Shown: positions 1 through 64,000 of the stretch, piece after piece
How positions within the stretch are numbered: position 1 is the stretch's first letter
Layout: every line of letters begins with the position of its first letter
From: Methanomicrobiales archaeon
Lineage (GTDB): Archaea > Halobacteriota > Methanomicrobia > Methanomicrobiales > JACTUA01
NCBI GenBank assembly: GCA_030019205.1
Contig: JASEFH010000004.1
Location: 62,001 to 126,000 of the forward strand
DNA: 64,000 nt
Direction of reading: 5' to 3'
Position numbers and translations under genes: made by a program
The notes under the pieces: generated by a model
Databases searched by the model: none
The model's input: the letters and a program-made list of their open reading frames with translations, nothing else
What the model was told of the DNA's origin: nothing

Positions 1-252
1 TGCGGTATGCTCCCGGATCGGATCGGAGCGCATCTGGATACCATCGAGCGGGTCCACGGGATCGTCATCCTGAACCGGGAGGAGATCGTCCGGCGGATCG
101 CAGACGGCGTCCGTGGCGAGCAGCAGGTTCTGCCCGCGATGACGGCGCTCAACACCTGGGTCGCGGTGGAGGGGCTCACCGGCGCGGTCGATGTACCGCC
201 GGACGTGCTGGAGAAGATCCTCTTTCCCCTGCGCGGGGAGCGGGATTCGTGA
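1..252 (+). CDS. 3' end of an unrecognised protein (5' end outside window)
   Basis: The frame is open from the first base, so the gene probably begins upstream. A methionine occurs at position 7 but has no clear ribosome site within the window. The visible 83 residues include an amphipathic helical stretch (DTIERVHGIVILNREEIVRR) and end in ...LRGERDS. No domain is recognised. It is on the plus strand and converges with the aldehyde ferredoxin oxidoreductase gene, whose stop lies 17 bp downstream. No function is proposed. Confidence 0.5.
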   Translation, partial: CGMLPDRIGAHLDTIERVHGIVILNREEIVRRIADGVRGEQQVLPAMTALNTWVAVEGLTGAVDVPPDVLEKILFPLRGERDS

Positions 253-268
253 GCGGGTCCCGCCGCCC

Positions 269-2047
269 TCACCCGATCCCGAGCTCCCGCAGCTTCTCCG
301 CGGTGGGGATGCCGTCCTCCGTCCAGCCCCGCTCGCGGTAGTACTCGGTGAGGAGGGGCTCCCGCCTCCAGACGCACCCCGCCGCCGCGCCGCAGGTGAG
401 GGGCTCCTCCAGCATCCGCTCGGGGAGCGTGTCGTCCGCTTTCGAAAAACCGGCAGCGAGGTTGAAGATCCTCTGGAGGTTCCAGATCCGCTCGCCGGAC
501 CGCAGGAACTCCTCGGCATCGACGGGGCGCCCGACGGCTGCCGAGAGCATGGCGGCATAGTCGTCCGGGTCCAGGGAGCGGATCGAGAAGAGGCAGGCGC
601 CGCTCGCGTCGATCGCCGCGAACAGATCCTGGAACCGCTTCACCCACCAGGCTTTGCCGGCATCCGACAGCGGATCCAGGCGGACCGGGATGCCGAGCAC
701 CTCCGGGTAGAGCATGTTCCCGTAGACGTGGCAGGCCCCCCGCACGGAGGTCGCGTATGCCAGGCCCTGGCCCTGCATCCCCCGGGGATCGTAGCCCGGC
801 ATCTCCTGCCCCTTGACGGACATGGAGAACTCGGGGTGCCCGTAGCGGGCGGCGAACCGCAGCGATCCCTCCGCCAGCTCGTCCCCGATCCCCTCGCGGT
901 AGCCGATCATGCGCACCAGATCCGCGACGGCCCGCCCATCCCCGAAGCGGATCTCCTCGTTGAGGTAGCCCCTCTCGGAGAGCTCCATGGCGCAGGCGAT
1001 CGTGGCGCCGGTGGAGATGGTGTCGAGCCCGAGATCGTTGCAGAGGTTGTTGGCGATCGCGATCCAGCGGAGGCTGCCCACGCCGCAGTCGGGGCCGAAG
1101 CTCCAGATGGTCTCGTACTCCGGACCTTCGCCGAGCGCTCCGTCCACCCGTGTCACCCGCCCGCAGGCGACGGGGCAGGAGTAGCAGCCCTTGACCCGCT
1201 CCAGGATCGTCTCCGCCATCTCCTCCCCGGATACCTGCCCTGCCTGCGGAAAGTGGCTGCCCTGGAAGTTGCGGGTCGGCAGCAGACAGAGCTCGTTCAC
1301 GAGGTTCACCGAACCCGCGGTCCCGTACCTTCGAAGACTCCCCCCGGTGATGCCGCTCCTCTTCAGTTTCTCCAGGATCCGCTCGCGGGTGAGGCGGAGC
1401 GCTTCCGGATCGGAGACGGGGTACTTTCCGCTCCCCCGCACCGCCACCGCCTTCAGCCGCTTGGAGCCCATCACCGCACCGACGCCGCCCCGCCCTGCCG
1501 CGCGGGCATTCTCGTTGACGATGCAGGCGATCCGGGACAGGCGCTCCCCGGCGGGGCCGATGCAGGCGATCTTCGCCCGCGGGTCCCGCAGCTCCTGCTG
1601 GATCCCCGCGGCCGTCTCCCCCGTCCCCCTGCCCCAGTAGGGTGCCGCATCCCGGAGCGCGGCAGCACCGTCCCGCACCTGCAGATAGACCGCCCTCTCC
1701 GCCCGCCCCCGGATCACGATCGCGTCGAACCCGGCACGCTTCAGCTCGACCCCGAAGGATCCCCCGCTGTTGGCGCTGGTGATGGTGCCGGTGAGAGGCG
1801 ACTTCGTGACGATGTCGTAGCGGGAGCAGAGCGGAAGCCCGCTGCCGGTCAGGGGCCCCGCGGCCAGGACGAGCAGGTTCCCGGCGGTGAGGGGATCGAC
1901 GTGGGGATCCAGGCGTTCGAGGAGGATCCGCACCCCGAAGCCCCGCCCCCCGATGTAGTCCCGGCTCCAGGCTTCGGGGTAACTCTCCGTCCGAATGCTC
2001 CCCGTACTCAGGTCCACGTCCAGAATCTTCCCGGTATACCCGTCCAT
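269..2047 (-). CDS. aor: Tungsten-containing aldehyde:ferredoxin oxidoreductase
   Basis: About 592 aa, the usual length for the AOR family, which oxidises aldehydes to carboxylic acids with ferredoxin as acceptor in the cytoplasm, using a bis-pterin tungsten cofactor and one [4Fe-4S] cluster. The N-terminal domain has typical pterin-binding segments (AGPLTGSGLP, KSPLTGTITSANSGG). The cluster ligands appear as CYSCPVAC (C-x2-C-x3-C) in the middle and a later Cys in GACLFS. The DLGLDT segment matches the second pterin site. I chose ATG at 2047; in-frame GTG (2053) and TTG (2056) lie just upstream. It diverges from nifB and the two share a 63-bp AT-rich promoter. Substrate is unknown; WOR- or FOR-like specificity is possible. 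Confidence 0.9.
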   Translation of the reverse strand: MDGYTGKILDVDLSTGSIRTESYPEAWSRDYIGGRGFGVRILLERLDPHVDPLTAGNLLVLAAGPLTGSGLPLCSRYDIVTKSPLTGTITSANSGGSFGVELKRAGFDAIVIRGRAERAVYLQVRDGAAALRDAAPYWGRGTGETAAGIQQELRDPRAKIACIGPAGERLSRIACIVNENARAAGRGGVGAVMGSKRLKAVAVRGSGKYPVSDPEALRLTRERILEKLKRSGITGGSLRRYGTAGSVNLVNELCLLPTRNFQGSHFPQAGQVSGEEMAETILERVKGCYSCPVACGRVTRVDGALGEGPEYETIWSFGPDCGVGSLRWIAIANNLCNDLGLDTISTGATIACAMELSERGYLNEEIRFGDGRAVADLVRMIGYREGIGDELAEGSLRFAARYGHPEFSMSVKGQEMPGYDPRGMQGQGLAYATSVRGACHVYGNMLYPEVLGIPVRLDPLSDAGKAWWVKRFQDLFAAIDASGACLFSIRSLDPDDYAAMLSAAVGRPVDAEEFLRSGERIWNLQRIFNLAAGFSKADDTLPERMLEEPLTCGAAAGCVWRREPLLTEYYRERGWTEDGIPTAEKLRELGIG

Positions 2048-2069
2048 CTGCACCAACGGGTCTTTCTGC

Positions 2070-2090
2070 TGCCCATATATTATTATTCTT
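2070..2090. promoter_or_regulatory. Shared AT-rich divergent promoter of aor and nifB
   Basis: The only AT-rich stretch in the 63-bp divergent gap reads ATATATTATTATTCTTTA-like sequence. It can supply a TATA box for nifB about 25-35 bp upstream of its ATG and for aor in the opposite direction. Assigned from composition and position only. Confidence 0.45.
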
Positions 2091-2110
2091 TACGACAAAC
2101 CTACTCCTGA

Positions 2111-3007
2111 ATGCCGGAAGACGAATACAGAACAGCCCGGGTGGGAGATCGGGAGGTCCCCTTCGACCCCACGACGCTCCGCAGGATCCAGGAGCACCCC
2201 TGCTTCAGCGAGAGGGCCTGCCATGCGTTCGGGCGGATGCACCTGCCCGTCGCCCCCCGCTGCAATATCCAGTGCAATTACTGCGTCCGCGACTTCGACT
2301 GCGTGAACGAGAGCCGCCCGGGCGTGACGAGCCGCGTCCTATCGCCCGAAGAGGCGATCGAGATGGTCAGAAGGGCGCTCGCGAAGTTCAGCTACATCAA
2401 GGTGCTGGGAATCGCCGGCCCGGGGGAGCCGCTCTACAACGAGGAGACCTTCGAGACGCTCCGCCTGGCAAAGGAGGAGTTCCCCAACCTGATCAAGTGC
2501 ATCAGCACCAACGGCCTCCTGCTTCCGCAGACGATCGATCTCCTGCACGAGTACGACGTCGGCAACGTCACGGTCACCTGGAACGCGCTGGATGCAACGA
2601 TCGGCGCTCGGATCTACTCCTATGTGACATGGGAGGGGAAACGCGTCGGCGGAGAGGAAGGGGCGCAGATCCTCCTGGACAACCAGATCCGGGGGATCCG
2701 CGAGGCGGTGAAGAGGCACATGATCGTGAAGGTGAACACGGTCTACATCCCCGGCGTGAACGACATGCAGATCCCCGACATCGCGAAGAAGGCCTCGGAG
2801 CTGGGTGTATACACCTTCAACGTCATCCCGCTGATCCCCCAGTACAGGTTCGCAGACATCACCCCTCCCACCCCGGCGGAGAAACGGAAGATGCAGGACG
2901 AGTGCGCCCGCTACATCAGGCAGATGCGCCACTGCCAGCGCTGCCGCGCGGACGCGATCGGGCGGCTCGGTGCCGACGTGCAGTCCTGTCTCTACCAGCA
3001 GCAGTGA
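2111..3007 (+). CDS. nifB: NifB-type radical SAM protein (FeMo-cofactor precursor synthesis)
   Basis: A 298-aa protein matching the compact archaeal NifB form, which lacks the C-terminal NifX domain. NifB builds the [8Fe-9S-C] precursor of nitrogenase cofactors from two [4Fe-4S] clusters using SAM-derived radicals. The radical SAM motif CNIQCNYC (C-x3-C-x2-C) sits near residue 53, preceded by the NifB-typical HPCFSERAC and GRMHLPVAP segments. C-terminal Cys residues (HCQRCRAD, QSCLYQ) fit auxiliary cluster ligands. No other nif structural genes are in the window, so nitrogen fixation cannot be inferred; many methanogens carry nifB apart from nifHDK. The start ATG is the first in the frame. 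Confidence 0.88.
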   Translation: MPEDEYRTARVGDREVPFDPTTLRRIQEHPCFSERACHAFGRMHLPVAPRCNIQCNYCVRDFDCVNESRPGVTSRVLSPEEAIEMVRRALAKFSYIKVLGIAGPGEPLYNEETFETLRLAKEEFPNLIKCISTNGLLLPQTIDLLHEYDVGNVTVTWNALDATIGARIYSYVTWEGKRVGGEEGAQILLDNQIRGIREAVKRHMIVKVNTVYIPGVNDMQIPDIAKKASELGVYTFNVIPLIPQYRFADITPPTPAEKRKMQDECARYIRQMRHCQRCRADAIGRLGADVQSCLYQQQ

Positions 3008-3815
3008 CGTACAAACCCCGGGAAACGGCGCAGCCCCCCGCGGCAGCGGCTCCCGGAAGAGATCCGGCACAAACACCCCATTTTTCATCTGGATTTCCGC
3101 CCTGCCCATCTTCGGCGTCTCGATCCCGTTGAGATCTTCCCGTGAACTCCAGCATCCGCTCGGGGATGGCCTGGCGCGTGAGAGACGCGCACCCGCGTGG
3201 CAGAATTTCATCGGCGATCCCTATCCTGAGTGCGGCAGAGTTTAATCCAGAGTGGCAAGCGTGAGAACTATCGCGTGATGCTTATAACCTGCAGAATCTG
3301 CATTCTGATCTCGATCAGCCGCGAAAACCGGATGGGAAGCCGTTGTGATCGTGTCCAATCCCTCTCTTGGAGGCCATCGGATGCGGGGAGGGGGGGGTGC
3401 GCCCCCCCCACCAGGGCGATACGATCGGAGATTATCTCCGCGATGGTAACTGGGGGATGTGGCTGTGTGGTGCAGGACCGGGGAGGGACAGGCCCGCTCC
3501 CCGAACTTGAGAGGGGGTGCCAGCACTCTGTTGGGGGCGAGCCCACCCACCGTCGAACCTGGATTGCAGACCAGCTGGAGACCATGATGTCTATCGGGGT
3601 GCTTTCTCGGAGATTGACCGCCCCATCTCTGTGCCGAACCGCACAATCCCAGGTGCGCAGGCCTCTGGATGTCGTGGCGGATCTGCCAGGGGTGCGCTGG
3701 AGCCTCTTGCTATCCGTCTCTCACGACTTTCCCCTCTCCGCACGATGGATTGATTCCCCGTCTGCAGCTCACGTTCGCCAATCTGCTTTCCCCGTGCAGG
3801 GTGCGAATACCGTGC
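3008..3815. other. Gene-free region with a GC hairpin repeat
   Basis: About 800 bp between nifB and a convergent small gene. Short frames are open on both strands, but none has a recognisable protein signature or ribosome site. The only clear structure is a G8-TGCG-C8 hairpin at 3390-3409 within a dispersed element, annotated separately. Confidence 0.5.
3384..3422 (-). repeat. Dispersed GC-hairpin element, copy 1
   Basis: Read on the minus strand this is TATCGCCCTGG, then T, a run of G, GCGCA, and a run of C ending CCCTCCCC. It aligns with the plus-strand element at 26981-27026. The core folds as G8-TGCG-C8 (3390-3397 with 3402-3409). Both copies are intergenic. Confidence 0.6.
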
Positions 3816-4307
3816 CTACGCCGTCTCCCCCGGAGGGGGCGCGGGCGCGTGTTCCGCGACGATATCCGTCAGGGCGGCGATGAGGGGCTCGAGCTCGACC
3901 GGGACCGCCGTGTCTGCCGCCTGGACGCGGAATCCTCTGTACACGACGAGGAACTCCGGAAGGTTCGCTGTGTAGTCCGTACCGCTGTAGGCGGTTCTCG
4001 ACTGCGCCGGAGGGTTCAGGGGCGGTATCGTGGAAAAATCCACCTCCTCCAGGAGCGTGCGCAGCCGATCCATCGTCTCCGCCTCCAGCAGGAACTCCAT
4101 CGTCATCGCCTCCCGGGTCAGCATCGCCCGTCCGCTCTCGTAGATGACCAGGTGGTCGCCGGAAGATCCGACGCCCCCGCCGCCCCGGAAGATCGTGCCA
4201 CCCCTCCGCTCGTACACCAGGAGTATCTCTCCGAAAGCCCGCTTCTCCTGACCGGGCGTGTAGGTAGCCAGGGCCAGGTGCAGGGTGGACAGGATCCCGC
4301 GTCTCAT
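3816..4307 (-). CDS. Uncharacterised protein, paralogue of the downstream-coordinate lipoprotein
   Basis: 163 aa, preceded by a GAGGTG ribosome site. It shares the layout of the protein at 4406-4819: a GSSGDHLVIYESGRAMLTR segment matches FDDHLVVHENGTAVLSR there, followed by a helix ending in D-F-[SP], a Tyr-rich strand and a C-terminal ELEPLIAALT helix matching RLEPAIRTLD. Unlike its neighbour it has no signal peptide or lipobox, so it may be cytoplasmic or have a degraded N-terminus. The two genes lie head to tail about 100 bp apart, consistent with an old tandem duplication. Function unknown. Confidence 0.65.
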   Translation of the reverse strand: MRRGILSTLHLALATYTPGQEKRAFGEILLVYERRGGTIFRGGGGVGSSGDHLVIYESGRAMLTREAMTMEFLLEAETMDRLRTLLEEVDFSTIPPLNPPAQSRTAYSGTDYTANLPEFLVVYRGFRVQAADTAVPVELEPLIAALTDIVAEHAPAPPPGETA

Positions 4308-4405
4308 GGTTCAGCACCTCAGCGATGGCGTTGCGTCGTATCAACGCCGATCTCTGCACCAGCCTCCTGTCGGCGCTCCGATTTAAACATATCCCCCGCA
4401 CGCGA

Positions 4406-4819
4406 TCAGGACTGCGACTGGATGATCCTGTCGAGCGTGCGGATCGCGGGTTCGAGCCGCTCCGGCACCGCGGTCGTCTCGGCGGTGACGGTGCGGTTGC
4501 GGTAGGTGATCCGGTAGGTGATGTAGTCGGCGCCCGGCGACGGGGCGGGATACCGCTCGTCCAGCGACGGGAAGTCCGCCGCCTCCAGATCGTCCCGCAG
4601 AACGTCCATGATCGTCGGATCCAGGAAGAACGCCCCCTCCACCGTTCTTCGCGAGAGGACGGCGGTGCCGTTCTCGTGGACGACGAGGTGGTCGTCGAAA
4701 CCCGCGATGCCGCCCGTCCGGCTGTACTCGACGAGAACGGGGGACGGGGTGCCCTCCGTGCAGCCCGCGGCGAGGAGGATGAGCACGGCAAGGAGCCCGA
4801 GAATGCCTGTCTTCCGCAT
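4406..4819 (-). CDS. Small predicted lipoprotein of unknown function
   Basis: 137 aa. The N-terminus is a signal peptide (MRKTG, a hydrophobic stretch, then LLAAGC) with a lipobox-like cysteine at residue 19, so it is probably anchored outside the membrane. The mature part has a DDHLVVHENGTAVLSRR strand pair and a Tyr/Thr-rich region YITYRITYRNRTVT. It is a paralogue of the protein at 3816-4307. No catalytic motif is visible. Confidence 0.7.
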   Translation of the reverse strand: MRKTGILGLLAVLILLAAGCTEGTPSPVLVEYSRTGGIAGFDDHLVVHENGTAVLSRRTVEGAFFLDPTIMDVLRDDLEAADFPSLDERYPAPSPGADYITYRITYRNRTVTAETTAVPERLEPAIRTLDRIIQSQS

Positions 4820-4974
4820 GGATGCCGTGCATGGGCGCCGCTAACGGATGAAGGTATGGGTCACGCATCCGGGCATCAACGCCGCTACTTTCTTGATCGC
4901 TCCCTGCCCATGCATATGGGAAAGCAGCCTTCTGCCGTGCATCCCGTGTCCCCCCGCCTGTGGAGCGTCGTCGC

Positions 4975-5865
4975 ATGCCTGAAATCGCCCTCCTGCCCGG
5001 CCAGCCGTTCCGCCTCGATCTCACGCTCACCTGCGGGCAGGTGTTCGGCTGGGTGCAGGAGGGCGGCTGGTGGTACGGTCTGGCGGAGGGTATCCCCCTG
5101 CGCATCCGCCAGGAGCCGGAGCGGCTGATCTTCGAGGGAGCGCCGGAGCGCACGGTCCGCACCTACTTCCAGCTCGACCTCGACCTGGAGGGGGTGCTCC
5201 AGACGCTCCGCACCGATCCCCTGATGGAGAGCGCTATCCAGCGGTGCCGCGGTCTCCGCATCGTCCGCCAGCCCGCATGGGACTGCCTGGCCGCCTACAT
5301 CTGCTCCACCTGCTCCAGCATCCCGATGATCGAGCGGCGCATCGCGAACCTCTCCCGCCGATTCGGGGAGGAGGTGGAGGCGTTCGGGAGGACCTTCCAC
5401 ACCTTCCCCGGAGCGGAGCGGCTCGCCGCGGTGGACGAACCGTCCCTCCGGGAGTGCAAACTGGGGTACCGGGCATCCTACATCCGGGATACCGCCGCGG
5501 AGATCGCGGCCGATCCCGGCTGGGCGGCGCGCATCGGCGCCCTGCCCTGCGATTCGGCACGGAGGGAGCTGATGCGCTACCCCGGCATCGGACCCAAGGC
5601 CGCGGACTGCATCCTCCTCTTCGCCTTTCTGAAGTACGAGTCGTTTCCCGTGGACGTCTGGATCCGCCGCATCATGCAGCGCTTCCTGCCGGATCTGCCG
5701 GAGCGGCCCGTCTGCACCGCCGACTACGAGCGGATCCGCCGGTTCGCACGGGACTACTTCGGCGACTACGCCGGCTACGCCCAGGAGTACCTCTTCTGCC
5801 TGCGCAGGGAGATCGGCAGGGATCCGCCCTGGTGCGAAGCGTCCGGTAGCCCGGGACGGGAATGA
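4975..5865 (+). CDS. ogg: OGG1-type 8-oxoguanine DNA glycosylase/AP lyase
   Basis: About 296 aa. Removes oxidised guanine from DNA and can nick the abasic site. N-terminal OGG1 features are LTCGQVFGW and the GGWWYG strand. The SSIPMIERRIANLSRRFG helix and LGYRASYI segment match the family. The helix-hairpin-helix reads YPGIGPKAADCILLF, where the Lys after GIGP matches the catalytic lysine, followed by the catalytic Asp in FPVDVWIRRI. The start is ATG 4975; an in-frame GTG at 4960 would add five residues. It runs convergent with the SAHH-family gene, 17 bp between stops. Confidence 0.88.
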   Translation: MPEIALLPGQPFRLDLTLTCGQVFGWVQEGGWWYGLAEGIPLRIRQEPERLIFEGAPERTVRTYFQLDLDLEGVLQTLRTDPLMESAIQRCRGLRIVRQPAWDCLAAYICSTCSSIPMIERRIANLSRRFGEEVEAFGRTFHTFPGAERLAAVDEPSLRECKLGYRASYIRDTAAEIAADPGWAARIGALPCDSARRELMRYPGIGPKAADCILLFAFLKYESFPVDVWIRRIMQRFLPDLPERPVCTADYERIRRFARDYFGDYAGYAQEYLFCLRREIGRDPPWCEASGSPGRE

Positions 5866-5882
5866 AAATGGGCGGGGGATCC

Positions 5883-7109
5883 CTACGTCCCGATCTCCCA
5901 GCTCCGCAGGTACTCCGCCTGTTCGGGAGTCAGGCGGTCGATCGAGAGCCCGAGCGCCGCGAGCTTCAGGTCCGCCACCCGCTCGTCGATCTCCGCCGGC
6001 ACGTCGTAGACGCCGGGTGCGAGTGAACGGCCCGTCTCTGCCATGTAGCGGGTGGAGAGCGCCTGCAGGGAGAAGGAGAGATCCATCACCTCGATCGGGT
6101 GGCCCATGCCCTTCGGGGACGCCAGGTTGACGAGCCGCCCTTCGGCGAGGAGGTGGATCGCCTTCCCGTCCAGGATGTAGGTGTCGATACCCTCGCGGCG
6201 CACGATGGAATCGGCATGCTTCTCCAGCCATTCGACATCCACCTCCACGTTGAAGTGGCCGGCATTCGCCAGGATGGCGCCGTCCTGCATGCGGCGGAAG
6301 TGGCGCTCCGTGATGACGCCCCGGTTGCCCGTCGCCGTGATGAAGAGGTCCCCGATCGCCGCCGCCTCGTCCATGCTCATCACCGCATGCCCCTCCATGT
6401 GCGCCTGCAGCGCCTTTCGGGGATCGATCTCGGTGACGATCACCCGCGCCCCGAGCCCTGCGGCCTTGGTGGCGAGACCGCGGCCGCAGAACCCGTAGCC
6501 GGCGACCACGAGGCTTCTTCCGGCCATGAGCACGTTCGTCGTGATCATCACCGCGGAGAGCGCGCTCTCGCCCGTGCCGTGAACGTTGTCGAAGTGGCGC
6601 TTCATGGGGGTGTCGTTCACGGCGACCACCGGAAACCGCAGCACGCCGTCCTTTGCCATCGCCCGCAGACGGTGAACCCCCGTCGTGGTCTCCTCGCTCC
6701 CACCGATCACCCCTTCCAGGATCTCGGTCCGCCGGGTGTGGAGGACGTGGATCAGGTCCATGCCGTCGTCGATCGTGATCTGCGGGCGGGCGTCCAGGAC
6801 GCGGTCGATCGCCCGGTAGTACTCCTCCACCGTGGCGCCCCGTCGCGCGTAGGAGCGTACGCCGGGCACGCCGTTCAGCGCCTCGGAGACGTCGTCCTGC
6901 GTCGAGAGCGGGTTGCAGCCGGTGATGCGCACCTCCGCACCCCCCGCTGCCAGCGTCTCCACCAGCACCGCGGTCTTGGCCTCCACGTGCAGCGCCATCC
7001 CGATCGTCAAGCCGGAGAACGGCTGCTCCTCCTCGAACTCGCGGCGGATGGTCGCCAGCACCGGCATGTACTGGCGCGCCCACTCGATCTTCAGCCTTCC
7101 CGATTGCAT
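5883..7109 (-). CDS. ahcY: Adenosylhomocysteinase family (possibly S-inosylhomocysteine hydrolase)
   Basis: 408 aa, complete. Hydrolyses S-adenosyl- or S-inosyl-homocysteine to homocysteine and the nucleoside, recycling the product of SAM-dependent methylation. The N-terminal substrate region has GMALHVEAKTAVL and GCNPLSTQDDV. NAD+ is bound by GYGFCGRG in the central Rossmann domain; NVHGTGES and NAGHFNVEVD are family motifs. The start ATG at 7109 has a GGAG site eight bases upstream. The Methanocaldococcus homologue prefers the inosine compound, so the true substrate here may be S-inosylhomocysteine. It diverges from hisF. Confidence 0.92.
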   Translation of the reverse strand: MQSGRLKIEWARQYMPVLATIRREFEEEQPFSGLTIGMALHVEAKTAVLVETLAAGGAEVRITGCNPLSTQDDVSEALNGVPGVRSYARRGATVEEYYRAIDRVLDARPQITIDDGMDLIHVLHTRRTEILEGVIGGSEETTTGVHRLRAMAKDGVLRFPVVAVNDTPMKRHFDNVHGTGESALSAVMITTNVLMAGRSLVVAGYGFCGRGLATKAAGLGARVIVTEIDPRKALQAHMEGHAVMSMDEAAAIGDLFITATGNRGVITERHFRRMQDGAILANAGHFNVEVDVEWLEKHADSIVRREGIDTYILDGKAIHLLAEGRLVNLASPKGMGHPIEVMDLSFSLQALSTRYMAETGRSLAPGVYDVPAEIDERVADLKLAALGLSIDRLTPEQAEYLRSWEIGT

Positions 7110-7238
7110 TAAAAATCTCCTTCGATTCTTCTCTTTTGCCTTTTCCCGAATAGTGTAGCCCTCGCACGAGTTAAATCCATGCAATCGGGAGCGGCGGCAT
7201 CCGAAATCCTGATCACCTCTCCCCCGCAACCGGTATGC

Positions 7239-8045
7239 ATGGCACTGACACGGCGCATCATACCCTGCCTGGACATCAAGGACGGGCGGGTGGTCAAGGG
7301 CTGCCATTTCGTCGACCTCCGGGACGCCGGGGATCCGGTGGAGCTCGCCCAGCGCTACAACGAGCAGGGAGCGGACGAGGTGGTCTTCCTGGACATCACC
7401 GCCAGCAGAGAGCAGCGCGGGACGATCATCGAGGTGATCCAGCGGGCCGCCGATCAGCTCTTCCTCCCGCTCACCGTGGGCGGCGGCATCCGCAGCCTTG
7501 AGGATATCCAGCAGATCCTGCGCGCCGGGGCGGACAAGGTATCCATCAACACCAGCGCGGTGCGGGATCCCTCGCTGATCGACCGAGCCGCCCGCCGATT
7601 CGGTACGCAGTGCGTGGTGGTCGCGGTGGACGTGCGGCGGAACTACGGGAAGAACGGCAGCGGGACGCCGATCCCCCTCCCCGACGGGCGGGAGTGCTGG
7701 TACGAGGTGGTCACCTACGGCGGCAGCCGCCCCACCGGCATCGATGCCGTCGCCTGGTGCCGGGAGGCGGAGGAGCGGGGTGCCGGGGAGATCCTGCTCA
7801 CCAGCATGGAGACCGACGGCACGAAAGCCGGGTTCGACATTCCCGTCACCGCCGCCGTGTCCGATGCGGTCACGATTCCCGTGATCGCGAGCGGGGGCGT
7901 GGGAACGCTGGAGCACTTCTACGAGGGGTTCGCACTCGGGAAGGCGGACGCCTGCCTGGCGGCCAGCGTCTTCCACTACGGCGAGTTCAGCGTGCGGCAG
8001 GTCAAGGAGTACCTGGCCGCCCGCGGCATTCCAGTACGGCTCTGA
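7239..8045 (+). CDS. hisF: Imidazole glycerol phosphate synthase cyclase subunit HisF
   Basis: 268 aa (beta/alpha)8 barrel. With HisH it converts PRFAR and ammonia to imidazole glycerol phosphate and AICAR in histidine biosynthesis. It begins [16 protein letters not shown], where the Asp of CLDIKDG is one catalytic acid; the second is in VVAVDVRRN. Phosphate-binding loops VGGGIRS and ASGGVG are present. I chose ATG 7239 because it gives the family N-terminus; the frame is open 60 bp further upstream. Its last 44 bases overlap the end of pheT on the other strand. No other his gene is in the window. Confidence 0.95.
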
Positions 8046-9642
8046 GATCCAGGGTGAGAGCGGCGACGGGATACTCCAGCTCGAAGGCATTCAGCACGTT
8101 CGGATGGATCTCTCCAAACGATCCCCATATCTTCCCCCGGATGACAATGTCGCCCCGGCGACCGCCGATGAAGGCCGGATCCGCCGACTCCTCCACGGCA
8201 AAGACGAGATCGAGCTCCCGGCAGAGGGCATCGGCGACGGCGTAGATCTCGGTGAAGTCCGCGGACGGGTGGATGCTGACCGCGGAGACCTTCTGGGCGG
8301 TGACCATGGACTCCTGGACGTCTCCGACGGCAAAGATGCGCTGCGGGAGTTCGCGGTGGCGGTTCATGGTCAGGGTCTCCAGCAGCAGCGGCAGGATGTC
8401 GGTGCGCACGATGGTGTGCTCCTCGCTGATCGGGCGGGAGAGGCGGATGGCGGAGGGGGAGCGGGGCCTCTGCATCGCGTCGAACATCACCCGTTCGCTC
8501 GTCAGCGTGAAGGGCATGACCTCCAGGTATCCGAGACCGGTGAGGATGCTCCGCACGGCGTCCTGCAGCCCGGTCGCGGGATGCCGCGCTCCTATCGTGC
8601 AGACCGGCGGGAGTTCGGGCTTGAAAGCGCCATACCCGTAGGCGATCGCCACGTCCTCGAAGATGTCCCAGTCGTGCATGATGTCGGCCCGGTAGCAGGG
8701 CACCAGCACCCGGATGCGGTCGCTGCCCAGCGGCTCGGCTCCAAAGCGCATCTTCTCCAGGAGCGCGGCGGCTTCGGCGGCGGAGAGGTTCGTCCCCAGG
8801 AGGGCGTTGCACTCCGCGAGGTTCACGACACGCTCCGACGGGGAGAGATCCGGTACCGCGGCGCCGTCGATCTGCACGCTCTCCACCCGGGCGCCGCTCT
8901 CGGCAAGGGCGGTGCAGAGGATATTGACGGCAGTGGTCACCGCGCGGGGGTCGGTGCCGGTGGTGTCGAGGAGGAGGTTTCTTGTATCCTCCGTCACCCT
9001 CGTCCTCTCGCCGTTGATGATGGGCGGGAAGGAGAGCACGTGATCTTCCGCGTCCACGATCAGGGGGAAGAGCGGGAAGTCCTGCACAATGTGGGCGTAA
9101 TCCCTCCCCTTCGGGTGCTCGTTCAGGATCTCCTCCATGGTCATGGGGCGGTCGAAGTCGAGGGGCACGAAGGCGCGGGTGCGGGGGGATGCGAAGTAGC
9201 GGAACGGCGGGGTGACGGTGTCCAGATCGTGGACGCCGATCGCCATCTTGCCCCGCCCCCTGCCGACCGCCCAGTGCAGGGCTTCCTGGAGGCCCATCAG
9301 GCTCTGGATCGCCTCGCTGTCCAGGCGCACCCCCCGGATCACCGCCGAACCGAGGTAGGGGCGGATGGGAAGAATGCTCTCGTCCCGGATGAACGTGATC
9401 CCCGAGGGGCGGACATCGTAGCGGGATAGCCCCTTCTCGATCCCCAGGAATCCCCGCATCGCGTGGGCGACCCCCTCCACGCTGTAGAGGTCCGGGCGGT
9501 TGGGGAAGAACTCCACGTCCACATGATCCTCTTCGATCCGCTCGATGTCCGAGCCCATCATGGGCAGGCGGGCAAGGATGGTCTCCCTGTCCGCCCCCAC
9601 CAGTTCTTCCAGGTACCTGAACGAAAGCGAGATAACCGGCAC
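8002..9642 (-). CDS. pheT: Phenylalanyl-tRNA synthetase beta subunit
   Basis: 546 aa, the archaeal/eukaryotic-length beta chain. Pairs with PheS (11797-13248) to charge tRNA-Phe. It starts with GTG preceded by GGTGAT. It begins [16 protein letters not shown], has the [22 protein letters not shown] segment typical of the family, and ends with the B8-like [10 protein letters not shown]. The two PheRS genes are separated by a DNA methylase gene on the same strand. Its 3' end overlaps hisF by 44 bp in convergent orientation. Confidence 0.95.
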
Positions 9643-9704
9643 TCCGCATCACCCGTGTACAGTGATCTGGGACGTCCGTTCACTTTAACCCTGTGTGACG
9701 GGCG

Positions 9705-11762
9705 TCACAGGAGCGTGAACGCCCCCTCGACCAGCCGGATCTGTTCGTCGGTGAGATCGTACAGGCGGCAGACGGCCCTGTCCACCTCATCGAGAACCGC
9801 CTGCGCCTCCGGGGATGCCCGCCCGTCACCCTCCTTCAGGGAAGCGATGGCCCGGTCCGCCAGGGCGGCGATCTCCCGCTGGACCGGAAGCGGCGCCGGG
9901 TGGATGGGAAGCTCGCCGAGCATGTCCATGTCGACCTGCGCGAACGCCCGCCCGCGTTCCAGGCTCACCAGCTGGTAGTAGCGGTTCATCATCCGCGAGT
10001 TGAGGATGGCGAGGATGTACTTCAGGAGGTACCCGCCGCCCTTCAGGACAATCGCATGGCAGTTGTTGAGGTGGTAGTAGCCGTCCGGATCGTATGCGGC
10101 GTGGAGAGCGTCCCCGGTCTGCCGCACCAGCAGCTTCTCGCGGGACACCACCGCGGGGTCCCACCCTCCGGACCAGAGGAGCGCGGGATCGATGTTCAGG
10201 AAGTGACCGCTGTAGCGCAGGCGGTACCGCCCGATCTCGCTCCCCGAGACGAGCCCGGGTCTCCAGGTCTCGCCCCGCTTCTCCGCGGCGACGATGCTCC
10301 TCTGGCCGATCCGGGAGCGGACGCCCGTATGGATGGAGACGATCCCCGACAGGGGGACCGATCCGCGCTCGATCCGCCGGAGAAGGTCGCGGTTCCTCTC
10401 CGAGAAGCAGAGGCGGAAGCGGGTACGGGGGAGGCTGCGGTAGTCCCCCTGGCGGTGGCGGAACGCGGCCGCATTCGTCCTGCCGAGATCCCCGGGGGCG
10501 GCGCAGCAGGAGAGCGCGATCTCGTTCGCATCCCGGGCCGCTGCGTCCGGCTCCTTCTCGAAGACGATGACGACGCTCCGCCCGGCGTTCCCCTCGCGCC
10601 AGAAATCCTCCAGAACGAGGACGATCTCACGGATCCGCACGGTGTCCAGCAGGTGGCGGCGGAGCTTCGAGAAGTACCGCCCCAGGAGAAAGCTGTCCGG
10701 GACGATGAACCCGCAGATCCCGCCGTCCCGGAGCAGGCGGATCGCCCGCTCCACGAACAGGGCGTACACGCTCAGCTTGTACTCCGCGGAGTTCGGGTAG
10801 GCGGAGCGGAGGTAGGCGTCCACTGCCTGCCCGCACCGCTCCGCGCCGCGGAGCCCGAAACTCACCCAGGGGGGATTCCCCACGATCACGTCGAACCCGC
10901 CGCGGGCGAGGACTGCGGGAAACTCGTCCTCCCAGCGGAAGGGTCGGACGGCGCCCTCCAGAGATCGCTCGACGAGGGCGTTGCCCGGGCGGATGTTTCG
11001 GGGGAATGCCGCGGTGTCGCTCCCGGCTGCAGCGGCGCGGAGCAGGAGGATGCGGCGGGCCACCTCCACCGCCTCCGGATCCAGGTCCACCCCGTAGAGG
11101 TGACGCTCCATGATGGCGCGGTGAACGTCGATCTCGTCCTCCTCGGCCAGCTCCCTGTAGCGCCCCTCCAGCACCGCCGCCGCCGCTCTCAGGAACGAAC
11201 CGGCGCCGCATGCAGGATCCAGGACGGCGATTCCGGTCACCTGATCCCGGTCCGCCTCCCGCACGCGGGCGGCGAGGGTCCGTGCGAGGATGTAGTTCAC
11301 CACGGGCGGCGGGGTGTAATAGGCGCCGCCGACGCGGCGTCTCCCCGCCGAACGGAGGACCGGTTCCCCGTCCCGCCCGATCCGCAGCTCCGATGCCAGG
11401 TAGCGCTCGTACACGGATCCGAGGAATGAGGGATCCAGATCCCGGAAGGGCAGACGCCGCAGTTCATCCTGGATGGCGCGGATCCGCGCCATCCCTCCGC
11501 CACGGCATTCGAGGTCCGCCTCCATCCGCCGCCGCAGCAGGGCGGCGTGCGGAGCCCGCTCCTCCAGCCACCGCCGCACGAGGAGGGCGGAGAGGATGCG
11601 CCACACCCTGCCGTCCAGATCGGGCAGGGGGATGAAGCCCCCCTCCACGGGGGTTCTGTCGGGTCCCCCGCCGGCAGCGAGATCGGCCGCCAGTCCGAGC
11701 CGCCAGGGCCCCAGCCTCCTGAACACCGGATGCATCTCCACCGCCTCTGCTCCTTTCGGCAT
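9705..11762 (-). CDS. Solitary N6-adenine DNA methyltransferase, Eco57I/TaqI type
   Basis: 685 aa. The SAM site ALDPACGAGSFLRAAA and the catalytic NPPW motif (DVIVGNPPWVSFG) show an amino-methyltransferase of the gamma/Eco57I class. The C-terminal third (LLKYILAILNSRMMNRYYQL, FAQVDMDMLGELPIHP) is a TaqI-like target recognition domain. No PD-(D/E)XK nuclease motif is visible in the N-terminus, which is only about 170 residues, and no nuclease gene is adjacent. It lies between pheS (34 bp) and pheT (62 bp) on the same strand, so it is probably cotranscribed with the synthetase genes. Candidate roles are a standalone DNA methylase or a degraded type IIG enzyme. Confidence 0.85.
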   Translation of the reverse strand: MPKGAEAVEMHPVFRRLGPWRLGLAADLAAGGGPDRTPVEGGFIPLPDLDGRVWRILSALLVRRWLEERAPHAALLRRRMEADLECRGGGMARIRAIQDELRRLPFRDLDPSFLGSVYERYLASELRIGRDGEPVLRSAGRRRVGGAYYTPPPVVNYILARTLAARVREADRDQVTGIAVLDPACGAGSFLRAAAAVLEGRYRELAEEDEIDVHRAIMERHLYGVDLDPEAVEVARRILLLRAAAAGSDTAAFPRNIRPGNALVERSLEGAVRPFRWEDEFPAVLARGGFDVIVGNPPWVSFGLRGAERCGQAVDAYLRSAYPNSAEYKLSVYALFVERAIRLLRDGGICGFIVPDSFLLGRYFSKLRRHLLDTVRIREIVLVLEDFWREGNAGRSVVIVFEKEPDAAARDANEIALSCCAAPGDLGRTNAAAFRHRQGDYRSLPRTRFRLCFSERNRDLLRRIERGSVPLSGIVSIHTGVRSRIGQRSIVAAEKRGETWRPGLVSGSEIGRYRLRYSGHFLNIDPALLWSGGWDPAVVSREKLLVRQTGDALHAAYDPDGYYHLNNCHAIVLKGGGYLLKYILAILNSRMMNRYYQLVSLERGRAFAQVDMDMLGELPIHPAPLPVQREIAALADRAIASLKEGDGRASPEAQAVLDEVDRAVCRLYDLTDEQIRLVEGAFTLL

Positions 11763-11796
11763 CCCCTGCCGCGCGGCGCCGGGGACGGAAGGCTCC

Positions 11797-13248
11797 CTAC
11801 GGATGGGCGCCGGGCGAACCGGAGGGCAGGATCGGGGTCTCGCGTATCCACTCGATGTCGCTGCGGTAGAGGATCCGCAGGTCTTTCAGGCCCAGGCGCA
11901 GCATCGCAAGCCGGCTCACACCGAGACCCCAGGCGAGCACGGGATGCTCGATGCCGAAGGGGGCGGTCACCTCCTCACGGAAGACCCCGGCGCCGCCGAG
12001 CTCCACCCAGCCCAGCCCGTCCACGTAGACCTCAGGTTCGACGCTCGGTTCTGTGTAGGGGAAGTAGCCGGGGCGGAAGCGCACCTTCTCAAAGCCCATC
12101 CGCCCGTAGAACTCCCGCAGGTAGCCGAGGAGATGGGTGAAGTTCACGCCTTCGTCCATGACGATTCCCTCGAGCTGCTCGAACTCGGGCAGGTGGGTGG
12201 GATCGATCGCCTCCCGGCGGTAGACCCGCCCGATGGCGAAGACCTTCGCCGGCGGATGCGGATGGTCCCGCAGGTAGCGGATGGTGAGCGACGTGGTATG
12301 GGTGCGGAGCAGGCACTGCTCCGCCTTCTCCTCGCTCCAGGTGCCGCCCCAGCCCGTCGAGGAGGTGCCGCCGCCGAATTCATGCATGTCGCGCACCCGC
12401 TCGTACCCGGGCGGGAGCGGCATGCGGCAGTCGATGTAGAAGGTGTCCTGCATCTCGCGGGCGGGGTGATCCTGCGGCTGGAAGAGGGCGTCGAAGTTCC
12501 AGAACGCGGACTGGACGAGCCCGCCCTGGATCTCGGTGAAGCCCATCCCCAGCAGGATGGAGCGCATCTCGGTCAGGAGGTGCTGGTAGGGATGGATCTT
12601 GCCCGGGTAGATCCGCTTCGGGAGCGTGGTCACGTTGTAGCGCCGGAGCCTCTTTCCCGTCCAGGAGCCGGAGACGATCTCCTCGCGGGTCAGAGTCCCG
12701 ACCTCCTCCCGCGCCTCGATGCCCCGTGCGACCAGCGCCTCCCCCTCCGGCGTGATGGAGAGACGGTGGCGTACCGCCACCTGCTCCTGGAGCAGCCCCC
12801 GCTTCAGGAGTTCCCCGATCCCGCTGCCCCCGCGCCCCGGGTTCTGGAGGGCCAGCTCGTCCTCGCCGGGCGGCGCCTGCCCGCACTTCTCCACCCGCCC
12901 GTCCCGGATCACCGCCCAGCCCTTCTTCCGAAGCCACCCGATGCCGATCCGTGCCAGGGGGTGCCTCTGGAGCTCGCGGATGTCGATGCTCTCCGGGAAC
13001 GACTCCAGCAGCTGCCGCTCGGGCAGCCCCTTCTCGCGGTACTGCTTCCCCTCCTCCGTCAGCACGTAGCGGGTCTCTGCCTCCCGCTCGACGCGGACGA
13101 GCCCCCGCGTCCCGGCGAGCTGACCGTACTGCACCACCGCCTCCGGCGTGGCCCCCATCATCTCCGCGAGCACATCCGCATCCGCCTCCCGGAGGGGTGC
13201 GAGGGTCGCGAGCAGCCTTCTTTCGTTCGGCGTGAGTTCGTCGGTCAT
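11797..13248 (-). CDS. pheS: Phenylalanyl-tRNA synthetase alpha subunit
   Basis: 483 aa class II synthetase. The N-terminal 100 residues are winged-helix repeats as in archaeal PheS (LTPNERRLLATLAPLREADA). The catalytic core shows motif 2 context (DPTHLPEFEQLEGIVMDEG) and motif 3 (GLGVSRLAMLRLG), with the Phe-pocket LGGAGVFREEV segment. It overlaps trpS by 4 bp (ATGA), so the two are translationally coupled. Confidence 0.95.
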   Translation of the reverse strand: MTDELTPNERRLLATLAPLREADADVLAEMMGATPEAVVQYGQLAGTRGLVRVEREAETRYVLTEEGKQYREKGLPERQLLESFPESIDIRELQRHPLARIGIGWLRKKGWAVIRDGRVEKCGQAPPGEDELALQNPGRGGSGIGELLKRGLLQEQVAVRHRLSITPEGEALVARGIEAREEVGTLTREEIVSGSWTGKRLRRYNVTTLPKRIYPGKIHPYQHLLTEMRSILLGMGFTEIQGGLVQSAFWNFDALFQPQDHPAREMQDTFYIDCRMPLPPGYERVRDMHEFGGGTSSTGWGGTWSEEKAEQCLLRTHTTSLTIRYLRDHPHPPAKVFAIGRVYRREAIDPTHLPEFEQLEGIVMDEGVNFTHLLGYLREFYGRMGFEKVRFRPGYFPYTEPSVEPEVYVDGLGWVELGGAGVFREEVTAPFGIEHPVLAWGLGVSRLAMLRLGLKDLRILYRSDIEWIRETPILPSGSPGAHP

Positions 13249-14504
13249 GCCGCCTCCTCCACCAGGTGCTCCACTTCAGCCATCCTCTCGCGGAGATCGG
13301 CGAGGAACGCCTTCACCCGCTCGTACGCCTCCTTCTTGCAGATGCCGCAGAGCCGCTCCCCGGCCCGGCAGGCGCGGCAGATCTCCTCAAGTTCCCGGTC
13401 CTCGGGGATCATGTGGAAGCGGTAGAGCTGGAAGACGGGGCAGCGTTCGGGCTCGCCCCCCAGCTGCCGCTGCTCCTCGACGGTCGCCCTCCCGCCGGTG
13501 AGCGCCCCCATGATCTTCTTCCGCACCTCCGCATCGGCCTCCTGGAACGTGAAGAGACTCTCCGGAACGGAGCTGGACATCTTCCCCCCCAGGAGGCCGG
13601 GCATGAAGGTGTGGTAGGTGGAGGAGGGGGTGTAGAACCCGAACCCGCCGTACCTCAGTTCGATTCTCCGCACCGCCTCCTGCACCCGCCCGAACGACTC
13701 CCCGTAGATGTCGACATGCCCCTCGTAGCGGCGGGAGCGGGGGAACGTCTTCTCGATCTCGAAGAGGGCCTCCCCGGGAGCGTTCTTGGAGCGGGCGCTG
13801 ATGTACTCCCTGCGGTCCTCCACGGTGAACATGCGGAGCTTGTGCGCCACGTCGCGGGTGAGGCGGAGGTGGGGGTCCTGGTCGAGCCCCACCGGCACCA
13901 CCGTCGGGGCCGGGCCGCCGTCGATCTGCGGAAAGAGGATGTCGGCGACCTGCGTAATCACGCTCATCGCGTGGGCGAGCGAGGTGTCCTGGCCGAACCC
14001 GTAGATGGCGGCGAGGTCGGAGAAGTTCACCTTGGTGGCGGACTCGAACGCCAGGTCCTTGAGGCGGTCGTTGCGGCTCTGGAAGTAGGTCTTCCCCCGG
14101 AAGCCCAGGGCATAGAGGCACTGCAGGTACTCGCGGCCGAAGGCGTCGCAGGCCTCCCAGGAGGTTCCCCGCACCGCGTGGGCCTCCCGGTCCGCGATCG
14201 CGATGTAGCCTTCCGCGCCCTGCTGCACGTGCCAGACCACCTCCCGCATCACCATCAGGTGCCCGAGGTGGGGGTGGCCGGAGGGCATGAACCCGGTCAT
14301 CACGTAGAACCTCTGACGGTTCCGGATCGCGTTCACGATGCTCCCGTAATCGCGGTGACCGATGACGATCCCCCGGCGGACGAAGTAGGGCACCTCGGGG
14401 AGGTCTTCTGCCAGGGGCTCGATGGGTTCGATACCGAACTCGGAGACGATCTGCTGGTAGTCCAGGCTGTCAGCACCGGACCAGGGGGTAAACTCTTTCT
14501 GCAT
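13245..14504 (-). CDS. trpS: Tryptophanyl-tRNA synthetase
   Basis: 419 aa class I synthetase of the archaeal/eukaryotic kind. The HIGH-type signature is PSGHPHLGH and the KMSKS-type signature is GGKMSSSVPES. A C-terminal Cys motif, CRACRAGERLCGIC, may bind a metal. It is followed by pheS with a 4-bp overlap and preceded by endA 9 bp away, forming a tRNA-maturation run endA-trpS-pheS on the minus strand. Confidence 0.95.
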   Translation of the reverse strand: MQKEFTPWSGADSLDYQQIVSEFGIEPIEPLAEDLPEVPYFVRRGIVIGHRDYGSIVNAIRNRQRFYVMTGFMPSGHPHLGHLMVMREVVWHVQQGAEGYIAIADREAHAVRGTSWEACDAFGREYLQCLYALGFRGKTYFQSRNDRLKDLAFESATKVNFSDLAAIYGFGQDTSLAHAMSVITQVADILFPQIDGGPAPTVVPVGLDQDPHLRLTRDVAHKLRMFTVEDRREYISARSKNAPGEALFEIEKTFPRSRRYEGHVDIYGESFGRVQEAVRRIELRYGGFGFYTPSSTYHTFMPGLLGGKMSSSVPESLFTFQEADAEVRKKIMGALTGGRATVEEQRQLGGEPERCPVFQLYRFHMIPEDRELEEICRACRAGERLCGICKKEAYERVKAFLADLRERMAEVEHLVEEAA

Positions 14505-14513
14505 ATCCGCAAC

Positions 14514-15521
14514 TCACAGTTTTATTCGGGCAAATTCCAGGTATTCTATAGTATTGTGCACGTAGGCAAATAGCATCTTCTTTTTAACGCTGTGCGCCAG
14601 ACGCACGGAGCGGGATATGGTGCTCATGGGCAGCGCCGTCCCCGCGGGTATGGCGTGCACCAGGAGATCGGAGTGGGGCTTCTTCCCGATGTACACCCGG
14701 AAGTGGTGCCCGAACTTGTAACCGGTCCGCGGGACGTATCCCCGCTCCCGGAGGTCCGCATACACCCGCGCCTTCTCCGGGAGCTCGACGTCGGTCGCCC
14801 CCGCGATACGGAGGTACTCCTCCGCCGGGATCGACGCCCCGTCCGCGTGCAGCGTCAGCGCCCCTTTCGCAAGGAGGTACAGGATCTCGACCGGCGAGAG
14901 GATCAGCCGGTCCGGATCGAGCCGTTTCCCGAAGAAAACCTCTTCGAGAGGCGATCCGGCTTGCGTCTCCACGATGGCGAAGGTCGAGAAGAGGGGAGCG
15001 GATGCCGGCGGGAGGGCGGGGGGCTCCGCGGTCGGGGTGAGCTTCTGCAGTTTCAGCTCGTAGTAGGTGAGCTCGTTCTCGTCGTCCACGACGGCGAGCA
15101 CGTGCTGCTTCCGCATGTGCAGGGATGCGGTCGCCTCCGCGCTCATCGCCTCGAAGTTCACCAGGTCCCGCTCCGAGAGGACCCGCACCAGGTACTGCGA
15201 GCGTCCGCTGCCGGGCCTCTGCCCCCGGCGGAAGACCCGGAAGTCGTGCGGACCCGCCTGGACCACGTAGCCCCGCTCGCGGATGTCCCGGTAGACAAGG
15301 TACCGCCGCACGAAGCCCTTCTCCTTCGAGAAAGCGGCAAGAAGGCTCTCGAACGTGCTGCCCGGCACCTCGATCCGCCCCCGGTGGACCAGGTAGAGGG
15401 CCTCTTCCGCCTCCAGCCGCAGACCGCCCCTGTCCGGCCTCCCGTATCCGCCCTGCGCGTAGAGGGAGAGCCCCTCCTCCCCCAGGCGGACTGTCATGCC
15501 ATCCCGTGTTCCCAACACCAT
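14514..15521 (-). CDS. endA: tRNA-splicing endonuclease
   Basis: About 335 aa, the double-length archaeal EndA made of two tandem related domains. It cuts introns from pre-tRNA at the bulge-helix-bulge. The C-terminal copy keeps the catalytic region: YADLRERGYVPRTGYKFGHHF, HSDLLVHAI and the Ser-Val-Arg-Leu-Ala-His-Ser-Val-Lys-Lys stretch supply the Tyr, His and Lys. The N-terminal copy has the matching YRDIRERGYVVQAGPHDFRV. I chose ATG 15521 (MVLGTRDG); a TTG at 15542 is in frame. It lies immediately upstream of trpS. Confidence 0.93.
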   Translation of the reverse strand: MVLGTRDGMTVRLGEEGLSLYAQGGYGRPDRGGLRLEAEEALYLVHRGRIEVPGSTFESLLAAFSKEKGFVRRYLVYRDIRERGYVVQAGPHDFRVFRRGQRPGSGRSQYLVRVLSERDLVNFEAMSAEATASLHMRKQHVLAVVDDENELTYYELKLQKLTPTAEPPALPPASAPLFSTFAIVETQAGSPLEEVFFGKRLDPDRLILSPVEILYLLAKGALTLHADGASIPAEEYLRIAGATDVELPEKARVYADLRERGYVPRTGYKFGHHFRVYIGKKPHSDLLVHAIPAGTALPMSTISRSVRLAHSVKKKMLFAYVHNTIEYLEFARIKL

Positions 15522-15625
15522 CCCAGTACTTGGCGGCTCCAACTATATAGCCGCGACTCCGTGCCTGCCCGTGCGGCCGCCCGGTTCGCGCGGGCCCTCC
15601 TCCGGAAGCTCGCCGACGGGGGATC

Positions 15626-16492
15626 CTAGAGCGGCGGTGCTCCCAGCTTCTCCCCGGCCAGCTCCCGCACCTTCAGGATGTTCTCGACGTCGTTCCGCCG
15701 GCTGTCCACGGGCGTCTCGCAGATGAGGGGGAGGTCCCGAATGGCAGGGTGGCGGAGGATGCGGCGGAACCCCTCCTCCCCGATCGCGCCCATGCCGATG
15801 TGCTCGTGGCGGTCGAGCCCGCTCCCGAGGTCCCCGCGGGCATCGTTCACGTGCACCACCTCAAGGCGGCAGAGCCCTATCGCCCCGTCGAGGCGGCGCA
15901 GCGTCTCCCGGACGCCCTCTTCCGTGCGGAGCTCGTAGCCGGCCGCGAAGGCGTGGCACGTGTCGAAGCAGAAGCCGATGCGGTCGAGGTCCCGGATTCC
16001 GTCCAGGATCGCGCGAATATCCTCGAACGTGCTCCCGACGCTGTTCGCCTCCCCGGCGGTGTTCTCGAGGAGGAGCATCACGTCGGCGTCCACGTCGTCG
16101 AGCACGGCGTTGATCGCCCGGATCACCTGCCTCCTCCCGCTCTCCCGGACAGCATCCCGGTTGTGCCCGAGGTGGGTGACGAGGTAGGGGATTCCCAGCT
16201 GATCGCAGCGCTTCAGTTCCGATGCCAGGAGGGCCATGGACTTGGCGTGGATGTCGTCGTCCGCGGAGGCCAGGTTGGGGAGGTAGGGCATGTGATCCAC
16301 AGGCGGGTAGATGCCCGACTCCGCAAGACGCTCCCGGAAGAGCCGCACCTGCACGGGGTCGAGGTCCTTCGAGCCCCACCCCCTCGGATTCCGGGAGAAG
16401 ATCTGGAACGTGTCGCACCCGGCCTCTTCCGCCCGGGACACGGCCCTGTCGATCGAACCGGCGATCGATACGTGCACCCCCACTTTCACCAT
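15626..16492 (-). CDS. nfo: Endonuclease IV (AP endonuclease)
   Basis: 288 aa TIM-barrel enzyme that incises DNA 5' to abasic sites, working after glycosylases such as the OGG1 homologue in this window. Metal-binding segments are in the expected order: GVHVSIAGS, THLGHN, LLENTAG, CFDTCHAFAAGY, VVHVNDARGDLGSGLDRHEHIGMGAIG and ICETP. A run of zinc ligands (His, Glu, Asp) is intact. It is a single gene with AT-richer sequence upstream (ctattgtacacc) that may hold the promoter. Confidence 0.95.
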   Translation of the reverse strand: MVKVGVHVSIAGSIDRAVSRAEEAGCDTFQIFSRNPRGWGSKDLDPVQVRLFRERLAESGIYPPVDHMPYLPNLASADDDIHAKSMALLASELKRCDQLGIPYLVTHLGHNRDAVRESGRRQVIRAINAVLDDVDADVMLLLENTAGEANSVGSTFEDIRAILDGIRDLDRIGFCFDTCHAFAAGYELRTEEGVRETLRRLDGAIGLCRLEVVHVNDARGDLGSGLDRHEHIGMGAIGEEGFRRILRHPAIRDLPLICETPVDSRRNDVENILKVRELAGEKLGAPPL

Positions 16493-16718
16493 GACCGGCG
16501 CCCCCTCTCTTCTCCGCTATTGTACACCTGACGCTATGTAAACCTTGTCGAGCGGTTCCCGCGCTGCCGTCCGCTTCGGAGAAAGGTATTCATCGTACCC
16601 CGGGGATCTGCCGGCGGCCACCGGGTCGAAGGGCGGCAGGCGGGGGCGGGGCGACGGGCCGGGGTGCCCGGCACTCCCCGTTCGCACCGATGGGCGCCCG
16701 GGCGCGATCCGGGAAAGG

Positions 16719-17832
16719 ATGGACCGGCAGACCATGAAACTACAGGTTCTCTCCGATCTCGCCCGGCTCCTGCCCCTCGGGGCCTGGAGCGGTTCGGCCT
16801 CGATCCTGGCGCTGGCAGCCTCGCTCCACGCCGTGGGATTTTCCGGGATACACTGGCCTCTCGCCGGAATCGGCGTCGCGCTGGTAGTGCTCCTGCAGTA
16901 TGTCGCGCATCCGCTCGACGACATCGCGGATTGCCCGGTCGCCGTCAGAGCCAACATCGCGGGCACCGGACGGCGGAAAGTGCTGGTATCCGGGCTCGCC
17001 ACCGTCCGCGAACTCAGGGTGCTCTCCGCTGTCATTCTGGCCGTCTGCACTCTTCTGGTCGTTCCGATCGCCGCCGTCCGCCCGTACGGCATACTCGTCG
17101 GGGCGACGGGGTTCCAGGCGATCATCTTCTACAACTTCCCGCCCGTTCCCGGAACCGCTGATCGGGCTCCCGATCAACGCTGCGATCGTCGTCGGGATCG
17201 CGTATGTCGCGACCGGCCGGGTCCTCCTGCCGGCGGCGGTGCTCGGGCTCATCCAGGGATTCGTGTGCGCATCGGCATTTTCGGCCTATTTTGCGATGGA
17301 TTTCTTCACGGACATGGTGGGCGGCAAGAAGAGCACGATCGTCGCCTATCCGGATGTCTCGTGGTGCTCCCTGCATACGTCCACCGGGATCCTGTTCTCC
17401 CTGGTGTCCGCCATCCTTCTATGGACCGCGGATCTCCTCGCCCCGTGTCTCGCGACACTGCCGGGGGCCGCCGCGTTCCTGGCGCTGCTCCGCCCTGCAG
17501 CGCGGATCGATGGGGTCTGGCAGGGGTTCTACGGGGACTGGCGCCGCTGGGCAGGATACTCCTGTCGTGCTTCTGGCGGAGGGATGCATGGTCTCCATCG
17601 TCCCCGTGGTACGATAGTCTTGAAGGGAGGGGGGCATGGGATCTGTCCCGGCCCGGATCACCGGGAGATATCGTGTACGGGGCGCCATGAACCCGAAGAG
17701 TATCCCCCTTCGACGGTTTCAGGATTGTCCTATCGCGATGAAGGCGGGAGGGCTGCAGCACTCTCTCCCGATGGCAATTCAACAGGCGATGAGGGATGGG
17801 ACGATGATACGACGCGGCATCGTGACCCGTGA
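16719..17832 (+). pseudogene. Frameshifted UbiA-type prenyltransferase
   Basis: Membrane protein split between two frames. Frame A (ATG 16719 or 16734) encodes MKLQVLSDLARLLPLG..., then the first acidic motif HPLDDIADC and GTGRRKVLVSGLATVREL, ending in IIFYNFPPVP near 17150. Frame B continues EPLIGLPINAAIV... through several transmembrane helices and the second acidic motif YFAMDFFTDMVGGKK. Removing one base from the CCCGG at about 17148-17152 restores one frame. The two Asp motifs in this order are typical of UbiA polyprenyl transferases (quinone, lipid or heme side chains). After about 17600 frame B looks non-coding, so the true C-terminus is uncertain. It is either a genuine frameshift or a sequencing error. 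Confidence 0.7.
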
Positions 17833-17966
17833 CGTGGATGCAATCCTTCCGGGACAGCATTCCGCGAGGTCGGCCATCACTCGTTCACCCTGGAAATCCT
17901 CACAGGGAAGATGGTGACGGCGTTCTGGCATGTTCAGGGATGAGCGAGCCCTCTCCCTTCCTCTCG

Positions 17967-17974
17967 TGCGATAG
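17967..17974 (+). repeat. TGCGATAG motif in gene-free DNA
   Basis: This octamer, after a pyrimidine-rich stretch (CCTCTCCCTTCCTCTCG), recurs in other intergenic regions at 27049-27056 and 44328-44335. The surrounding 17833-18116 region holds no supported gene. It is part of the dispersed GC-rich element pattern described in the findings. Confidence 0.4.
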
Positions 17975-18116
17975 CCCGGATCCGGAATAGCTCCCCCGCC
18001 ATCGGACTGCATCGCCCGCAGGGCCCTGCGCCACGTGACCTCTCCCCTCGGGGCGGGGAGGGAACCGCACGGGACATCCGCGGAACAGGCGCAGAAAGAT
18101 ACGCCGAAGAGCCTGT

Positions 18117-19121
18117 CTAGAGAACCGGGAAATCGTCCCTTGCATCGGTCATCTCGTCGGAGTGTCTCTCCAGCTCACGGTAGACCGCCCTGCCGAACTC
18201 CCGGGTGCCCGCCGTGCCGCCCAGATCGCGGGTCCTGATGCCCCGTCCGAACACGCTCTCCACGGCTCCCTCCAGCCGCAGGGCCGAATCCTCGTCCCCC
18301 AGGTGGCGGAGGAGCATGGCTCCGCTCCGTATGGCCGCCACCGGGTTGGCGACATCCTTCCCCGCAATATCCGGGGCGCTGCCGTGGACCGGTTCGAACA
18401 GGGCGTGGCGGTCGCCGATGTTGGCGGAGGGGAGCATCCCGAGGCCCCCGACAAGGAACGCGGCGACATCGCTCAATATGTCCCCGAACATGTTCTCGGT
18501 GACGATCACGTCGTAATCGCCGGGGTGGAGGAGGAGATCCAGGCAGAGGGCGTCGATGAACCGCTCGCGGCAGGGGATGCCCGCTGCCTCCGCCTCCGCA
18601 CGGCAGACGTCGCGGAAGAGCAGGTCGGACTTGAGCACGTTCGCCTTGTGCCCCACCGTGAGGTGCCGGCGACCTCCCGCGAGGCGGCAGGCGGCCCGGG
18701 CGATCCGCTCGCTGCCCCGGCGGGTGATCAGCCGCACCGTGCAGGCTCGGTCGGGCTCGATCCGTTCGATGCCGGCGTAGAGCCCCTCGGTGTTCTCCCG
18801 CACGATGACGACATCGAACCCCTTCCCCGCCACGGGGCGGATATTGGCGTAGAGATCGAGCTCCTTTCTAATCCGCACCACGACGCTGCGGTAGTCCGGG
18901 TCGGCCGGTGTGGTGACCGCGCCGAAGAGCACCGCATCGACGGCCCGGAGCTGGTCGATGGCATCCTCCGCGATCGCAGATCCCGTACGTTTCCAGAGCC
19001 CGTATCCAACCTCGACGGGGACGAACTCGAAGTCCGGACGGAGGAGCCCGAGCAGCTCCTGCGCCACCGGGACCACCTCTCTCCCGATCCCGTCCCCCTC
19101 GACGACGGCGATCACGGGCAT
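18117..19121 (-). CDS. aksF: Homoisocitrate/3-isopropylmalate-type dehydrogenase (AksF/LeuB)
   Basis: 334 aa NAD-dependent beta-decarboxylating dehydrogenase. Motifs: [12 protein letters not shown], the IRENTEG-type loop [15 protein letters not shown], the metal-binding [11 protein letters not shown] and the adenine loop [14 protein letters not shown]. Sequence alone does not fully separate isopropylmalate, isocitrate and homoisocitrate dehydrogenases. The operon (aksA, hacA, hacB with YLRT) points to AksF, which oxidises homoisocitrate and longer homologues in 2-oxosuberate synthesis for coenzyme B. It is the last gene of the operon and overlaps its upstream neighbour by 10 bp. Confidence 0.82.
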
Positions 19122-19948
19122 CCCGAGCACCTCGCCGAACCGGTTCCGTTCGCTGCACGCCACTGCTCGACCAGCCGGACGACAGACTCGCAGATCCGGC
19201 GGGGAGAGGCTCCCCAGTGCACCACCGCGCCCATCCGCCCGCTGAAGACCCCCACGCCCTCCCGCTCCTTGCGGCAGCAGCGGGCGATGAAGGGTTCGCG
19301 CTCCACCGCCTGCAGGGGGCAGATCTCGACGAGCGTGAAGTCGTCTCCGTATCGCTCGGCGTAGAGCTGGGAGCCTGTGCGGCAGCCGGCAATCCGCTCC
19401 CCGCCCCGCATCGGATCCGCGTCCAGCGTGGGGGAGAGGCCCCCCGCCCGGCAGGGGTACACGTCCGCTGCCATCCCGCGGATGTCCCGCACGTGATGCT
19501 CGAAGGCGACGGAGAGTTCTCCGAAGAGCCCTGCCGCCTCCAGCTCGCGGATGCAGGCCGACAGAGACGGGCGGGGGGGCTCCAGGTCGTAGACATGCAC
19601 CGTCAGGAAGAGTGACGGATCCGGGTCGAGCACGAAGGTCACGTGCTCGTCGAGGCCCGTGAACACCGTGCAGCGGCACCCGCTCCCGCGGGCGAGCCGC
19701 ACCAGCCCCGCCCGATCGTGGAGCTGGACCTTCTCCGGATGGATGCAGACGTCCCTGCCGCCGGCGAGCACCCGCTCGCCCGTCACCCGCCGCATCAGCC
19801 CCGTCGCGTTCGGGTCGGTCGTCACCTCCACGACCTGCAGTCCCCCGTCCCCCTCCCGGATCAGGTAGCGGGTGAGGAAGTAGACCATGCCCGTTCGCTC
19901 CTTGTCCAGCCCCGACCCGACGACCTTGCACTCCTCCGGGAAGATCAC
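19112..19948 (-). CDS. Uncharacterised Cys-rich protein of the coenzyme B operon
   Basis: 278 aa, soluble. It starts with GTG overlapping the hacB stop (GTGA) and ends 10 bp inside aksF, so it is firmly within the operon. Features: VIFPEECKVVGSG at the start, FTGLDEHVTFVLDPDP, HVRDIRGMAADVYPC, a Gly-rich MRGGERIAGC, Cys pairs in CPLQAVEREPFIARCC, MGAVVHWG, and a C-terminal CSGCP. The eleven or so cysteines suggest metal or sulfur chemistry. I do not recognise the family. Context suggests a role in making or using 2-oxosuberate or 7-mercaptoheptanoate. That is an inference. Confidence 0.7.
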   Translation of the reverse strand: MIFPEECKVVGSGLDKERTGMVYFLTRYLIREGDGGLQVVEVTTDPNATGLMRRVTGERVLAGGRDVCIHPEKVQLHDRAGLVRLARGSGCRCTVFTGLDEHVTFVLDPDPSLFLTVHVYDLEPPRPSLSACIRELEAAGLFGELSVAFEHHVRDIRGMAADVYPCRAGGLSPTLDADPMRGGERIAGCRTGSQLYAERYGDDFTLVEICPLQAVEREPFIARCCRKEREGVGVFSGRMGAVVHWGASPRRICESVVRLVEQWRAANGTGSARCSGCP

Positions 19949-20415
19949 GCGTGCGCCCTCCGGTAGGGGACGAGCCCGCCGGCCCGCAGGATGCCGACCA
20001 TGTGCGGGGAGAGGGGGCGGACCGTCCATCGGGTGCCGTCCACCTCCACCCACCCCTCTCCCACGTCGAACCGCACCGTCATGCCCTCACGGCAGGACAT
20101 CCTGCACTCGAGCACGGGAAGCCCGACGTTGATCGCGTTCCGGAAGAAGATGCGGGCGAAACTCTGGGCGACCACCGCCACGACCCCCGCCTCCCTGAGG
20201 GCGATTGCCGCCTGCTCCCGGGACGAACCGCAGCCCATGTTGGTCCCCGCGACGAGCACGGCTCCGCGGAGGCGGTCTTTCAAGGTCGGGTCGAGGTCCT
20301 CGAAGACGTGTTCGGCCCAGACCCGCCGGTCCTTCGTGCGCAGGTAGCGTCCGGCGATGATCTGGTCGGTGTCCACGTCGTTCCCGACGCAGACCGCCTT
20401 CCCCTCACCGTGCAT
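19945..20415 (-). CDS. hacB: Homoaconitase small subunit (HacB/AksE)
   Basis: 156 aa, the swivelling small subunit of a LeuCD-type hydro-lyase. The specificity loop reads GRYLRTKD. In methanogens YLRT marks homoaconitase, whereas isopropylmalate isomerase small subunits carry other residues there, so this is assigned to homocitrate/homoaconitate chemistry of coenzyme B synthesis. Other family segments: GNDVDTDQIIAG, NMGCGSSREQA and QSFARIFFRNAINVGLP. It overlaps hacA by 11 bp and the next gene by 4 bp. Confidence 0.87.
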   Translation of the reverse strand: MHGEGKAVCVGNDVDTDQIIAGRYLRTKDRRVWAEHVFEDLDPTLKDRLRGAVLVAGTNMGCGSSREQAAIALREAGVVAVVAQSFARIFFRNAINVGLPVLECRMSCREGMTVRFDVGEGWVEVDGTRWTVRPLSPHMVGILRAGGLVPYRRAHA

Positions 20416-21625
20416 CGTCCGCCTCCGCCGTCGCGATCTCGCCGGCGAGCGCGCTCGCGGCCGCGGTCGCCACCGAGCCCAGGTAGATCTCGCCCCCCAC
20501 CCCCATCCGGTTCCGGAAGTTGCGGTTGGCGGTGGAGAGGCAGACCTCCCCCTCCCCGATCACGCCCATGTGGGCGCCCAGGCACGGCCCGCAGCCGGGC
20601 GGGCCGATCGCGCAGCCGGCCTGCACGATGTGCAGGAGCAGCCCCTCGCGGATCAGCCGCTCCAGCACCCGGCGGGAGGCCGGTACGACGACGGTCCGCA
20701 CCGCCACTCTCTTCCCCCGCACCATGCGGGCGAACCGACGCAGGTCCTCGTAGCGTCCGTTCGTGCAGGTGCCCACGAAGACCTGATCGATGGACGTGCC
20801 GGCGAGCGCTTCCACCTCCTTTACGGTGTCCACCCGGTGGGGGACCGCGATGAGCGGGGGGATGGCGTCGAGCTCGAGATCGATCTCCTGCGCATAGTCG
20901 GCGTCCTCCCTCTCCTGCGGTTCGGCGTCGTGCCCGAAGAGGTGGAGGTGGCGGCGCGTCACGGCATCCGCGTAAAAGAGACCCGTCTTGGCGCCGCACT
21001 CCACGGCCATGTTGCAGACGGTCAGCCGCCCGTCCATGGAGATCCCGGCGGCGCCGCCCCCGACGAACTCGAGCGCACGGTAGGTGGCCCCGTCCATCCC
21101 CAGCTCGGCGACGTAGGCGAGAGCCAGGTCCTTCGCCTCGGCAGCCCCCCGGAGCGTTCCGGTGAGGTGGACCGCGATCGTCTCCGGGACCCGGAACCAG
21201 GTGCACCCCGACGCCCAGATCGCGGCCATGTCGGTCGCCCCCACGCCGGTGGCGAAGGCCCCGAACGCCCCCAGCGTGCAGGTGTGGGAGTCCGCCCCCA
21301 CCACGATCTCGCCGGGGTAGGCATAGCCCTCGCTCATCACCTGGTGGCAGATCCCGCTCCCGATCTCGGCGAAGTGGATGCCGGACGCGGCGGCGAACTC
21401 CCGCAGTTCGGCCTGCAGGCTCGCGGTGGTGGAGGTGTTCGCCGGCGCGATATGGTCGAAGACGATGTGGAGGCGGGCGGGGTCTGCCTCCAGCGCGGCG
21501 CCCATCTGCCGCCAGGCCTCCAGCGCGAGGACACCGGTTCCGTCGTGGGCGTAGGCGCGGTCCACCTTCCGGTCCACGAACTCCCCGGCCGAAGCGCCCA
21601 GGATCCGTTCGGAGAGCGTGCTCAT
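20405..21625 (-). CDS. hacA: Homoaconitase large subunit (HacA/AksD)
   Basis: 406 aa aconitase-superfamily subunit binding the [4Fe-4S] cluster that abstracts the substrate hydroxyl. Cluster cysteines lie in VFVGTCTNG and GCAIGPPGCGPCLG; ADSHTCTLGAFGAFATGVG is the family signature. With HacB it isomerises homocitrate to homoisocitrate and its longer homologues. The large subunit alone does not distinguish HacA from LeuC; the assignment rests on HacB's YLRT loop and on aksA next door. Its ATG overlaps the aksA stop (ATGA). Confidence 0.88.
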   Translation of the reverse strand: MSTLSERILGASAGEFVDRKVDRAYAHDGTGVLALEAWRQMGAALEADPARLHIVFDHIAPANTSTTASLQAELREFAAASGIHFAEIGSGICHQVMSEGYAYPGEIVVGADSHTCTLGAFGAFATGVGATDMAAIWASGCTWFRVPETIAVHLTGTLRGAAEAKDLALAYVAELGMDGATYRALEFVGGGAAGISMDGRLTVCNMAVECGAKTGLFYADAVTRRHLHLFGHDAEPQEREDADYAQEIDLELDAIPPLIAVPHRVDTVKEVEALAGTSIDQVFVGTCTNGRYEDLRRFARMVRGKRVAVRTVVVPASRRVLERLIREGLLLHIVQAGCAIGPPGCGPCLGAHMGVIGEGEVCLSTANRNFRNRMGVGGEIYLGSVATAAASALAGEIATAEADDAR

Positions 21626-22752
21626 GGCTGGCACTTCCCTTCCGCGTCCCGGATCAGCTTCTGCAGCATCTCCGGCGATACGCTGCACTTGTGCTCCGAG
21701 CGCAGCTTCACCTGCTCCAGGATCCAGCAGATCTCGTCCTCGGAGAGGTTGTACCCCAGTTTCTGGATCACGTGCTCGAGCGCTTTCTTGCCGGTGTGCT
21801 TGCCCAGCACGAACCGCCGCTCCGCCCCCACCAGCTCCGGGGGGATCGACTCGTAGGTGAGCGGATCCTCGAGGATGGCGGCGATGTGGATCCCGCTCTC
21901 GTGCGTGAACGCGAACTCCCCGACGACGGCCTTGTTCTTCGCGACCGGAATGCCGGAATACTGCTCCACCATGGTCGAGATATTCTTCAGGTGGGAGAGG
22001 TCGTAGCGGTCGATCCCGCCCACCATGCGGAGCGCGACCAGCACCTCCTCGAGGGCGGCGTTCCCCGCCCGCTCCCCGATGCCGTTCACCGTGGTGTGCA
22101 GCTGGTAGGCGCCGCCCTCGGCGGCGGCGAGCGTGTTGGCCGTGGCAAGACCCATGTCGTTGTGGCAGTGGGCGCAGAGGAGACCGTCCACGCTCGCCGA
22201 CAGCTCCGCGAAGACGCGGTGGATCTGGAGCGGGGTGAGGCATCCCACGGTATCGGCAAACGAGAGGTACTCCGCTCCGTGCTCCGCCCCCCTGCGGTAC
22301 ATCTCCCTCAGGAACGGAATGTCCGTCCGGGAAGCGTCCTCGGCGGCAAACCGCACAGCGATCCCGTGATCGCGGGTGTACTCCACGATGGCGAGCGCCT
22401 CTTCGAGCACCTGATCCCGCGGCTTGCGGAACTTGTGCCGCACGTGGAGCTCCGAACTCGGGATGAAGACGCTGACCATGTCCACGTCGCAGTCGATCGC
22501 CGCGTCCACGTCCCCCCGCCGCGCCCGGGCCAGGCAGCAGGTGCGGGCGGAGAGCCCCATCGCCGCGATCGCCTTCACGCACTGGGTCTCGTACTTCGAG
22601 ACCGAGGGGAAACCGGCCTCGATCACCTCCACCCCGATCTGGTCCAGCAGGTTCGCGATATCCATCTTCTCCTCGCGGCGGAACGAGACGCCCGGCGTCT
22701 GCTCGCCGTCCCGAAGGGTCACATCACAGATCTCAACATTCCAGGGTTGCAT
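21622..22752 (-). CDS. aksA: Homocitrate synthase family protein (AksA)
   Basis: 376 aa TIM-barrel condensing enzyme joining acetyl-CoA to a 2-oxoacid. N-terminal CDVTLRDGEQTPGVSF carries the catalytic Arg and metal Asp; HCHNDMGLATAN and THESGIH supply metal and active-site residues. It ends about 70 residues after HTGKKALEHVIQKLG and lacks the long leucine-sensing domain of LeuA, which favours homocitrate synthase. The start ATG 22752 has AGGTGAG just upstream; GTG 22761 is an alternative. It overlaps the end of the TPP-enzyme gene by about 20 bp. In coenzyme B synthesis AksA performs three elongations from 2-oxoglutarate to 2-oxosuberate. Confidence 0.87.
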   Translation of the reverse strand: MQPWNVEICDVTLRDGEQTPGVSFRREEKMDIANLLDQIGVEVIEAGFPSVSKYETQCVKAIAAMGLSARTCCLARARRGDVDAAIDCDVDMVSVFIPSSELHVRHKFRKPRDQVLEEALAIVEYTRDHGIAVRFAAEDASRTDIPFLREMYRRGAEHGAEYLSFADTVGCLTPLQIHRVFAELSASVDGLLCAHCHNDMGLATANTLAAAEGGAYQLHTTVNGIGERAGNAALEEVLVALRMVGGIDRYDLSHLKNISTMVEQYSGIPVAKNKAVVGEFAFTHESGIHIAAILEDPLTYESIPPELVGAERRFVLGKHTGKKALEHVIQKLGYNLSEDEICWILEQVKLRSEHKCSVSPEMLQKLIRDAEGKCQP

Positions 22753-24004
22753 GGGTCTCACCTGACGGGCATTCCCCTGTTATCACCACCACCGAGAGCG
22801 ACTCCGGCGCGCGGAGCAGTTCGCGGATCCTCTCTTTGTCTCCGGCAGGGACGGTCTCGGGGGCTGTCCAGCCGATGTACTTCATCACATCGGTGCAGGG
22901 CTCGCCCCCCACCATGCCCATCCGTCTGTTCGCAAGCACGATGCATAGCAGCGGAAGCTCTTTTTCCGCCACGTCGATGAGGGCGTTGATCCCGGAGTGG
23001 AGCAGGGCGAAGTCGCCCGTGAGGGCGACGCGGGTGCTCCGGGCCGCCACCGCCACCGAGGATCCGAGCCCGTAGGTGGCGATGCCCACCCGGTAGGGGG
23101 GGTTCATGGCAAAGACCGAACAGCCCATGTCGCAGATCGCGGAGATTTCCTTCTCCTGCAGCACTTCCATGACGGATTTGAACGGGCAGGAGGGGCAGAA
23201 GGTGCGGTAGAACCCCCGCGTCTCGAAGGTCTCCGCCGCCCTTCCGCCCGGCGGGGGTCGGATGTCGCGGTGCTCCTGCACGAAGGGGCGGCCGTACTCC
23301 CGCACATCCTCCAGATCCCGCGGGATCGCGGGCGGCGGGTAGACCGTCACGACGCGGGATTGCCCCGGAGCGGCTCCCACGCCCACCGGGGGACCGGGGA
23401 AGCGGTTCAGGGGGGATGTCCGCGACCATGCGAACATCTCGCGGGCGACCCGATCCGCCTCCGCCACCCTCCCCGCCATGGTCAGGTTCGGATCCGCGAG
23501 AGCGCCGGTGCCGCTCGCCCGTTCGGCGGAGCCTCCGGGCACGTCCGACTCCAGGAGGGCCGGGGTGAGGCGCAGGATGGCGATGCGCGAGAAGCGCTCC
23601 GAAGCCCGGAACGCCTCCTCCACCGCCTGGTGGCAGGATCCGGCGTCCGGTTCGAGCACCGGCACCTGGGCGAGTTCGCCGTAGTAGCGGGAGTCCTCCG
23701 CGTTCTGGGATCCCAGCACGTCCACGTCGTCCCCGGCGACGATCACGACGCCGGCACGCAGCCCCTGCGTCGTGGCGTTCACCAGGGGATCGGCGCAGGC
23801 GTTGAGCCCCACGTTCTTCACCAGCACCGCCGAGCGCTTCCCCGAGAGGGAGTCGCCGAGAGCATACTCCAGCGCCACCTTCTCGTTGATCGTCCCCTCG
23901 GCCGAGAGCCGGGAGGCGAGGGCGGTCACCGGATAGCCGGGGACCGTGTAGCACGTGTCCGCCGAACGGCGGATCGCCGCCGCCACCGCGCGGGTTCCGT
24001 TCAT
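22733..24004 (-). CDS. IorA-like TPP-dependent enzyme lacking ferredoxin domain
   Basis: 423 aa resembling the alpha chain of indolepyruvate:ferredoxin oxidoreductase. The N-terminal pyrimidine domain has YTVPGYPVT and VKNVGLNACADPLVNAT. The middle carries RTFCPSCPFKSVMEVL, matching the IorA CPGCPH region, then DMGCSVFA. The TPP-binding GD...N motif runs from GDFALLHSG to LANRRMGM. Unlike true IorA it stops after the TPP domain, with no C-terminal [4Fe-4S] ferredoxin module, and no IorB gene is nearby. It overlaps its neighbours on both sides (ATGA at 24001-24004). Operon membership makes it a candidate non-oxidative decarboxylase of 2-oxosuberate. Function unproven. Confidence 0.8.
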   Translation of the reverse strand: MNGTRAVAAAIRRSADTCYTVPGYPVTALASRLSAEGTINEKVALEYALGDSLSGKRSAVLVKNVGLNACADPLVNATTQGLRAGVVIVAGDDVDVLGSQNAEDSRYYGELAQVPVLEPDAGSCHQAVEEAFRASERFSRIAILRLTPALLESDVPGGSAERASGTGALADPNLTMAGRVAEADRVAREMFAWSRTSPLNRFPGPPVGVGAAPGQSRVVTVYPPPAIPRDLEDVREYGRPFVQEHRDIRPPPGGRAAETFETRGFYRTFCPSCPFKSVMEVLQEKEISAICDMGCSVFAMNPPYRVGIATYGLGSSVAVAARSTRVALTGDFALLHSGINALIDVAEKELPLLCIVLANRRMGMVGGEPCTDVMKYIGWTAPETVPAGDKERIRELLRAPESLSVVVITGECPSGETHATLEC

Positions 24005-24954
24005 GTGTCCCTCCCCGGCGTGAGATCGCAGCCGGTGCAGGCGGTGCACAGGGTGCGGGCGGATCGGGGATCCAGCCCCGCCTTCCGCAGCGCTGCCTCA
24101 TGGTAGGCGCAGAGGGAGAGGAGGCGTGCGGCGGAGGGGCGGCGGCAGCCGGCGAGTTCCGCGGCCGGGGTCAGGGGCCGCAGGACCGGGATCACGCCCC
24201 GTTCCACGAGGGCGTCGATGCAGCCCTCCATCTCCGCATCGCTCTCCCCGAGCCCGACGATGACATTGGAGAAGACGCGCCCCTCCCCGAAGACCTCGAC
24301 CGAGCGCTCGAGCACCGCCCACATCTCCCCCCAGTCGAGCCCCGGGCACATGCGGGCGAAGAGGGGCGGGGTCGCCGCCTCCACGTTGAACTTCACCTCG
24401 TCCGCGCCGGCGTCCCGGAGTCTCACCGGCGTCTCGAGAGTCGGGTAGATGGAGACGCCGATCGGCAGATCGAACCGCCGCACCTCCCGCACGGCATCGA
24501 GCACGCGCCGCTCCTCCCCCGCGACCGAATCCGCGACGCCGCTCGTCAGGGAGATCGCGTCGATGCGGTCCGCCACGCTCTCGACGAGCGATCGGACCTC
24601 CTCCGCCGTCTTCACCCTGCCCGGCTGCAGCGGGACCTGGCAGTAGCGGCAGCGGAAGATGCACCGCTCGGAGACGGTGATATAGGCCTGGCGGGGGCAG
24701 TGGAGCGCCACCTCCTCCAGCCTCCCCCGGATCTCCCGGTCGCCCTTCCGGAGGACGGCCTCGCCGCCCCCCCTGTGCAGGAGGCGGAGCGGGCTTTCGG
24801 GCTGGATGGCGAGCCGCACCCGCTGCTTCCCGTTCGTGAAGAAGACGGAGCCCCTGCCCCGGGCAGAGGGCCCGGCGGTCGAGCGGCCGATGTAGCCCTC
24901 GATCCCGGCCCCCTGCACGCTGGCGCCCCCCTCCTCCAGGAGGAGCGCTTTCAC
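24001..24954 (-). CDS. Radical SAM protein of the coenzyme B operon
   Basis: 317 aa from GTG 24954 (GTG 24969 also possible). The first 100 residues form a non-catalytic domain (GYIGRSTAGPSARGRGSVFF). The radical SAM core has CIFRCRYC (C-x3-C-x2-C), then EVKFNVEAA and SNVIVGLGE strands. The C-terminus carries TLCTACTGCD, likely an auxiliary Fe-S or metal site. The core arrangement is BioB/HmdB-like in outline, but I cannot name the subfamily. It lies between mmp11 and the TPP enzyme with a 4-bp overlap downstream. A role in modifying a coenzyme B intermediate or a methanogenesis protein is inferred from context only. Confidence 0.8.
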   Translation of the reverse strand: MKALLLEEGGASVQGAGIEGYIGRSTAGPSARGRGSVFFTNGKQRVRLAIQPESPLRLLHRGGGEAVLRKGDREIRGRLEEVALHCPRQAYITVSERCIFRCRYCQVPLQPGRVKTAEEVRSLVESVADRIDAISLTSGVADSVAGEERRVLDAVREVRRFDLPIGVSIYPTLETPVRLRDAGADEVKFNVEAATPPLFARMCPGLDWGEMWAVLERSVEVFGEGRVFSNVIVGLGESDAEMEGCIDALVERGVIPVLRPLTPAAELAGCRRPSAARLLSLCAYHEAALRKAGLDPRSARTLCTACTGCDLTPGRDT

Positions 24955-24956
24955 GG

Positions 24957-25844
24957 CTAGCCACTCCACAGTTCCAGCGCCTCCGTGTAGTTGCCGTAGA
25001 AGGGGATCGCGGCGACGGCACCGACGATCCCCCTGCCGTCCATGACGATCTCCAGGTGCCCGTCCTCGGGATCGGGAAGGGACCGGGGATCGACCTCGCC
25101 TCTCTTCGCCGCTCGCGCGAACTCCATCAGGGGGGAGGGGTCGAACCCGCGGTAGACTGCCATGCCGGTGCGGTCGGAGAGCGTGTACCTCTCGAGGAGT
25201 TCGCGGAACCGCCGCGTCAGCCCCGCCGGATCCGTGGACGCGAACTCCACGACGGTGCTGACGCAGTTCTTCGTGCGGAACTGGACCGGATAGAGCTGGA
25301 CGATCGTGTGCGAGAGGTAGTGCGAGGCGTCGTCCTCCACCGCGTTTGCGATGTTGTGCACGAGCGTCCAGGTGGCGCCCTCCTCCGGCGTATCGGTATC
25401 GTCAACGCCGATCAGCACCCGCTCCCGCCGCGGCAGCCAGATGGTCGAGCCCGCCTGCCGCCCCCCTCCGGAGGGATCGCAGATGCTGCGGAGGACGCCC
25501 GGTGCCTGGGCCCGGCAGATGCTCGCCCCCACGCCCCCGCCGCCCATGCCGATGTAGCGGATGGAGATCGTATCCCCGTCCACCCCCACGGCGGCGATGC
25601 CCGCCGGGAACCGCGATCCCTGGAGATCCAGCGCAGCGCTGCCGGGGCGGAGACGGTAGCGGGTCTGCGATCCCGCGGACCATGCCGACCGGACGAGAGG
25701 GCTCTTGCGGTAGTGGTGCTGCGCCCACATCGCACCCCCGATGCAGTCGAAGAACTCGATCAGTTCCACGGACTCCCCCTCGGGATCGGAGAGAACGACG
25801 ATCTTCCGGTACTGGATGGTGTAGGGATCAGAGATGTTCTCCAT
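24957..25844 (-). CDS. mmp11: Methanogenesis marker protein 11-like, TiaS-related
   Basis: 295 aa. The N-terminal part (YTIQYRKIVVLSD, DCIGGAMWAQHHYRKSPLVR) resembles the methanogen-only marker-11 family. The C-terminal half has LIGVDDTDTPEEGATW, the GxDDTD phosphate-binding motif of the TiaS (tRNA-Ile2 agmatidine synthase) kinase-like domain, and KNCVSTVVEF. TiaS uses ATP to couple agmatine to a cytidine; this protein lacks the TiaS OB-fold and zinc-ribbon domains, so it probably couples or phosphorylates something else. It overlaps its upstream paralogue by 17 bp. The marker-11 label is from memory of the family and moderately certain. Confidence 0.7.
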   Translation of the reverse strand: MENISDPYTIQYRKIVVLSDPEGESVELIEFFDCIGGAMWAQHHYRKSPLVRSAWSAGSQTRYRLRPGSAALDLQGSRFPAGIAAVGVDGDTISIRYIGMGGGGVGASICRAQAPGVLRSICDPSGGGRQAGSTIWLPRRERVLIGVDDTDTPEEGATWTLVHNIANAVEDDASHYLSHTIVQLYPVQFRTKNCVSTVVEFASTDPAGLTRRFRELLERYTLSDRTGMAVYRGFDPSPLMEFARAAKRGEVDPRSLPDPEDGHLEIVMDGRGIVGAVAAIPFYGNYTEALELWSG

Positions 25845-26784
25845 AAAGTGCTGCCGCCTCGGCCCCCCTGTTTGCCCAGAGCACCGCACCCAGTGCCCCT
25901 ATTCTCCCTTTCCTTCCATTTCCGTCCAGGAACCCGACATCCAGGCGTTTCGCCTCCGCCTCCGCCTCGGCAAGCGTCAGGATCTCGGTCTTGACCCGCC
26001 GGTCGAGATCCGTTGCGGTGGGCAGCCCGATCCCGCGGTAGAGGGCGATCCCCGTGTCCGCGCTGTGCGTGTGCTTCTCGATGTAGGCGCAGATATCCGA
26101 GAGCAGGGCATCCACCGCCCCGGGGCGGACGGCGAAATTGAGGGCGGACGCCACGCAGTTCGTGGTCTTCTTCGGCGCCTTCGGGTTCAGCTGGATGAGC
26201 CGCATGTTCAGGAGCTCCACCCCCTCCCGTGCACAGGCTTCCGCTGCCCTGAGCGCCAGCACCCAGGTCGCCCCCTCCGTCTTCGTGTCGGTGTCGTCGA
26301 TCCCGAGCGTGATCTTCTCGTAGCGGGGGGAGACGATGCGGGCGCGGTTCACCCGCGCCCCGCCGACCAGCAGGTCGTCTTCGGAGGGGTACTCGACCCG
26401 CAGCACCCCCGGCGCCTGCGGGAGGCAGGCGGCGATCCCGACGCCGGCGCCGGCCATGCCGGCCCAGGAGGTGACCACCTCGTCGCCGTTCACCTCGACG
26501 CCCTCGAGCGCCTGGCCGCCGAGCTCCCGGTCTGCGGCCCCGAAGCGGACGGGATGGTGCCCGAGCCGTGCGAGCACCGTCATCGAAGCCCCCGCGGTCG
26601 AGCACTTCAGCACCGCTCCCCCGGCCCGCATGCGGTTGGCGGCATCCCACTCGATGGTGCCGTGGGCGTGGCAGTTCTCCAGGATCTCCGCGAGCCCCCT
26701 CCGTTCGTCGACCATCACGAGGTACCTGCGTGCGAAGAGCCGCCCGAACCTCTCCCGAACCCTCTCCGGCGTGAGCGTGATCAC
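25828..26784 (-). CDS. TiaS/Mmp11-like paralogue, first gene of the coenzyme B operon
   Basis: 318 aa from GTG 26784, preceded by GGTGAT; a longer open frame reaches 27204 but crosses the promoter and repeat DNA. It shares the Mmp11 layout: RYLVMVDERRG at the start, WAGMAGAGVGIAACLPQAPGVLR (compare GMGGGGVGASICRAQAPGVLR next door), ITLGIDDTDTKTEGATW and TNCVASALNF. It ends in a Gly-rich segment and EHL. It is evidently an old tandem duplicate of the following gene. ATP-dependent chemistry is likely; the substrate is unknown. A TATA box lies about 50 bp upstream of its start. Confidence 0.72.
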   Translation of the reverse strand: MITLTPERVRERFGRLFARRYLVMVDERRGLAEILENCHAHGTIEWDAANRMRAGGAVLKCSTAGASMTVLARLGHHPVRFGAADRELGGQALEGVEVNGDEVVTSWAGMAGAGVGIAACLPQAPGVLRVEYPSEDDLLVGGARVNRARIVSPRYEKITLGIDDTDTKTEGATWVLALRAAEACAREGVELLNMRLIQLNPKAPKKTTNCVASALNFAVRPGAVDALLSDICAYIEKHTHSADTGIALYRGIGLPTATDLDRRVKTEILTLAEAEAEAKRLDVGFLDGNGRKGRIGALGAVLWANRGAEAAALYGEHL

Positions 26785-26827
26785 GGATTTATCACCGAAA
26801 TTATCGTTAACAACAGTATCGGCAGCG

Positions 26828-26842
26828 AAATATTTATAAAAT
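26828..26842 (-). promoter_or_regulatory. TATA box of the coenzyme B operon
   Basis: On the minus strand ATTTTATAAATATTT sits about 45-55 bp upstream of GTG 26784 and is the only AT-rich block there. It predicts transcription starting near 26805 with a leader of about 20-25 nt. The nine following genes overlap or nearly abut, so one transcript is likely. Confidence 0.6.
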
Positions 26843-27651
26843 TCGATTGCCGGGGCAGAGGCCTTGGGCGCCTGTCTCCCTGTCGTCCCGTCACCTTTCC
26901 GCCCGGTAGGATAGGCCGGCAAAGGAGCAGGTTGTCTTGCATTGCGGCTCTTCTTCCCATGCCCCTCTCCTTTACAGGGGCTATCGCACTGGCGGGGGGG
27001 GATAGGGGGGGGCACCCCCCCTCCCCCTTCAAGCCCTCTTCCCCGGGGTGCGATAGGCCTGGATTGGAGAGAGCAGGATGAGCGTTGTACCCGGGCCTTG
27101 GTGACCACAGCATCCCCGCATGGGTATCGCATGCAGGGGCGCAGGCTATCGGGAAAGAGATCCCCCTCCCCCAAAGGTAACGATGGGACTGGTTGGGGGG
27201 GCACGAGATCGATCTCGAAAGAGAGCCCGGGAACGGATCGAGATGACTCTCGTCTCGCAGCATCGCAGGCATGAGGCTATCGTGCTTGGCAGGGCATGGG
27301 TTAGATGTATCCGAGCCTCATTGCATGCCACAGAAACGGATCCGGTGAGAGTCGGGCAGAGCAGGAAACGATCACCCCCCGGGAGAGGGTCTTTCCGACT
27401 GCGACGGGCCCGTGGATCTGGAGGAGGGAGGCGGCCGGAACCGAGAGACGACGGCATTCCCCGCTGCTAACGCAATCACCGGAACTGCAGGGCCCAGAGA
27501 ACAGCGCAACCGGAATCCGTTCCCGCCCCTTCGGTGCGGATGAAATTGCCCTCGGTCGGGAGGCATACCGAATCGGTCCCCAGCCGGAAGCGCTAGGGAC
27601 AACATCGGTAAAGTGCCGCTCCCGGAGACTGCGGCAGAAGCGCGAAAAGAA
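26843..27651. other. Gene-free region with GC-hairpin repeats
   Basis: About 800 bp between the coenzyme B operon promoter and the end of ftr. Open frames are short and carry no protein signature. It contains dispersed element copy 2 (26981-27026) and a TGCGATAGGCCTG motif at 27049-27061. Nothing else is recognised. Confidence 0.45.
26961..27061 (+). repeat. Dispersed GC-hairpin element, copy 2, with flanking GCGATAG modules
   Basis: Reads CCCCT...AGGGG (small hairpin 26962-26980), CTATCGCACTGG (26981-26992), a run of G, GATA, G8-CA-C7 (27005-27021) and CTCCCC, then TGCGATAGGCCTG (27049-27061). The 26981-27026 core aligns with the reverse complement of 3384-3422. The two GCGATAG units are in inverted orientation around the core. 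Confidence 0.6.
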
Positions 27652-28539
27652 TTAGAAGAGTTTGTGGAGGTGGAACTGGTGGGGTCCGAGTTTGCCTCCG
27701 TAGTTGCCGGCGCTGATCCACTTCACGCCCGGCACCGTCGTCGCCGCCCGGATCCCCTCGCGCATCGCCGCTGCCACCGCATCCGCGCTGACGCCGTCGA
27801 TGACGATCTCGTAGATGCTGTTCACGCCCTCCGGCACCTTGCTGTTCGGTACCCTGGACTTCAGCGTCGGGGCGTAGAGCTCGTTCGTGCTGGCATTCAT
27901 GAACTTGTACTTGTTGCTCCCGACCTTGGAGCCGCTCCCCACGATCCCGCCGGGGAACGAGGTGATCACGCCGCGCACCGCTTCGATGGCGTCGACGGCA
28001 GCCTCCGCGCCCGCCAGGGCGGCCATCTGGTTCTCTCCCATGACAAAGAAGTTGCCGCCGGCCACGCCCTGGACGACGCCGTACTCCTCCTCGGCGATGA
28101 ACTCTCCCTGCATGATGGGTATCGCCCAGACGCTCCGGTCCCCGACCTTCTTCTGGTACTCGAAGCCATCGCCGAAGAAGTGCAGTTTCACGGGGAGCTT
28201 CTCCGGCGCATCCCGCAGACCGTCGAAGGCGGACGTCGTCGGTGCCGTCAGGACGCACTCGCCGATCCTCTCGATCAGCTGCTCTTTCAATTTCTTCTTG
28301 CTGGGATTGCAGATGAGGATCGCATACCCCGGCCGCCCGTCGGGGGACTCCTCCGGCGGAACGTAGTAATCGATGCCCGCCTCAGCCGCGCAGCCGATGC
28401 AGGAGGTTGCAAACCCTGTGGCCTCCAGTGCGGTCTTTTCCGCCCACTTCCTGCTCGCTGCCGTAATGATCACTCTCGAAACCCAGATCGGAAACGCTTC
28501 CGCATAGGTGTCGTCGATGGGTACCGCATTGATCTGCAT
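27652..28539 (-). CDS. ftr: Formylmethanofuran:tetrahydromethanopterin formyltransferase
   Basis: 295 aa, complete. Moves the formyl group from formylmethanofuran to H4MPT, the second step of CO2 reduction to methane. Family segments: DDTYAEAFPIW at the start, ATSCIGCAAEAGID, CVLTAPTTSAFDG, TSFPGGIVGSGSKVGS and PHQFHLHKLF at the end. A single gene with its own promoter, diverging from the fwd-hdr operon that makes its substrate. GAGG precedes the ATG. Confidence 0.96.
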   Translation of the reverse strand: MQINAVPIDDTYAEAFPIWVSRVIITAASRKWAEKTALEATGFATSCIGCAAEAGIDYYVPPEESPDGRPGYAILICNPSKKKLKEQLIERIGECVLTAPTTSAFDGLRDAPEKLPVKLHFFGDGFEYQKKVGDRSVWAIPIMQGEFIAEEEYGVVQGVAGGNFFVMGENQMAALAGAEAAVDAIEAVRGVITSFPGGIVGSGSKVGSNKYKFMNASTNELYAPTLKSRVPNSKVPEGVNSIYEIVIDGVSADAVAAAMREGIRAATTVPGVKWISAGNYGGKLGPHQFHLHKLF

Positions 28540-28572
28540 TTTCTACCTCGTTATAGACAAGTGTCATCAGCG

Positions 28573-28583
28573 AAATACAATAA
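28573..28583 (-). promoter_or_regulatory. ftr promoter TATA-like box
   Basis: On the minus strand AAAGGTTATTGTATTTCG gives a purine-rich BRE followed by a TATA-like TTATTGTA, about 35-45 bp upstream of the ftr ATG. The rest of the 28540-28910 gap is AT-rich and contains a second set of TATA-like sequences for the divergent fwd operon. Confidence 0.5.
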
Positions 28584-28843
28584 CCTTTCCCATCTGTCCC
28601 GGACGGCGGCGTACGTAACGGCACGTTTTACGCAGTTTCGGGGATGCATCGCCGTCGAAAGATTCATTATCCGTTGAAATATATTAATGTAGGTATAAGT
28701 GTTAACTATATATACTGTCAGGATTAAGGTAATCCTATTAACCCGCAGAGCATGGCAACCATTGAGAATGGGAAGGTACATGAATCTTGCTTAATCGAGG
28801 AGAAATGTTAATACAAATGGACCGTTTTTCCCGATTCATAAGG

Positions 28844-28852
28844 TTTATTTAT
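28844..28852 (+). promoter_or_regulatory. TATA box of the fwd-hdr operon
   Basis: TTTATTTAT, preceded by AAGG as a BRE, about 60 bp upstream of the fwdG ATG, predicting a start of transcription near 28877. Another AT-rich stretch (AACTATATATACT, about 28704-28716) could be an additional promoter. ATCGAT occurs twice at 28874-28890 around the predicted start. Confidence 0.5.
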
Positions 28853-28910
28853 CTTCTTTCTCAAAGCTTTTCTATCGATCTCAAATCGATGAACACTGGT
28901 GCGTGAAAGC

Positions 28911-29171
28911 ATGGCGTTTGCAACACATATCAACATCGAACGATGTACCGGTTGCAACAACTGTGTAGTTGCGTGCCCCGTCGGCGCCCTGGAGCTGCAT
29001 ACGTCAGCCCCGGCCACGACAGAGAAGATCTACCGCGTGAAGGACGGGAAATCCATCGTCCTGGACTTCAAGGCAGAACTCTGCGCTGGCTGCGGCGTCT
29101 GCATCGAGGCATGTCCCTACGATGTTATTCGACTGGTAGGACGGTTGGAAACCGCGACTTCGATGGCATGA
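28911..29171 (+). CDS. fwdG: Two-cluster ferredoxin, formylmethanofuran dehydrogenase subunit G
   Basis: 86 aa with two [4Fe-4S] motifs, CTGCNNCVVACP and CAGCGVCIEACP. The CTGCNNCVVACPVGALEL opening, the TEKIY segment and the C-terminal CPYDVIRL match FwdG, the small ferredoxin that links FwdB to the polyferredoxin FwdF. First gene of the operon; fwdF follows after 27 bp. A free ferredoxin is an alternative, but the position favours FwdG. Confidence 0.82.
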   Translation: MAFATHINIERCTGCNNCVVACPVGALELHTSAPATTEKIYRVKDGKSIVLDFKAELCAGCGVCIEACPYDVIRLVGRLETATSMA

Positions 29172-29198
29172 GAGATGACAATTTAGCGAGGATAATTC

Positions 29199-30641
29199 AT
29201 GACACTGTATCCGAAATTCTCTAAGAAGAGAGTAGGTCCCAATGTGATCTGCGAGCAGAGGCTCCTGCAGAACGTGAGCAATCTGATCCTGAATACAGAC
29301 ACCTGCACCGGCTGCGGGGTCTGTGCGGAGTCGTGTCCGGAGGAGGCGATCACGGTCAGCATGGTCGGAGCCACGAAGCGGGAGAAGGGCATCACCTATG
29401 CAACCCCCATCGAGATCGACCCGGAGAAGTGCTCCTACTGCGGTGTATGCCAGATCATGTGCCCGTTCAACGCACTGACCCTGACGGTCGACGGTGTGGA
29501 GAGGCTGCCGATCCTGGAGAAGGAGGGATTCCCCCAGTGGGACATTGTGGCGGACATCGACCAGGAGAAGTGCATCAAGTGCACCATCTGCGAGGATGTC
29601 TGCCCCCGCGACGCGATCATCCGCGAGGTCCCCGAGTTCGAAGGGGAGATGAAGGAGAAGGTCGCTGCCTACGACAGGGGTGAGATCGACACCCAGAATG
29701 CCGTCGAGGTGTACAAGACTGCAACCGCCCTCTCACGCGTCGGACGCTACCAGGACGCGATCCGTGCCTACGACCAGGCGCTGGAGATCGACCCCAGGAA
29801 CCCCCTCGCGCTCTACAACAAGGGAACCGCCCTTGCCAGGCTCGGGCGGTACGAGGAGGCTCTCAAGGCCTACGAGGATGCCCGCGCAATCGAGCTCGAC
29901 GAGACGACTCTTGCCAACCTGAAGAAGTACACGGCAGGGAAGCCCCGCTACGAGGCGCTCAAGGCCAAGACAACCTTCGAGGTCGACATGGAGAAGTGCA
30001 ACGTCTGCGGCATCTGCGGCACGCTCTGCCCGAGCATCACCGTGAAGCGCAAGCCGTTCACGGCCGAGACCGGCAAGGTCGAGGGCGATGTGCTCTTCGA
30101 TGAGACCACGTGCGACGCCTGCAAGGTCTGCGTGGACGCCTGCCCCGAGGAGGCGATCACGGTCACCCGCGAGGTCGAGGACAAGAAGCTCGAGGGAGAG
30201 GTGAACATCGACAAGGATCTCTGCTGCACGTGCACCTGGTGCTCCACCAACTGCCCGACGGAGGCGATCACGATGGAGAAGCTCTTCGAGGGCGACATCG
30301 AGATCAACCCGGAGCTCTGCCCGTCCGGCTGCTCCACCTGCGTCGAGGTGTGCCCCTGCAACGCGATCTACCTGCCCTCCCCGCCGCCGGCGAGCGAGAT
30401 GCGCGGACAGCAGGAGGAGAAGATCGCCATCAACAAGGATCTCTGCATCCTCTGCGGGGCCTGTGTCTACGCCTGCCCCGGTGAAGACATCATCGTCCTG
30501 AAACGGACCGGTCTCCGCATGAAGGGCCCGGAGACCGACCTCTTCAAGCGAATAAAAGAGAAACTCTGCACGCCACGAACCTCGAAGGTGAAGGAGGAGA
30601 CCGCCGGCACCACCCAGATCAAGGTGCTGGAGTCGACGTGA
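29199..30641 (+). CDS. fwdF: Polyferredoxin FwdF with a TPR insertion
   Basis: 480 aa with eight [4Fe-4S] motifs: CTGCGVC, CSYCGVC, CIKCTIC, CNVCGIC, CDACKVC, CCTCTWC, CPSGCSTC and CILCGAC. The atypical CPSGCSTCVEVCPCNAI is characteristic of FwdF, which wires formylmethanofuran dehydrogenase to heterodisulfide reductase. Between clusters 3 and 4 (about residues 165-245) lie two tetratricopeptide repeats (VGRYQDAIRAYDQALEIDP and LGRYEEALKAYEDARAIEL). TPRs bind proteins, so the insert may dock a partner. hdrC follows within 10 bp. Confidence 0.9.
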   Translation: MTLYPKFSKKRVGPNVICEQRLLQNVSNLILNTDTCTGCGVCAESCPEEAITVSMVGATKREKGITYATPIEIDPEKCSYCGVCQIMCPFNALTLTVDGVERLPILEKEGFPQWDIVADIDQEKCIKCTICEDVCPRDAIIREVPEFEGEMKEKVAAYDRGEIDTQNAVEVYKTATALSRVGRYQDAIRAYDQALEIDPRNPLALYNKGTALARLGRYEEALKAYEDARAIELDETTLANLKKYTAGKPRYEALKAKTTFEVDMEKCNVCGICGTLCPSITVKRKPFTAETGKVEGDVLFDETTCDACKVCVDACPEEAITVTREVEDKKLEGEVNIDKDLCCTCTWCSTNCPTEAITMEKLFEGDIEINPELCPSGCSTCVEVCPCNAIYLPSPPPASEMRGQQEEKIAINKDLCILCGACVYACPGEDIIVLKRTGLRMKGPETDLFKRIKEKLCTPRTSKVKEETAGTTQIKVLEST

Positions 30642-30650
30642 GGGATGACC

Positions 30651-31241
30651 ATGGCAAAGAAGTCGAAAGGATACAAAGACACGAAACTCGAAGAGAAGCT
30701 GAAGGACCGCTACTTCAGGACCAGCGAGAGCCATCCGGACTTCCTGGAGAAGGTGGAGGAGATCAGCAAGACGATTCCCCACATGTGCTACCAGTGCGGT
30801 ACATGCACCGGTTCCTGCCCCTCGGCGCCCCGGAGCAGCTACCGCATCCGCTACTTCGTGCGGCGGGCGGTCCTGGGTCTGGAGGAGGAGCAGCTCACCG
30901 ATCCCGATCTCTGGCTCTGCACCACCTGCTACAGCTGCACGGACCGCTGCCCGCGGGATATCGCCCCCACCGACGTGATCATGGCATGCCGCAACCTCGC
31001 CTACCAGCGGGGCATCGTGCCGGTGAATTTCCTGAAGACGGTCCAGGCGATCTACTCCTCCGGGCACGGGGTTCCCAACAACGACGCGAACCGGGCCGCC
31101 CGCAAGAGGCTGGGCCTGACGGCGGATCCGCCGACCACCCACATGTACCCCGAGTACATCAAGGGAATCCAGAAGATCCTGGATCACTACAAGATCAAAG
31201 AACAGGCCGACAAGATTGTCGCGGAGGCTGAGAAGAAATGA
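30651..31241 (+). CDS. hdrC: CoB-CoM heterodisulfide reductase subunit C
   Basis: 196 aa iron-sulfur protein passing electrons from HdrA to HdrB. Two cluster motifs: CYQCGTCTGSCPSA and CTTCYSCTDRCP. It keeps the soluble HdrC form with the ARKRLGL and PTTHMYPEY segments. The ATG at 30651 (MAKKSKG) is preferred; 30645 is in frame. Its stop overlaps the hdrB start (ATGA). Confidence 0.95.
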   Translation: MAKKSKGYKDTKLEEKLKDRYFRTSESHPDFLEKVEEISKTIPHMCYQCGTCTGSCPSAPRSSYRIRYFVRRAVLGLEEEQLTDPDLWLCTTCYSCTDRCPRDIAPTDVIMACRNLAYQRGIVPVNFLKTVQAIYSSGHGVPNNDANRAARKRLGLTADPPTTHMYPEYIKGIQKILDHYKIKEQADKIVAEAEKK

Positions 31242-32140
31242 GCAAGGCAAAGCACGAGTACGCATTCTTCCTGGGCTGCATCGCCCCGAACCGCTACCCG
31301 GGATGCGAGTACGCTGCGATCGAGTGCAGCCGGAACCTCGGGATCGAACTGCTGCCCCTGAAGGGTGCCAGCTGCTGTCCCGCTCCGGGTGCGTTCGGTT
31401 CGATCGACCTCGCCGTCTGGTACGCGATGGCGGCCCGGAACATCGTCCTCGCCGAGCAGATGGGCAAGGATATCGCCCTGCTCTGCAACGGATGCTACAA
31501 GTCGATCTACGAGGTGAACGAGAAGCTGAAGCACGACAAGGAGCTCCGGGACAATGTCAACGAGGTCCTGAAAGAGATCGACATGGAGTTCAAGGGTTCC
31601 TCGGACGTCTACCACCTGATCGAGCTCTACTACGATCCGAAGATCGTGGGCGTGGAGAAGGTCGCGGAGAGCGTGAAGCGGCCCCTGACCGGCACGAAGA
31701 TCGCCGTTCACTACGGCTGCCACCTGATCAAGCCCAAGAAGGAGCGCCACCTCGGCGACACGGAGAATCCCATGTGGATCGAGGAGCTCGTGGAGGCGCT
31801 GGGGGCGGACTCGGTCCAGTACCGCAAGAAGATGATGTGCTGCGGCGCCGGTGGCGGCGTGCGCGGATACGATCTGCCTCACGCGCTGGACATCACGAAC
31901 GAGAAGCTGATCAACATCACCGAAGCGGGAGCCGACGCGGTAACCGAGGTCTGTCCGTTCTGCCAGCTGGAGCTGGACCGCGGCCAGATCGAGATCGAGG
32001 AGAAGTTCGGGATCAAGTACGGGCTGCCCGTGCTCCACTACAACGAGCTTCTCGGGCTCGCGCAGGGGATGACTCCGGCACAGCTGGCCCTCGACCTGCA
32101 CGCGATCAGCGTCGAGCCGTTCCTGAGGAAGCTACTGTAA
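31238..32140 (+). CDS. hdrB: CoB-CoM heterodisulfide reductase subunit B
   Basis: 300 aa with two CCG domains, the catalytic subunit that cleaves CoM-S-S-CoB on non-cubane [4Fe-4S] clusters. The motifs are in GASCCPAPGAF and KMMCCGAGGG, with further Cys in LLCNGCYKS, YGCHLIKP and VCPFCQLELD. Cytoplasmic in the HdrABC type. hdrA begins 11 bp downstream. Confidence 0.96.
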   Translation: MSKAKHEYAFFLGCIAPNRYPGCEYAAIECSRNLGIELLPLKGASCCPAPGAFGSIDLAVWYAMAARNIVLAEQMGKDIALLCNGCYKSIYEVNEKLKHDKELRDNVNEVLKEIDMEFKGSSDVYHLIELYYDPKIVGVEKVAESVKRPLTGTKIAVHYGCHLIKPKKERHLGDTENPMWIEELVEALGADSVQYRKKMMCCGAGGGVRGYDLPHALDITNEKLINITEAGADAVTEVCPFCQLELDRGQIEIEEKFGIKYGLPVLHYNELLGLAQGMTPAQLALDLHAISVEPFLRKLL

Positions 32141-32151
32141 GAGGTGCAATC

Positions 32152-34173
32152 ATGGTAGATATCACATCAGAGAAGAATCCAAGAATTGGCGTATTTGTTT
32201 GCCACTGCGGTACCAATATTGCCGGTTCCATCGACGTCAAGGATGTCGTGGAGTACGCCAAGACGCTGCCCAATGTGGTCCACGCCGAGGACTACCAGTA
32301 TGTCTGCTCCACGCCGGGCCAGAAGAAGATCGAGGATGCCATCAAGGAGAAGAACCTGACCGGAACCGTGGTCGCGGCATGCTCTCCCCGCCTGCACGAG
32401 CCGACATTCCGCCGTGCGACGCAGGAAGGCGGCCTGAACCCGTACCGGTTCGAGATGGCGAACATCCGCGAGCAGAACTCCTGGGTGCACATGCACGAGA
32501 AGGAGGAGGCAACGGCAAAGGCGAAGGATGCGGTGCGGATCGCGGTCGCGAAGGCGTCGCTCCTGCAGGACCTGAAGCCGAAGTTCGTCGACGTGGAGCC
32601 GGCCGCCCTCGTGGTGGGAGCGGGAGTCGCCGGCATGCAGGCGGCGCTCGATCTCGCCAACGCCGGCATCAAGACCTACCTCATCGAGAAGAACCCCACG
32701 ATCGGCGGGCGGATGTCCCAGCTGGACAAGACCTTCCCGACGCTCGACTGCTCCCAGTGCATCCTGACGCCGAAGATGGTGGAGGTGGGCCGCAACGAGA
32801 ACATCGAGCTGATGACCTACTCCGAGGTCGAGGAGGTGGACGGGTTCATCGGCAACTTCAGCGTGAAGATCCGCAAGAAGGCCCGCGGTGTCCTGACTCC
32901 GGACGAGGCGGAGGCGAAGGGCATCGTCGGAGGCGGATGCAACGGCTGCGGCGACTGTGAGGCGGTCTGTCCGGTCATCAAGCCGAACCCCTTCGAGATG
33001 GGCATGAAGCCCCGGAAGGCGATCTACATCTATCACCCGCAGGTGGTGCCCCTGATCTACACGGTCGACTTCGACTCCTGCATCAAGTGCGGTCTCTGCC
33101 AGACGGCATGCGGCGAGAAGAAGGCGATCGACCTGGAGATGCAGGACGAGTTCGTGGACCTGAAGGTCGGAACCGTCGTGCTGGCGCTGGGCTATGACAT
33201 CTTCCCGGTGGAGAAGAAGACCGAGTGGGGCTACAAGCAGTTCGACAACGTGGTCACGAGCCTGGAGTTCGAGCGGCTGATCTGCGCGTCCGGTCCGACC
33301 GGGGGTCACCTGATCCGCCCGAGCGACGGTGCGACCCCGAAGAGGATCGGGTTCGTGCTCTGTGCGGGATCCCGTGACAACACCGGCATCGGCAAGCCGT
33401 ACTGCTCCCGGTTCTGCTGCATGTACTCCCTGAAGCACGCCCACCAGATCATCGAGAAGATCCCCGGTGCGGTGCCCTACATCTTCTACATGGACATCCG
33501 CTCCTTCGGGAAGATGTACGAGGAGTTCTACTACCGCATCCAGGACGAGGGCGCGAAGTTCATCCGCGGACGGGTCTCCAACATCCTGGAGGACCCCGCG
33601 ACCAAGAACCTCCACGTGTACGCGGAGGACACCCTGCTCGGGCGGCCCGTGGATGTCGAGCTCGACATGGTCGTGCTCGCCGCCGCGGTGCAGCCGAGCG
33701 CCGAGACGGAGAAGACCCGCCGCCTCTTCGGTGTCTCCTGCTCGCAGGACGGGTGGCTGCTCGAGGCCCATCCGAAGCTGAACCCCTGCGGCACCACCAC
33801 GGCCGGCGTGTACGTGGCGGGCGTCTGCCAGGGCCCGAAGGACATCCCGGACACGGTGGCGCAGGCGGAAGGCGCCGCCTCTGCGGCAAGCATCCCGATT
33901 CACCTGGGCAAGGTGGAGCTCGAGCCCTACTTCGCCCAGTGCATCGAGGAGAAGTGCGCCGGCTGCGGCATGTGCGTGAACCTCTGCCCCTACCAGGCGC
34001 TCTCGCTCGTCGAGAAGGATGGCAGGAAGGTGATGCAGGTGACGGAGGCGAAGTGCAAGGGCTGCGGAACCTGCGGCGCCTACTGTCCGGGCGGCGCCAT
34101 CTGGATGCAGCACTTCACCACTCCGCAGATCATCGCGCAGATCGATGCGTTCCTCGTCGGAGGTGAGCAGTGA
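32152..34173 (+). CDS. hdrA: CoB-CoM heterodisulfide reductase subunit A
   Basis: 673 aa flavoprotein, site of flavin-based electron bifurcation between ferredoxin and heterodisulfide. N-terminal IGVFVCHCGTNIAG, the FAD-binding VVGAGVAGMQAALDLANAG, the unusual cluster region DCSQCILTPKM, and ferredoxin motifs CNGCGDCEAVCP and CIKCGLCQTAC are followed by two C-terminal clusters, CAGCGMCVNLCP and CKGCGTCGAYCP. The residue that is selenocysteine in some methanogens is Cys here. The frame is open upstream, but ATG 32152 gives the family N-terminus. The mvhD start overlaps its stop. Confidence 0.96.
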   Translation: MVDITSEKNPRIGVFVCHCGTNIAGSIDVKDVVEYAKTLPNVVHAEDYQYVCSTPGQKKIEDAIKEKNLTGTVVAACSPRLHEPTFRRATQEGGLNPYRFEMANIREQNSWVHMHEKEEATAKAKDAVRIAVAKASLLQDLKPKFVDVEPAALVVGAGVAGMQAALDLANAGIKTYLIEKNPTIGGRMSQLDKTFPTLDCSQCILTPKMVEVGRNENIELMTYSEVEEVDGFIGNFSVKIRKKARGVLTPDEAEAKGIVGGGCNGCGDCEAVCPVIKPNPFEMGMKPRKAIYIYHPQVVPLIYTVDFDSCIKCGLCQTACGEKKAIDLEMQDEFVDLKVGTVVLALGYDIFPVEKKTEWGYKQFDNVVTSLEFERLICASGPTGGHLIRPSDGATPKRIGFVLCAGSRDNTGIGKPYCSRFCCMYSLKHAHQIIEKIPGAVPYIFYMDIRSFGKMYEEFYYRIQDEGAKFIRGRVSNILEDPATKNLHVYAEDTLLGRPVDVELDMVVLAAAVQPSAETEKTRRLFGVSCSQDGWLLEAHPKLNPCGTTTAGVYVAGVCQGPKDIPDTVAQAEGAASAASIPIHLGKVELEPYFAQCIEEKCAGCGMCVNLCPYQALSLVEKDGRKVMQVTEAKCKGCGTCGAYCPGGAIWMQHFTTPQIIAQIDAFLVGGEQ

Positions 34174-34601
34174 TGGCGGAGGACAACGGATTCAAGCCGA
34201 AGATCCTGGGGATCATCTGCAACTGGTGTTCGTATGCCGGGGCGGACCTCGCGGGCAGCGCCCGCACGCAGTACCCGCCCGACATCCGCATCGTCCGCGT
34301 GATGTGCACGGGGCGCGTGGATCCCCTCTTCATCATGAAGGCGTTCGTGGACGGCGCCGACGGGGTGCTCGTCTCCGGGTGCCACTTCGGGGACTGCCAC
34401 TACCTGGAGGGGAACTACAAGGCTGCAAAGCGGATGTTCCACTTGAAGCGCGTGCTCAACTCGCTCGGTATCGAAGACAAGAGACTGCGGATGACCTTCG
34501 TCTCGGCATCGGAAGGTGCCAAGTGGGCGAAAGTGGTCGAAGACGTGGTCAACACCATCAAAGCGGCCGGCCCGAGTCCCATCAAGGAATTGGCCAAGTG
34601 A
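34173..34601 (+). CDS. mvhD: F420-non-reducing hydrogenase iron-sulfur subunit D
   Basis: 142 aa. MvhD carries a [2Fe-2S] cluster that links HdrA to a [NiFe]-hydrogenase (MvhGA) or formate dehydrogenase. Cys residues are in CNWCSYAGADLAG, VMCTGRVDP and SGCHFGDCHY. No mvhG, mvhA or fdh gene follows, so the electron donor is encoded elsewhere; coupling to formate dehydrogenase is common in Methanomicrobiales. ATG 34173 follows an AGGTGAGC site. Confidence 0.94.
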   Translation: MAEDNGFKPKILGIICNWCSYAGADLAGSARTQYPPDIRIVRVMCTGRVDPLFIMKAFVDGADGVLVSGCHFGDCHYLEGNYKAAKRMFHLKRVLNSLGIEDKRLRMTFVSASEGAKWAKVVEDVVNTIKAAGPSPIKELAK

Positions 34602-34615
34602 CGTGAGGTGAGACC

Positions 34616-35023
34616 GTGCCAAAGATCAAATTGAATTTGATCTCCGGCCGGACCATCCAGCAGGGCGTCTCCATGGAAGGCGGGAAGGAGAAACCCGCCT
34701 ACCGGGAAGCCTGCGGGATCATCGAGATGGATCCGGCGGATGTCAAGAGACTGGGGATATGGGTCCCCGCGAACGTACGGGTGACGAGCCCCTACGGGAG
34801 CGTGGTCGTGAAGGCGATCAACGCCACCATGGGCCCGCATCCCGGCGTCGCCTTCATTCCCATGGGGCCCTGGGCGAACCAGGTCGTTGATCCCAACACC
34901 TACTCGACAGGCATGCCCACCTTCAAGGGCACGCCGGTCGAGGTGGAGCCGGCGGAGATGGAGAAGGTGCTCGGTTCGATCGAGCTCGTACAGTCAACGA
35001 CGCGGAAGGGGGTAGTGAAATGA
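34616..35023 (+). CDS. fwdD: Formylmethanofuran dehydrogenase subunit D
   Basis: 135 aa, the domain that in other molybdopterin enzymes forms the C-terminal dinucleotide-binding part, here a separate chain pairing with FwdB. It starts at GTG and opens with KIKLNLISGRTIQQG; GIIEMDPADVKRLGI and FIPMGPWANQVV are typical. It overlaps fwdB by 4 bp. The sequence does not decide tungsten versus molybdenum. Confidence 0.93.
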   Translation: MPKIKLNLISGRTIQQGVSMEGGKEKPAYREACGIIEMDPADVKRLGIWVPANVRVTSPYGSVVVKAINATMGPHPGVAFIPMGPWANQVVDPNTYSTGMPTFKGTPVEVEPAEMEKVLGSIELVQSTTRKGVVK

Positions 35024-36375
35024 CAAAGCTGGTAACCGACGTGATCTGTCCCTTCTGCGGGACGCTCTGCGACGACCTGGAGATCGAGGTCAGCGACGAC
35101 GGCAAGAAAGTGACGGGCGTGTACAACGCCTGCGCGATCGGGGCGGAGAAGTTCCTCCACTCGGCGGCGGCGGACAGGGTGACGCGGCCGCGGATGCAGC
35201 AGGCGGACGGGTCGTACAAGGAGGTCAGTTATGACGAAGCGGTGGAGTATGCCGCCCGGGTGCTGGCGAACGCGAAGAAGCCGCTGATGTACGGCTGGTC
35301 CTCGACCAGCTGCGAGGCCCAGAGCAAGGGCCACGAGATCGCCGAGCTGGTGGGGGCGGTCGTGGACAACACCGCGACGGTCTGCCACGGCTCGACGCTG
35401 ATCGCGCTCCAGGACGTGGGGATTCCGAGCTGCACGCTGGGCGAGATCAAGAACCGGGCCGACCGCATCCTCTTCTGGGGCTGCAACCCGGCCCACGCGC
35501 ATCCCCGGCACATGAGCCGGTACTCGATCTTCCCGCGGGGCTTCTTCACGGGCAAGGGCCACAAGGGCCGCAAGATGATCGTCGTCGACCCGCGCGTCAC
35601 GGATACCGCGAAACTGGCCGACGTCCACCTCCAGGTGGAGCAGGGGCGGGACTACGAGCTCCTCTCGGCGCTGCGGGTGGCGATTCGGGGCAACAAACTG
35701 CCCGATGTCGTTGCCGGCATCCGCAAGGAGCGGATCTACGAGGCTGCCGACCTCCTCAAGAGCGGACGGTTCGGGATCATCTTCTTCGGGATGGGCGTGA
35801 CCCAGAGTCTGGGCAAGAACCACAACATCGACGAAGCGATCATGCTCACGAAGGACCTCAACGACTACACCAAGTTCAGCATCATGGCCATGCGGGGCCA
35901 CTACAACGTGACCGGCTCGGGCGAGGTGCTGGGCTGGCAGTACGGGTATCCCTTCTGCGTCGATCTCTCCCGCGGATTCGCCCGCTACAACCCCGGCGAG
36001 ACCTCGAGCAACGATCTGCTGGTGCGGGGCGAGGTGGATGCGGTGTTCGTGATCGGCAGCGACCCCGGTGCGCACTTCCCCATCAGTTCGGTGCGGAAGA
36101 TCGCCGAGTTGCCGTCGGTCGCCGTGGACCCGCACATCACCCCGACGACGGAGATCAGCAAACTCCACGTACCCGTGGCGTTCGTCGGCGTCGAGGTGGC
36201 GGGCTGCTGCTATCGGATGGACAATGTGCCCATCGAGTCGCGCAAAGTGGTCGAACCGCCCGAGGGCATGCTCACCGACGAAGAGTTCCTGGAGCGGGTG
36301 CTCCAGCGGGTGAAAGAGCTCAAGGCCGAACAGGGCGCAGCCGCGGCGGCGGCCAAGGGGAAGGTGACCGCATGA
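35020..36375 (+). CDS. fwdB: Formylmethanofuran dehydrogenase subunit B
   Basis: 451 aa catalytic subunit that reduces CO2 to formate at a W/Mo bis-pterin site with one [4Fe-4S] cluster. The cluster ligands begin in VICPFCGTLCDD and continue with NACAIGAEKF. NTATVCHGST holds the Cys predicted to coordinate the metal, a position that is selenocysteine in some methanogens. The formate passes to FwdA by an internal tunnel. ATGA overlap with fwdA. Confidence 0.94.
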   Translation: MTKLVTDVICPFCGTLCDDLEIEVSDDGKKVTGVYNACAIGAEKFLHSAAADRVTRPRMQQADGSYKEVSYDEAVEYAARVLANAKKPLMYGWSSTSCEAQSKGHEIAELVGAVVDNTATVCHGSTLIALQDVGIPSCTLGEIKNRADRILFWGCNPAHAHPRHMSRYSIFPRGFFTGKGHKGRKMIVVDPRVTDTAKLADVHLQVEQGRDYELLSALRVAIRGNKLPDVVAGIRKERIYEAADLLKSGRFGIIFFGMGVTQSLGKNHNIDEAIMLTKDLNDYTKFSIMAMRGHYNVTGSGEVLGWQYGYPFCVDLSRGFARYNPGETSSNDLLVRGEVDAVFVIGSDPGAHFPISSVRKIAELPSVAVDPHITPTTEISKLHVPVAFVGVEVAGCCYRMDNVPIESRKVVEPPEGMLTDEEFLERVLQRVKELKAEQGAAAAAAKGKVTA

Positions 36376-38081
36376 CCCAGTACCTGATCAAGAACGGGTT
36401 CGTCTACGACCCGGTGACCGGCATCCGGGGCGACAGGGCCGACGTGGCCATCAAGGACGGCAAGATCGTGGAGTCGAGCGACCTGGACAAGAGCGCCAGG
36501 ACGATCGACGCCCGCGGCAAGACCGTGATGGCCGGGGCCGTCGAGATCCACGCCCATGTCGCCGGGCCGAAGGTGAACGTCGGGCGGATCTACCGCCCCG
36601 AGGACAAACTCTTCACCTACCAGGCGAAGAAGGGCATCCAGCGGATGCACGGGGGCTACTCCGTGCCCACGACCTTCAAGACGGGGTACGCGTACGCGAA
36701 GATGGGCTACACCACCGTCATGGAAGCCGCGATGCCGCCGCTCTACGCCCGGCACGTCCACGAGGAGATGCGGGACACCCCCATCGTCGACGAGGGGGCG
36801 TTCCCGGTCTTCGGGAACAACTGGTTCGTGCTGGAGTACCTGAAGAACCGCGAACTCGACAACGTGTCGGCCTACATCGCCTGGCTGCTCAAGGCAACGA
36901 AGGGCTATGCGGTGAAGATCGTCAACCCCGGCGGCACCGAGGCCTGGGGCTGGGGGCTGAACTGCCTCCAGGTGACGGATCCCGTCCCCTACTTCGACGT
37001 GACTCCGGCGGAGATCGTCACGGGGCTCATCGAGGCGAACGAGCACCTGGGTCTGCCGCACTCGATCCACATCCACGGCAACAACCTCGGCAACCCGGGC
37101 AACTACACCACAACGCTCGACACCCTGAAGCTGGCGGAAGGCTACACGGCGAACAACCGCTTCGGTCGCGAGCAGGTGATGCACCACACCCACATCCAGT
37201 TCCACAGCTACGGCGGCGAGAACTGGGGCAACTTCGAGTCCAAGGCAAGGGAGGTGGCCGACTACGTCAACAAGCACGATAACATCACGATCGACATCGG
37301 GTTCGTGACGCTCGACGAGACCACCACCATGACCGCCGACGGGCCCTTCGAGCACCACCTCACCGAACTCAACCACCTCAAGTGGGCGAACGTCGACGTC
37401 GAACTCGAGACAGCGGCGGGCGTCGTGCCCTACGTCTACAGCCCGGCGATCACCGTCTGCGGCGTCCAGTGGGCGATCGGGCTGGAGCTGGCGCTCCTGA
37501 ACAAGGACCCGATGCGGGCCTACATCACCACCGACCACCCCAATGCCGGGCCGTTCACGCGGTATCCGCGGATCTGGAAGTGGCTCATGAGCGCGAAGGC
37601 CCGGTCTCAGCAGATCGAGGCGTTCAAGAACTCGAGCAAAGTCGTCGCGGCCAGCGAGATCGCATCGATCGACCGGGAACTGACGCTCTACGAACTCGCC
37701 GCCATGACGCGGGCGGGTCCCGCGAAGGCGCTGGGGCTGTCCCAGATGTACGGCGGACTGGCGCCGGGGCTCGAAGCCGATGTGGTCGTCTACAACTTCA
37801 ACCCGGAGACCGACGACCCGATGCTCATCGAGAACGCCGTATCGAACGCCTGGGCGCTCTTCAAGACGGGTGTCCAGATCATCAAGGACGGCGAGATCGT
37901 CAGCAACGGCAACAAGCGCACGCTATGGGTCCACGCCAAGGTCCCCGAGAACCCGCAGGTGATGCGGGACATCCGCGAGAAGTTCCTCAAGTACTACACC
38001 GTGACCGAGCGGAACTACGAGGTCGAGGGGCGGTCCTTCATCCCCAACCCCTACCCCATCGAGGTGGAGGCGCCGGCCTAG
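36372..38081 (+). CDS. fwdA: Formylmethanofuran dehydrogenase subunit A
   Basis: 569 aa amidohydrolase-fold subunit that condenses formate with methanofuran at a binuclear zinc site. Metal ligands are visible: EIHAHVAG (HxH), the Lys of GYAVKIVNPGG that is carboxylated in the family, IHIHGNN, MHHTHIQFHSYGG and the Asp of TTDHPNAGPF. It directly follows fwdB (4-bp overlap), with fwdC 12 bp downstream. Confidence 0.95.
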   Translation: MTQYLIKNGFVYDPVTGIRGDRADVAIKDGKIVESSDLDKSARTIDARGKTVMAGAVEIHAHVAGPKVNVGRIYRPEDKLFTYQAKKGIQRMHGGYSVPTTFKTGYAYAKMGYTTVMEAAMPPLYARHVHEEMRDTPIVDEGAFPVFGNNWFVLEYLKNRELDNVSAYIAWLLKATKGYAVKIVNPGGTEAWGWGLNCLQVTDPVPYFDVTPAEIVTGLIEANEHLGLPHSIHIHGNNLGNPGNYTTTLDTLKLAEGYTANNRFGREQVMHHTHIQFHSYGGENWGNFESKAREVADYVNKHDNITIDIGFVTLDETTTMTADGPFEHHLTELNHLKWANVDVELETAAGVVPYVYSPAITVCGVQWAIGLELALLNKDPMRAYITTDHPNAGPFTRYPRIWKWLMSAKARSQQIEAFKNSSKVVAASEIASIDRELTLYELAAMTRAGPAKALGLSQMYGGLAPGLEADVVVYNFNPETDDPMLIENAVSNAWALFKTGVQIIKDGEIVSNGNKRTLWVHAKVPENPQVMRDIREKFLKYYTVTERNYEVEGRSFIPNPYPIEVEAPA

Positions 38082-38093
38082 GAGAGGATGGAG

Positions 38094-38894
38094 ATGAAGA
38101 CGGTTACGTTAACGCTGAAACACTCCCCATCCCTCTACCTTGAGGCCGAGAAGATCTCTCCCGACGCCTTTGCCGGGCGGAGCCTTGCCGAGATCCGGAG
38201 CCTGCCGGTGTTCATCGGGAACCAGCAGGCGACGATCGGGGAATACTTCGAGGTCTCCGGCGAGGCAGGTGAGACGGCGGCGGACACCCGGATCGTCGTC
38301 AGGGGCGACCTCTCCCGCGTCAAGTACATCGGCATGCGGATGACGGGCGGCGAGGTCGTCGTCGAGGGGAGCATGGACATGTACGCCGGCGCCTGGATGG
38401 AGGGCGGGCGGATGCATGTGAAGGGCAACGTGGACGCCTTTGCCGGGACCGGCATGAAGGGCGGCGAGCTGATCATCGACGGCAACGCCGGCAACTACCT
38501 GGGCGCCGCCTACCGCGGAGACTGGCGCGGCATGCAGGGCGGCACGATCCACGTGAAAGGCAACGCCGGAAGCGACATCGGCTACTTCATGAACGGGGGC
38601 ACGATCATCGTCGACGGCAACGCCGACGTCCACGTGGGGACCCACGCCGAGGGCGGCACGATCATCATCAAGGGCAATGCCAAGAGCCGGGTCGGCGGGC
38701 AGATGGTCAAGGGCGAGATCTACGTCTTTGGCACGATCGACGTGATGATGCCGGGATTCGAGTACCGCAGGGACGAGACCCTCGAGGTGGACGGCACGAA
38801 GGGCAAGTTTGCCCTGTACGAGGGGGACACCGGCGAGCGGCACCCGAAGAGAAAGGGGCAGCTCCAGTACGGGAAGCTCTACCTGAAGCGGTGA
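38094..38894 (+). CDS. fwdC: Formylmethanofuran dehydrogenase subunit C
   Basis: 266 aa, a right-handed beta-helix like the C-terminal domain of glutamate synthase, built of repeats with G-x2-G and metal-free turns (GGRMHVKGNVDAFAGTGMKGG, shown in part: MKGGELIIDGNAGNYLG). It scaffolds FwdA and FwdB. ATG 38094 has a GGAGAGG site at proper spacing; ATG 38088 is in frame but too close. Last gene of the operon; a T-rich terminator follows. Confidence 0.92.
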   Translation: MKTVTLTLKHSPSLYLEAEKISPDAFAGRSLAEIRSLPVFIGNQQATIGEYFEVSGEAGETAADTRIVVRGDLSRVKYIGMRMTGGEVVVEGSMDMYAGAWMEGGRMHVKGNVDAFAGTGMKGGELIIDGNAGNYLGAAYRGDWRGMQGGTIHVKGNAGSDIGYFMNGGTIIVDGNADVHVGTHAEGGTIIIKGNAKSRVGGQMVKGEIYVFGTIDVMMPGFEYRRDETLEVDGTKGKFALYEGDTGERHPKRKGQLQYGKLYLKR

Positions 38895-38907
38895 TCCTCT
38901 CCCCCGT

Positions 38908-38916
38908 CTATTTTTG
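38908..38916 (+). terminator. T-run terminator after fwdC
   Basis: CTATTTTTG lies about 20 bp past the fwdC stop, preceded by a C-rich stretch, as expected for archaeal oligo-T termination. The following 38917-39100 DNA is very AT-rich and has further T-runs (TTTTTTTGTATTTTTTT), probably reinforcing termination before the mcr promoter. Confidence 0.5.
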
Positions 38917-39100
38917 AGCGCACCAGAAAATCCGATCTATGCAGGAAAATCGTAACATATAATAATATTTTTTTGTATTTTTTTCATACTATGTGTTTCC
39001 AAAAATCCTTCCACGGATGCAGTATTTTAATATTATGGCAAGGACACATTTTATTTTATTATTAATATAATAATGATCGGGGTTCGGGCTGCAGTCACAA

Positions 39101-39152
39101 TAGTAATCCTTATATGGAAAGGATTGTTACTATACAATGTCCCACGAGGGAC
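39101..39152 (+). promoter_or_regulatory. mcr promoter with dyad over TATA box and leader hairpin
   Basis: TAGTAATCCTTATATGGAAAGGATTGTTACTA is an imperfect inverted repeat (AGTAATCCTT against AAGGATTGTTACT, from 39102) centred on a TATATGG TATA box at 39111-39117. A second TATA-like ACTATACAA lies at 39129-39137. Just downstream GTCCC-ACGA-GGGAC (39139-39152) can fold as a small hairpin at the 5' end of the transcript. The leader to the mcrB ATG is about 110 nt. Confidence 0.5.
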
Positions 39153-39254
39153 GTGCAGTAGTGACAGTCACCGAGTTTCAGAAGTACATGATAGTGTTCA
39201 CGTTCCACAGTTCCCATAGCGCAATGCGATAAGACGATTTCAAAGAGGAAGCAT

Positions 39255-40562
39255 ATGGCGAAATATAAAGAGACAGTCGATCTCTACGATGACAATGGCA
39301 AGCAGCTGAAGAGCGGTGTCACGCTCGACAAGGTCAGTCCGCTTGTGAACCCTGCGATCAAGAAGATCATCGACCTCACCAAGAGGACGGTCGCGATCAA
39401 CCTGGCAGGGATCGAGAACGGCGTCAAGAACGGAGCGATCGGAAAGGGCATGATCCCCGGCCGCTCGCTCAAGCTGGACATCACCAAGGATGCGGATGCG
39501 CTCTCTGCCAAGATCAAGGAGCTCCTCCAGGTCACCGAGGGGGACGACACCAAGATCACCAAGGTCGGCGGAGGAAAGCTTCTGCTCGTCGAGGTTCCCA
39601 GCGCCCGCATGGCCGCGGCAGCCACCTACGATGCGGCATCGACCGCCGCTGCGGCAGCAGCGACGCAGGCGATCATCGACCAGTACAACGTCGACATGTT
39701 CGATGCACCGGTCGTCAAGTCCGCAGTATGGGGCACCTACCCGGTCACCATGGACATGATGGGCGGCAATATCGTCTCGATTCTCTCCATCCCGCAGAAC
39801 AACGAGGGTCTCGGGTTCTCGCTCCGCAACGTGAACGCCAACCACGTCGCGATGATGACCCACCGCAACGCGATGCAGACGGCGGCGCTGTCCTGCACCT
39901 TCGAGCAGGCGGGTCTCTTCGAGATGGGTGCGGCAATCGGACCCTTCGAGCGCTACCAGCTCCTGGGCTACGCCTTCCAGGGCCTGAACGCCAACAACAT
40001 GGTCTACGACCTCGTGAAGAAGAACGGCAAGACCGGAACCATCGGCACCGTCGTCCAGAGTGTCGTCGAGCGTGCCCTTGAGGACAAGGTCATCAAGCCC
40101 GGCAAGAAGGGCAAGAGCGGCTACGTCTTCTACGAGACCAAGGACCCGATGATGTGGAACGCCTACGCGGCAGCGGGTACCATGGCAGCCACCATGGTGA
40201 ACTGCGGTGCCGGGCGGTTCGCCCAGGCGGTCTCCTCGACGCTCCTGTACTTCAACGACCTGCTCGAGCACGAGACGGGTCTCCCGTCCTGCGACTGGGG
40301 CCGCGTGATGGGTACTGCCGTCGGATTCTCGTTCTTCAGCCACTCGATCTACGGTGGGGGCGGTCCGGGTGTCTTCAACGGAAACCACGTCGTGACCCGC
40401 CATGCTGCCGGGTTCGCAATCCCGTGCGTGTGCGTCGCCTGCGCTCTGGACGGCGGCACGCAGATGTTCGGCCCCGAGCAGACGAGCAAGGTCTACCAGG
40501 ACACCTTCGGACAGGTCGAAGAGTTCGCGAAGCCGCTGCAGGCCATTGCCAAGGGAGTATGA
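39255..40562 (+). CDS. mcrB: Methyl-coenzyme M reductase subunit beta
   Basis: 435 aa, beta subunit of the (alpha-beta-gamma)2 enzyme that releases methane from methyl-CoM and coenzyme B using F430. It opens MAKYKETVDLYDDNGK and ends near EEFAKPLQAIAKGV; SIYGGGGPGVFNGNHVVTRHAAGFAIP is the conserved active-site-channel segment. First gene of mcrBDCGA. AGGAAG precedes the ATG. Confidence 0.98.
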   Translation: MAKYKETVDLYDDNGKQLKSGVTLDKVSPLVNPAIKKIIDLTKRTVAINLAGIENGVKNGAIGKGMIPGRSLKLDITKDADALSAKIKELLQVTEGDDTKITKVGGGKLLLVEVPSARMAAAATYDAASTAAAAAATQAIIDQYNVDMFDAPVVKSAVWGTYPVTMDMMGGNIVSILSIPQNNEGLGFSLRNVNANHVAMMTHRNAMQTAALSCTFEQAGLFEMGAAIGPFERYQLLGYAFQGLNANNMVYDLVKKNGKTGTIGTVVQSVVERALEDKVIKPGKKGKSGYVFYETKDPMMWNAYAAAGTMAATMVNCGAGRFAQAVSSTLLYFNDLLEHETGLPSCDWGRVMGTAVGFSFFSHSIYGGGGPGVFNGNHVVTRHAAGFAIPCVCVACALDGGTQMFGPEQTSKVYQDTFGQVEEFAKPLQAIAKGV

Positions 40563-40582
40563 ACATACCGACTTGAATCGAA

Positions 40583-41053
40583 ATGACCGAAGCCATATAC
40601 CCTCAGATCAAAATCGTCACGGAACGTCTCCTCAAGCCAGAGACGACAGAGCGTCTCTTGAACGAGATCTGCGGCGTCGGCGGGATCCGGCGGATGATCC
40701 TGAACGGACCCCGCATTCCCGCCACGGTTCCCTCCGGTCCCGCGCGGGGATTGGAAAATCCCCACGAGGCACGCCGGACCATCCGGGTGATGGGGAACGA
40801 GTTCGAGCTGCAGGTGCAGGTGGGAACGGTCATCCTCGAGCTCGAGGATCGTGACCGCATCTCCGCCATCCGAGAGGCCTGTGATCGTATCTTTAAAACC
40901 TTCTCGTACAATATCATCGAGGGCCGCTTCATGAAGACCCAGATGACGGTCTCGGACTACGCGAAGTACGGTCCGGGTGTGGACGAGAGGATACTCGGAA
41001 TCACCGAGTACAAGTCGAAGGGATGCCCGATCATCCTCCAGGGATTCAAGTGA
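40583..41053 (+). CDS. mcrD: Methyl-coenzyme M reductase operon protein D
   Basis: 156 aa. Binds apo-MCR and is thought to help F430 insertion or assembly; not part of the final enzyme. Conserved features: TERLLKPETTERLLNEI, RRMILNGPRIP and SDYAKYGPGVDERILG. It lies between mcrB and mcrC; mcrC starts 2 bp after its stop. Confidence 0.95.
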   Translation: MTEAIYPQIKIVTERLLKPETTERLLNEICGVGGIRRMILNGPRIPATVPSGPARGLENPHEARRTIRVMGNEFELQVQVGTVILELEDRDRISAIREACDRIFKTFSYNIIEGRFMKTQMTVSDYAKYGPGVDERILGITEYKSKGCPIILQGFK

Positions 41054-41054
41054 C

Positions 41055-41690
41055 ATGCCGATAGGAAGAGTGACGCAGGTCATCGATTGCAGAGAGAGCA
41101 TGGGGATGGGCAAAGGCGGCGGTCTCGCACAGCGGGGCACGATTGCCGAGGCCCGCCACTCCGACGTCATCGTGGTAGGCATGTCTCCGGGTCGGAGGCA
41201 TGTGACGAAACCGGTATGCGACATCACATCCGCCCTCCGCAGGGAGGGAGCGGAGTTCAGCGTCAGCACGCTCGTCCTGAACGCCGGCAGCGGCCTCCCG
41301 CCGGATGCGAAAGCAGCCGGCGGTGCGGTCATCGGCGCCTACTTCGGGCTGTCGGAGAAGGAGATCCGTCAGATCGAGCAGCACAAGGTGGCGATCCTGC
41401 ACCACGGGAACGTGCGTTCCCACGTGGTGCACAAGGTTCGGTATATCCTGGAGCGGTGCGACATCCCGGCGGTTGTCGTATCGCAGGCACCCGTCGACTT
41501 CGAGGATCTGGCAAAAGAGGGCGTGAAGACGTCGGTCGTCATGCCGCCCCCCGATCAGGTGAAGACCAAGGGGATGGTGATGGCGATCGTGCCGAGGGTG
41601 ACGCGTGGACAGACGCCCACACGGGAGAATATTGCCGAGGTCATTTCGGCGGTAACCAAGGTATTGAAAACTTCCAGAAGTATGAGGTGA
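41055..41690 (+). CDS. mcrC: Methyl-coenzyme M reductase operon protein C
   Basis: 211 aa. McrC belongs to the ATP-dependent MCR activation complex with AtwA (encoded at 48072-49676). ATG 41055 gives MPIGRVTQVIDCRESMGMGKGGGLAQRGT, with GMGKGGGLAQRGT the Gly-rich family hallmark. IVVGMSPGRRH and VLNAGSGLPPDA follow. A longer in-frame start at 40977 lies inside mcrD and is less likely. Confidence 0.95.
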   Translation: MPIGRVTQVIDCRESMGMGKGGGLAQRGTIAEARHSDVIVVGMSPGRRHVTKPVCDITSALRREGAEFSVSTLVLNAGSGLPPDAKAAGGAVIGAYFGLSEKEIRQIEQHKVAILHHGNVRSHVVHKVRYILERCDIPAVVVSQAPVDFEDLAKEGVKTSVVMPPPDQVKTKGMVMAIVPRVTRGQTPTRENIAEVISAVTKVLKTSRSMR

Positions 41691-41697
41691 ATTTCAG

Positions 41698-42456
41698 ATG
41701 GCATACAAACCCCAGTACGGACCGGGTCAGACGAAGGTCGCCGAGAACCGGCGCAACCAGATGAACCCGGCATACAAGCTGAAGAAGATGCGCGACATCT
41801 CCGACGAGGACATCGTGCTCCTGATGGGACACCGTGCACCCGGTGCCGCATATCCCACTTCCCATCCGCCGCTCGCGGAGGCGGGAGAGCCCGACTGCCC
41901 CGTCAGGAAGCTCGTGGAGCCCCTCGACGGCGCCAAGGCCGGAGACCGCGTCCGCTACATCCAGTTCACGGACTCGATGTGGTTCGCACCCTGCCACCCC
42001 TACCTGCGGTCCTACCTCGAGGCCTACCGCTACCGCGGTGTCGACCCGGGCACCCTCTCGGGACGTCAGATCGTGGAGTGCCGTGAGAGGGATCTCGAGA
42101 AGATCGCAAAGGAACTCGTCGGGACCGAGCTCTTCGACCCGGCACGCACGGGTATCCGCGGCGCGACCGTGCACGGGCACTCCCTCCGTCTGAGCGAGGA
42201 CGGGATGATGTTCGACATGCTCGCACGGTATGTAATGGACAAGGGCGCCGTGAAGTACGTCAAGAACCAGATCGGCGAGCCGCTCGACCGGGCTGTGCCC
42301 GTCGGCAAGCCCAACGACGAGAAGTGGCTCAAGGCGAACACGACGATCTTCAACTCGCTCGGCGGAACTGCCTTCCGTGAGGACAAGGAGTACATCGAGT
42401 ACGTCCAGCGGATCAACGCGCTCAGGACCAAGTACGGCTTCATGCCGAAGGAGTGA
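41698..42456 (+). CDS. mcrG: Methyl-coenzyme M reductase subunit gamma
   Basis: 252 aa gamma subunit of MCR. Opens MAYKPQYGPGQTKVAENRR; LMGHRAPGAAYPTSHPP and GRQIVECRERDLEKI are conserved active-site-region segments. The ATG lies 8 bp after mcrC; mcrA follows after 11 bp with GGTGACG upstream of its start. Confidence 0.97.
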   Translation: MAYKPQYGPGQTKVAENRRNQMNPAYKLKKMRDISDEDIVLLMGHRAPGAAYPTSHPPLAEAGEPDCPVRKLVEPLDGAKAGDRVRYIQFTDSMWFAPCHPYLRSYLEAYRYRGVDPGTLSGRQIVECRERDLEKIAKELVGTELFDPARTGIRGATVHGHSLRLSEDGMMFDMLARYVMDKGAVKYVKNQIGEPLDRAVPVGKPNDEKWLKANTTIFNSLGGTAFREDKEYIEYVQRINALRTKYGFMPKE

Positions 42457-42467
42457 GGTGACGAAAA

Positions 42468-44171
42468 ATGGCGAAAATCGAGAGAGCCCAGAAGCTTTTC
42501 CTCAAGTCCCTGAAGGAGAAGTTTGCCGGTGAAGATGTAAACGCGACGGAGACCGTCTACCGCAGGATCGGACTTTCCCAGTCCCCGCGCAAGATGGAGT
42601 TCGTCAAGGCAGGAAAGGCCGTCGAGATGGCCCGCGGCATCTCCCAGTACGACCCGGTGCGCGCCCACCTCGGTGGCATCCCGCTCGGACAGCGCCAGCT
42701 GATGACCTACGAGGTCAGCGGCACGGGCGTGTTCGTGGAGGGTGACGACCTGCACTTCGTGAACAACGCCGCGATGCAGCAGTTCTGGGACGATATCCGC
42801 CGCACTGTGATCGTGTCGATGGACCTCGCCCACCAGACCCTGCAGAAGCGTCTGGGCAAGGAGGTCACCCCGGAGACGATCAACGAGTTCCTCCACGTGC
42901 TGAACCATGCGATGCCCGGTGCGGCGGTCGTGCAGGAGCACATGGTGGAGACTCACCCGGCGCTCACCGACGACTGTTACGTGAAGGTGTTCACGGGCGA
43001 CGACGAGATGGCGGACAGCCTGGAGCCCCAGTTTGTCATCGACATCAACAAGCAGTTCCCCGCCAAGCAGGCGGAGCAGCTGAAGGGTGCGATCGGCAAG
43101 CAGCTCTGGCAGGCAATCCACATCCCGACGATCGTCTCGAGAACCTGCGATGGCGGTACCACCAGCCGCTGGTCTGCGATGCAGCTCGGTATGTCCTACA
43201 TCGCCGCCTACCGCATGTGCGCGGGTGAGGCCGCTGTCGCCGACCTGGCGTTCGCCGCGAAGCACGCCGGTGTCGTGCAGATGGCAGACATCCTGCCCGC
43301 CCGCCGTGCCCGTGGCCCGAACGAGCCCGGTGGACTGCGCTTCGGCACCTTCGCCGATATCATCCAGACCGACCGCAAGTACCCGCACGACCCCGCCAAG
43401 TCATCCCTTGAGGTCGTCGCCGCCGGGACCATGCTCTACGACCAGATCTGGCTCGGCTCCTACATGTCCGGTGGTGTCGGGTTCACGCAGTACGCGACGG
43501 CCGCCTACACGGACAACATCCTGGACGACTACACCTACTACGGCATGGACTACATCAAGGACAAGTACAAGGTCGACTGGAAGAACCCGTCCCCCAAGGA
43601 CAAGGTCAAGGCGACCCAGGAAGCGGTCAACGACATCGCGACCGAGGTCACCCTGTACGGCATGGAGCAGTACGAGCAGTTCCCGACGGCACTCGAGGAC
43701 CACTTCGGCGGATCCCAGCGTGCATCCGTGCTCGCTGCCGCATCCGGTCTGACCACCGCCATTGCGACCGCGAACTCCAATGCAGGGCTGAACGGCTGGT
43801 ACCTGTCGATGCTCCTGCACAAGGAGGGCTGGTCGCGCCTCGGATTCTTCGGCTACGACCTGCAGGATCAGTGCGGTCCGGCGAACACGATGTCCTTCCG
43901 TGCGGACGAGGGTGCGATGGGCGAGGTCCGCGGTGCGAACTACCCGAACTACGCGATGAACGTGGGTCACCAGGGCGAGTACGCGGCCATCGTGGGAGCT
44001 GCCCACTACACCCGCGGCGACGCCTGGTCCTACGACCCGCGCGTGAAGGTCTGCTTCGCCGACCCGTCCCTGCCCTTCGACTTCACCGAGCCGCGCCGGA
44101 TGTTTGCCAAGGGTGCAATCCGCGAGTTCATGCCCGCTGGAGAGCGCTCGCTCATCATCCCGGCCCGGTAA
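42468..44171 (+). CDS. mcrA: Methyl-coenzyme M reductase subunit alpha
   Basis: 567 aa catalytic subunit. The sites that are post-translationally modified in other MCRs can be located: the His of FAAKHAGVV (N-methylhistidine), the Arg of [11 protein letters not shown] (5-methylarginine) and [19 protein letters not shown], where Gly462 (thioglycine), Asp467 and Cys469 correspond to modified residues. QTDRKYPHD and [13 protein letters not shown] are typical McrA. Which modifications occur cannot be read from DNA. Last gene of the operon, followed by a T7-type run. Confidence 0.98.
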
Positions 44172-44190
44172 GGCCGCAACAATCCCAACT

Positions 44191-44198
44191 CTTTTTTC
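44191..44198 (+). terminator. T-run terminator after mcrA
   Basis: CTTTTTTC about 20 bp past the mcrA stop, with no stable hairpin needed, as for archaeal intrinsic termination. Confidence 0.55.
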
Positions 44199-44605
44199 GA
44201 TCGATCCGCTCTGTAAAATAGCTCCCGTACACTTATTCCTCGGCTATTCCATCGTCTGGATCCGGTTTTCCCCTCCCCGCGGCCCTTACAGGGCCGCCCT
44301 CTCCCCACGGAGAGGGGAGGGGACTAGTGCGATAGGTCTGTATGGCATCGGGATCGCAGGAAAAAATCTCTCTATAGCACAAAGGTGTGGGAGCGGCCTC
44401 GCCCCTCTCCTGAAAATACCAGAAAGCCGTCAGCCATCGATGAGGATTTCGAGTCGAACCATCCATTGATTCTCCCGTTCGCGAGCGGCTGTTCCCGGGG
44501 TGCTTGACCGATGCGGCGGACCGTCCGAACGTCGGCTGACGGGCATGCGCCAACCTCCCGATCCTGCGAACGCTTATCAGGCACGGCGGGTACACTATTG
44601 ACTAC
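44199..44605. other. Gene-free region with hairpins and TGCGATAG module
   Basis: About 400 bp before the SPASM gene. It contains a perfect 8-bp-arm hairpin GCGGCCCT-TAC-AGGGCCGC (44279-44297), a second stem region CTCTCCCCACGGAGAGGGG, and TGCGATAGGTCTG (44328-44340), close to 27049-27061. I looked for a short Cys-rich ORF and found none. Confidence 0.5.
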
Positions 44606-45751
44606 ATGCGAAACGCGTTCCACGTCATGCTCATCCCGACCCTGGGCTGCCCCGCCCGCTGCAGCTACTGCTGGAGTTCCGAGGAGGGATCGCCCCTCAT
44701 GGATATCGAGGTGGTCGGGGAGGTGGTGGAGTGGCTGCAGGATTTCCGAAAGGATCCGGTCACATTCACGTTCCACGGGGGAGAGCCGCTTCTGGCGGGC
44801 GCGGATTTCTACCGGCAGGCGCTGCCCCTGCTCGCCGAAGGGCTGCCGCACCTGAAACCCTCCTTTGCGATGCAGACCAACCTGTGGCGGATGACCGAGG
44901 AGATCGCCCGCATCCTCGCGGAGTACAACGTCCCCATCGGCTCCAGCATCGACGGACCGGAGGCGATCAACGATGCGCAGCGGGGGGAGGGATACTTCGG
45001 GAAGACCATGCGGGGCTTCGCCATCGCGCGGGAGCACGGGGTGCGGGTGAGCTTCATCTGCACCTTCACGTCCCGTTCGGTGGTGCACAAAGAGGAGATT
45101 TTCCACTTCTTCCTCGACAACGGTTTCGTGATGAAACTGCACCCGGCCCTGCCGTCCCTGCGGAGCAGAGAGGCGGATCCCTGGGCGCTCGAACCGCAGG
45201 CGTACGGGGATCTGCTGGTCTACCTTCTGGACAGATCCCTGGAGCACCTGGACGATATCGAGATCAAAAACATCGACGATCTCTGCAGGTGCGTCTTCAC
45301 CCGCCGCGGGACGGTCTGCACCTTTGCGGACTGCATGGCGAACACCTTCGCGGTGGGGCCCGATGGGAGCATCTACCCCTGCTACCGCTTCGTGGGCATG
45401 GCGGAGTGGGTGATGGGCAGCGTGTACGATCACCCCTCGCAGGAGGATCTGGCCCGATCAGAGTCCTGGAAGAGGATGCAGCAGTACAAAGCCTACGTGG
45501 ACGCTGCCTGCGGGTCCTGCCGCCACATCAGGTACTGCCGCGGAGGATGCCCCTACAACGCCCTGGTGCCGGGGGACGGGGAGCTGCGGGGCGTCGATCC
45601 GATGTGCCCTGCGTACAGGAGGATCTTCGACGAGATCTCCGACCGGCTGGATGCCGAGATGTTCGAATCCACGCCGATGGTTTTCCCGGGCGGGCGGAGG
45701 AAGGGGAGAGCGGGGATCATGTCCCTCATCCAGAAGATCGTTGCCCGATAG
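44606..45751 (+). CDS. Radical SAM/SPASM peptide-modifying enzyme
   Basis: 381 aa. The radical SAM core has CPARCSYCW (C-x3-C-x2-C) followed by the FTFHGGEPLLAG and SIDGP segments of the sulfatase-maturase/PqqE group. The C-terminal SPASM region carries CVFTRRGTVC, CMANTF, YPCYRF, ACGSC-x5-CRGGCPYN and CPAYRRIFD, enough for two auxiliary [4Fe-4S] clusters. Such proteins modify ribosomal peptides or proteins. It resembles a methanogen family associated with small Cys-rich peptides, though I see no such peptide on either side. It lies 435 bp downstream of mcrA on the same strand. Confidence 0.85.
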   Translation: MRNAFHVMLIPTLGCPARCSYCWSSEEGSPLMDIEVVGEVVEWLQDFRKDPVTFTFHGGEPLLAGADFYRQALPLLAEGLPHLKPSFAMQTNLWRMTEEIARILAEYNVPIGSSIDGPEAINDAQRGEGYFGKTMRGFAIAREHGVRVSFICTFTSRSVVHKEEIFHFFLDNGFVMKLHPALPSLRSREADPWALEPQAYGDLLVYLLDRSLEHLDDIEIKNIDDLCRCVFTRRGTVCTFADCMANTFAVGPDGSIYPCYRFVGMAEWVMGSVYDHPSQEDLARSESWKRMQQYKAYVDAACGSCRHIRYCRGGCPYNALVPGDGELRGVDPMCPAYRRIFDEISDRLDAEMFESTPMVFPGGRRKGRAGIMSLIQKIVAR

Positions 45752-46931
45752 GGCGGCAAACGGGCACCGGCTCGATACGGGCTGTGGCGGCATGCGGGAA
45801 CTCGACGCCGTCCGTGCGGGGAGTGTCCCCCTCTCTTCGCACCTGTCTCTTGCCGGCCCCCTGGTTGCTCCCCTGTTTGTTCCCGTCCTCCCGGAATCCT
45901 TCGATTCGCAGGCTTTTTCCGCCCGTCTTCGATCGCTGCCGCCAGGACGGATCTCGATGAATCGTGCGGGTCTGCATCCGGTTGACCGCAACACGGGAGA
46001 AGAGGTTCCTGCCCCGGTGCAGCGTCCCGGGACTCCCGCGGTCGCACGACGGATATCCTGTAACCCGATTTACGGGCTCTCCCTTCCGGGAGCGATCGGG
46101 CCGGCGGACGGCGGCGGCGGTCGCCTGCACCCGCCGGGATGAAGAGCCCGAACGCGGAATGCGCCTTCTTCTCCGTCTTCGCACGGGTGCCGTCCGTTCT
46201 ATGCCGACACTCGCCGCCGCTCCCCGGGCCGTGTCCGCGGCGGACCTGCAGGTGTTTCCCGTCCGGATGCCGCTGCAGCACCTCCCGGATTGCCGTCGCC
46301 TTCCCCGCCGGGATCAGCCGTTCCCGGAAGGTTACCGGGGCGGATGCGATCCGGGATCTTCTCCGAAAATTTTCGGGAACAGGCGGCAGACGATGCGGTC
46401 GTCCCCCTTTCTCCCGGAAGGCCTCCCGATCGATCCCGGATGCGGGTTCGGGAGAGGTCACCTCAGGGTATCCGGATGCGTGGATGCGCCTCGTTCGGCG
46501 CACAATCGGCGCGAGTCTCCCGCGCGCACCTCTGCGTCCTGCTCCGGCAGATCTCTCGCGGGATCGGGAGGAGTATTCGAAATTCTCCCCGGCATGGGCC
46601 TCTCCGTGGGGGCAGGACGCCTGTCTTCGCGGACGCGCATTCGGTCGTGGCATGCCGACGGCACCTTCCCCGGCGATCGGCGCCGATCGGGCAGCCCGGG
46701 GATCCGGCAGCCGAACCGCGGGAGGGGGCTCTATCGTGCTGGCGGTACGGGAACGGGGAGAGGCGGGGGCTCCTCCGGATCCCCCCCATTGGTTCGACAG
46801 GACCCGGCGGCAGGGACCGGAATCGTCATCGAGCCCCCCTCCCGCGGATCGGGGAAGCGACCCGGATGCGTTTACGGGATACGGCTCGGGGCCGGGAGGA
46901 GTGCAAGGCTGCCCCGGCGTTCCGGCCGTGC
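45752..46931. other. Long stretch without a supportable gene
   Basis: About 1.2 kb. Long frames stay open on both strands because of very high GC, but their translations are Arg/Pro/Gly/Ser-rich with no domain or ribosome site. It may be the remains of a lost gene between the SPASM enzyme and the ZIP transporter, which converge here. Confidence 0.45.
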
Positions 46932-47669
46932 CTAGTGCAGCAGCTCCAGGAGAGCGATCGTCCCGATCCCGATCAGGATGAGCAGGAGCTGCTGGATACC
47001 TTCTGTCAGCCTCGGCATGCGGTGGAGGTGCGGGAACAGATCGGCTGTGGAGATGTAGATGAAGCTCGCCGCCGAGATGGCCATGACGTACGGTACGTAC
47101 TCCGTGAGAACGGAGAGGAAGAAATAGCTCCCTACCGCACCGCCAAGCGTGGCAAGCCCCGAGAGGGTGTTGTAGACGAAGGCACGAGTCCTCGAATAGC
47201 CGGAGTGCAGAAGAATGCCGAAGTCCCCCACCTCCTGCGGGACCTCGTGGGCGATGACCGCCAGGGAGACGGCGATTCCGAGGGGGATCGAGGTGAGGAA
47301 GCTGGCGGCGATGACGACCCCGTCCGTCAGGTTGTGGAAGGCGTCTCCCGCCAGGATCAGGGATCCCGATACGTCGTGCACCTCGCAGTGCTCGTCGTGG
47401 CAGTGCCGCCAGATGAGGAGTTTCTCGAGGAGGAAGAAGAGGACGATCCCGGCAAGAACGGTGGTGAGCGTGGCGGAAGGGGAAATCAGATCCAGGGTCT
47501 CCGGAATCAGCGCCAGGAATGCCCCTCCCAGCAGCGTCCCTGCGGAGTAACTGATGAGTATGGGAACGATCCTGTCCTGCAGCCAGCCGGGGAAGAGGAG
47601 AAGAGCGGCGGCCAAGGTGATCCCACCGACGCTCCCCAGCAGACTGAACGCCACGATCCAGGATAGCAC
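46932..47669 (-). CDS. ZIP-family divalent metal transporter
   Basis: 245 aa with about eight transmembrane helices. The conserved metal-path helices are present: GDAFHNLTDGVVIAASF and IAHEVPQEVGDFGILL (H-N-x3-D and H-E-x2-Q-E patterns). A His/Cys loop HCHDEHCEVHD between helices 3 and 4 likely senses or binds zinc. ZIP carriers import zinc, iron or related ions into the cytoplasm. The start is GTG (47669) or TTG (47672), after GGAGGAG. Metal identity is not deducible. Confidence 0.88.
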   Translation of the reverse strand: MLSWIVAFSLLGSVGGITLAAALLLFPGWLQDRIVPILISYSAGTLLGGAFLALIPETLDLISPSATLTTVLAGIVLFFLLEKLLIWRHCHDEHCEVHDVSGSLILAGDAFHNLTDGVVIAASFLTSIPLGIAVSLAVIAHEVPQEVGDFGILLHSGYSRTRAFVYNTLSGLATLGGAVGSYFFLSVLTEYVPYVMAISAASFIYISTADLFPHLHRMPRLTEGIQQLLLILIGIGTIALLELLH

Positions 47670-47672
47670 CAA

Positions 47673-48071
47673 CTACGACTCCTCCGTACGTCCCCTGCAG
47701 GCGGCGGATGCGTTTCTGCACGCGAACTCCCTGCCATGACGGAAAAATATCTCCGATCCGCGCTGCATTCCGATATTATAATGTGCAATGGAGATTTAAA
47801 GACCCCACTATCGGGATCCCCCGGGCCTTCGGCACCGCGTCCGTGCGGTCCGCCGCCAGACCGGTGAGAGAGCGAAGGCTGCGCGGATCCCGCGGCGATA
47901 CGCCGGTGTCTGCAGGCTTCGCCCCTCCTCGATCCCCCGGACGGGTTCGTCTGTCGCGCGGCGGACTCCCCCGCGGGTGGGGGTGTCCCTCCCTCGAGAA
48001 CGAGAGGATAGCCGGCATCCCGGAGAAACGCTCACCGGAACGCCGCTGGCCGCAGAGGCGGATCTTGCCGT
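47673..48071. other. Gene-free region holding the ZIP promoter
   Basis: About 400 bp between atwA's stop and the ZIP start, both minus strand. An AT-rich block at 47775-47807 (ATATTATAATG and ATTTAAAG) could be the ZIP promoter, giving a leader near 100 nt. The rest is GC-rich and featureless. Confidence 0.4.
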
Positions 48072-49676
48072 TTAGAACGCGGCTATTTCCCCCTCGACGC
48101 CCTCCAGCCCGGCAAGCACCTCGTCCGGTCTGCCCATCCTCGCCACCTTTCCGCCCCGCATCAGGATCAGCCGATCGCACACCTCCCTCACAAACTCCAT
48201 GTCGTGCGAGACGACGATGAACGTCTCCTCCATCTCCTGGCGGGCCTGGAGGATGGAGTGTTTCACGTCGATCTTGGTGATGGGGTCCATGGTGCCGGTC
48301 GGTTCGTCCAGGATCACCATGCGGGGTTCGCGGATCAGCACCTGGGCGAGGGCCACGCGGTGCCGCTCCCCCTCCGAGAGCTGACCCGGGTAGCGGTCCA
48401 GGATCTCGCGGCTCTTCTCCTCGGAGAAGCCGGCCATGCGCAGCGTGAGCACGGCCTTGCGCACCGCCAGTTCCTTGGGGAACTCGAGCCCGATCGCATC
48501 GGTGAGGTTGTCGAGCACGGTGCGGTGGGGGTAGAGGTCGTACTCCTGGTGCAGCAGCCCGATATACTCCTTCGCCCGCCCCCGCTGGTCGATCCCCGGC
48601 TTGGTCATGTCGATCCAGGTGTCCCCGATGCGGATGTTCATCTCCCCGCTCGTCGGCTCGATGATCCCCGCCATGATCCGGGAGAGCGTCGTCTTGCCCG
48701 CACCGCTGGCTCCCACGATGCCCAGGATCTCCTTCTCCGCAATCTCGAAGCTGACCCCGTTCACCGCCCGGACCATGCCCCGGTCCAGGGTGATGTACTT
48801 CTTCGTCACATCCCGCGCGACCAGAACTGCCTTCCCCGCGGGGCAGACGCCCTCCTCTACGGCAGCTCCGCGCTGCTGCAGAAAATGCGCCACGATCTCC
48901 TTCGGAGAGCCTATCGATGCGATCCTGCCGTCTTCCAGGAGGAGCGCCCTGTCTGCCACATCCTCGATCACGCGTGAGAAGTGGGACGTGATCACCATGC
49001 TCATGCCGTTCTCCCGCACGGCCCCCACCAGCATGTCGTGAACAAGAGCGGACGTGGCCGGATCGAGCGTTCCCGTGGGTTCGTCGGCGAAGAGGACGGC
49101 CGGCTCCTTCGCGAGCTGGCGGGCGAGCACCACCCGCTGCTTCTCCCCGCCGGAGAGGTCCCGGGCGATGTGCATCATGCGGTGGGAGAGCCTCACCCGG
49201 TCGATCAGCTCGGCGGCGCGGCTGATGGCCGATTCCGGAGGATGCCCCGCATCGTCCAGCGCCCGCAGCACGTTCTCGATCACCCGGTCGTTGCCGTAGA
49301 GGGCGAACGTCCGCTGGAACATGGTCGCCGTCCGCCGCATGACCCGCCGCCGCAGCCCTTCGTCATCCGTATTCCAGAGATCGATGTCCATGGACGTGAG
49401 GTCTCCCCCGCAGAGCGGACAGGGCATGCCGGCTCTTCCGGGAAGTTCGAGACGGGAGCATCGGGTGCAGGCGGACAGGTGGTAGACAATCCTGCCGCCG
49501 GTCGGGGGATGATCCAGACCCCGCAGCAGGTGCATCAGCACCGTCTTCCCGGCTCCGCTTCTTCCAATGACTCCCAGGATCTCTCCGCTTCCGATCTGGA
49601 AGGAGATGTGCTTCAGGACCTCCTTTCCGTCAAAGGACATGCAGAGATCTTCCACTGTAACCAATGGCGTCTTCAT
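48072..49676 (-). CDS. atwA: MCR activation ATPase, component A2
   Basis: 534 aa protein of two fused ABC ATPase domains, no membrane segments. Walker [10 protein letters not shown] and GASGAGKTT; signature motifs LSGGEKQRV and LSEGERHRV; Walker [14 protein letters not shown] and [13 protein letters not shown] zinc-ribbon-like insertion in domain 1, [20 protein letters not shown], matches the A2 family. It powers reductive activation of the MCR Ni centre together with McrC. ATG 49676 has AGGTGA upstream; GTG 49682 is in frame. Single gene with its own promoter. Confidence 0.92.
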
Positions 49677-49800
49677 GCTCACCTCTCCCTGCCGCGGTCA
49701 TGTATCAGGATCCGTTCCGTGATCGGGACGGCTGTCAGCGGGACACTTCTCCACAGCCATCCCCGCAACCCGGATCCCCGGATGGGTCGGGGACGACTCC

Positions 49801-49837
49801 GTATATATTACTCATAAGCGCATAAATAAAAAAGGTT
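49801..49837 (-). promoter_or_regulatory. atwA promoter with TGAGTAATA motif
   Basis: On the minus strand a T7 run (terminating the DUF134 gene) and TTATTTAT (TATA) are followed by GCGCTTATGAGTAATATATA (49821-49802). The TATGAGTAATA core also occurs at 59684-59694, and TGAGTAATA at 61336-61344, both downstream of a TATA box. The atwA leader would be about 120 nt. Confidence 0.6.
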
Positions 49838-49864
49838 GCGGCAGGCCCACCTGCTCTGCCCCCC

Positions 49865-50287
49865 TCACGTCCCGGAGTGCGGTTCGTCCCGGGAGCAGCG
49901 CCGCCACGGACAGGGATCCGTCCCTCTCACCGGACAGGTGCCGGCGATCTTGGGGCAGAGCTCCGTGTTCTCCCGGGCGCAGCCGGCTACCTCGATCGCC
50001 TTGCCATACACCAGGGCATCCGCGATCTTGCGGCGCGCCTCGTGCAGATCCCGCCAGGCCGTCTTCCGTGAGACACCGAGGGTCGCAGCGGCGGTCTCCT
50101 GGTTGAGACCCTCCAGATCGACCAGCCGCAGGATCTCGAGCTCCTCGGGGAGAATCCGCACCATCTCCTCGTTCGGACAGCACCGCGGTTCGTAGCACCG
50201 CGACTGCGCCGCGCTCTCGATCACCCTGTTGATCCGGGGCCTGCCCCGGCGGCGAGGCTGCGCGCCCAAGGTATCGGGACCAGACAT
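49865..50287 (-). CDS. DUF134/UPF0251 helix-turn-helix protein
   Basis: 140 aa. After a basic start (RRRGRPRINR) come a Cys-containing YEPRCCPNEE segment and an HTH of the sigma-70 region 4 type: LPEELEILRLVDLEGLNQETAAATLGVSRKTAWRDLHEARRKIADAL. This is the DUF134 family, often next to or fused with NifX-like proteins in other genomes. The C-terminal third has cysteines (CAREN, LCPKIAGTCP, DPCPWRRC) that may bind a metal or cluster. Start MSGPD at 50287; ATG 50323 is in frame but inside a probable promoter. Candidate metal-responsive regulator. Confidence 0.82.
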   Translation of the reverse strand: MSGPDTLGAQPRRRGRPRINRVIESAAQSRCYEPRCCPNEEMVRILPEELEILRLVDLEGLNQETAAATLGVSRKTAWRDLHEARRKIADALVYGKAIEVAGCARENTELCPKIAGTCPVRGTDPCPWRRCSRDEPHSGT

Positions 50288-50365
50288 CCTGGCAACTCTC
50301 CCGCCCTTATAGTAAGCTCTCATACCTAGTATTATTTCTGGAGACCCCCGCCGCGGATACGCCGA

Positions 50366-51244
50366 TCAGATGTCCACGCCGAGTGCCGATCGGACGACGA
50401 GGCCGATCGCGAACGATGCCGCCGCAATGCCGAGGCTGATTGCAGCCATCTCCGAAAACCTCCTCCAGAAGGGGAGCCCCTTCGCGACCGAGATGTAGAA
50501 TGTGAATGCCAGAATCACCAGAATGGCTCCGGTGAGGGTGAGGGGGAGAGCCGCGAACGGGTTCTCCAGGAGCAGGTAGGGCGCGACCAGCACCCCGACC
50601 GTCGCCACGTACGCCCCTCCCGTGTAGACGGCCGCCGTCAGCGGGCTTTCCCGACCGTCCGACTTCCGCGAGAGGTACTCGGATGCCCCCATGGAGAGCG
50701 AGGCGGCAATCCCCGTGATGATGCCCGCACCGGCGATGAGGCGGGCGTTCTGGAGCGCAAACGTCAGCCCGGCGAGGGTGCCCGTGAACTCGACCAGGGC
50801 ATCGTTCAGTCCCAGCACGACCGAACCCACGTAGCGGAGCGCCTTCTCGTCGATCATCCCCGCGAGCTGGTTCTCGTGCTCGATCTCGTCCGCTGCGATC
50901 CGCCCCGCCAGAGGGATCTCCGCCGAGAGTCTGCGGTACTCTCCGATCGCCCGGTTCTCTCCCCCCTCCATCAGCTGGATTCCGAACGTGATCCCGAGGA
51001 TGCGGGCAATGCCGCAGTACAGCCAGATGCGCAGGGCATCCGGCTGGACCGGCTCCCCGGTCAGATCTCTCCAGAGCCGGTAATGCCTGTGCTCCTCTTC
51101 TGCCAGCCGTAACAGCACCTGCCGGTTGCTCCCCTCCGGCACCGAATGCGCGAGCATTCGGTAGATGTGATGCTCGGTCAACTCCCCCCTCTGGAGAGCG
51201 AGGATCTCCGTTCGCAGGTGCTGCGGGATCGATTGGTCTCTCAT
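50366..51244 (-). CDS. Ferritin-like domain fused to VIT1/CCC1 transporter
   Basis: 292 aa. Residues 1-140 are a rubrerythrin/ferritin-like helical domain with Glu and E-E-x2-H patterns (RLAEEEHRHYRLW, ADEIEHENQLAG). Residues 140-292 are the membrane part of the VIT1/CCC1 iron-manganese family with about five helices (GLNDALVEFTGTLAGL, GIAASLSMGASEYLSRKS). Such fusions probably export or sequester Fe2+ or Mn2+. It is immediately upstream of the DUF134 gene on the same strand, 78 bp apart. Confidence 0.88.
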   Translation of the reverse strand: MRDQSIPQHLRTEILALQRGELTEHHIYRMLAHSVPEGSNRQVLLRLAEEEHRHYRLWRDLTGEPVQPDALRIWLYCGIARILGITFGIQLMEGGENRAIGEYRRLSAEIPLAGRIAADEIEHENQLAGMIDEKALRYVGSVVLGLNDALVEFTGTLAGLTFALQNARLIAGAGIITGIAASLSMGASEYLSRKSDGRESPLTAAVYTGGAYVATVGVLVAPYLLLENPFAALPLTLTGAILVILAFTFYISVAKGLPFWRRFSEMAAISLGIAAASFAIGLVVRSALGVDI

Positions 51245-51955
51245 CGCTCAGTGCGATCCTTAGGCAGCCGACCTGATTACCCTATGTCTTCGATGGGGGG
51301 ACGCATCCCTTCCTGCATGAGACATCCGCCGCTCGGAGGAGGGCGGCGGATGGTCCGGGGGGTGTGCCGGGGGGACAGCGGGGAAAGGGGGCGGAGATGC
51401 TATGCCGGAAGGGTCTGCCGCAGGACGGAACGCCCGTACGGAGGCTGACCTTTCCGTGCCCACCCGCTTGTGCACGAGCTGCGAAGGGAAGAGGGCTGCC
51501 GCAGGATCCGCCTTTCCGGCGAAGTCCCCGCAGGTGGTTCTCTCTCCTTACGGTCCTTCAAAGCACCGTTCACTCCCCTCCCCGGATGGCACCGATCCGG
51601 GCTGCCATTGCGGGGACGGCAGGGGAAGGTTCTACAACGATCGAATCGCCCATCCGCAGGCGGGCATGCTCTTCTGCGGATGCCGTGGGTGCATGGCGCC
51701 TCTGGGGCAGGGGACAGGAAGAAAATCATGGTATATGGGGGAACAAAACCTTTTCGCACCAATCCTCACCGTATGTGAAACGAGGGGAATCTATCCGGAT
51801 TCCGGTCCCGGGGGAGAGGTATCTTCGAGTTCGTTCGGATGCACCCGATCACGGTTCGGAACCCGTAGGAACGTGAACAACGCCGCAGCGAACTCCTGCC
51901 CGTGAATACGCCTCTCTGTACCTTCGGATTGCAGCCGGGACCCCGGGTGCACGAG
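51245..51955. other. Gene-free region upstream of mtr
   Basis: About 700 bp. Several short frames are open, none convincing. The 3' part (from 51956) is AT-rich promoter DNA for mtr, annotated separately. Confidence 0.4.
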
Positions 51956-51971
51956 CACAACTTTTTTTACA

Positions 51972-52070
51972 TTAAGGTAACTTAAGATGCTTAATTCGGG
52001 CGTATACCCCTGTATCTTCCGAAACTGCGCATTTAAAGGGTGCACCTTTTCGAAAACTTTAATAAAACGC
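51972..52070 (+). promoter_or_regulatory. mtr promoter region with TTAAG-GTAA-CTTAA palindrome
   Basis: A perfect 5-bp-arm palindrome TTAAG-GTAA-CTTAA at 51972-51985 lies about 75 bp upstream of the likely core promoter. CGAAAACTTTAATAAAACGC at 52051-52070 gives BRE plus TATA (TTTAATAAA), predicting a start near 52088 and a leader of about 55 nt to mtrE with GGGAGGAT as ribosome site. The palindrome is a candidate operator. Confidence 0.5.
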
Positions 52071-52141
52071 CAAACGACTTTTAGTTGAACCACAAAAGGT
52101 TTGTAGTTGCTCTCGTGCACAGCACGCGGGGAGGATGCTAA

Positions 52142-53041
52142 ATGGTTGACCAAATTGTGTTTGGCATCGGAATAACTGCACTGGCCGGAGCTCTCGCCAC
52201 TGTGGCCGGCGCTGCGGAAGACACGGAATCTGATATCGGGTCCCAGGGTGATCCGAACTCTCAGGTTCAGCTGGCTCCGCAGATGGGGTACATTCACCGA
52301 ATTTTCAACAAAGCGATTGCCGGTGAACCCCCTGCCTACGGATTGTGGGTAGCGCTGGGTGCTGGAGTGGCATGGGCTCTGATGGCCATGCAGGTGAATG
52401 CGGTGCTCGCGATCATCCTCGGTTCTGCGCTGGCAGTCTTCGTTCAGGGGATCTATGCCACCACGGCATACCTGGGGAGAATCGCAAGTCTTGCAAAGTT
52501 CGGACAGCCGGTGTACATCGATATCATCAAGTCGATGACCACCGTGACCATGGCGCACGCGTTCGTGGCCGTATTCACGACTGTGACGGTGTGCTACCTG
52601 ATCAACGTGGCTCTGGGCCACCCGTTCCCGCTGCCGCTGCTCGGCCTCGTATGGGGTATTGCCCTCGGTGCGGCAGGTTCTGCGACCGGTAACCCGTTCT
52701 ACGGGAAAGAGCGGCAGTACCAGTCCCAGAAGTTCGGTGCGGGCGTACCGATTGCTGCTTCGGGCAACATCGTGCGGTACGCAGAGGCCGGCGAGCGCAA
52801 CTCGCTGGATAACGGATGGTTCTCGTCCAAACTCGGCGGTCCTGCGTCGGGTGTCTGTTTTGGTCTGATCGTCTTCTTCGAACTCTGGCGTACGGTCATC
52901 TTCGAGGAGATCGCAAACGGCTGGGGTGCCGTCATCGTCGGCATTCTGGTGATCCTGATCTTCGCCGTCATCGACCGCTACATCGAGATCTGGGCCCGCA
53001 AGACCTACGGTCCGTATGGAAAACCAGAGGAGGCGGCGTAA
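52142..53041 (+). CDS. mtrE: Tetrahydromethanopterin S-methyltransferase subunit E
   Basis: 299 aa membrane subunit of the Na+-translocating methyl-H4MPT:CoM methyltransferase. About six helices; early GALATVAGAAEDTESDIGSQGDPNSQVQLAPQMGYIHR (shown here by its SQGDPNSQVQLAPQ part) is family-specific. MtrE, D and C form the sodium-conducting membrane part. First gene of the operon; mtrD starts at the next base. Confidence 0.96.
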   Translation: MVDQIVFGIGITALAGALATVAGAAEDTESDIGSQGDPNSQVQLAPQMGYIHRIFNKAIAGEPPAYGLWVALGAGVAWALMAMQVNAVLAIILGSALAVFVQGIYATTAYLGRIASLAKFGQPVYIDIIKSMTTVTMAHAFVAVFTTVTVCYLINVALGHPFPLPLLGLVWGIALGAAGSATGNPFYGKERQYQSQKFGAGVPIAASGNIVRYAEAGERNSLDNGWFSSKLGGPASGVCFGLIVFFELWRTVIFEEIANGWGAVIVGILVILIFAVIDRYIEIWARKTYGPYGKPEEAA

Positions 53042-53788
53042 ATGGTCGTCCTTGAGACTCTCGGAATCATGGTCATACTCATCGCACTCATCGGCATCAT
53101 CATCGGCGGTGTGCTCATCGGATTCGGCGTGCACTTCGTGCCGGTAGGGGGTGCGCCGGCAGCCATGGGCCAGGCGCCGGGCATTGCGACCGGCGTCGCG
53201 ATGCTTGCGGCGGGTGCAGGGCTCGCCGGGCTCTTCGGTGGTGCCTGGGCAGCGGAACTGGGGCTGCTGGTCGCCCTCGCCGCGGGGGCCGTCGGCGGCG
53301 GGCTCATGATGGCGATCACCCAGCTCATGGTGAACATCATATACATCTTCGGCATGGGTATTCCTGTGGCGTCCGGCAAGGTGGCAAAGGATCCCATCAC
53401 CGGTGACACGCAGACGGAGTTCAAGTCCCAGGGTACCGAAGGTCACGGTCTCCCGTTCGTCTCCTACGCGGGGGGCGTGATCGGCGGCATGCTGGGCGGT
53501 CTGGGCGGAACGCTCATCTACGTCATGCTTCTCGACGTCTACCTGGACGCGCTTCCGCTCATCTACAGCACGAACAAAGAGGCAATCTATCTCGTGGCGG
53601 TATCGCTCGCCGGTATCTTCGCCGTCGGGATGTTCCTCGTGAATGCGGTGCTTGCCGCCTACAACATCACGGGCACCATCGAGGGTCCGCACGACCCCAA
53701 GTTCAAGCGGTTCCCCCGTGACATCGTGGCATCTGCGATTGCGACGGCAGTCACCGGTATCTTCGCCCTCGGGCTCGTGCTGGTGTGA
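53042..53788 (+). CDS. mtrD: Tetrahydromethanopterin S-methyltransferase subunit D
   Basis: 248 aa integral membrane subunit with about six hydrophobic helices (IALIGIIIGGVLIGFGVHF, GGLGGTLIYVMLLDVYLD) and the cytoplasmic DPITGDTQTEFKSQGTEGHGLP loop, conserved in MtrD. Works with MtrE and MtrC in Na+ transport. mtrC follows after 9 bp. Confidence 0.95.
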   Translation: MVVLETLGIMVILIALIGIIIGGVLIGFGVHFVPVGGAPAAMGQAPGIATGVAMLAAGAGLAGLFGGAWAAELGLLVALAAGAVGGGLMMAITQLMVNIIYIFGMGIPVASGKVAKDPITGDTQTEFKSQGTEGHGLPFVSYAGGVIGGMLGGLGGTLIYVMLLDVYLDALPLIYSTNKEAIYLVAVSLAGIFAVGMFLVNAVLAAYNITGTIEGPHDPKFKRFPRDIVASAIATAVTGIFALGLVLV

Positions 53789-53797
53789 GGTGTTCGC

Positions 53798-54661
53798 ATG
53801 ACAGTAAAGGTTGAGGTAAAAGAGGGCGGGATGCCCCACAACCAGATCCTGGCCACCGGGCTGATCGGATCGCTGGTGGGCATCTACATCACGTACCTGA
53901 ACAACATCCTGGGTACCGATCTGCTGGCGTTCTTCGGCGGGATCGCGGCAACTCTGGCACTCTACTGGGGCAGTCACACCATCAAGCGCCTGGCCAGCTA
54001 CGGTATCGGAACGGGCGTTCCGTCCGCGGGCATGATCGCGTTCGGGTCCGGTGTCATCGGGTTCCTGTTTGCCACCCGGTTCGCTATCGGCGGCGGCATT
54101 CTGGTCCCCATCATCGCCGTCATCGCGGCTGCCGTCATCGGAGCGGTTGCCGGCGTCATGGCCAACACCATCCTGAAGATGCACATCCCCGTGATGGTCT
54201 CGGCGCTCATCGAGATGTCCATCGTGGGCGCGCTGACCCTGATGGGGCTGTCGGCGCTGGTCACCGGAAGCTTCACGTTCGACGCTCTCGTCACGTCCCG
54301 GATCTCATTCTTCGGCATGGAGCTCACCACCTACGAGTCGTCCCTGATCGGAGGCAGCATCATCGCCGTGCTCTTCCTCCTGGGTGGCATCGCGATCCAG
54401 CACCCGTTCAACGCCTGTCTCGGCCCCAGCTGGGAGCAGGACCGGATGCTGATGCTCGCTCTCGAGTGCGGGTTCCTGTCCATGATCCCGGCGGCGGTCA
54501 TCTCCTTCGCATTCATCAGCATGGCGGCAGCGACGATCTCGTTCGTGGTGGCCATTGTCGGCTGGTTCTACACATACTACCGCTACATCGAACTCGCCCG
54601 GAGGGATGCGGCATTCTGGCTTGACGCCAAACCGATCAAGGAACCGGAGGCTGGTCACTGA
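53798..54661 (+). CDS. mtrC: Tetrahydromethanopterin S-methyltransferase subunit C
   Basis: 287 aa membrane subunit with about seven helices. Conserved cytoplasmic or loop segments: GGMPHNQILATGLIGSLVGIY, IQHPFNACLGPSWEQDR. Ends in a charged tail. Its stop overlaps the mtrB start by one base (TGATG). Confidence 0.95.
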   Translation: MTVKVEVKEGGMPHNQILATGLIGSLVGIYITYLNNILGTDLLAFFGGIAATLALYWGSHTIKRLASYGIGTGVPSAGMIAFGSGVIGFLFATRFAIGGGILVPIIAVIAAAVIGAVAGVMANTILKMHIPVMVSALIEMSIVGALTLMGLSALVTGSFTFDALVTSRISFFGMELTTYESSLIGGSIIAVLFLLGGIAIQHPFNACLGPSWEQDRMLMLALECGFLSMIPAAVISFAFISMAAATISFVVAIVGWFYTYYRYIELARRDAAFWLDAKPIKEPEAGH

Positions 54662-54945
54662 TGGCATTCGTACATGTTCTGCCCGAATACGGGCTCGTCG
54701 TGGATCCGCTCGTTGGCATCGTCACGACCGCCGCAGAGTCGCTCCAGCCGATCATCGACCGCGTCGCGGAGCTGGAGAAGATCTCGGACGACCTGCTGGG
54801 GATGCTCTCCGGCGAGGGGAACTTCCTGGCGTCGTTCCCGGGGCGGGAGAGATCCCTGGCCATTGCGGGGAGCGTCACGGCGTTCTGGTACGGGCTTGCG
54901 ATTGGACTTCTCATTGCGGGGATCATCGCCCTGCAGCTGCTGTGA
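54661..54945 (+). CDS. mtrB: Tetrahydromethanopterin S-methyltransferase subunit B
   Basis: 94 aa with one C-terminal transmembrane helix (FWYGLAIGLLIAGIIALQLL) and a soluble N-terminus, VLPEYGLVVDPLVGIV. Size and topology match MtrB, which binds MtrA in the stalk. mtrA starts 11 bp downstream. Confidence 0.93.
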   Translation: MAFVHVLPEYGLVVDPLVGIVTTAAESLQPIIDRVAELEKISDDLLGMLSGEGNFLASFPGRERSLAIAGSVTAFWYGLAIGLLIAGIIALQLL

Positions 54946-54956
54946 GGTGAGGAAGG

Positions 54957-55478
54957 ATGGCAGAGAAGAAATCGGCGGCCAGCGGATGGCCGATCTCCAA
55001 GGGTGACTTCCACAGCGGGGACCCCAACAGTCCCATCGCCATCGTCACCATGGGCTCCCACCTCGACGAACAGGGTCTCTGCGACGCCGGGGCGGCGATC
55101 TGCGGCTCCTGCAAGACGGAGAATCTGGGTATCGAGAAGGTGATTGCCAACATCATCAGCAACCCGAACATCCGGTTCCTGATCACCTGCGGGACCGAGG
55201 TCAAGGGGCACCTCTCGGGGCAGACGATGAAGGCCCTGCACAAGGGCGGGGTCAAGGACGGGCGCGTGGTCGGCGCGGAAGGGGCGATTCCGTTCATCGA
55301 GAACCTGAAGGATGAGCACATCAAGCGCTGGCAGGAGCAGGTCGAGGTCGTGGATATCATGGAGACCGAGGATATCGGCACGATCAAGGCCAAGATCAAC
55401 GAGCTCAAGGCCCGGGATCCGGGAGCGTTCGCCGCCGACCCGATGGTCGTCGAGGTCAAGGAAGCCGGCGGCGCGGCC
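54957..55478 (+). repeat. 522-bp direct repeat, copy 1 (mtrA)
   Basis: The first 174 codons of mtrA. By eye no base differs from copy 2 at 55898-56419. The 16 bases CTGTGAGGTGAGGAAG just upstream are also shared. Copies are separated by the mtrA tail and mtrF. Confidence 0.9.
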
Positions 55479-55679
55479 GAGGAGGTCACCGGCGAGGTGA
55501 AGCCGCTCTCGGGCGAGCTCGCGCTCATCCACGCCCGCATCAAGACCATCGAGAAGATGGTGGTCGACATCGGATACCGCGACAAGTTCGCTGCCGGTGT
55601 GTATGCAGGGAAGATCGAGGGAATCATGATCGGGCTGATCGTGATCTTCGCCCTGCTGGGATTCCTGTTGATGGGGTGA
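54957..55679 (+). CDS. mtrA: Tetrahydromethanopterin S-methyltransferase subunit A (corrinoid)
   Basis: 240 aa. Soluble corrinoid-binding domain plus a C-terminal membrane anchor ([19 protein letters not shown]). The cobalt-coordinating His is expected in [12 protein letters not shown]. MtrA carries the methyl group from methyl-H4MPT (via MtrH) to CoM and its conformational change drives Na+ export. Bases 54957-55478 are repeated without change at 55898-56419, in the MtrA-MtrG fusion downstream. This copy keeps the native MtrA tail after residue 174. Confidence 0.95.
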
Positions 55680-55684
55680 TGGAA

Positions 55685-55885
55685 ATGGCAGAAGAGACAA
55701 AAGCACCTAGCGCCATCAGGATGGCAGCAATCGATGCAATGGTCGAGAATATGCGCTACAAGGCGCAGATCCTCGCCCGGACCAACAAGCTGGAGTCCGG
55801 TGTGATCAGCTCGGGAGTCATGGGATTCGCCATCGGGCTGGCCTTCGCGCTGATCCTGGTTGTGGTGCCGGTACTGGTACTGTGA
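55685..55885 (+). CDS. mtrF: Tetrahydromethanopterin S-methyltransferase subunit F
   Basis: 66 aa with one transmembrane helix at the C-terminus (GFAIGLAFALILVVVPVLVL) preceded by MVENMRYKAQILARTNKLESG, the family signature. ATG 55685 has GGGTGAT at good spacing; in-frame GTG 55676 and ATG 55679 overlap the mtrA stop. It sits between the two mtrA copies. Confidence 0.9.
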   Translation: MAEETKAPSAIRMAAIDAMVENMRYKAQILARTNKLESGVISSGVMGFAIGLAFALILVVVPVLVL

Positions 55886-55897
55886 GGTGAGGAAGAG

Positions 55898-56419
55898 ATG
55901 GCAGAGAAGAAATCGGCGGCCAGCGGATGGCCGATCTCCAAGGGTGACTTCCACAGCGGGGACCCCAACAGTCCCATCGCCATCGTCACCATGGGCTCCC
56001 ACCTCGACGAACAGGGTCTCTGCGACGCCGGGGCGGCGATCTGCGGCTCCTGCAAGACGGAGAATCTGGGTATCGAGAAGGTGATTGCCAACATCATCAG
56101 CAACCCGAACATCCGGTTCCTGATCACCTGCGGGACCGAGGTCAAGGGGCACCTCTCGGGGCAGACGATGAAGGCCCTGCACAAGGGCGGGGTCAAGGAC
56201 GGGCGCGTGGTCGGCGCGGAAGGGGCGATTCCGTTCATCGAGAACCTGAAGGATGAGCACATCAAGCGCTGGCAGGAGCAGGTCGAGGTCGTGGATATCA
56301 TGGAGACCGAGGATATCGGCACGATCAAGGCCAAGATCAACGAGCTCAAGGCCCGGGATCCGGGAGCGTTCGCCGCCGACCCGATGGTCGTCGAGGTCAA
56401 GGAAGCCGGCGGCGCGGCC
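55898..56419 (+). repeat. 522-bp direct repeat, copy 2 (in mtrA-mtrG fusion)
   Basis: Matches 54957-55478 base for base by eye. It ends exactly at the ATG that would start mtrG. Confidence 0.9.
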
Positions 56420-56638
56420 ATGGAGGTCGGCGTCGCGGGCGTGAGCCCCCAGTTCCTCGAGATCGAGGAGCGGCTCAACAAGATCGAGAAGCAGATCGAG
56501 TTTGTGGATGCGGAGATCGCCCAGAGAGTGGGCAGAAAGATAGGTAGGGATATCGGGATACTGTACGGGATCGTGGCAGGATTGACGGTCTTCTTCATCC
56601 TGCTGATCCTGTTGCCGAGACTGAGCACGTTAGTATGA
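55898..56638 (+). CDS. mtrG: MtrA corrinoid domain fused to MtrG
   Basis: 246 aa. Residues 1-174 are identical to MtrA, including [12 protein letters not shown] with the cobalt-ligand His. From residue 175 (an ATG at 56420, joined in frame as GCC-ATG-GAG) the protein is Mtr[29 protein letters not shown], a coiled coil, then one membrane helix ([19 protein letters not shown]). MtrG normally is a separate 70-85 aa chain. So the operon reads E-D-C-B-A-F-(A'G)-H. Either a real recent duplication and fusion, or an assembly artefact. Confidence 0.9.
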
Positions 56639-56655
56639 GGGAGGTGTGACTGAGT

Positions 56656-57696
56656 ATGTTCAGATTTGAAAAAGAACAACAGATCTGGGACTTCAACGGA
56701 ACCAAGATCGGCGGCCAGCCGGGTCAGTACCCGACTGTGCTCGCCGCTTCAATCTTCTACAACAAGCACGAGATCGTGCTGGACGACAAGACGGGGAAGA
56801 TCGACAAACCGAAAGCCGAGGCGCTCTGGAGCCGCTGCCAGGAGCTGTCCGATACCGTGGGCATCCCCCATTTCCTCCAGATCCTGGCCGAGCACGCGGA
56901 GGCGATGGAGAGGTACATCGACTGGTTCTGCAGCATCGACAGCAAGACGGCATTCCTGATGGACTCGTCCGTCCCGGCGGTGCTGGCGAACGCCTGCAAG
57001 TACGTGACCGAGGTCGGGGTGGCGGACCGTGCGATCTACAACTCCATCAACGGGTCCATCCTTCCCGAGAACGTTGAAGCGCTGAAGAACAGCGATGTCA
57101 ACTCCGCGATCGTGCTCGCCTTCAACCCCGCCGACCCCTCCGTCGCCGGGAGGCAGAAGGTGCTCGCCGAGGGCGGTGTCGCCGGCCAGGCAAAGGGCAT
57201 GCTGCAGATCGCGGAGGAGTGCGGGATCACCCGCCCGATCCTGGACACGGCGGCAACGCCGCTCGGGCTCGGATCCGGCAGCGCCTACCGCGAGATCCTG
57301 GCGTGCAAGGGGATCTTCGGGTATCCCACCGGAGGCGCCTACCACAACATGACGGTGGCATGGACGTGGCTGCGCCGCTGGAAAGGAACGGCGAAGACCC
57401 CGTCGCTGCTGGCGAAGGGATACGAGGGCAAACCTGCCCTGCTGGAGCAGATGAGTCACCACTACCTCGGTGGCATGGAGGGCATCAAGCAGGCGGCATG
57501 GTCCGCTCCGGATATCGGATGCAACATGGTCGCGAGCACCCTGGGTGCGGACCTGATCATGTACGGTCCGATCGAGAACGTCGAGCCCATGATCACCTGC
57601 CAGGCCTACATGGACATCGTGATCCTGGAGGCGGCGCGGGACCTCGGGATCGATCTGGCTCCCGACACCCACCACCCGATCCAGTTCCTCATCTAA
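56656..57696 (+). CDS. mtrH: Tetrahydromethanopterin S-methyltransferase subunit H
   Basis: 346 aa soluble subunit, slightly longer than the roughly 310-320 aa of many homologues. Transfers the methyl group from methyl-H4MPT to the corrinoid of MtrA. Typical TIM-barrel segments: GTKIGGQPGQYPTVL, FLMDSSVP, LDTAATPLGLGSG and GYPTGGAYHN. Last gene of the operon, followed by a T5 run. Confidence 0.95.
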   Translation: MFRFEKEQQIWDFNGTKIGGQPGQYPTVLAASIFYNKHEIVLDDKTGKIDKPKAEALWSRCQELSDTVGIPHFLQILAEHAEAMERYIDWFCSIDSKTAFLMDSSVPAVLANACKYVTEVGVADRAIYNSINGSILPENVEALKNSDVNSAIVLAFNPADPSVAGRQKVLAEGGVAGQAKGMLQIAEECGITRPILDTAATPLGLGSGSAYREILACKGIFGYPTGGAYHNMTVAWTWLRRWKGTAKTPSLLAKGYEGKPALLEQMSHHYLGGMEGIKQAAWSAPDIGCNMVASTLGADLIMYGPIENVEPMITCQAYMDIVILEAARDLGIDLAPDTHHPIQFLI

Positions 57697-57698
57697 AC

Positions 57699-57706
57699 TC
57701 TTTTTC
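57699..57706 (+). terminator. T-run terminator after mtrH
   Basis: CTTTTTCA 3 bp past the mtrH stop. Confidence 0.5.
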
Positions 57707-58073
57707 AGGCACCGGGGCGTTACGATCTCCTGCGGTATCGCTCGATTCAGGCACCGCTCTCCTGTCCCCGCACCCAATTCGATTGTCCGTCCCCCTCCCC
57801 CTCACGGGCTCCCCACGCCCTCTCCGCGCGATGCTGCAATCCCCTCCGGTTCGACAGGACGCGGACGGATTGACCCCGACCATGCAACTATCGAATACCC
57901 ATCATGCGGCATCGGTTCAAAGATCCGCCCTGCTGATTGGCAGATCAGCCGATGGCGGCCATACCCGGTTCCGGGAGGGTATCATCGCCTCGCCGGGATA
58001 CTTCAGGCAATGGAAACGTTCGGGAACAGGGAGGCACAACGATTATCAGCATCGGCATCCGGCATACCCGGGG
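57707..58073. other. Gene-free region
   Basis: About 370 bp between mtrH and the deformylase-like gene. Frames are open into the next gene but encode no conserved segment. A C-rich tract (CCCCCTCCCCCTCACGGG) is the only notable composition. Confidence 0.4.
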
Positions 58074-58595
58074 ATGGAACCGGAGACGTTGTTAGGAATC
58101 CTCGCCTTCCTCGGTGCCGAGGAGCGGCTGATCCGCCGTTTCGATCTCCCGGCGGAGGCGTTCATCCCTCTCCTCCTCTCCCTGCGGAGCGGCGGCGACT
58201 GGTCGTATGCCGCCGGGAGCATCAGGACACTCTCCCTTCTCGAGAAGACGACGGTGTACGACAGCGACCGCCGCCTCGGGTATACGTACGAGGAGATCTT
58301 CCTGTTCGTGAATCCCCGGATCCTGCAGGAGGATGGCACCGTGCACCGTCTGGAGAAGTGCGGACGGGAGGAGGTGCGCCGGCTGGTGCGGCGGCCCTAT
58401 ACCGTGGTCCTGGAGGGCGATCGTCTCTTCTCGGCTACGGTACATCCCCTGAGACGCGAGATCGCGCTGGCGGAGCTGCCCGATCGGCAGCGGACCTTCC
58501 AGGGGTCCTCCGCCTATGCCGCCTCCCACGAGATGGAGCACCTGGAGCACGAAGAGATCGCCGGCGAGAGTCTCTACTCTTTGCGGTTTGTATGA
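58074..58595 (+). CDS. Divergent peptide-deformylase-like metalloprotein
   Basis: 173 aa. The C-terminal half resembles peptide deformylase: a VNPRILQEDGTVHRLEKCG segment where the Cys sits like the metal-binding Cys of EGCLS, a strand RRPYTVVLEGDRLFS, and SHEMEHLEHEEI, a HExxH zinc/iron motif like QHExDHL. The GxGLAAxQ motif of true deformylases is not seen. Deformylases remove formyl groups from initiator Met, which archaea lack, so another substrate is likely. I start at ATG 58074; the frame is open far upstream without homology. Confidence 0.65.
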   Translation: MEPETLLGILAFLGAEERLIRRFDLPAEAFIPLLLSLRSGGDWSYAAGSIRTLSLLEKTTVYDSDRRLGYTYEEIFLFVNPRILQEDGTVHRLEKCGREEVRRLVRRPYTVVLEGDRLFSATVHPLRREIALAELPDRQRTFQGSSAYAASHEMEHLEHEEIAGESLYSLRFV

Positions 58596-58671
58596 CGCAG
58601 CAGTGTCCCGGTCGCCGAAGCACTCACGTGCAAACGAACGGATCCGGTTGCCGGGGTGGGCATCAGCCCTC

Positions 58672-59523
58672 TCACGGGTATTTCAGCGTAAGACCGACGC
58701 CGCTCTCTCGCAGGGGAGCCACCCGGGACAGTGCAATCCTGGACGGGAGGTCCGTGCAGTGGCAGGCATGGAGCGATGAGGGCTGAACACGGCGAAGATA
58801 GTCGAGTGTTGTTTTCAGCGCCTCTTCGGAGGGCTGAAGAAGGTGGAACCCTCCCACGACATCCGCGATCCTCTCTTCCCCGCAGACGCGCCGCGCCTGC
58901 TCGATGATATTGATGATACCGGAGTGGGAGCAGCCGGTGACAATCACGAGTCCCCGGGCCGTGCGGCATGCCAGTGCGCTGTCGTCCTCCAGGTGGTCCG
59001 GCTGGACACCGTCAGGCGTCAGGATCTCGCGCTTCTTCCTCTTCTCGGTACCATATGGGTATTTTCGCTCTATTTCCCCGAGGAAGACGACGTTCTCCGT
59101 GAGCCAGAGGGGTCCGGTGCTCAGCTGGAGACGGAAGTATCGCTCCAGCTCGTCTCTCGAGAGGCATGGCCCGGCCTGCAGGATCCTGTTCACGATCTTG
59201 GGGAAGAAGGCTCTCGGGTGGGCGACGAGATCCGGTTTTTTGTGCGGCGTTCCTGTGGCATCCATCTCCGTGTAGAGGCGGATGAGCGGTATCAAACCCC
59301 ATGTGTGATCCCGATGGCCGTGAGAGAGTGCAATATAATCGATGTCGAGAAGATCGATGCCAAGCGCCACGGCGTTTTTCATGAAGGCGTCCGAATACCC
59401 GAGATCGAACAGGATCCGGGTCCTGCCGTCTTCTATACATATCGATAGACCGGGCTCGGCGATGAGCTGCCGGTCGTTCAAGGTGCAGTTGTCGGAAAGA
59501 ACCGTGAGCCTCATAGGATCCAT
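58672..59523 (-). CDS. Metallo-beta-lactamase-fold hydrolase
   Basis: About 283 aa. Dinuclear metal motif LSHGHRDHTWG (HxHxDH), with later His in GCSHSGIINI and ACHCTD. It resembles the MBL subgroup with HxHxDH followed by a CSHSG segment (the dihydropterin/ribofuranosyl-aminobenzene phosphate synthase-like family). ATG 59523 or 59514 (MRLTVLSDN). It diverges from the DUF5320 gene and borders a NifX/MinD cluster in which such proteins are frequent. Substrate unknown. Confidence 0.82.
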   Translation of the reverse strand: MDPMRLTVLSDNCTLNDRQLIAEPGLSICIEDGRTRILFDLGYSDAFMKNAVALGIDLLDIDYIALSHGHRDHTWGLIPLIRLYTEMDATGTPHKKPDLVAHPRAFFPKIVNRILQAGPCLSRDELERYFRLQLSTGPLWLTENVVFLGEIERKYPYGTEKRKKREILTPDGVQPDHLEDDSALACRTARGLVIVTGCSHSGIINIIEQARRVCGEERIADVVGGFHLLQPSEEALKTTLDYLRRVQPSSLHACHCTDLPSRIALSRVAPLRESGVGLTLKYP

Positions 59524-59662
59524 TCCGCAGCACTCATACTGTGTTCGCACATCATATGAAAACCTGCCTCCATCGATTGGAATCGTGACTCTCCGGTATC
59601 CGGAGCGGGAGCGAACCCCGCAGGAGCATGCCCGGACAGGGGCAATGGGGCGGGTCACAGAA

Positions 59663-59699
59663 ACGTATAAGTATTATAGCGCATATGAGTAATAATTAC
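59663..59699 (+). promoter_or_regulatory. Promoter with GTAATAATTAC palindrome upstream of DUF5320
   Basis: GTATAAGTATTATA (TATA region) is followed by GCGCATATGAGTAATAATTAC (59679-59699; given as GCGCATATGAG plus TAATAATTAC). GTAATAATTAC is an 11-bp palindrome and overlaps the expected transcription start. The same block, with one change, is at 61329-61349. Confidence 0.65.
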
Positions 59700-59718
59700 A
59701 TGACAGTCCTGCTGTCAT
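59700..59718 (+). promoter_or_regulatory. Leader hairpin ATGACAG-TCCTG-CTGTCAT
   Basis: Perfect 7-bp inverted repeat with a 5-base loop directly after the promoter palindrome and 8 bp before the strong GGAGGTGA ribosome site of the DUF5320 gene. In RNA it would form a stem in the 5' leader. Confidence 0.5.
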
Positions 59719-59742
59719 GCATACACGGAGGTGAAAAGCAAT

Positions 59743-59946
59743 ATGCCTGGATTCGACAGAACCGGCCCTCTGGGCAGGGGACCACGCACCGGTCGGGGAA
59801 TGGGGTACTGCCGCCCCGGTCTCGTGGACGTTGAGACAGCGTATCCACGGGGTGCATACGTACGTCCTCTGTATGGACTCGGTCGAGGCGGACTTCCCCG
59901 GGGCTGCGGACGGGGCTTTGGCGGCGGCAGGCGAAGGTTCTGGTGA
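59743..59946 (+). CDS. DUF5320 small Gly/Arg-rich protein
   Basis: 67 aa, starting MPGFDRTGPLGRGPRTGRG, the signature of this small family, with MGYC and a C-terminal RGCGRGFGGGRRRFW tail. Strong GGAGGTGA site at 59727-59734. Function unknown; the family is commonly found beside NifX-like and MinD/ferredoxin genes, as here. Confidence 0.82.
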   Translation: MPGFDRTGPLGRGPRTGRGMGYCRPGLVDVETAYPRGAYVRPLYGLGRGGLPRGCGRGFGGGRRRFW

Positions 59947-60008
59947 CTCCGCCTCAAGGTCCGAATGACAATCACCCCCCTGTCCGGAAAGACTGCACGG
60001 AGCACCTC

Positions 60009-60338
60009 ATGATCATCGGAATCGCAAAAGACGGAGACCGGGTCTCACAGCACTTTGGCCGCTGTGAGGGATACAGACTCTACCGCATCGAAGACGGCAA
60101 GATACTGGAACAGAAGGATATCCTCAACCCCGGCCACGAGCCGGGAGTCCTCCCGAGGCTTCTCGCCGACCACGGCGTGAATGTGGTGATTGCCGGAGGC
60201 ATGGGGCCGAAGGCAGCGGACCTCTTCTGCCAGCAGGGCATGGAGGTCTTTACCGGAGTCTCCGGTTCTCTCGACGATGTCGCGCACCAGTTCATCCTCG
60301 GGGAATTGAGAGAGGGAAGGAACATCTGCCATCACTGA
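60009..60338 (+). CDS. NifX/NifB-domain metal-cluster-binding protein (1)
   Basis: 109 aa single Nitro_FeMo-Co domain. Opens MIIGIAKDGDRVSQHFGRC and has VNVVIAGGMGPKAADLF. Members bind iron-molybdenum-type precursors or, in the bacterial orange protein, a Mo-Cu sulfide cluster. A His-rich C-terminus (NICHH) may help. It is 62 bp after the DUF5320 gene and probably cotranscribed; a T5 run lies after its stop. Confidence 0.88.
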   Translation: MIIGIAKDGDRVSQHFGRCEGYRLYRIEDGKILEQKDILNPGHEPGVLPRLLADHGVNVVIAGGMGPKAADLFCQQGMEVFTGVSGSLDDVAHQFILGELREGRNICHH

Positions 60339-60339
60339 C

Positions 60340-61281
60340 CTAATTCTCCTTTTTCTTAAAGAACGACCCCCTGTCTCCACAGCGTTCCTCCAGTATGCCC
60401 TCTTTGAGGAGCGCCCCGAGGTACTTGTGCACCTCGCTCGGGTGGAGTCCCAGCATCGCCGATAGATCCGCGATGGTGCAGGGCCTCCTCTCGATGGTCG
60501 ATACAATCGCATCCTGCGTCGTACCCGAGTAACTCCGCACCTCTCTACGGCTACGGGCTGACGCGATGATCTCAACCTTTGGACTGTCGAAGAAGGCGGC
60601 TACCCGTTCCCGTTCTGCCCGGGTCGCTGCTCTCACCCAGGCCACCGCGCAGGGTCTGTCCAGCGTGTTCAGCTGCACCCGATCCGCCTGTATCCTCTCG
60701 ATAGCCTCCTTCAGACGCGCCAGTTCCGTATCCGTGGTATTCACCCCCGGGACGATGAAGACCTCAAGCCAGATCTCCCCGGAGAACTCCTGGCGCAGGA
60801 GAGATAACCCGGAGATGATACGGTGCGGATCGACGCCCGGATGCGGACGGTGGATCTTCGCGAAGACTTCGCGCGATACGGCGTTCAGCGTGGGCAGGAT
60901 TCGATCGGCGCCCAGCACTTCCTTTCGGACCGAAGCTTCGGAGAAGAGACAGCCGTTGGTCAGGATGGCCACGGTATAGTGAGGATAGCGTGCTTTGACG
61001 TGACCGACAATCCGGCCGATATCACGATGGAGCGTGGGTTCTCCTGAGCCGGCGAAGGTGATGCTGTCGAGGACCGGAGATCGGGAGAGGAAGTCGTCGA
61101 TCTCCGCCAGCACCTCTGCCGTCGGCACGTACTCCTTCCGCTCCAGGGTGAGGTCTGTGGTGCTGCCGCACTCGCAGTAGATGCAGTCATAGGTACAGGT
61201 TTTGTGCGGGACCAGATCGATGCCGAGAGAAACCCCCAGTCTCCTCGAGGGGACGGGTCCGAAGAGATGCATGTACTTCAT
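60340..61281 (-). CDS. Radical SAM protein with C-terminal winged helix
   Basis: 313 aa. The radical SAM motif CTYDCIYCECG follows FGPVPSRRLGVSLGIDLVP, the signature of a widespread archaeal/bacterial family of unassigned function. The C-terminal 65 residues (DAIVSTIERRPCTIADLSAMLGLHPSEVHKYLGALLKEGIL) are a winged helix. ATG 61281 or 61272. It converges with the first nifX (2-bp gap) and diverges from the second nifX, sharing the palindrome-containing promoter region. Confidence 0.85.
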   Translation of the reverse strand: MKYMHLFGPVPSRRLGVSLGIDLVPHKTCTYDCIYCECGSTTDLTLERKEYVPTAEVLAEIDDFLSRSPVLDSITFAGSGEPTLHRDIGRIVGHVKARYPHYTVAILTNGCLFSEASVRKEVLGADRILPTLNAVSREVFAKIHRPHPGVDPHRIISGLSLLRQEFSGEIWLEVFIVPGVNTTDTELARLKEAIERIQADRVQLNTLDRPCAVAWVRAATRAERERVAAFFDSPKVEIIASARSRREVRSYSGTTQDAIVSTIERRPCTIADLSAMLGLHPSEVHKYLGALLKEGILEERCGDRGSFFKKKEN

Positions 61282-61311
61282 GGCGAATGTATCTAATATG
61301 AGATGAGCACC

Positions 61312-61351
61312 AACCTATATAGTAATTCGCGCATTTGAGTAATAATTACTC
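61312..61351 (+). promoter_or_regulatory. Promoter with GAGTAAT-A-ATTACTC palindrome
   Basis: CTATATAG (TATA, about 61312-61319) is followed by GCGCATTTGAGTAATAATTAC from 61329 (here as GCGCATTT plus GAGTAATAATTACTC). GAGTAAT-A-ATTACTC at 61337-61351 is a perfect 7-bp-arm palindrome over the predicted start of transcription, 12 bp before the nifX-like ATG. It lies in the divergent gap with the radical SAM-wHTH gene and could control both. Confidence 0.65.
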
Positions 61352-61363
61352 GAAGGTGATACC

Positions 61364-61699
61364 ATGATGCTCTGCATTACTGCAAAAGGGAGCACGATGG
61401 ATGCTCCCGTAGAGGAACGGTTCGGAAGATCGCCCTACCTTATCCTGATCGATACGGATACGGGAACGGAGACCTCCATCCAGAACCCGGGCGCCGATGC
61501 GGCGGGAGGCGTGGGTCCCAGAACAGTCCAGCTGCTGGTCAACCACGGTGTGAAGGCGGTCGTCACCGGTCAGGTGGGAGGGAATGCGGCAAGCGCCCTG
61601 CAGGCAGCCGGCATCGATGCCTACCAGTACCGCGCCGGCGGCACGGTCAGAGACGCCCTCGCCCTCTATCGTGCGGGAAAGCTAACAAGGCTCCTGTGA
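61364..61699 (+). CDS. NifX/NifB-domain metal-cluster-binding protein (2)
   Basis: 111 aa. Opens MLCITAKGSTMDAPVEERFGRSPYLI and has GVKAVVTGQVGGNAASAL; same domain as the protein at 60009-60338 but distinct in sequence. First gene of a three-gene operon with the two MinD-type ATPases; its stop overlaps the next reading frame. Confidence 0.88.
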   Translation: MMLCITAKGSTMDAPVEERFGRSPYLILIDTDTGTETSIQNPGADAAGGVGPRTVQLLVNHGVKAVVTGQVGGNAASALQAAGIDAYQYRAGGTVRDALALYRAGKLTRLL

Positions 61700-61701
61700 G
61701 G

Positions 61702-62562
61702 ATGAATGTGGCGAAGATCGCCGTGGCCAGCGGAAAAGGGGGGACGGGGAAGAGCACGGTTGCCGCGAACCTGGGCTACAGCCTCGCACAGGAGAGGGAT
61801 GTGGTGCTCGTGGACTGCGATGTGGAGGAGCCGAATCTCCACCTCTTCTTTCAGGATGGGCGGAGCGAATCTCCCGTAACCACACCCGTTCCCGTCATCG
61901 ACACCTCTGCATGCACCTTCTGCGGGAGGTGCGCGGAACAGTGCCGATACGGCGCGCTCCTGGTGCTGGAGAACGACATCCGGTTCTTCCGGGAGCTCTG
62001 CCATTCCTGCGGCGGCTGCTCTCTCGTATGCCCCACCGGGGCTGTTCGCGAGGAGATGGAGGCGGTGGGCAGGGTCTGGGAGTCCCGCCCCTTCCCGCAT
62101 CTCCGCCTGATCAGCGGGGTCCTGGACGTGGGGGAGATCCACAGCACCCGCGTGATCCAGGCGGCAAAACAGGCAGCAGAGCCTGCCGGGCTGATCATCT
62201 ACGATGCGCCGCCGGGCACCGCGTGCCCGGTCGTGGAGACCATGGAAGATTCGGACTTCTGCCTGCTGGTCACGGAGTCCACCCCCTTCGGGTTGCACGA
62301 TCTGGAGCTCGCGGCAGCGGTCGCGAAGAAGCTCTGCGTCCCCGCGGGCGTGGTGATCAACCGCAGCGATGGGGATGATGCGGAGACGATGGCCGTATGC
62401 TCCCGGCACGACCTGCCCGTTCTGCTGCGCATCCCCTTTGACCGGAAGATCGCCGCCTGGCAGAACCGCGGGGAGCTCTTCGCCGTGCACATGCCGCAGT
62501 GGCAGGGGAGATTCACCGATCTCTACACGCGGATCCAGGATATCGCCGGGGGAAGCAGATGA
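61702..62562 (+). CDS. MinD/Mrp-type ATPase with inserted ferredoxin domain (1)
   Basis: 286 aa. Deviant Walker A GKGGTGKST near residue 13, DCDVEEPN, then a ferredoxin insert with two [4Fe-4S] motifs, CTFCGRCAEQCR and CHSCGGCSLVCP, then the switch YDAPPGTACPV. This layout matches the paired cluster-handling ATPases of the ORP locus. Likely builds or delivers a metal cluster with its partner. ATG 61702 (GTG 61696 possible). ATGA overlap with the next gene. Confidence 0.92.
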   Translation: MNVAKIAVASGKGGTGKSTVAANLGYSLAQERDVVLVDCDVEEPNLHLFFQDGRSESPVTTPVPVIDTSACTFCGRCAEQCRYGALLVLENDIRFFRELCHSCGGCSLVCPTGAVREEMEAVGRVWESRPFPHLRLISGVLDVGEIHSTRVIQAAKQAAEPAGLIIYDAPPGTACPVVETMEDSDFCLLVTESTPFGLHDLELAAAVAKKLCVPAGVVINRSDGDDAETMAVCSRHDLPVLLRIPFDRKIAAWQNRGELFAVHMPQWQGRFTDLYTRIQDIAGGSR

Positions 62563-63428
62563 AGCAGCTTGCCGTGATCAGCGGGAAGGGGGGTACGGGA
62601 AAGACGGTGATCACCGCCGCCCTCGCAACGGTCCTTCCCTGTTCGAAAGTGATGGCGGACTGCGACGTGGACGCATCCAACCTGGAACTTCTCCTCAACC
62701 CGACGGTGATCTCCACACGCTCGTTCTATGGCATGCAGTGTGCGGCGATCGACCCCGGTCTCTGTGCCGGATGCGGGGAGTGTGCAGAAATCTGTCGATT
62801 CGATGCCATAGTCCAGAATCGTGATGTCTATTCCGTGAACCCCGTCCGGTGCGAGGGGTGCGCCGTCTGCACGGTCGTATGCCCGCAGCAGGCAATTACC
62901 CTGCAGCCACGCGTCGCCGGCGCGATCTACTACTCCGACACGGAGTGGGGCCCCCTCTCTCACGCCCGCCTGGAACCGGGCGCCGGCACCAGCGGGCTGC
63001 TGGTCGCAGAGGTGAAGAGGCAGGCGATCGGGGAGGCGGGGGACCGTGACCTGCTGCTGATCGACGGTCCGCCGGGCATCGGCTGCCCCCTCATCTCCAC
63101 CATCTCCGGCGCCGACGCGGTCATCCTCGCCACGGAGCCGAGCGTATCCGCCCTCCACGATATGGAGCGGGCGGTGCAGGTCTGCCGGGGATTCGGCGTG
63201 GACACCTCGGTGATCGTCAACAAGCATACCCTGGACGAGGCGATTGCGAACCGAATCGAGGGCTACTGCCGGGAGCAGGGGCTCGGGATTCTGGGGCGGA
63301 TCCCGTATGACGGGCAGGTGATCGAGAGCATCCGCCACCGTCGCCCTGTCACCCTGCAGGACTCGCCTGCAGCGTCGGCCCTCCGCGAGATCGGAGCGGC
63401 GGTGGCCGAACGGCTGCAGGATCTCTGA
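62559..63428 (+). CDS. MinD/Mrp-type ATPase with inserted ferredoxin domain (2)
   Basis: 289 aa. Walker A SGKGGTGKTV, ADCDVDASNLELLL, ferredoxin motifs CAGCGECAEICR and CEGCAVCTVVCP, and IDGPPGIGCPLIS. It is the paralogous partner of the preceding ATPase; such pairs are expected to form a heterodimer. Its ATG lies inside the previous stop, so translation is coupled. Confidence 0.92.
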   Translation: MKQLAVISGKGGTGKTVITAALATVLPCSKVMADCDVDASNLELLLNPTVISTRSFYGMQCAAIDPGLCAGCGECAEICRFDAIVQNRDVYSVNPVRCEGCAVCTVVCPQQAITLQPRVAGAIYYSDTEWGPLSHARLEPGAGTSGLLVAEVKRQAIGEAGDRDLLLIDGPPGIGCPLISTISGADAVILATEPSVSALHDMERAVQVCRGFGVDTSVIVNKHTLDEAIANRIEGYCREQGLGILGRIPYDGQVIESIRHRRPVTLQDSPAASALREIGAAVAERLQDL

Positions 63429-64000
63429 ATGCCGTTCTGGTGAAGGGCTTCCCTGCCCGTTCTGCGGTCAGGGGGATCGAGCCCCTTTTCCGACGAGGCG
63501 GCAGCGCGATGGTCGAGCAGTCTGGCCGCCCCTATCCTGCCCTGAGAAAGGATCCATCTCCCTCGTCACTGCCGTACGAAAGAGCATCTACGTTCCCATG
63601 CCGGATCTGCTCCGGGGTATCGGAAGGGAGGGTACCTCCCCCCTTCCGGGACTCCCTGCGGTGCGGCATCCCAGCATGGAAGCGCTGCGCGATTCTCTTC
63701 CCCCACACCCCCCGCATTGCGAAGGAATCCGCGGGGATATATGTGGGATACATTCTCCTTCCCGGGACGAGGGGACTTCAGCTCTCCCCACCTCATAGAG
63801 AATCCCGGTCCCCTGCCCCCCCCCGCATCCGTGCGGACCGCGCCGTGGATGCCGGAACGCCCTGCCCCTGAAAGGCGCCGCATGCTTCCGGCACATCCCG
63901 TGCTTGCGCAGAAATGGCGGCACCTATGGGGGGCGGAGGGCTCTCAGGCAATAAGACGCCCTGTTCGATCCGGTCATCCAGACCGCACCCGCGTCGCATT
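63429..64000. other. Gene-free end of window
   Basis: About 570 bp after the second ATPase. Open frames on both strands are Arg/Pro/Gly-rich and lack ribosome sites or domains. A gene could begin beyond the window edge. Confidence 0.4.

Follow-up and report, generated by a model that had tools for sequence, protein, structure and literature searches.

Mtr is the sodium-pumping methyltransferase of methanogenesis. In the stretch of DNA analysed here (64,000 nucleotides of contig JASEFH010000004.1, positions 62,001 to 126,000, denoted the window), the corrinoid domain of its MtrA subunit is encoded twice, the second time in one reading frame with MtrG. This raises the question of how old the arrangement is, what keeps the two copies alike, and whether the second domain could serve as a second methyl carrier.

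The fused gene within the mtr operon

The locus, from a methanogen of the Methanomicrobiales, is an mtr operon with the gene order mtrE-D-C-B-A-F-(A-G)-H. The nearest named relatives of the organism belong to the Methanomicrobiales, and its genome relatives within this order have the same layout. The features, in window coordinates, are the following.

52142..53041, + strand: mtrE (PF04206, 435 bits)
53042..53788, + strand: mtrD (PF04207, 312 bits)
53798..54661, + strand: mtrC (PF04211, 222 bits)
54661..54945, + strand: mtrB (PF05440, 107 bits)
54957..55679, + strand: mtrA-1, 240 aa, corrinoid domain with its own C-terminal membrane anchor (PF04208; TIGR01111 over its full length, 336 bits)
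54957..55478, + strand: corrinoid-domain repeat, copy 1, with identity starting from 54956 (522/522 against copy 2)
55676..55885, + strand: mtrF, between both copies, possibly starting at the ATG at 55685 instead (PF09472, 84 bits)
55898..56638, + strand: mtrA-mtrG fusion (mtrA-2b), 246 aa, a single ORF (PF04208, 281 bits; PF04210, 78 bits)
55898..56419, + strand: corrinoid-domain repeat, copy 2, including the cobalt-ligand His at aa 85
56399..56449, + strand: variable Gly/Ala/Glu linker, aa 168-184 of the fusion, inside which copy similarity ends (within-genome identity falls from 0.92 to 0.28; 78 genomes)
56450..56635, + strand: MtrG part, aa 185-246 of the fusion (PF04210 positions 11-63; PDB 9qtq_S, 8q3v_G)
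56656..57696, + strand: mtrH, 346 aa (PF02007, 338 bits)
57406..57492, + strand: order-specific MtrH insertion, about aa 251-279 (unaligned against M. mazei MtrH, 9qtp)

The stretches 54957-55478 and 55898-56419 are indeed identical, as the original prediction had it, with 0 mismatches over 522 bp; the identity extends 1 nt further to the left and 0 nt to the right. The two copies start 941 bp apart and form the only repeat of at least 40 bp within the window. The second corrinoid domain on the MtrG anchor was likewise confirmed: copy 2 is in frame with MtrG, yielding one protein of 246 aa, and profile searches of this ORF (55898-56638) place the MtrA match at aa 4-172 and the MtrG match at aa 185-237. 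The fusion is flanked by mtrF and mtrH, and upstream of it lies a normal mtrA-1. A search of the genome returned a single MtrG match, which falls in an open frame of 250 aa, and no separate mtrG of ~70-85 aa. An AlphaFold model of the fusion (mean pLDDT 56) suggests at most an alpha/beta head, a loose linker and one long helix.

The MtrF protein (55676-55885) also matches positions 179-237 of TIGR01111, the C-terminal part of the MtrA model, with 23 bits, and by sequence the MtrA anchor and MtrF look related. Operon neighbours include a double ABC-ATPase protein (48072-49682, - strand), a VIT-family protein (50366-51244, - strand) and a dinitrogenase FeMo-cofactor-type protein (59943-60338, + strand).

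Distribution and history of the two copies

A search for the fusion in relatives, covering 100 genomes and then the class, whose 232 genomes all belong to this order, found it throughout the order, single-contig genomes included. In families f1 to f6 mtrG mostly lies in frames of ~240-320 aa, and there are two MtrA matches separated by ~940 bp; many of the carriers are single-contig genomes, and genus g38, which was examined separately, agrees with this layout. Named carriers are Methanoregula, Methanolinea, Methanocalculus, Methanoculleus, Methanocorpusculum, Methanofollis, Methanogenium and Methanomicrobium. The other orders of the phylum have a separate mtrG in frames of ~73-143 aa, and a single mtrA was found in the six outgroup-order loci read, as well as in Methanoperedens. 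The fusion is ancient and order-wide in Methanomicrobiales.

All candidates for a true unfused mtrG in the order that were opened turned out to be a contig edge, an N gap, a collapsed repeat or a frameshift. Nineteen of the shorter mtrG frames end at a contig edge. In loci L167, L168, L172, L185 and L189 the repeat has collapsed or is disrupted by N gaps or frameshifts; for some short frames close to the start of a contig, the judgement used only their coordinates. Four drafts (L070, L076, L089 and L168) lack the mtrA anchor and mtrF: there, one mtrA-mtrG and then mtrH come after mtrB, and this collapse of the repeat most likely arose during assembly. About one-third of the named draft loci end within or at the edge of a repeat copy (L068, L086, L091, L101, L102, L104, L120, L122, L124-L126 and L129-L139, among others), so that mtrA, mtrF and mtrG are often missing or cut in MAGs. 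Draft assemblies, which often lose a gene at this repeat, should be read with caution.

Three individual loci deserve mention. L113 (JAQVAY010000069.1), a contig assigned to a 'Bacilli bacterium' MAG, carries a Methanocorpusculum-like mtr operon and is likely a binning contaminant. The mtrA-1 frame of Methanogenium cariaci (L111, copy 1) ends after 158 aa, before the anchor, possibly owing to a frameshift or sequencing error. One single-contig genome of the order encodes, apart from its mtr operon, a third MtrA homologue, which is distant (127 bits; G211:C1:5994-6488).

We compared 78 distinct copy pairs, drawn from 102 loci in which both copies are complete. The two corrinoid domains of one genome have a median identity of 96.9% (93.2% at third codon positions; 78 genomes), as compared with 72.8% and 49.4%, respectively, for mtrA-1 between different genomes; in seven genomes, this one among them, the compared columns are free of differences. 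The median dS amounts to 0.11 for within-genome and 1.55 for between-genome pairs, and further pairs of the latter kind are saturated. A DNA tree pairs the two copies of a genome as sisters for 55 of the 77 genomes and requires 65 or more changes of copy label; an AU test rejects the grouping of all copy-2 sequences in one clade (p=0.016). Similarity between copies is ~92% up to the linker and ~28% past it (78 genomes), a region in which the mtrA-1 anchors of different genomes are 60-80% alike. Since corrinoid-domain similarity ends at the linker and the anchors differ, homogenisation is limited to the corrinoid domain.

Identity, dS, tree and boundary together point to gene conversion, which would proceed via homologous recombination between the two direct repeats. 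The original prediction had offered ongoing gene conversion as one source of the perfect identity; this is essentially right, except that conversion has been episodic rather than constant. Some within-genome pairs are as low as 80% identical, and 20 of the 78 genomes (many are Methanocorpusculum or Methanomicrobiaceae-type) have an mtrA-1 that resembles a copy from another species more than it does the fusion copy of the same genome.

The suggestion that the second copy was joined precisely at the mtrG start codon (GCC-ATG-GAG) did not hold. Met occupies the junction column in only two of 78 fusions, this one and L021, which belongs to another family, the others carrying A, G, E, V or a different residue; because Met is so rare there, the junction ATG is not an ancestral mtrG start. 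The end of copy identity is simply the point where two linkers differ, and no breakpoint. In order relatives, the MtrG parts of the fusions match the profile from about position 5-11 onward, mostly 9-11, so the N-terminal residues of free MtrG (~10 profile positions) have been replaced or can no longer be recognised. An internal start yielding free MtrG was considered and found unlikely, with just 3 of the 78 genomes having a Met in the linker; no well-placed Shine-Dalgarno sequence was seen before the ATG in the window.

These data allow three other accounts of the repeat to be weighed. The 522 perfectly identical base pairs could reflect a very recent duplication, restricted to this lineage, that put a copy of mtrA ahead of mtrG, one of the two options originally proposed. 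However, six families of the order, single-contig genomes included, have this fusion at the same place in the operon, its linker is variable and diverged, and dozens of genomes would need independent recent origins; the architecture shared with relatives refutes this account. The genome is a draft of 73 contigs, and the repeat often breaks or collapses assemblies, so that an assembly artefact might be suspected, yet the contig passes through both copies with the unique mtrF in between, the layout is identical in single-contig genomes, and the artefacts observed delete a copy or break the contig but never create one, making this very improbable. Finally, the domain is strongly constrained, and selection on the protein alone, without DNA exchange, might keep the copies alike. 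Such selection does not account for the homogenised third codon positions and dS, nor for equally constrained orthologs being near synonymous saturation, and the identity at synonymous sites refutes this explanation.

A second corrinoid head in the Mtr complex

His85, Glu55, Thr54 and Asp17 occur without exception in both copies across all 78 genomes. The roles reported for such residues are those of cobalt ligand (His84/85), of its partner (Glu) and of other corrinoid contacts (PMC4915002). Because the fusion holds the genome's only mtrG and both copies keep the cobalt-ligand His, two corrinoid heads per Mtr unit may reasonably be expected.

The Mtr complex is three-fold, and MtrG, whose N-terminus is cytoplasmic, occurs in it three times (PMC10998594, PMC12774963). 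Cryo-EM shows the MtrA head on a flexible linker (PMC10998594, PMC12774963); the M. mazei complex has six MtrH, which dock on a sheet to which MtrB, MtrF and MtrG contribute their N-termini (PMC12774963, PMC10998594). If the stoichiometry of MtrG is kept and the protein is not cut, each protomer would gain a second head near MtrH, tethered by the cytoplasmic N-terminus of MtrG beside the sheet on which MtrH docks. The three-fold complex would then bear six heads, not three, and the second head may bind corrinoid and act as a second methyl carrier. We found no protein or structural data on the Methanomicrobiales Mtr complex in the literature searched, and both cryo-EM structures found are from organisms with free MtrG.

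The MtrH of the order contains an insertion of ~22-30 residues that is lacking in M. mazei and Methanoperedens; MtrH is accordingly 338-346 aa long in 93 distinct sequences of the order, as against 316 aa in those two. The insertion co-occurs with the MtrA-MtrG fusion, but both lie on the same branch of the tree and count as one event, which gives no statistical support for co-adaptation. It is conceivable, though we find it doubtful, that six working heads (three MtrA and three MtrG) match the six MtrH sites, that the MtrH insertion co-evolved for the MtrG-tethered head, and that each protomer offers two routes of methyl transfer.

It is also possible that the fusion is real while the second head is structural or regulatory, or that the protein is cut in the linker, freeing MtrG, so that there is no second catalytic carrier. 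In favour of this, access to the membrane-distal MtrH site is considered difficult in the M. mazei structure, and turnover might therefore gain nothing from extra heads; the linker also varies among the 78 genomes. Against this stand the cobalt-ligand and corrinoid-contact residues conserved in both copies, and a conversion that keeps the entire domain equal; we consider a non-catalytic role unlikely. The reading that we favour, and hold to be highly probable as a whole, is an ancient, order-wide fusion (mtrA-2b) whose corrinoid domains are homogenised by conversion and whose second head would be a second methyl carrier. With a doubled head throughout the order, the stoichiometry of the complex and the route of the methyl group become testable across a whole order of methanogens.

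Relation to known Mtr systems

The arrangement is already known and was published in 2015. Wang et al. named mtrA-2b, found it in the eight Methanomicrobiales studied and attributed it to long-lasting gene conversion (PMC4632066); it was listed again in 2018 (PMC6053082). A statement in Wang et al. (PMC4632066), citing Sarmiento 2013, has both paralogs as essential. The mtrA-1/mtrA-2b pair described there shares with ours its position between mtrF and mtrH, the fusion itself, the homogenised domain and the differing anchors; the copies are 100% identical here, whereas the published Methanomicrobiales average is 92.4%, and nothing essential differs. What may be new are the larger sample, the episodic nature of conversion, the boundary at the linker, the non-conserved junction Met, the loss of the repeat in drafts and the MtrH insertion. 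The locus is among the few known cases of very long concerted evolution.

Canonical Mtr, as in Methanothermobacter marburgensis (8Q3V) and Methanosarcina mazei (9QTQ), is built from the same eight subunit families, but unlike the system described here it has a free MtrG and one corrinoid head per protomer, and the M. mazei MtrH (316 aa) is without the insertion. Another parallel is the mtrA-2a of Methanococcales and Methanocella arvoryzae, likewise a second homogenised head on another stalk subunit; its anchor, however, is MtrF rather than MtrG, and its origin is reported to be independent (PMC4632066).
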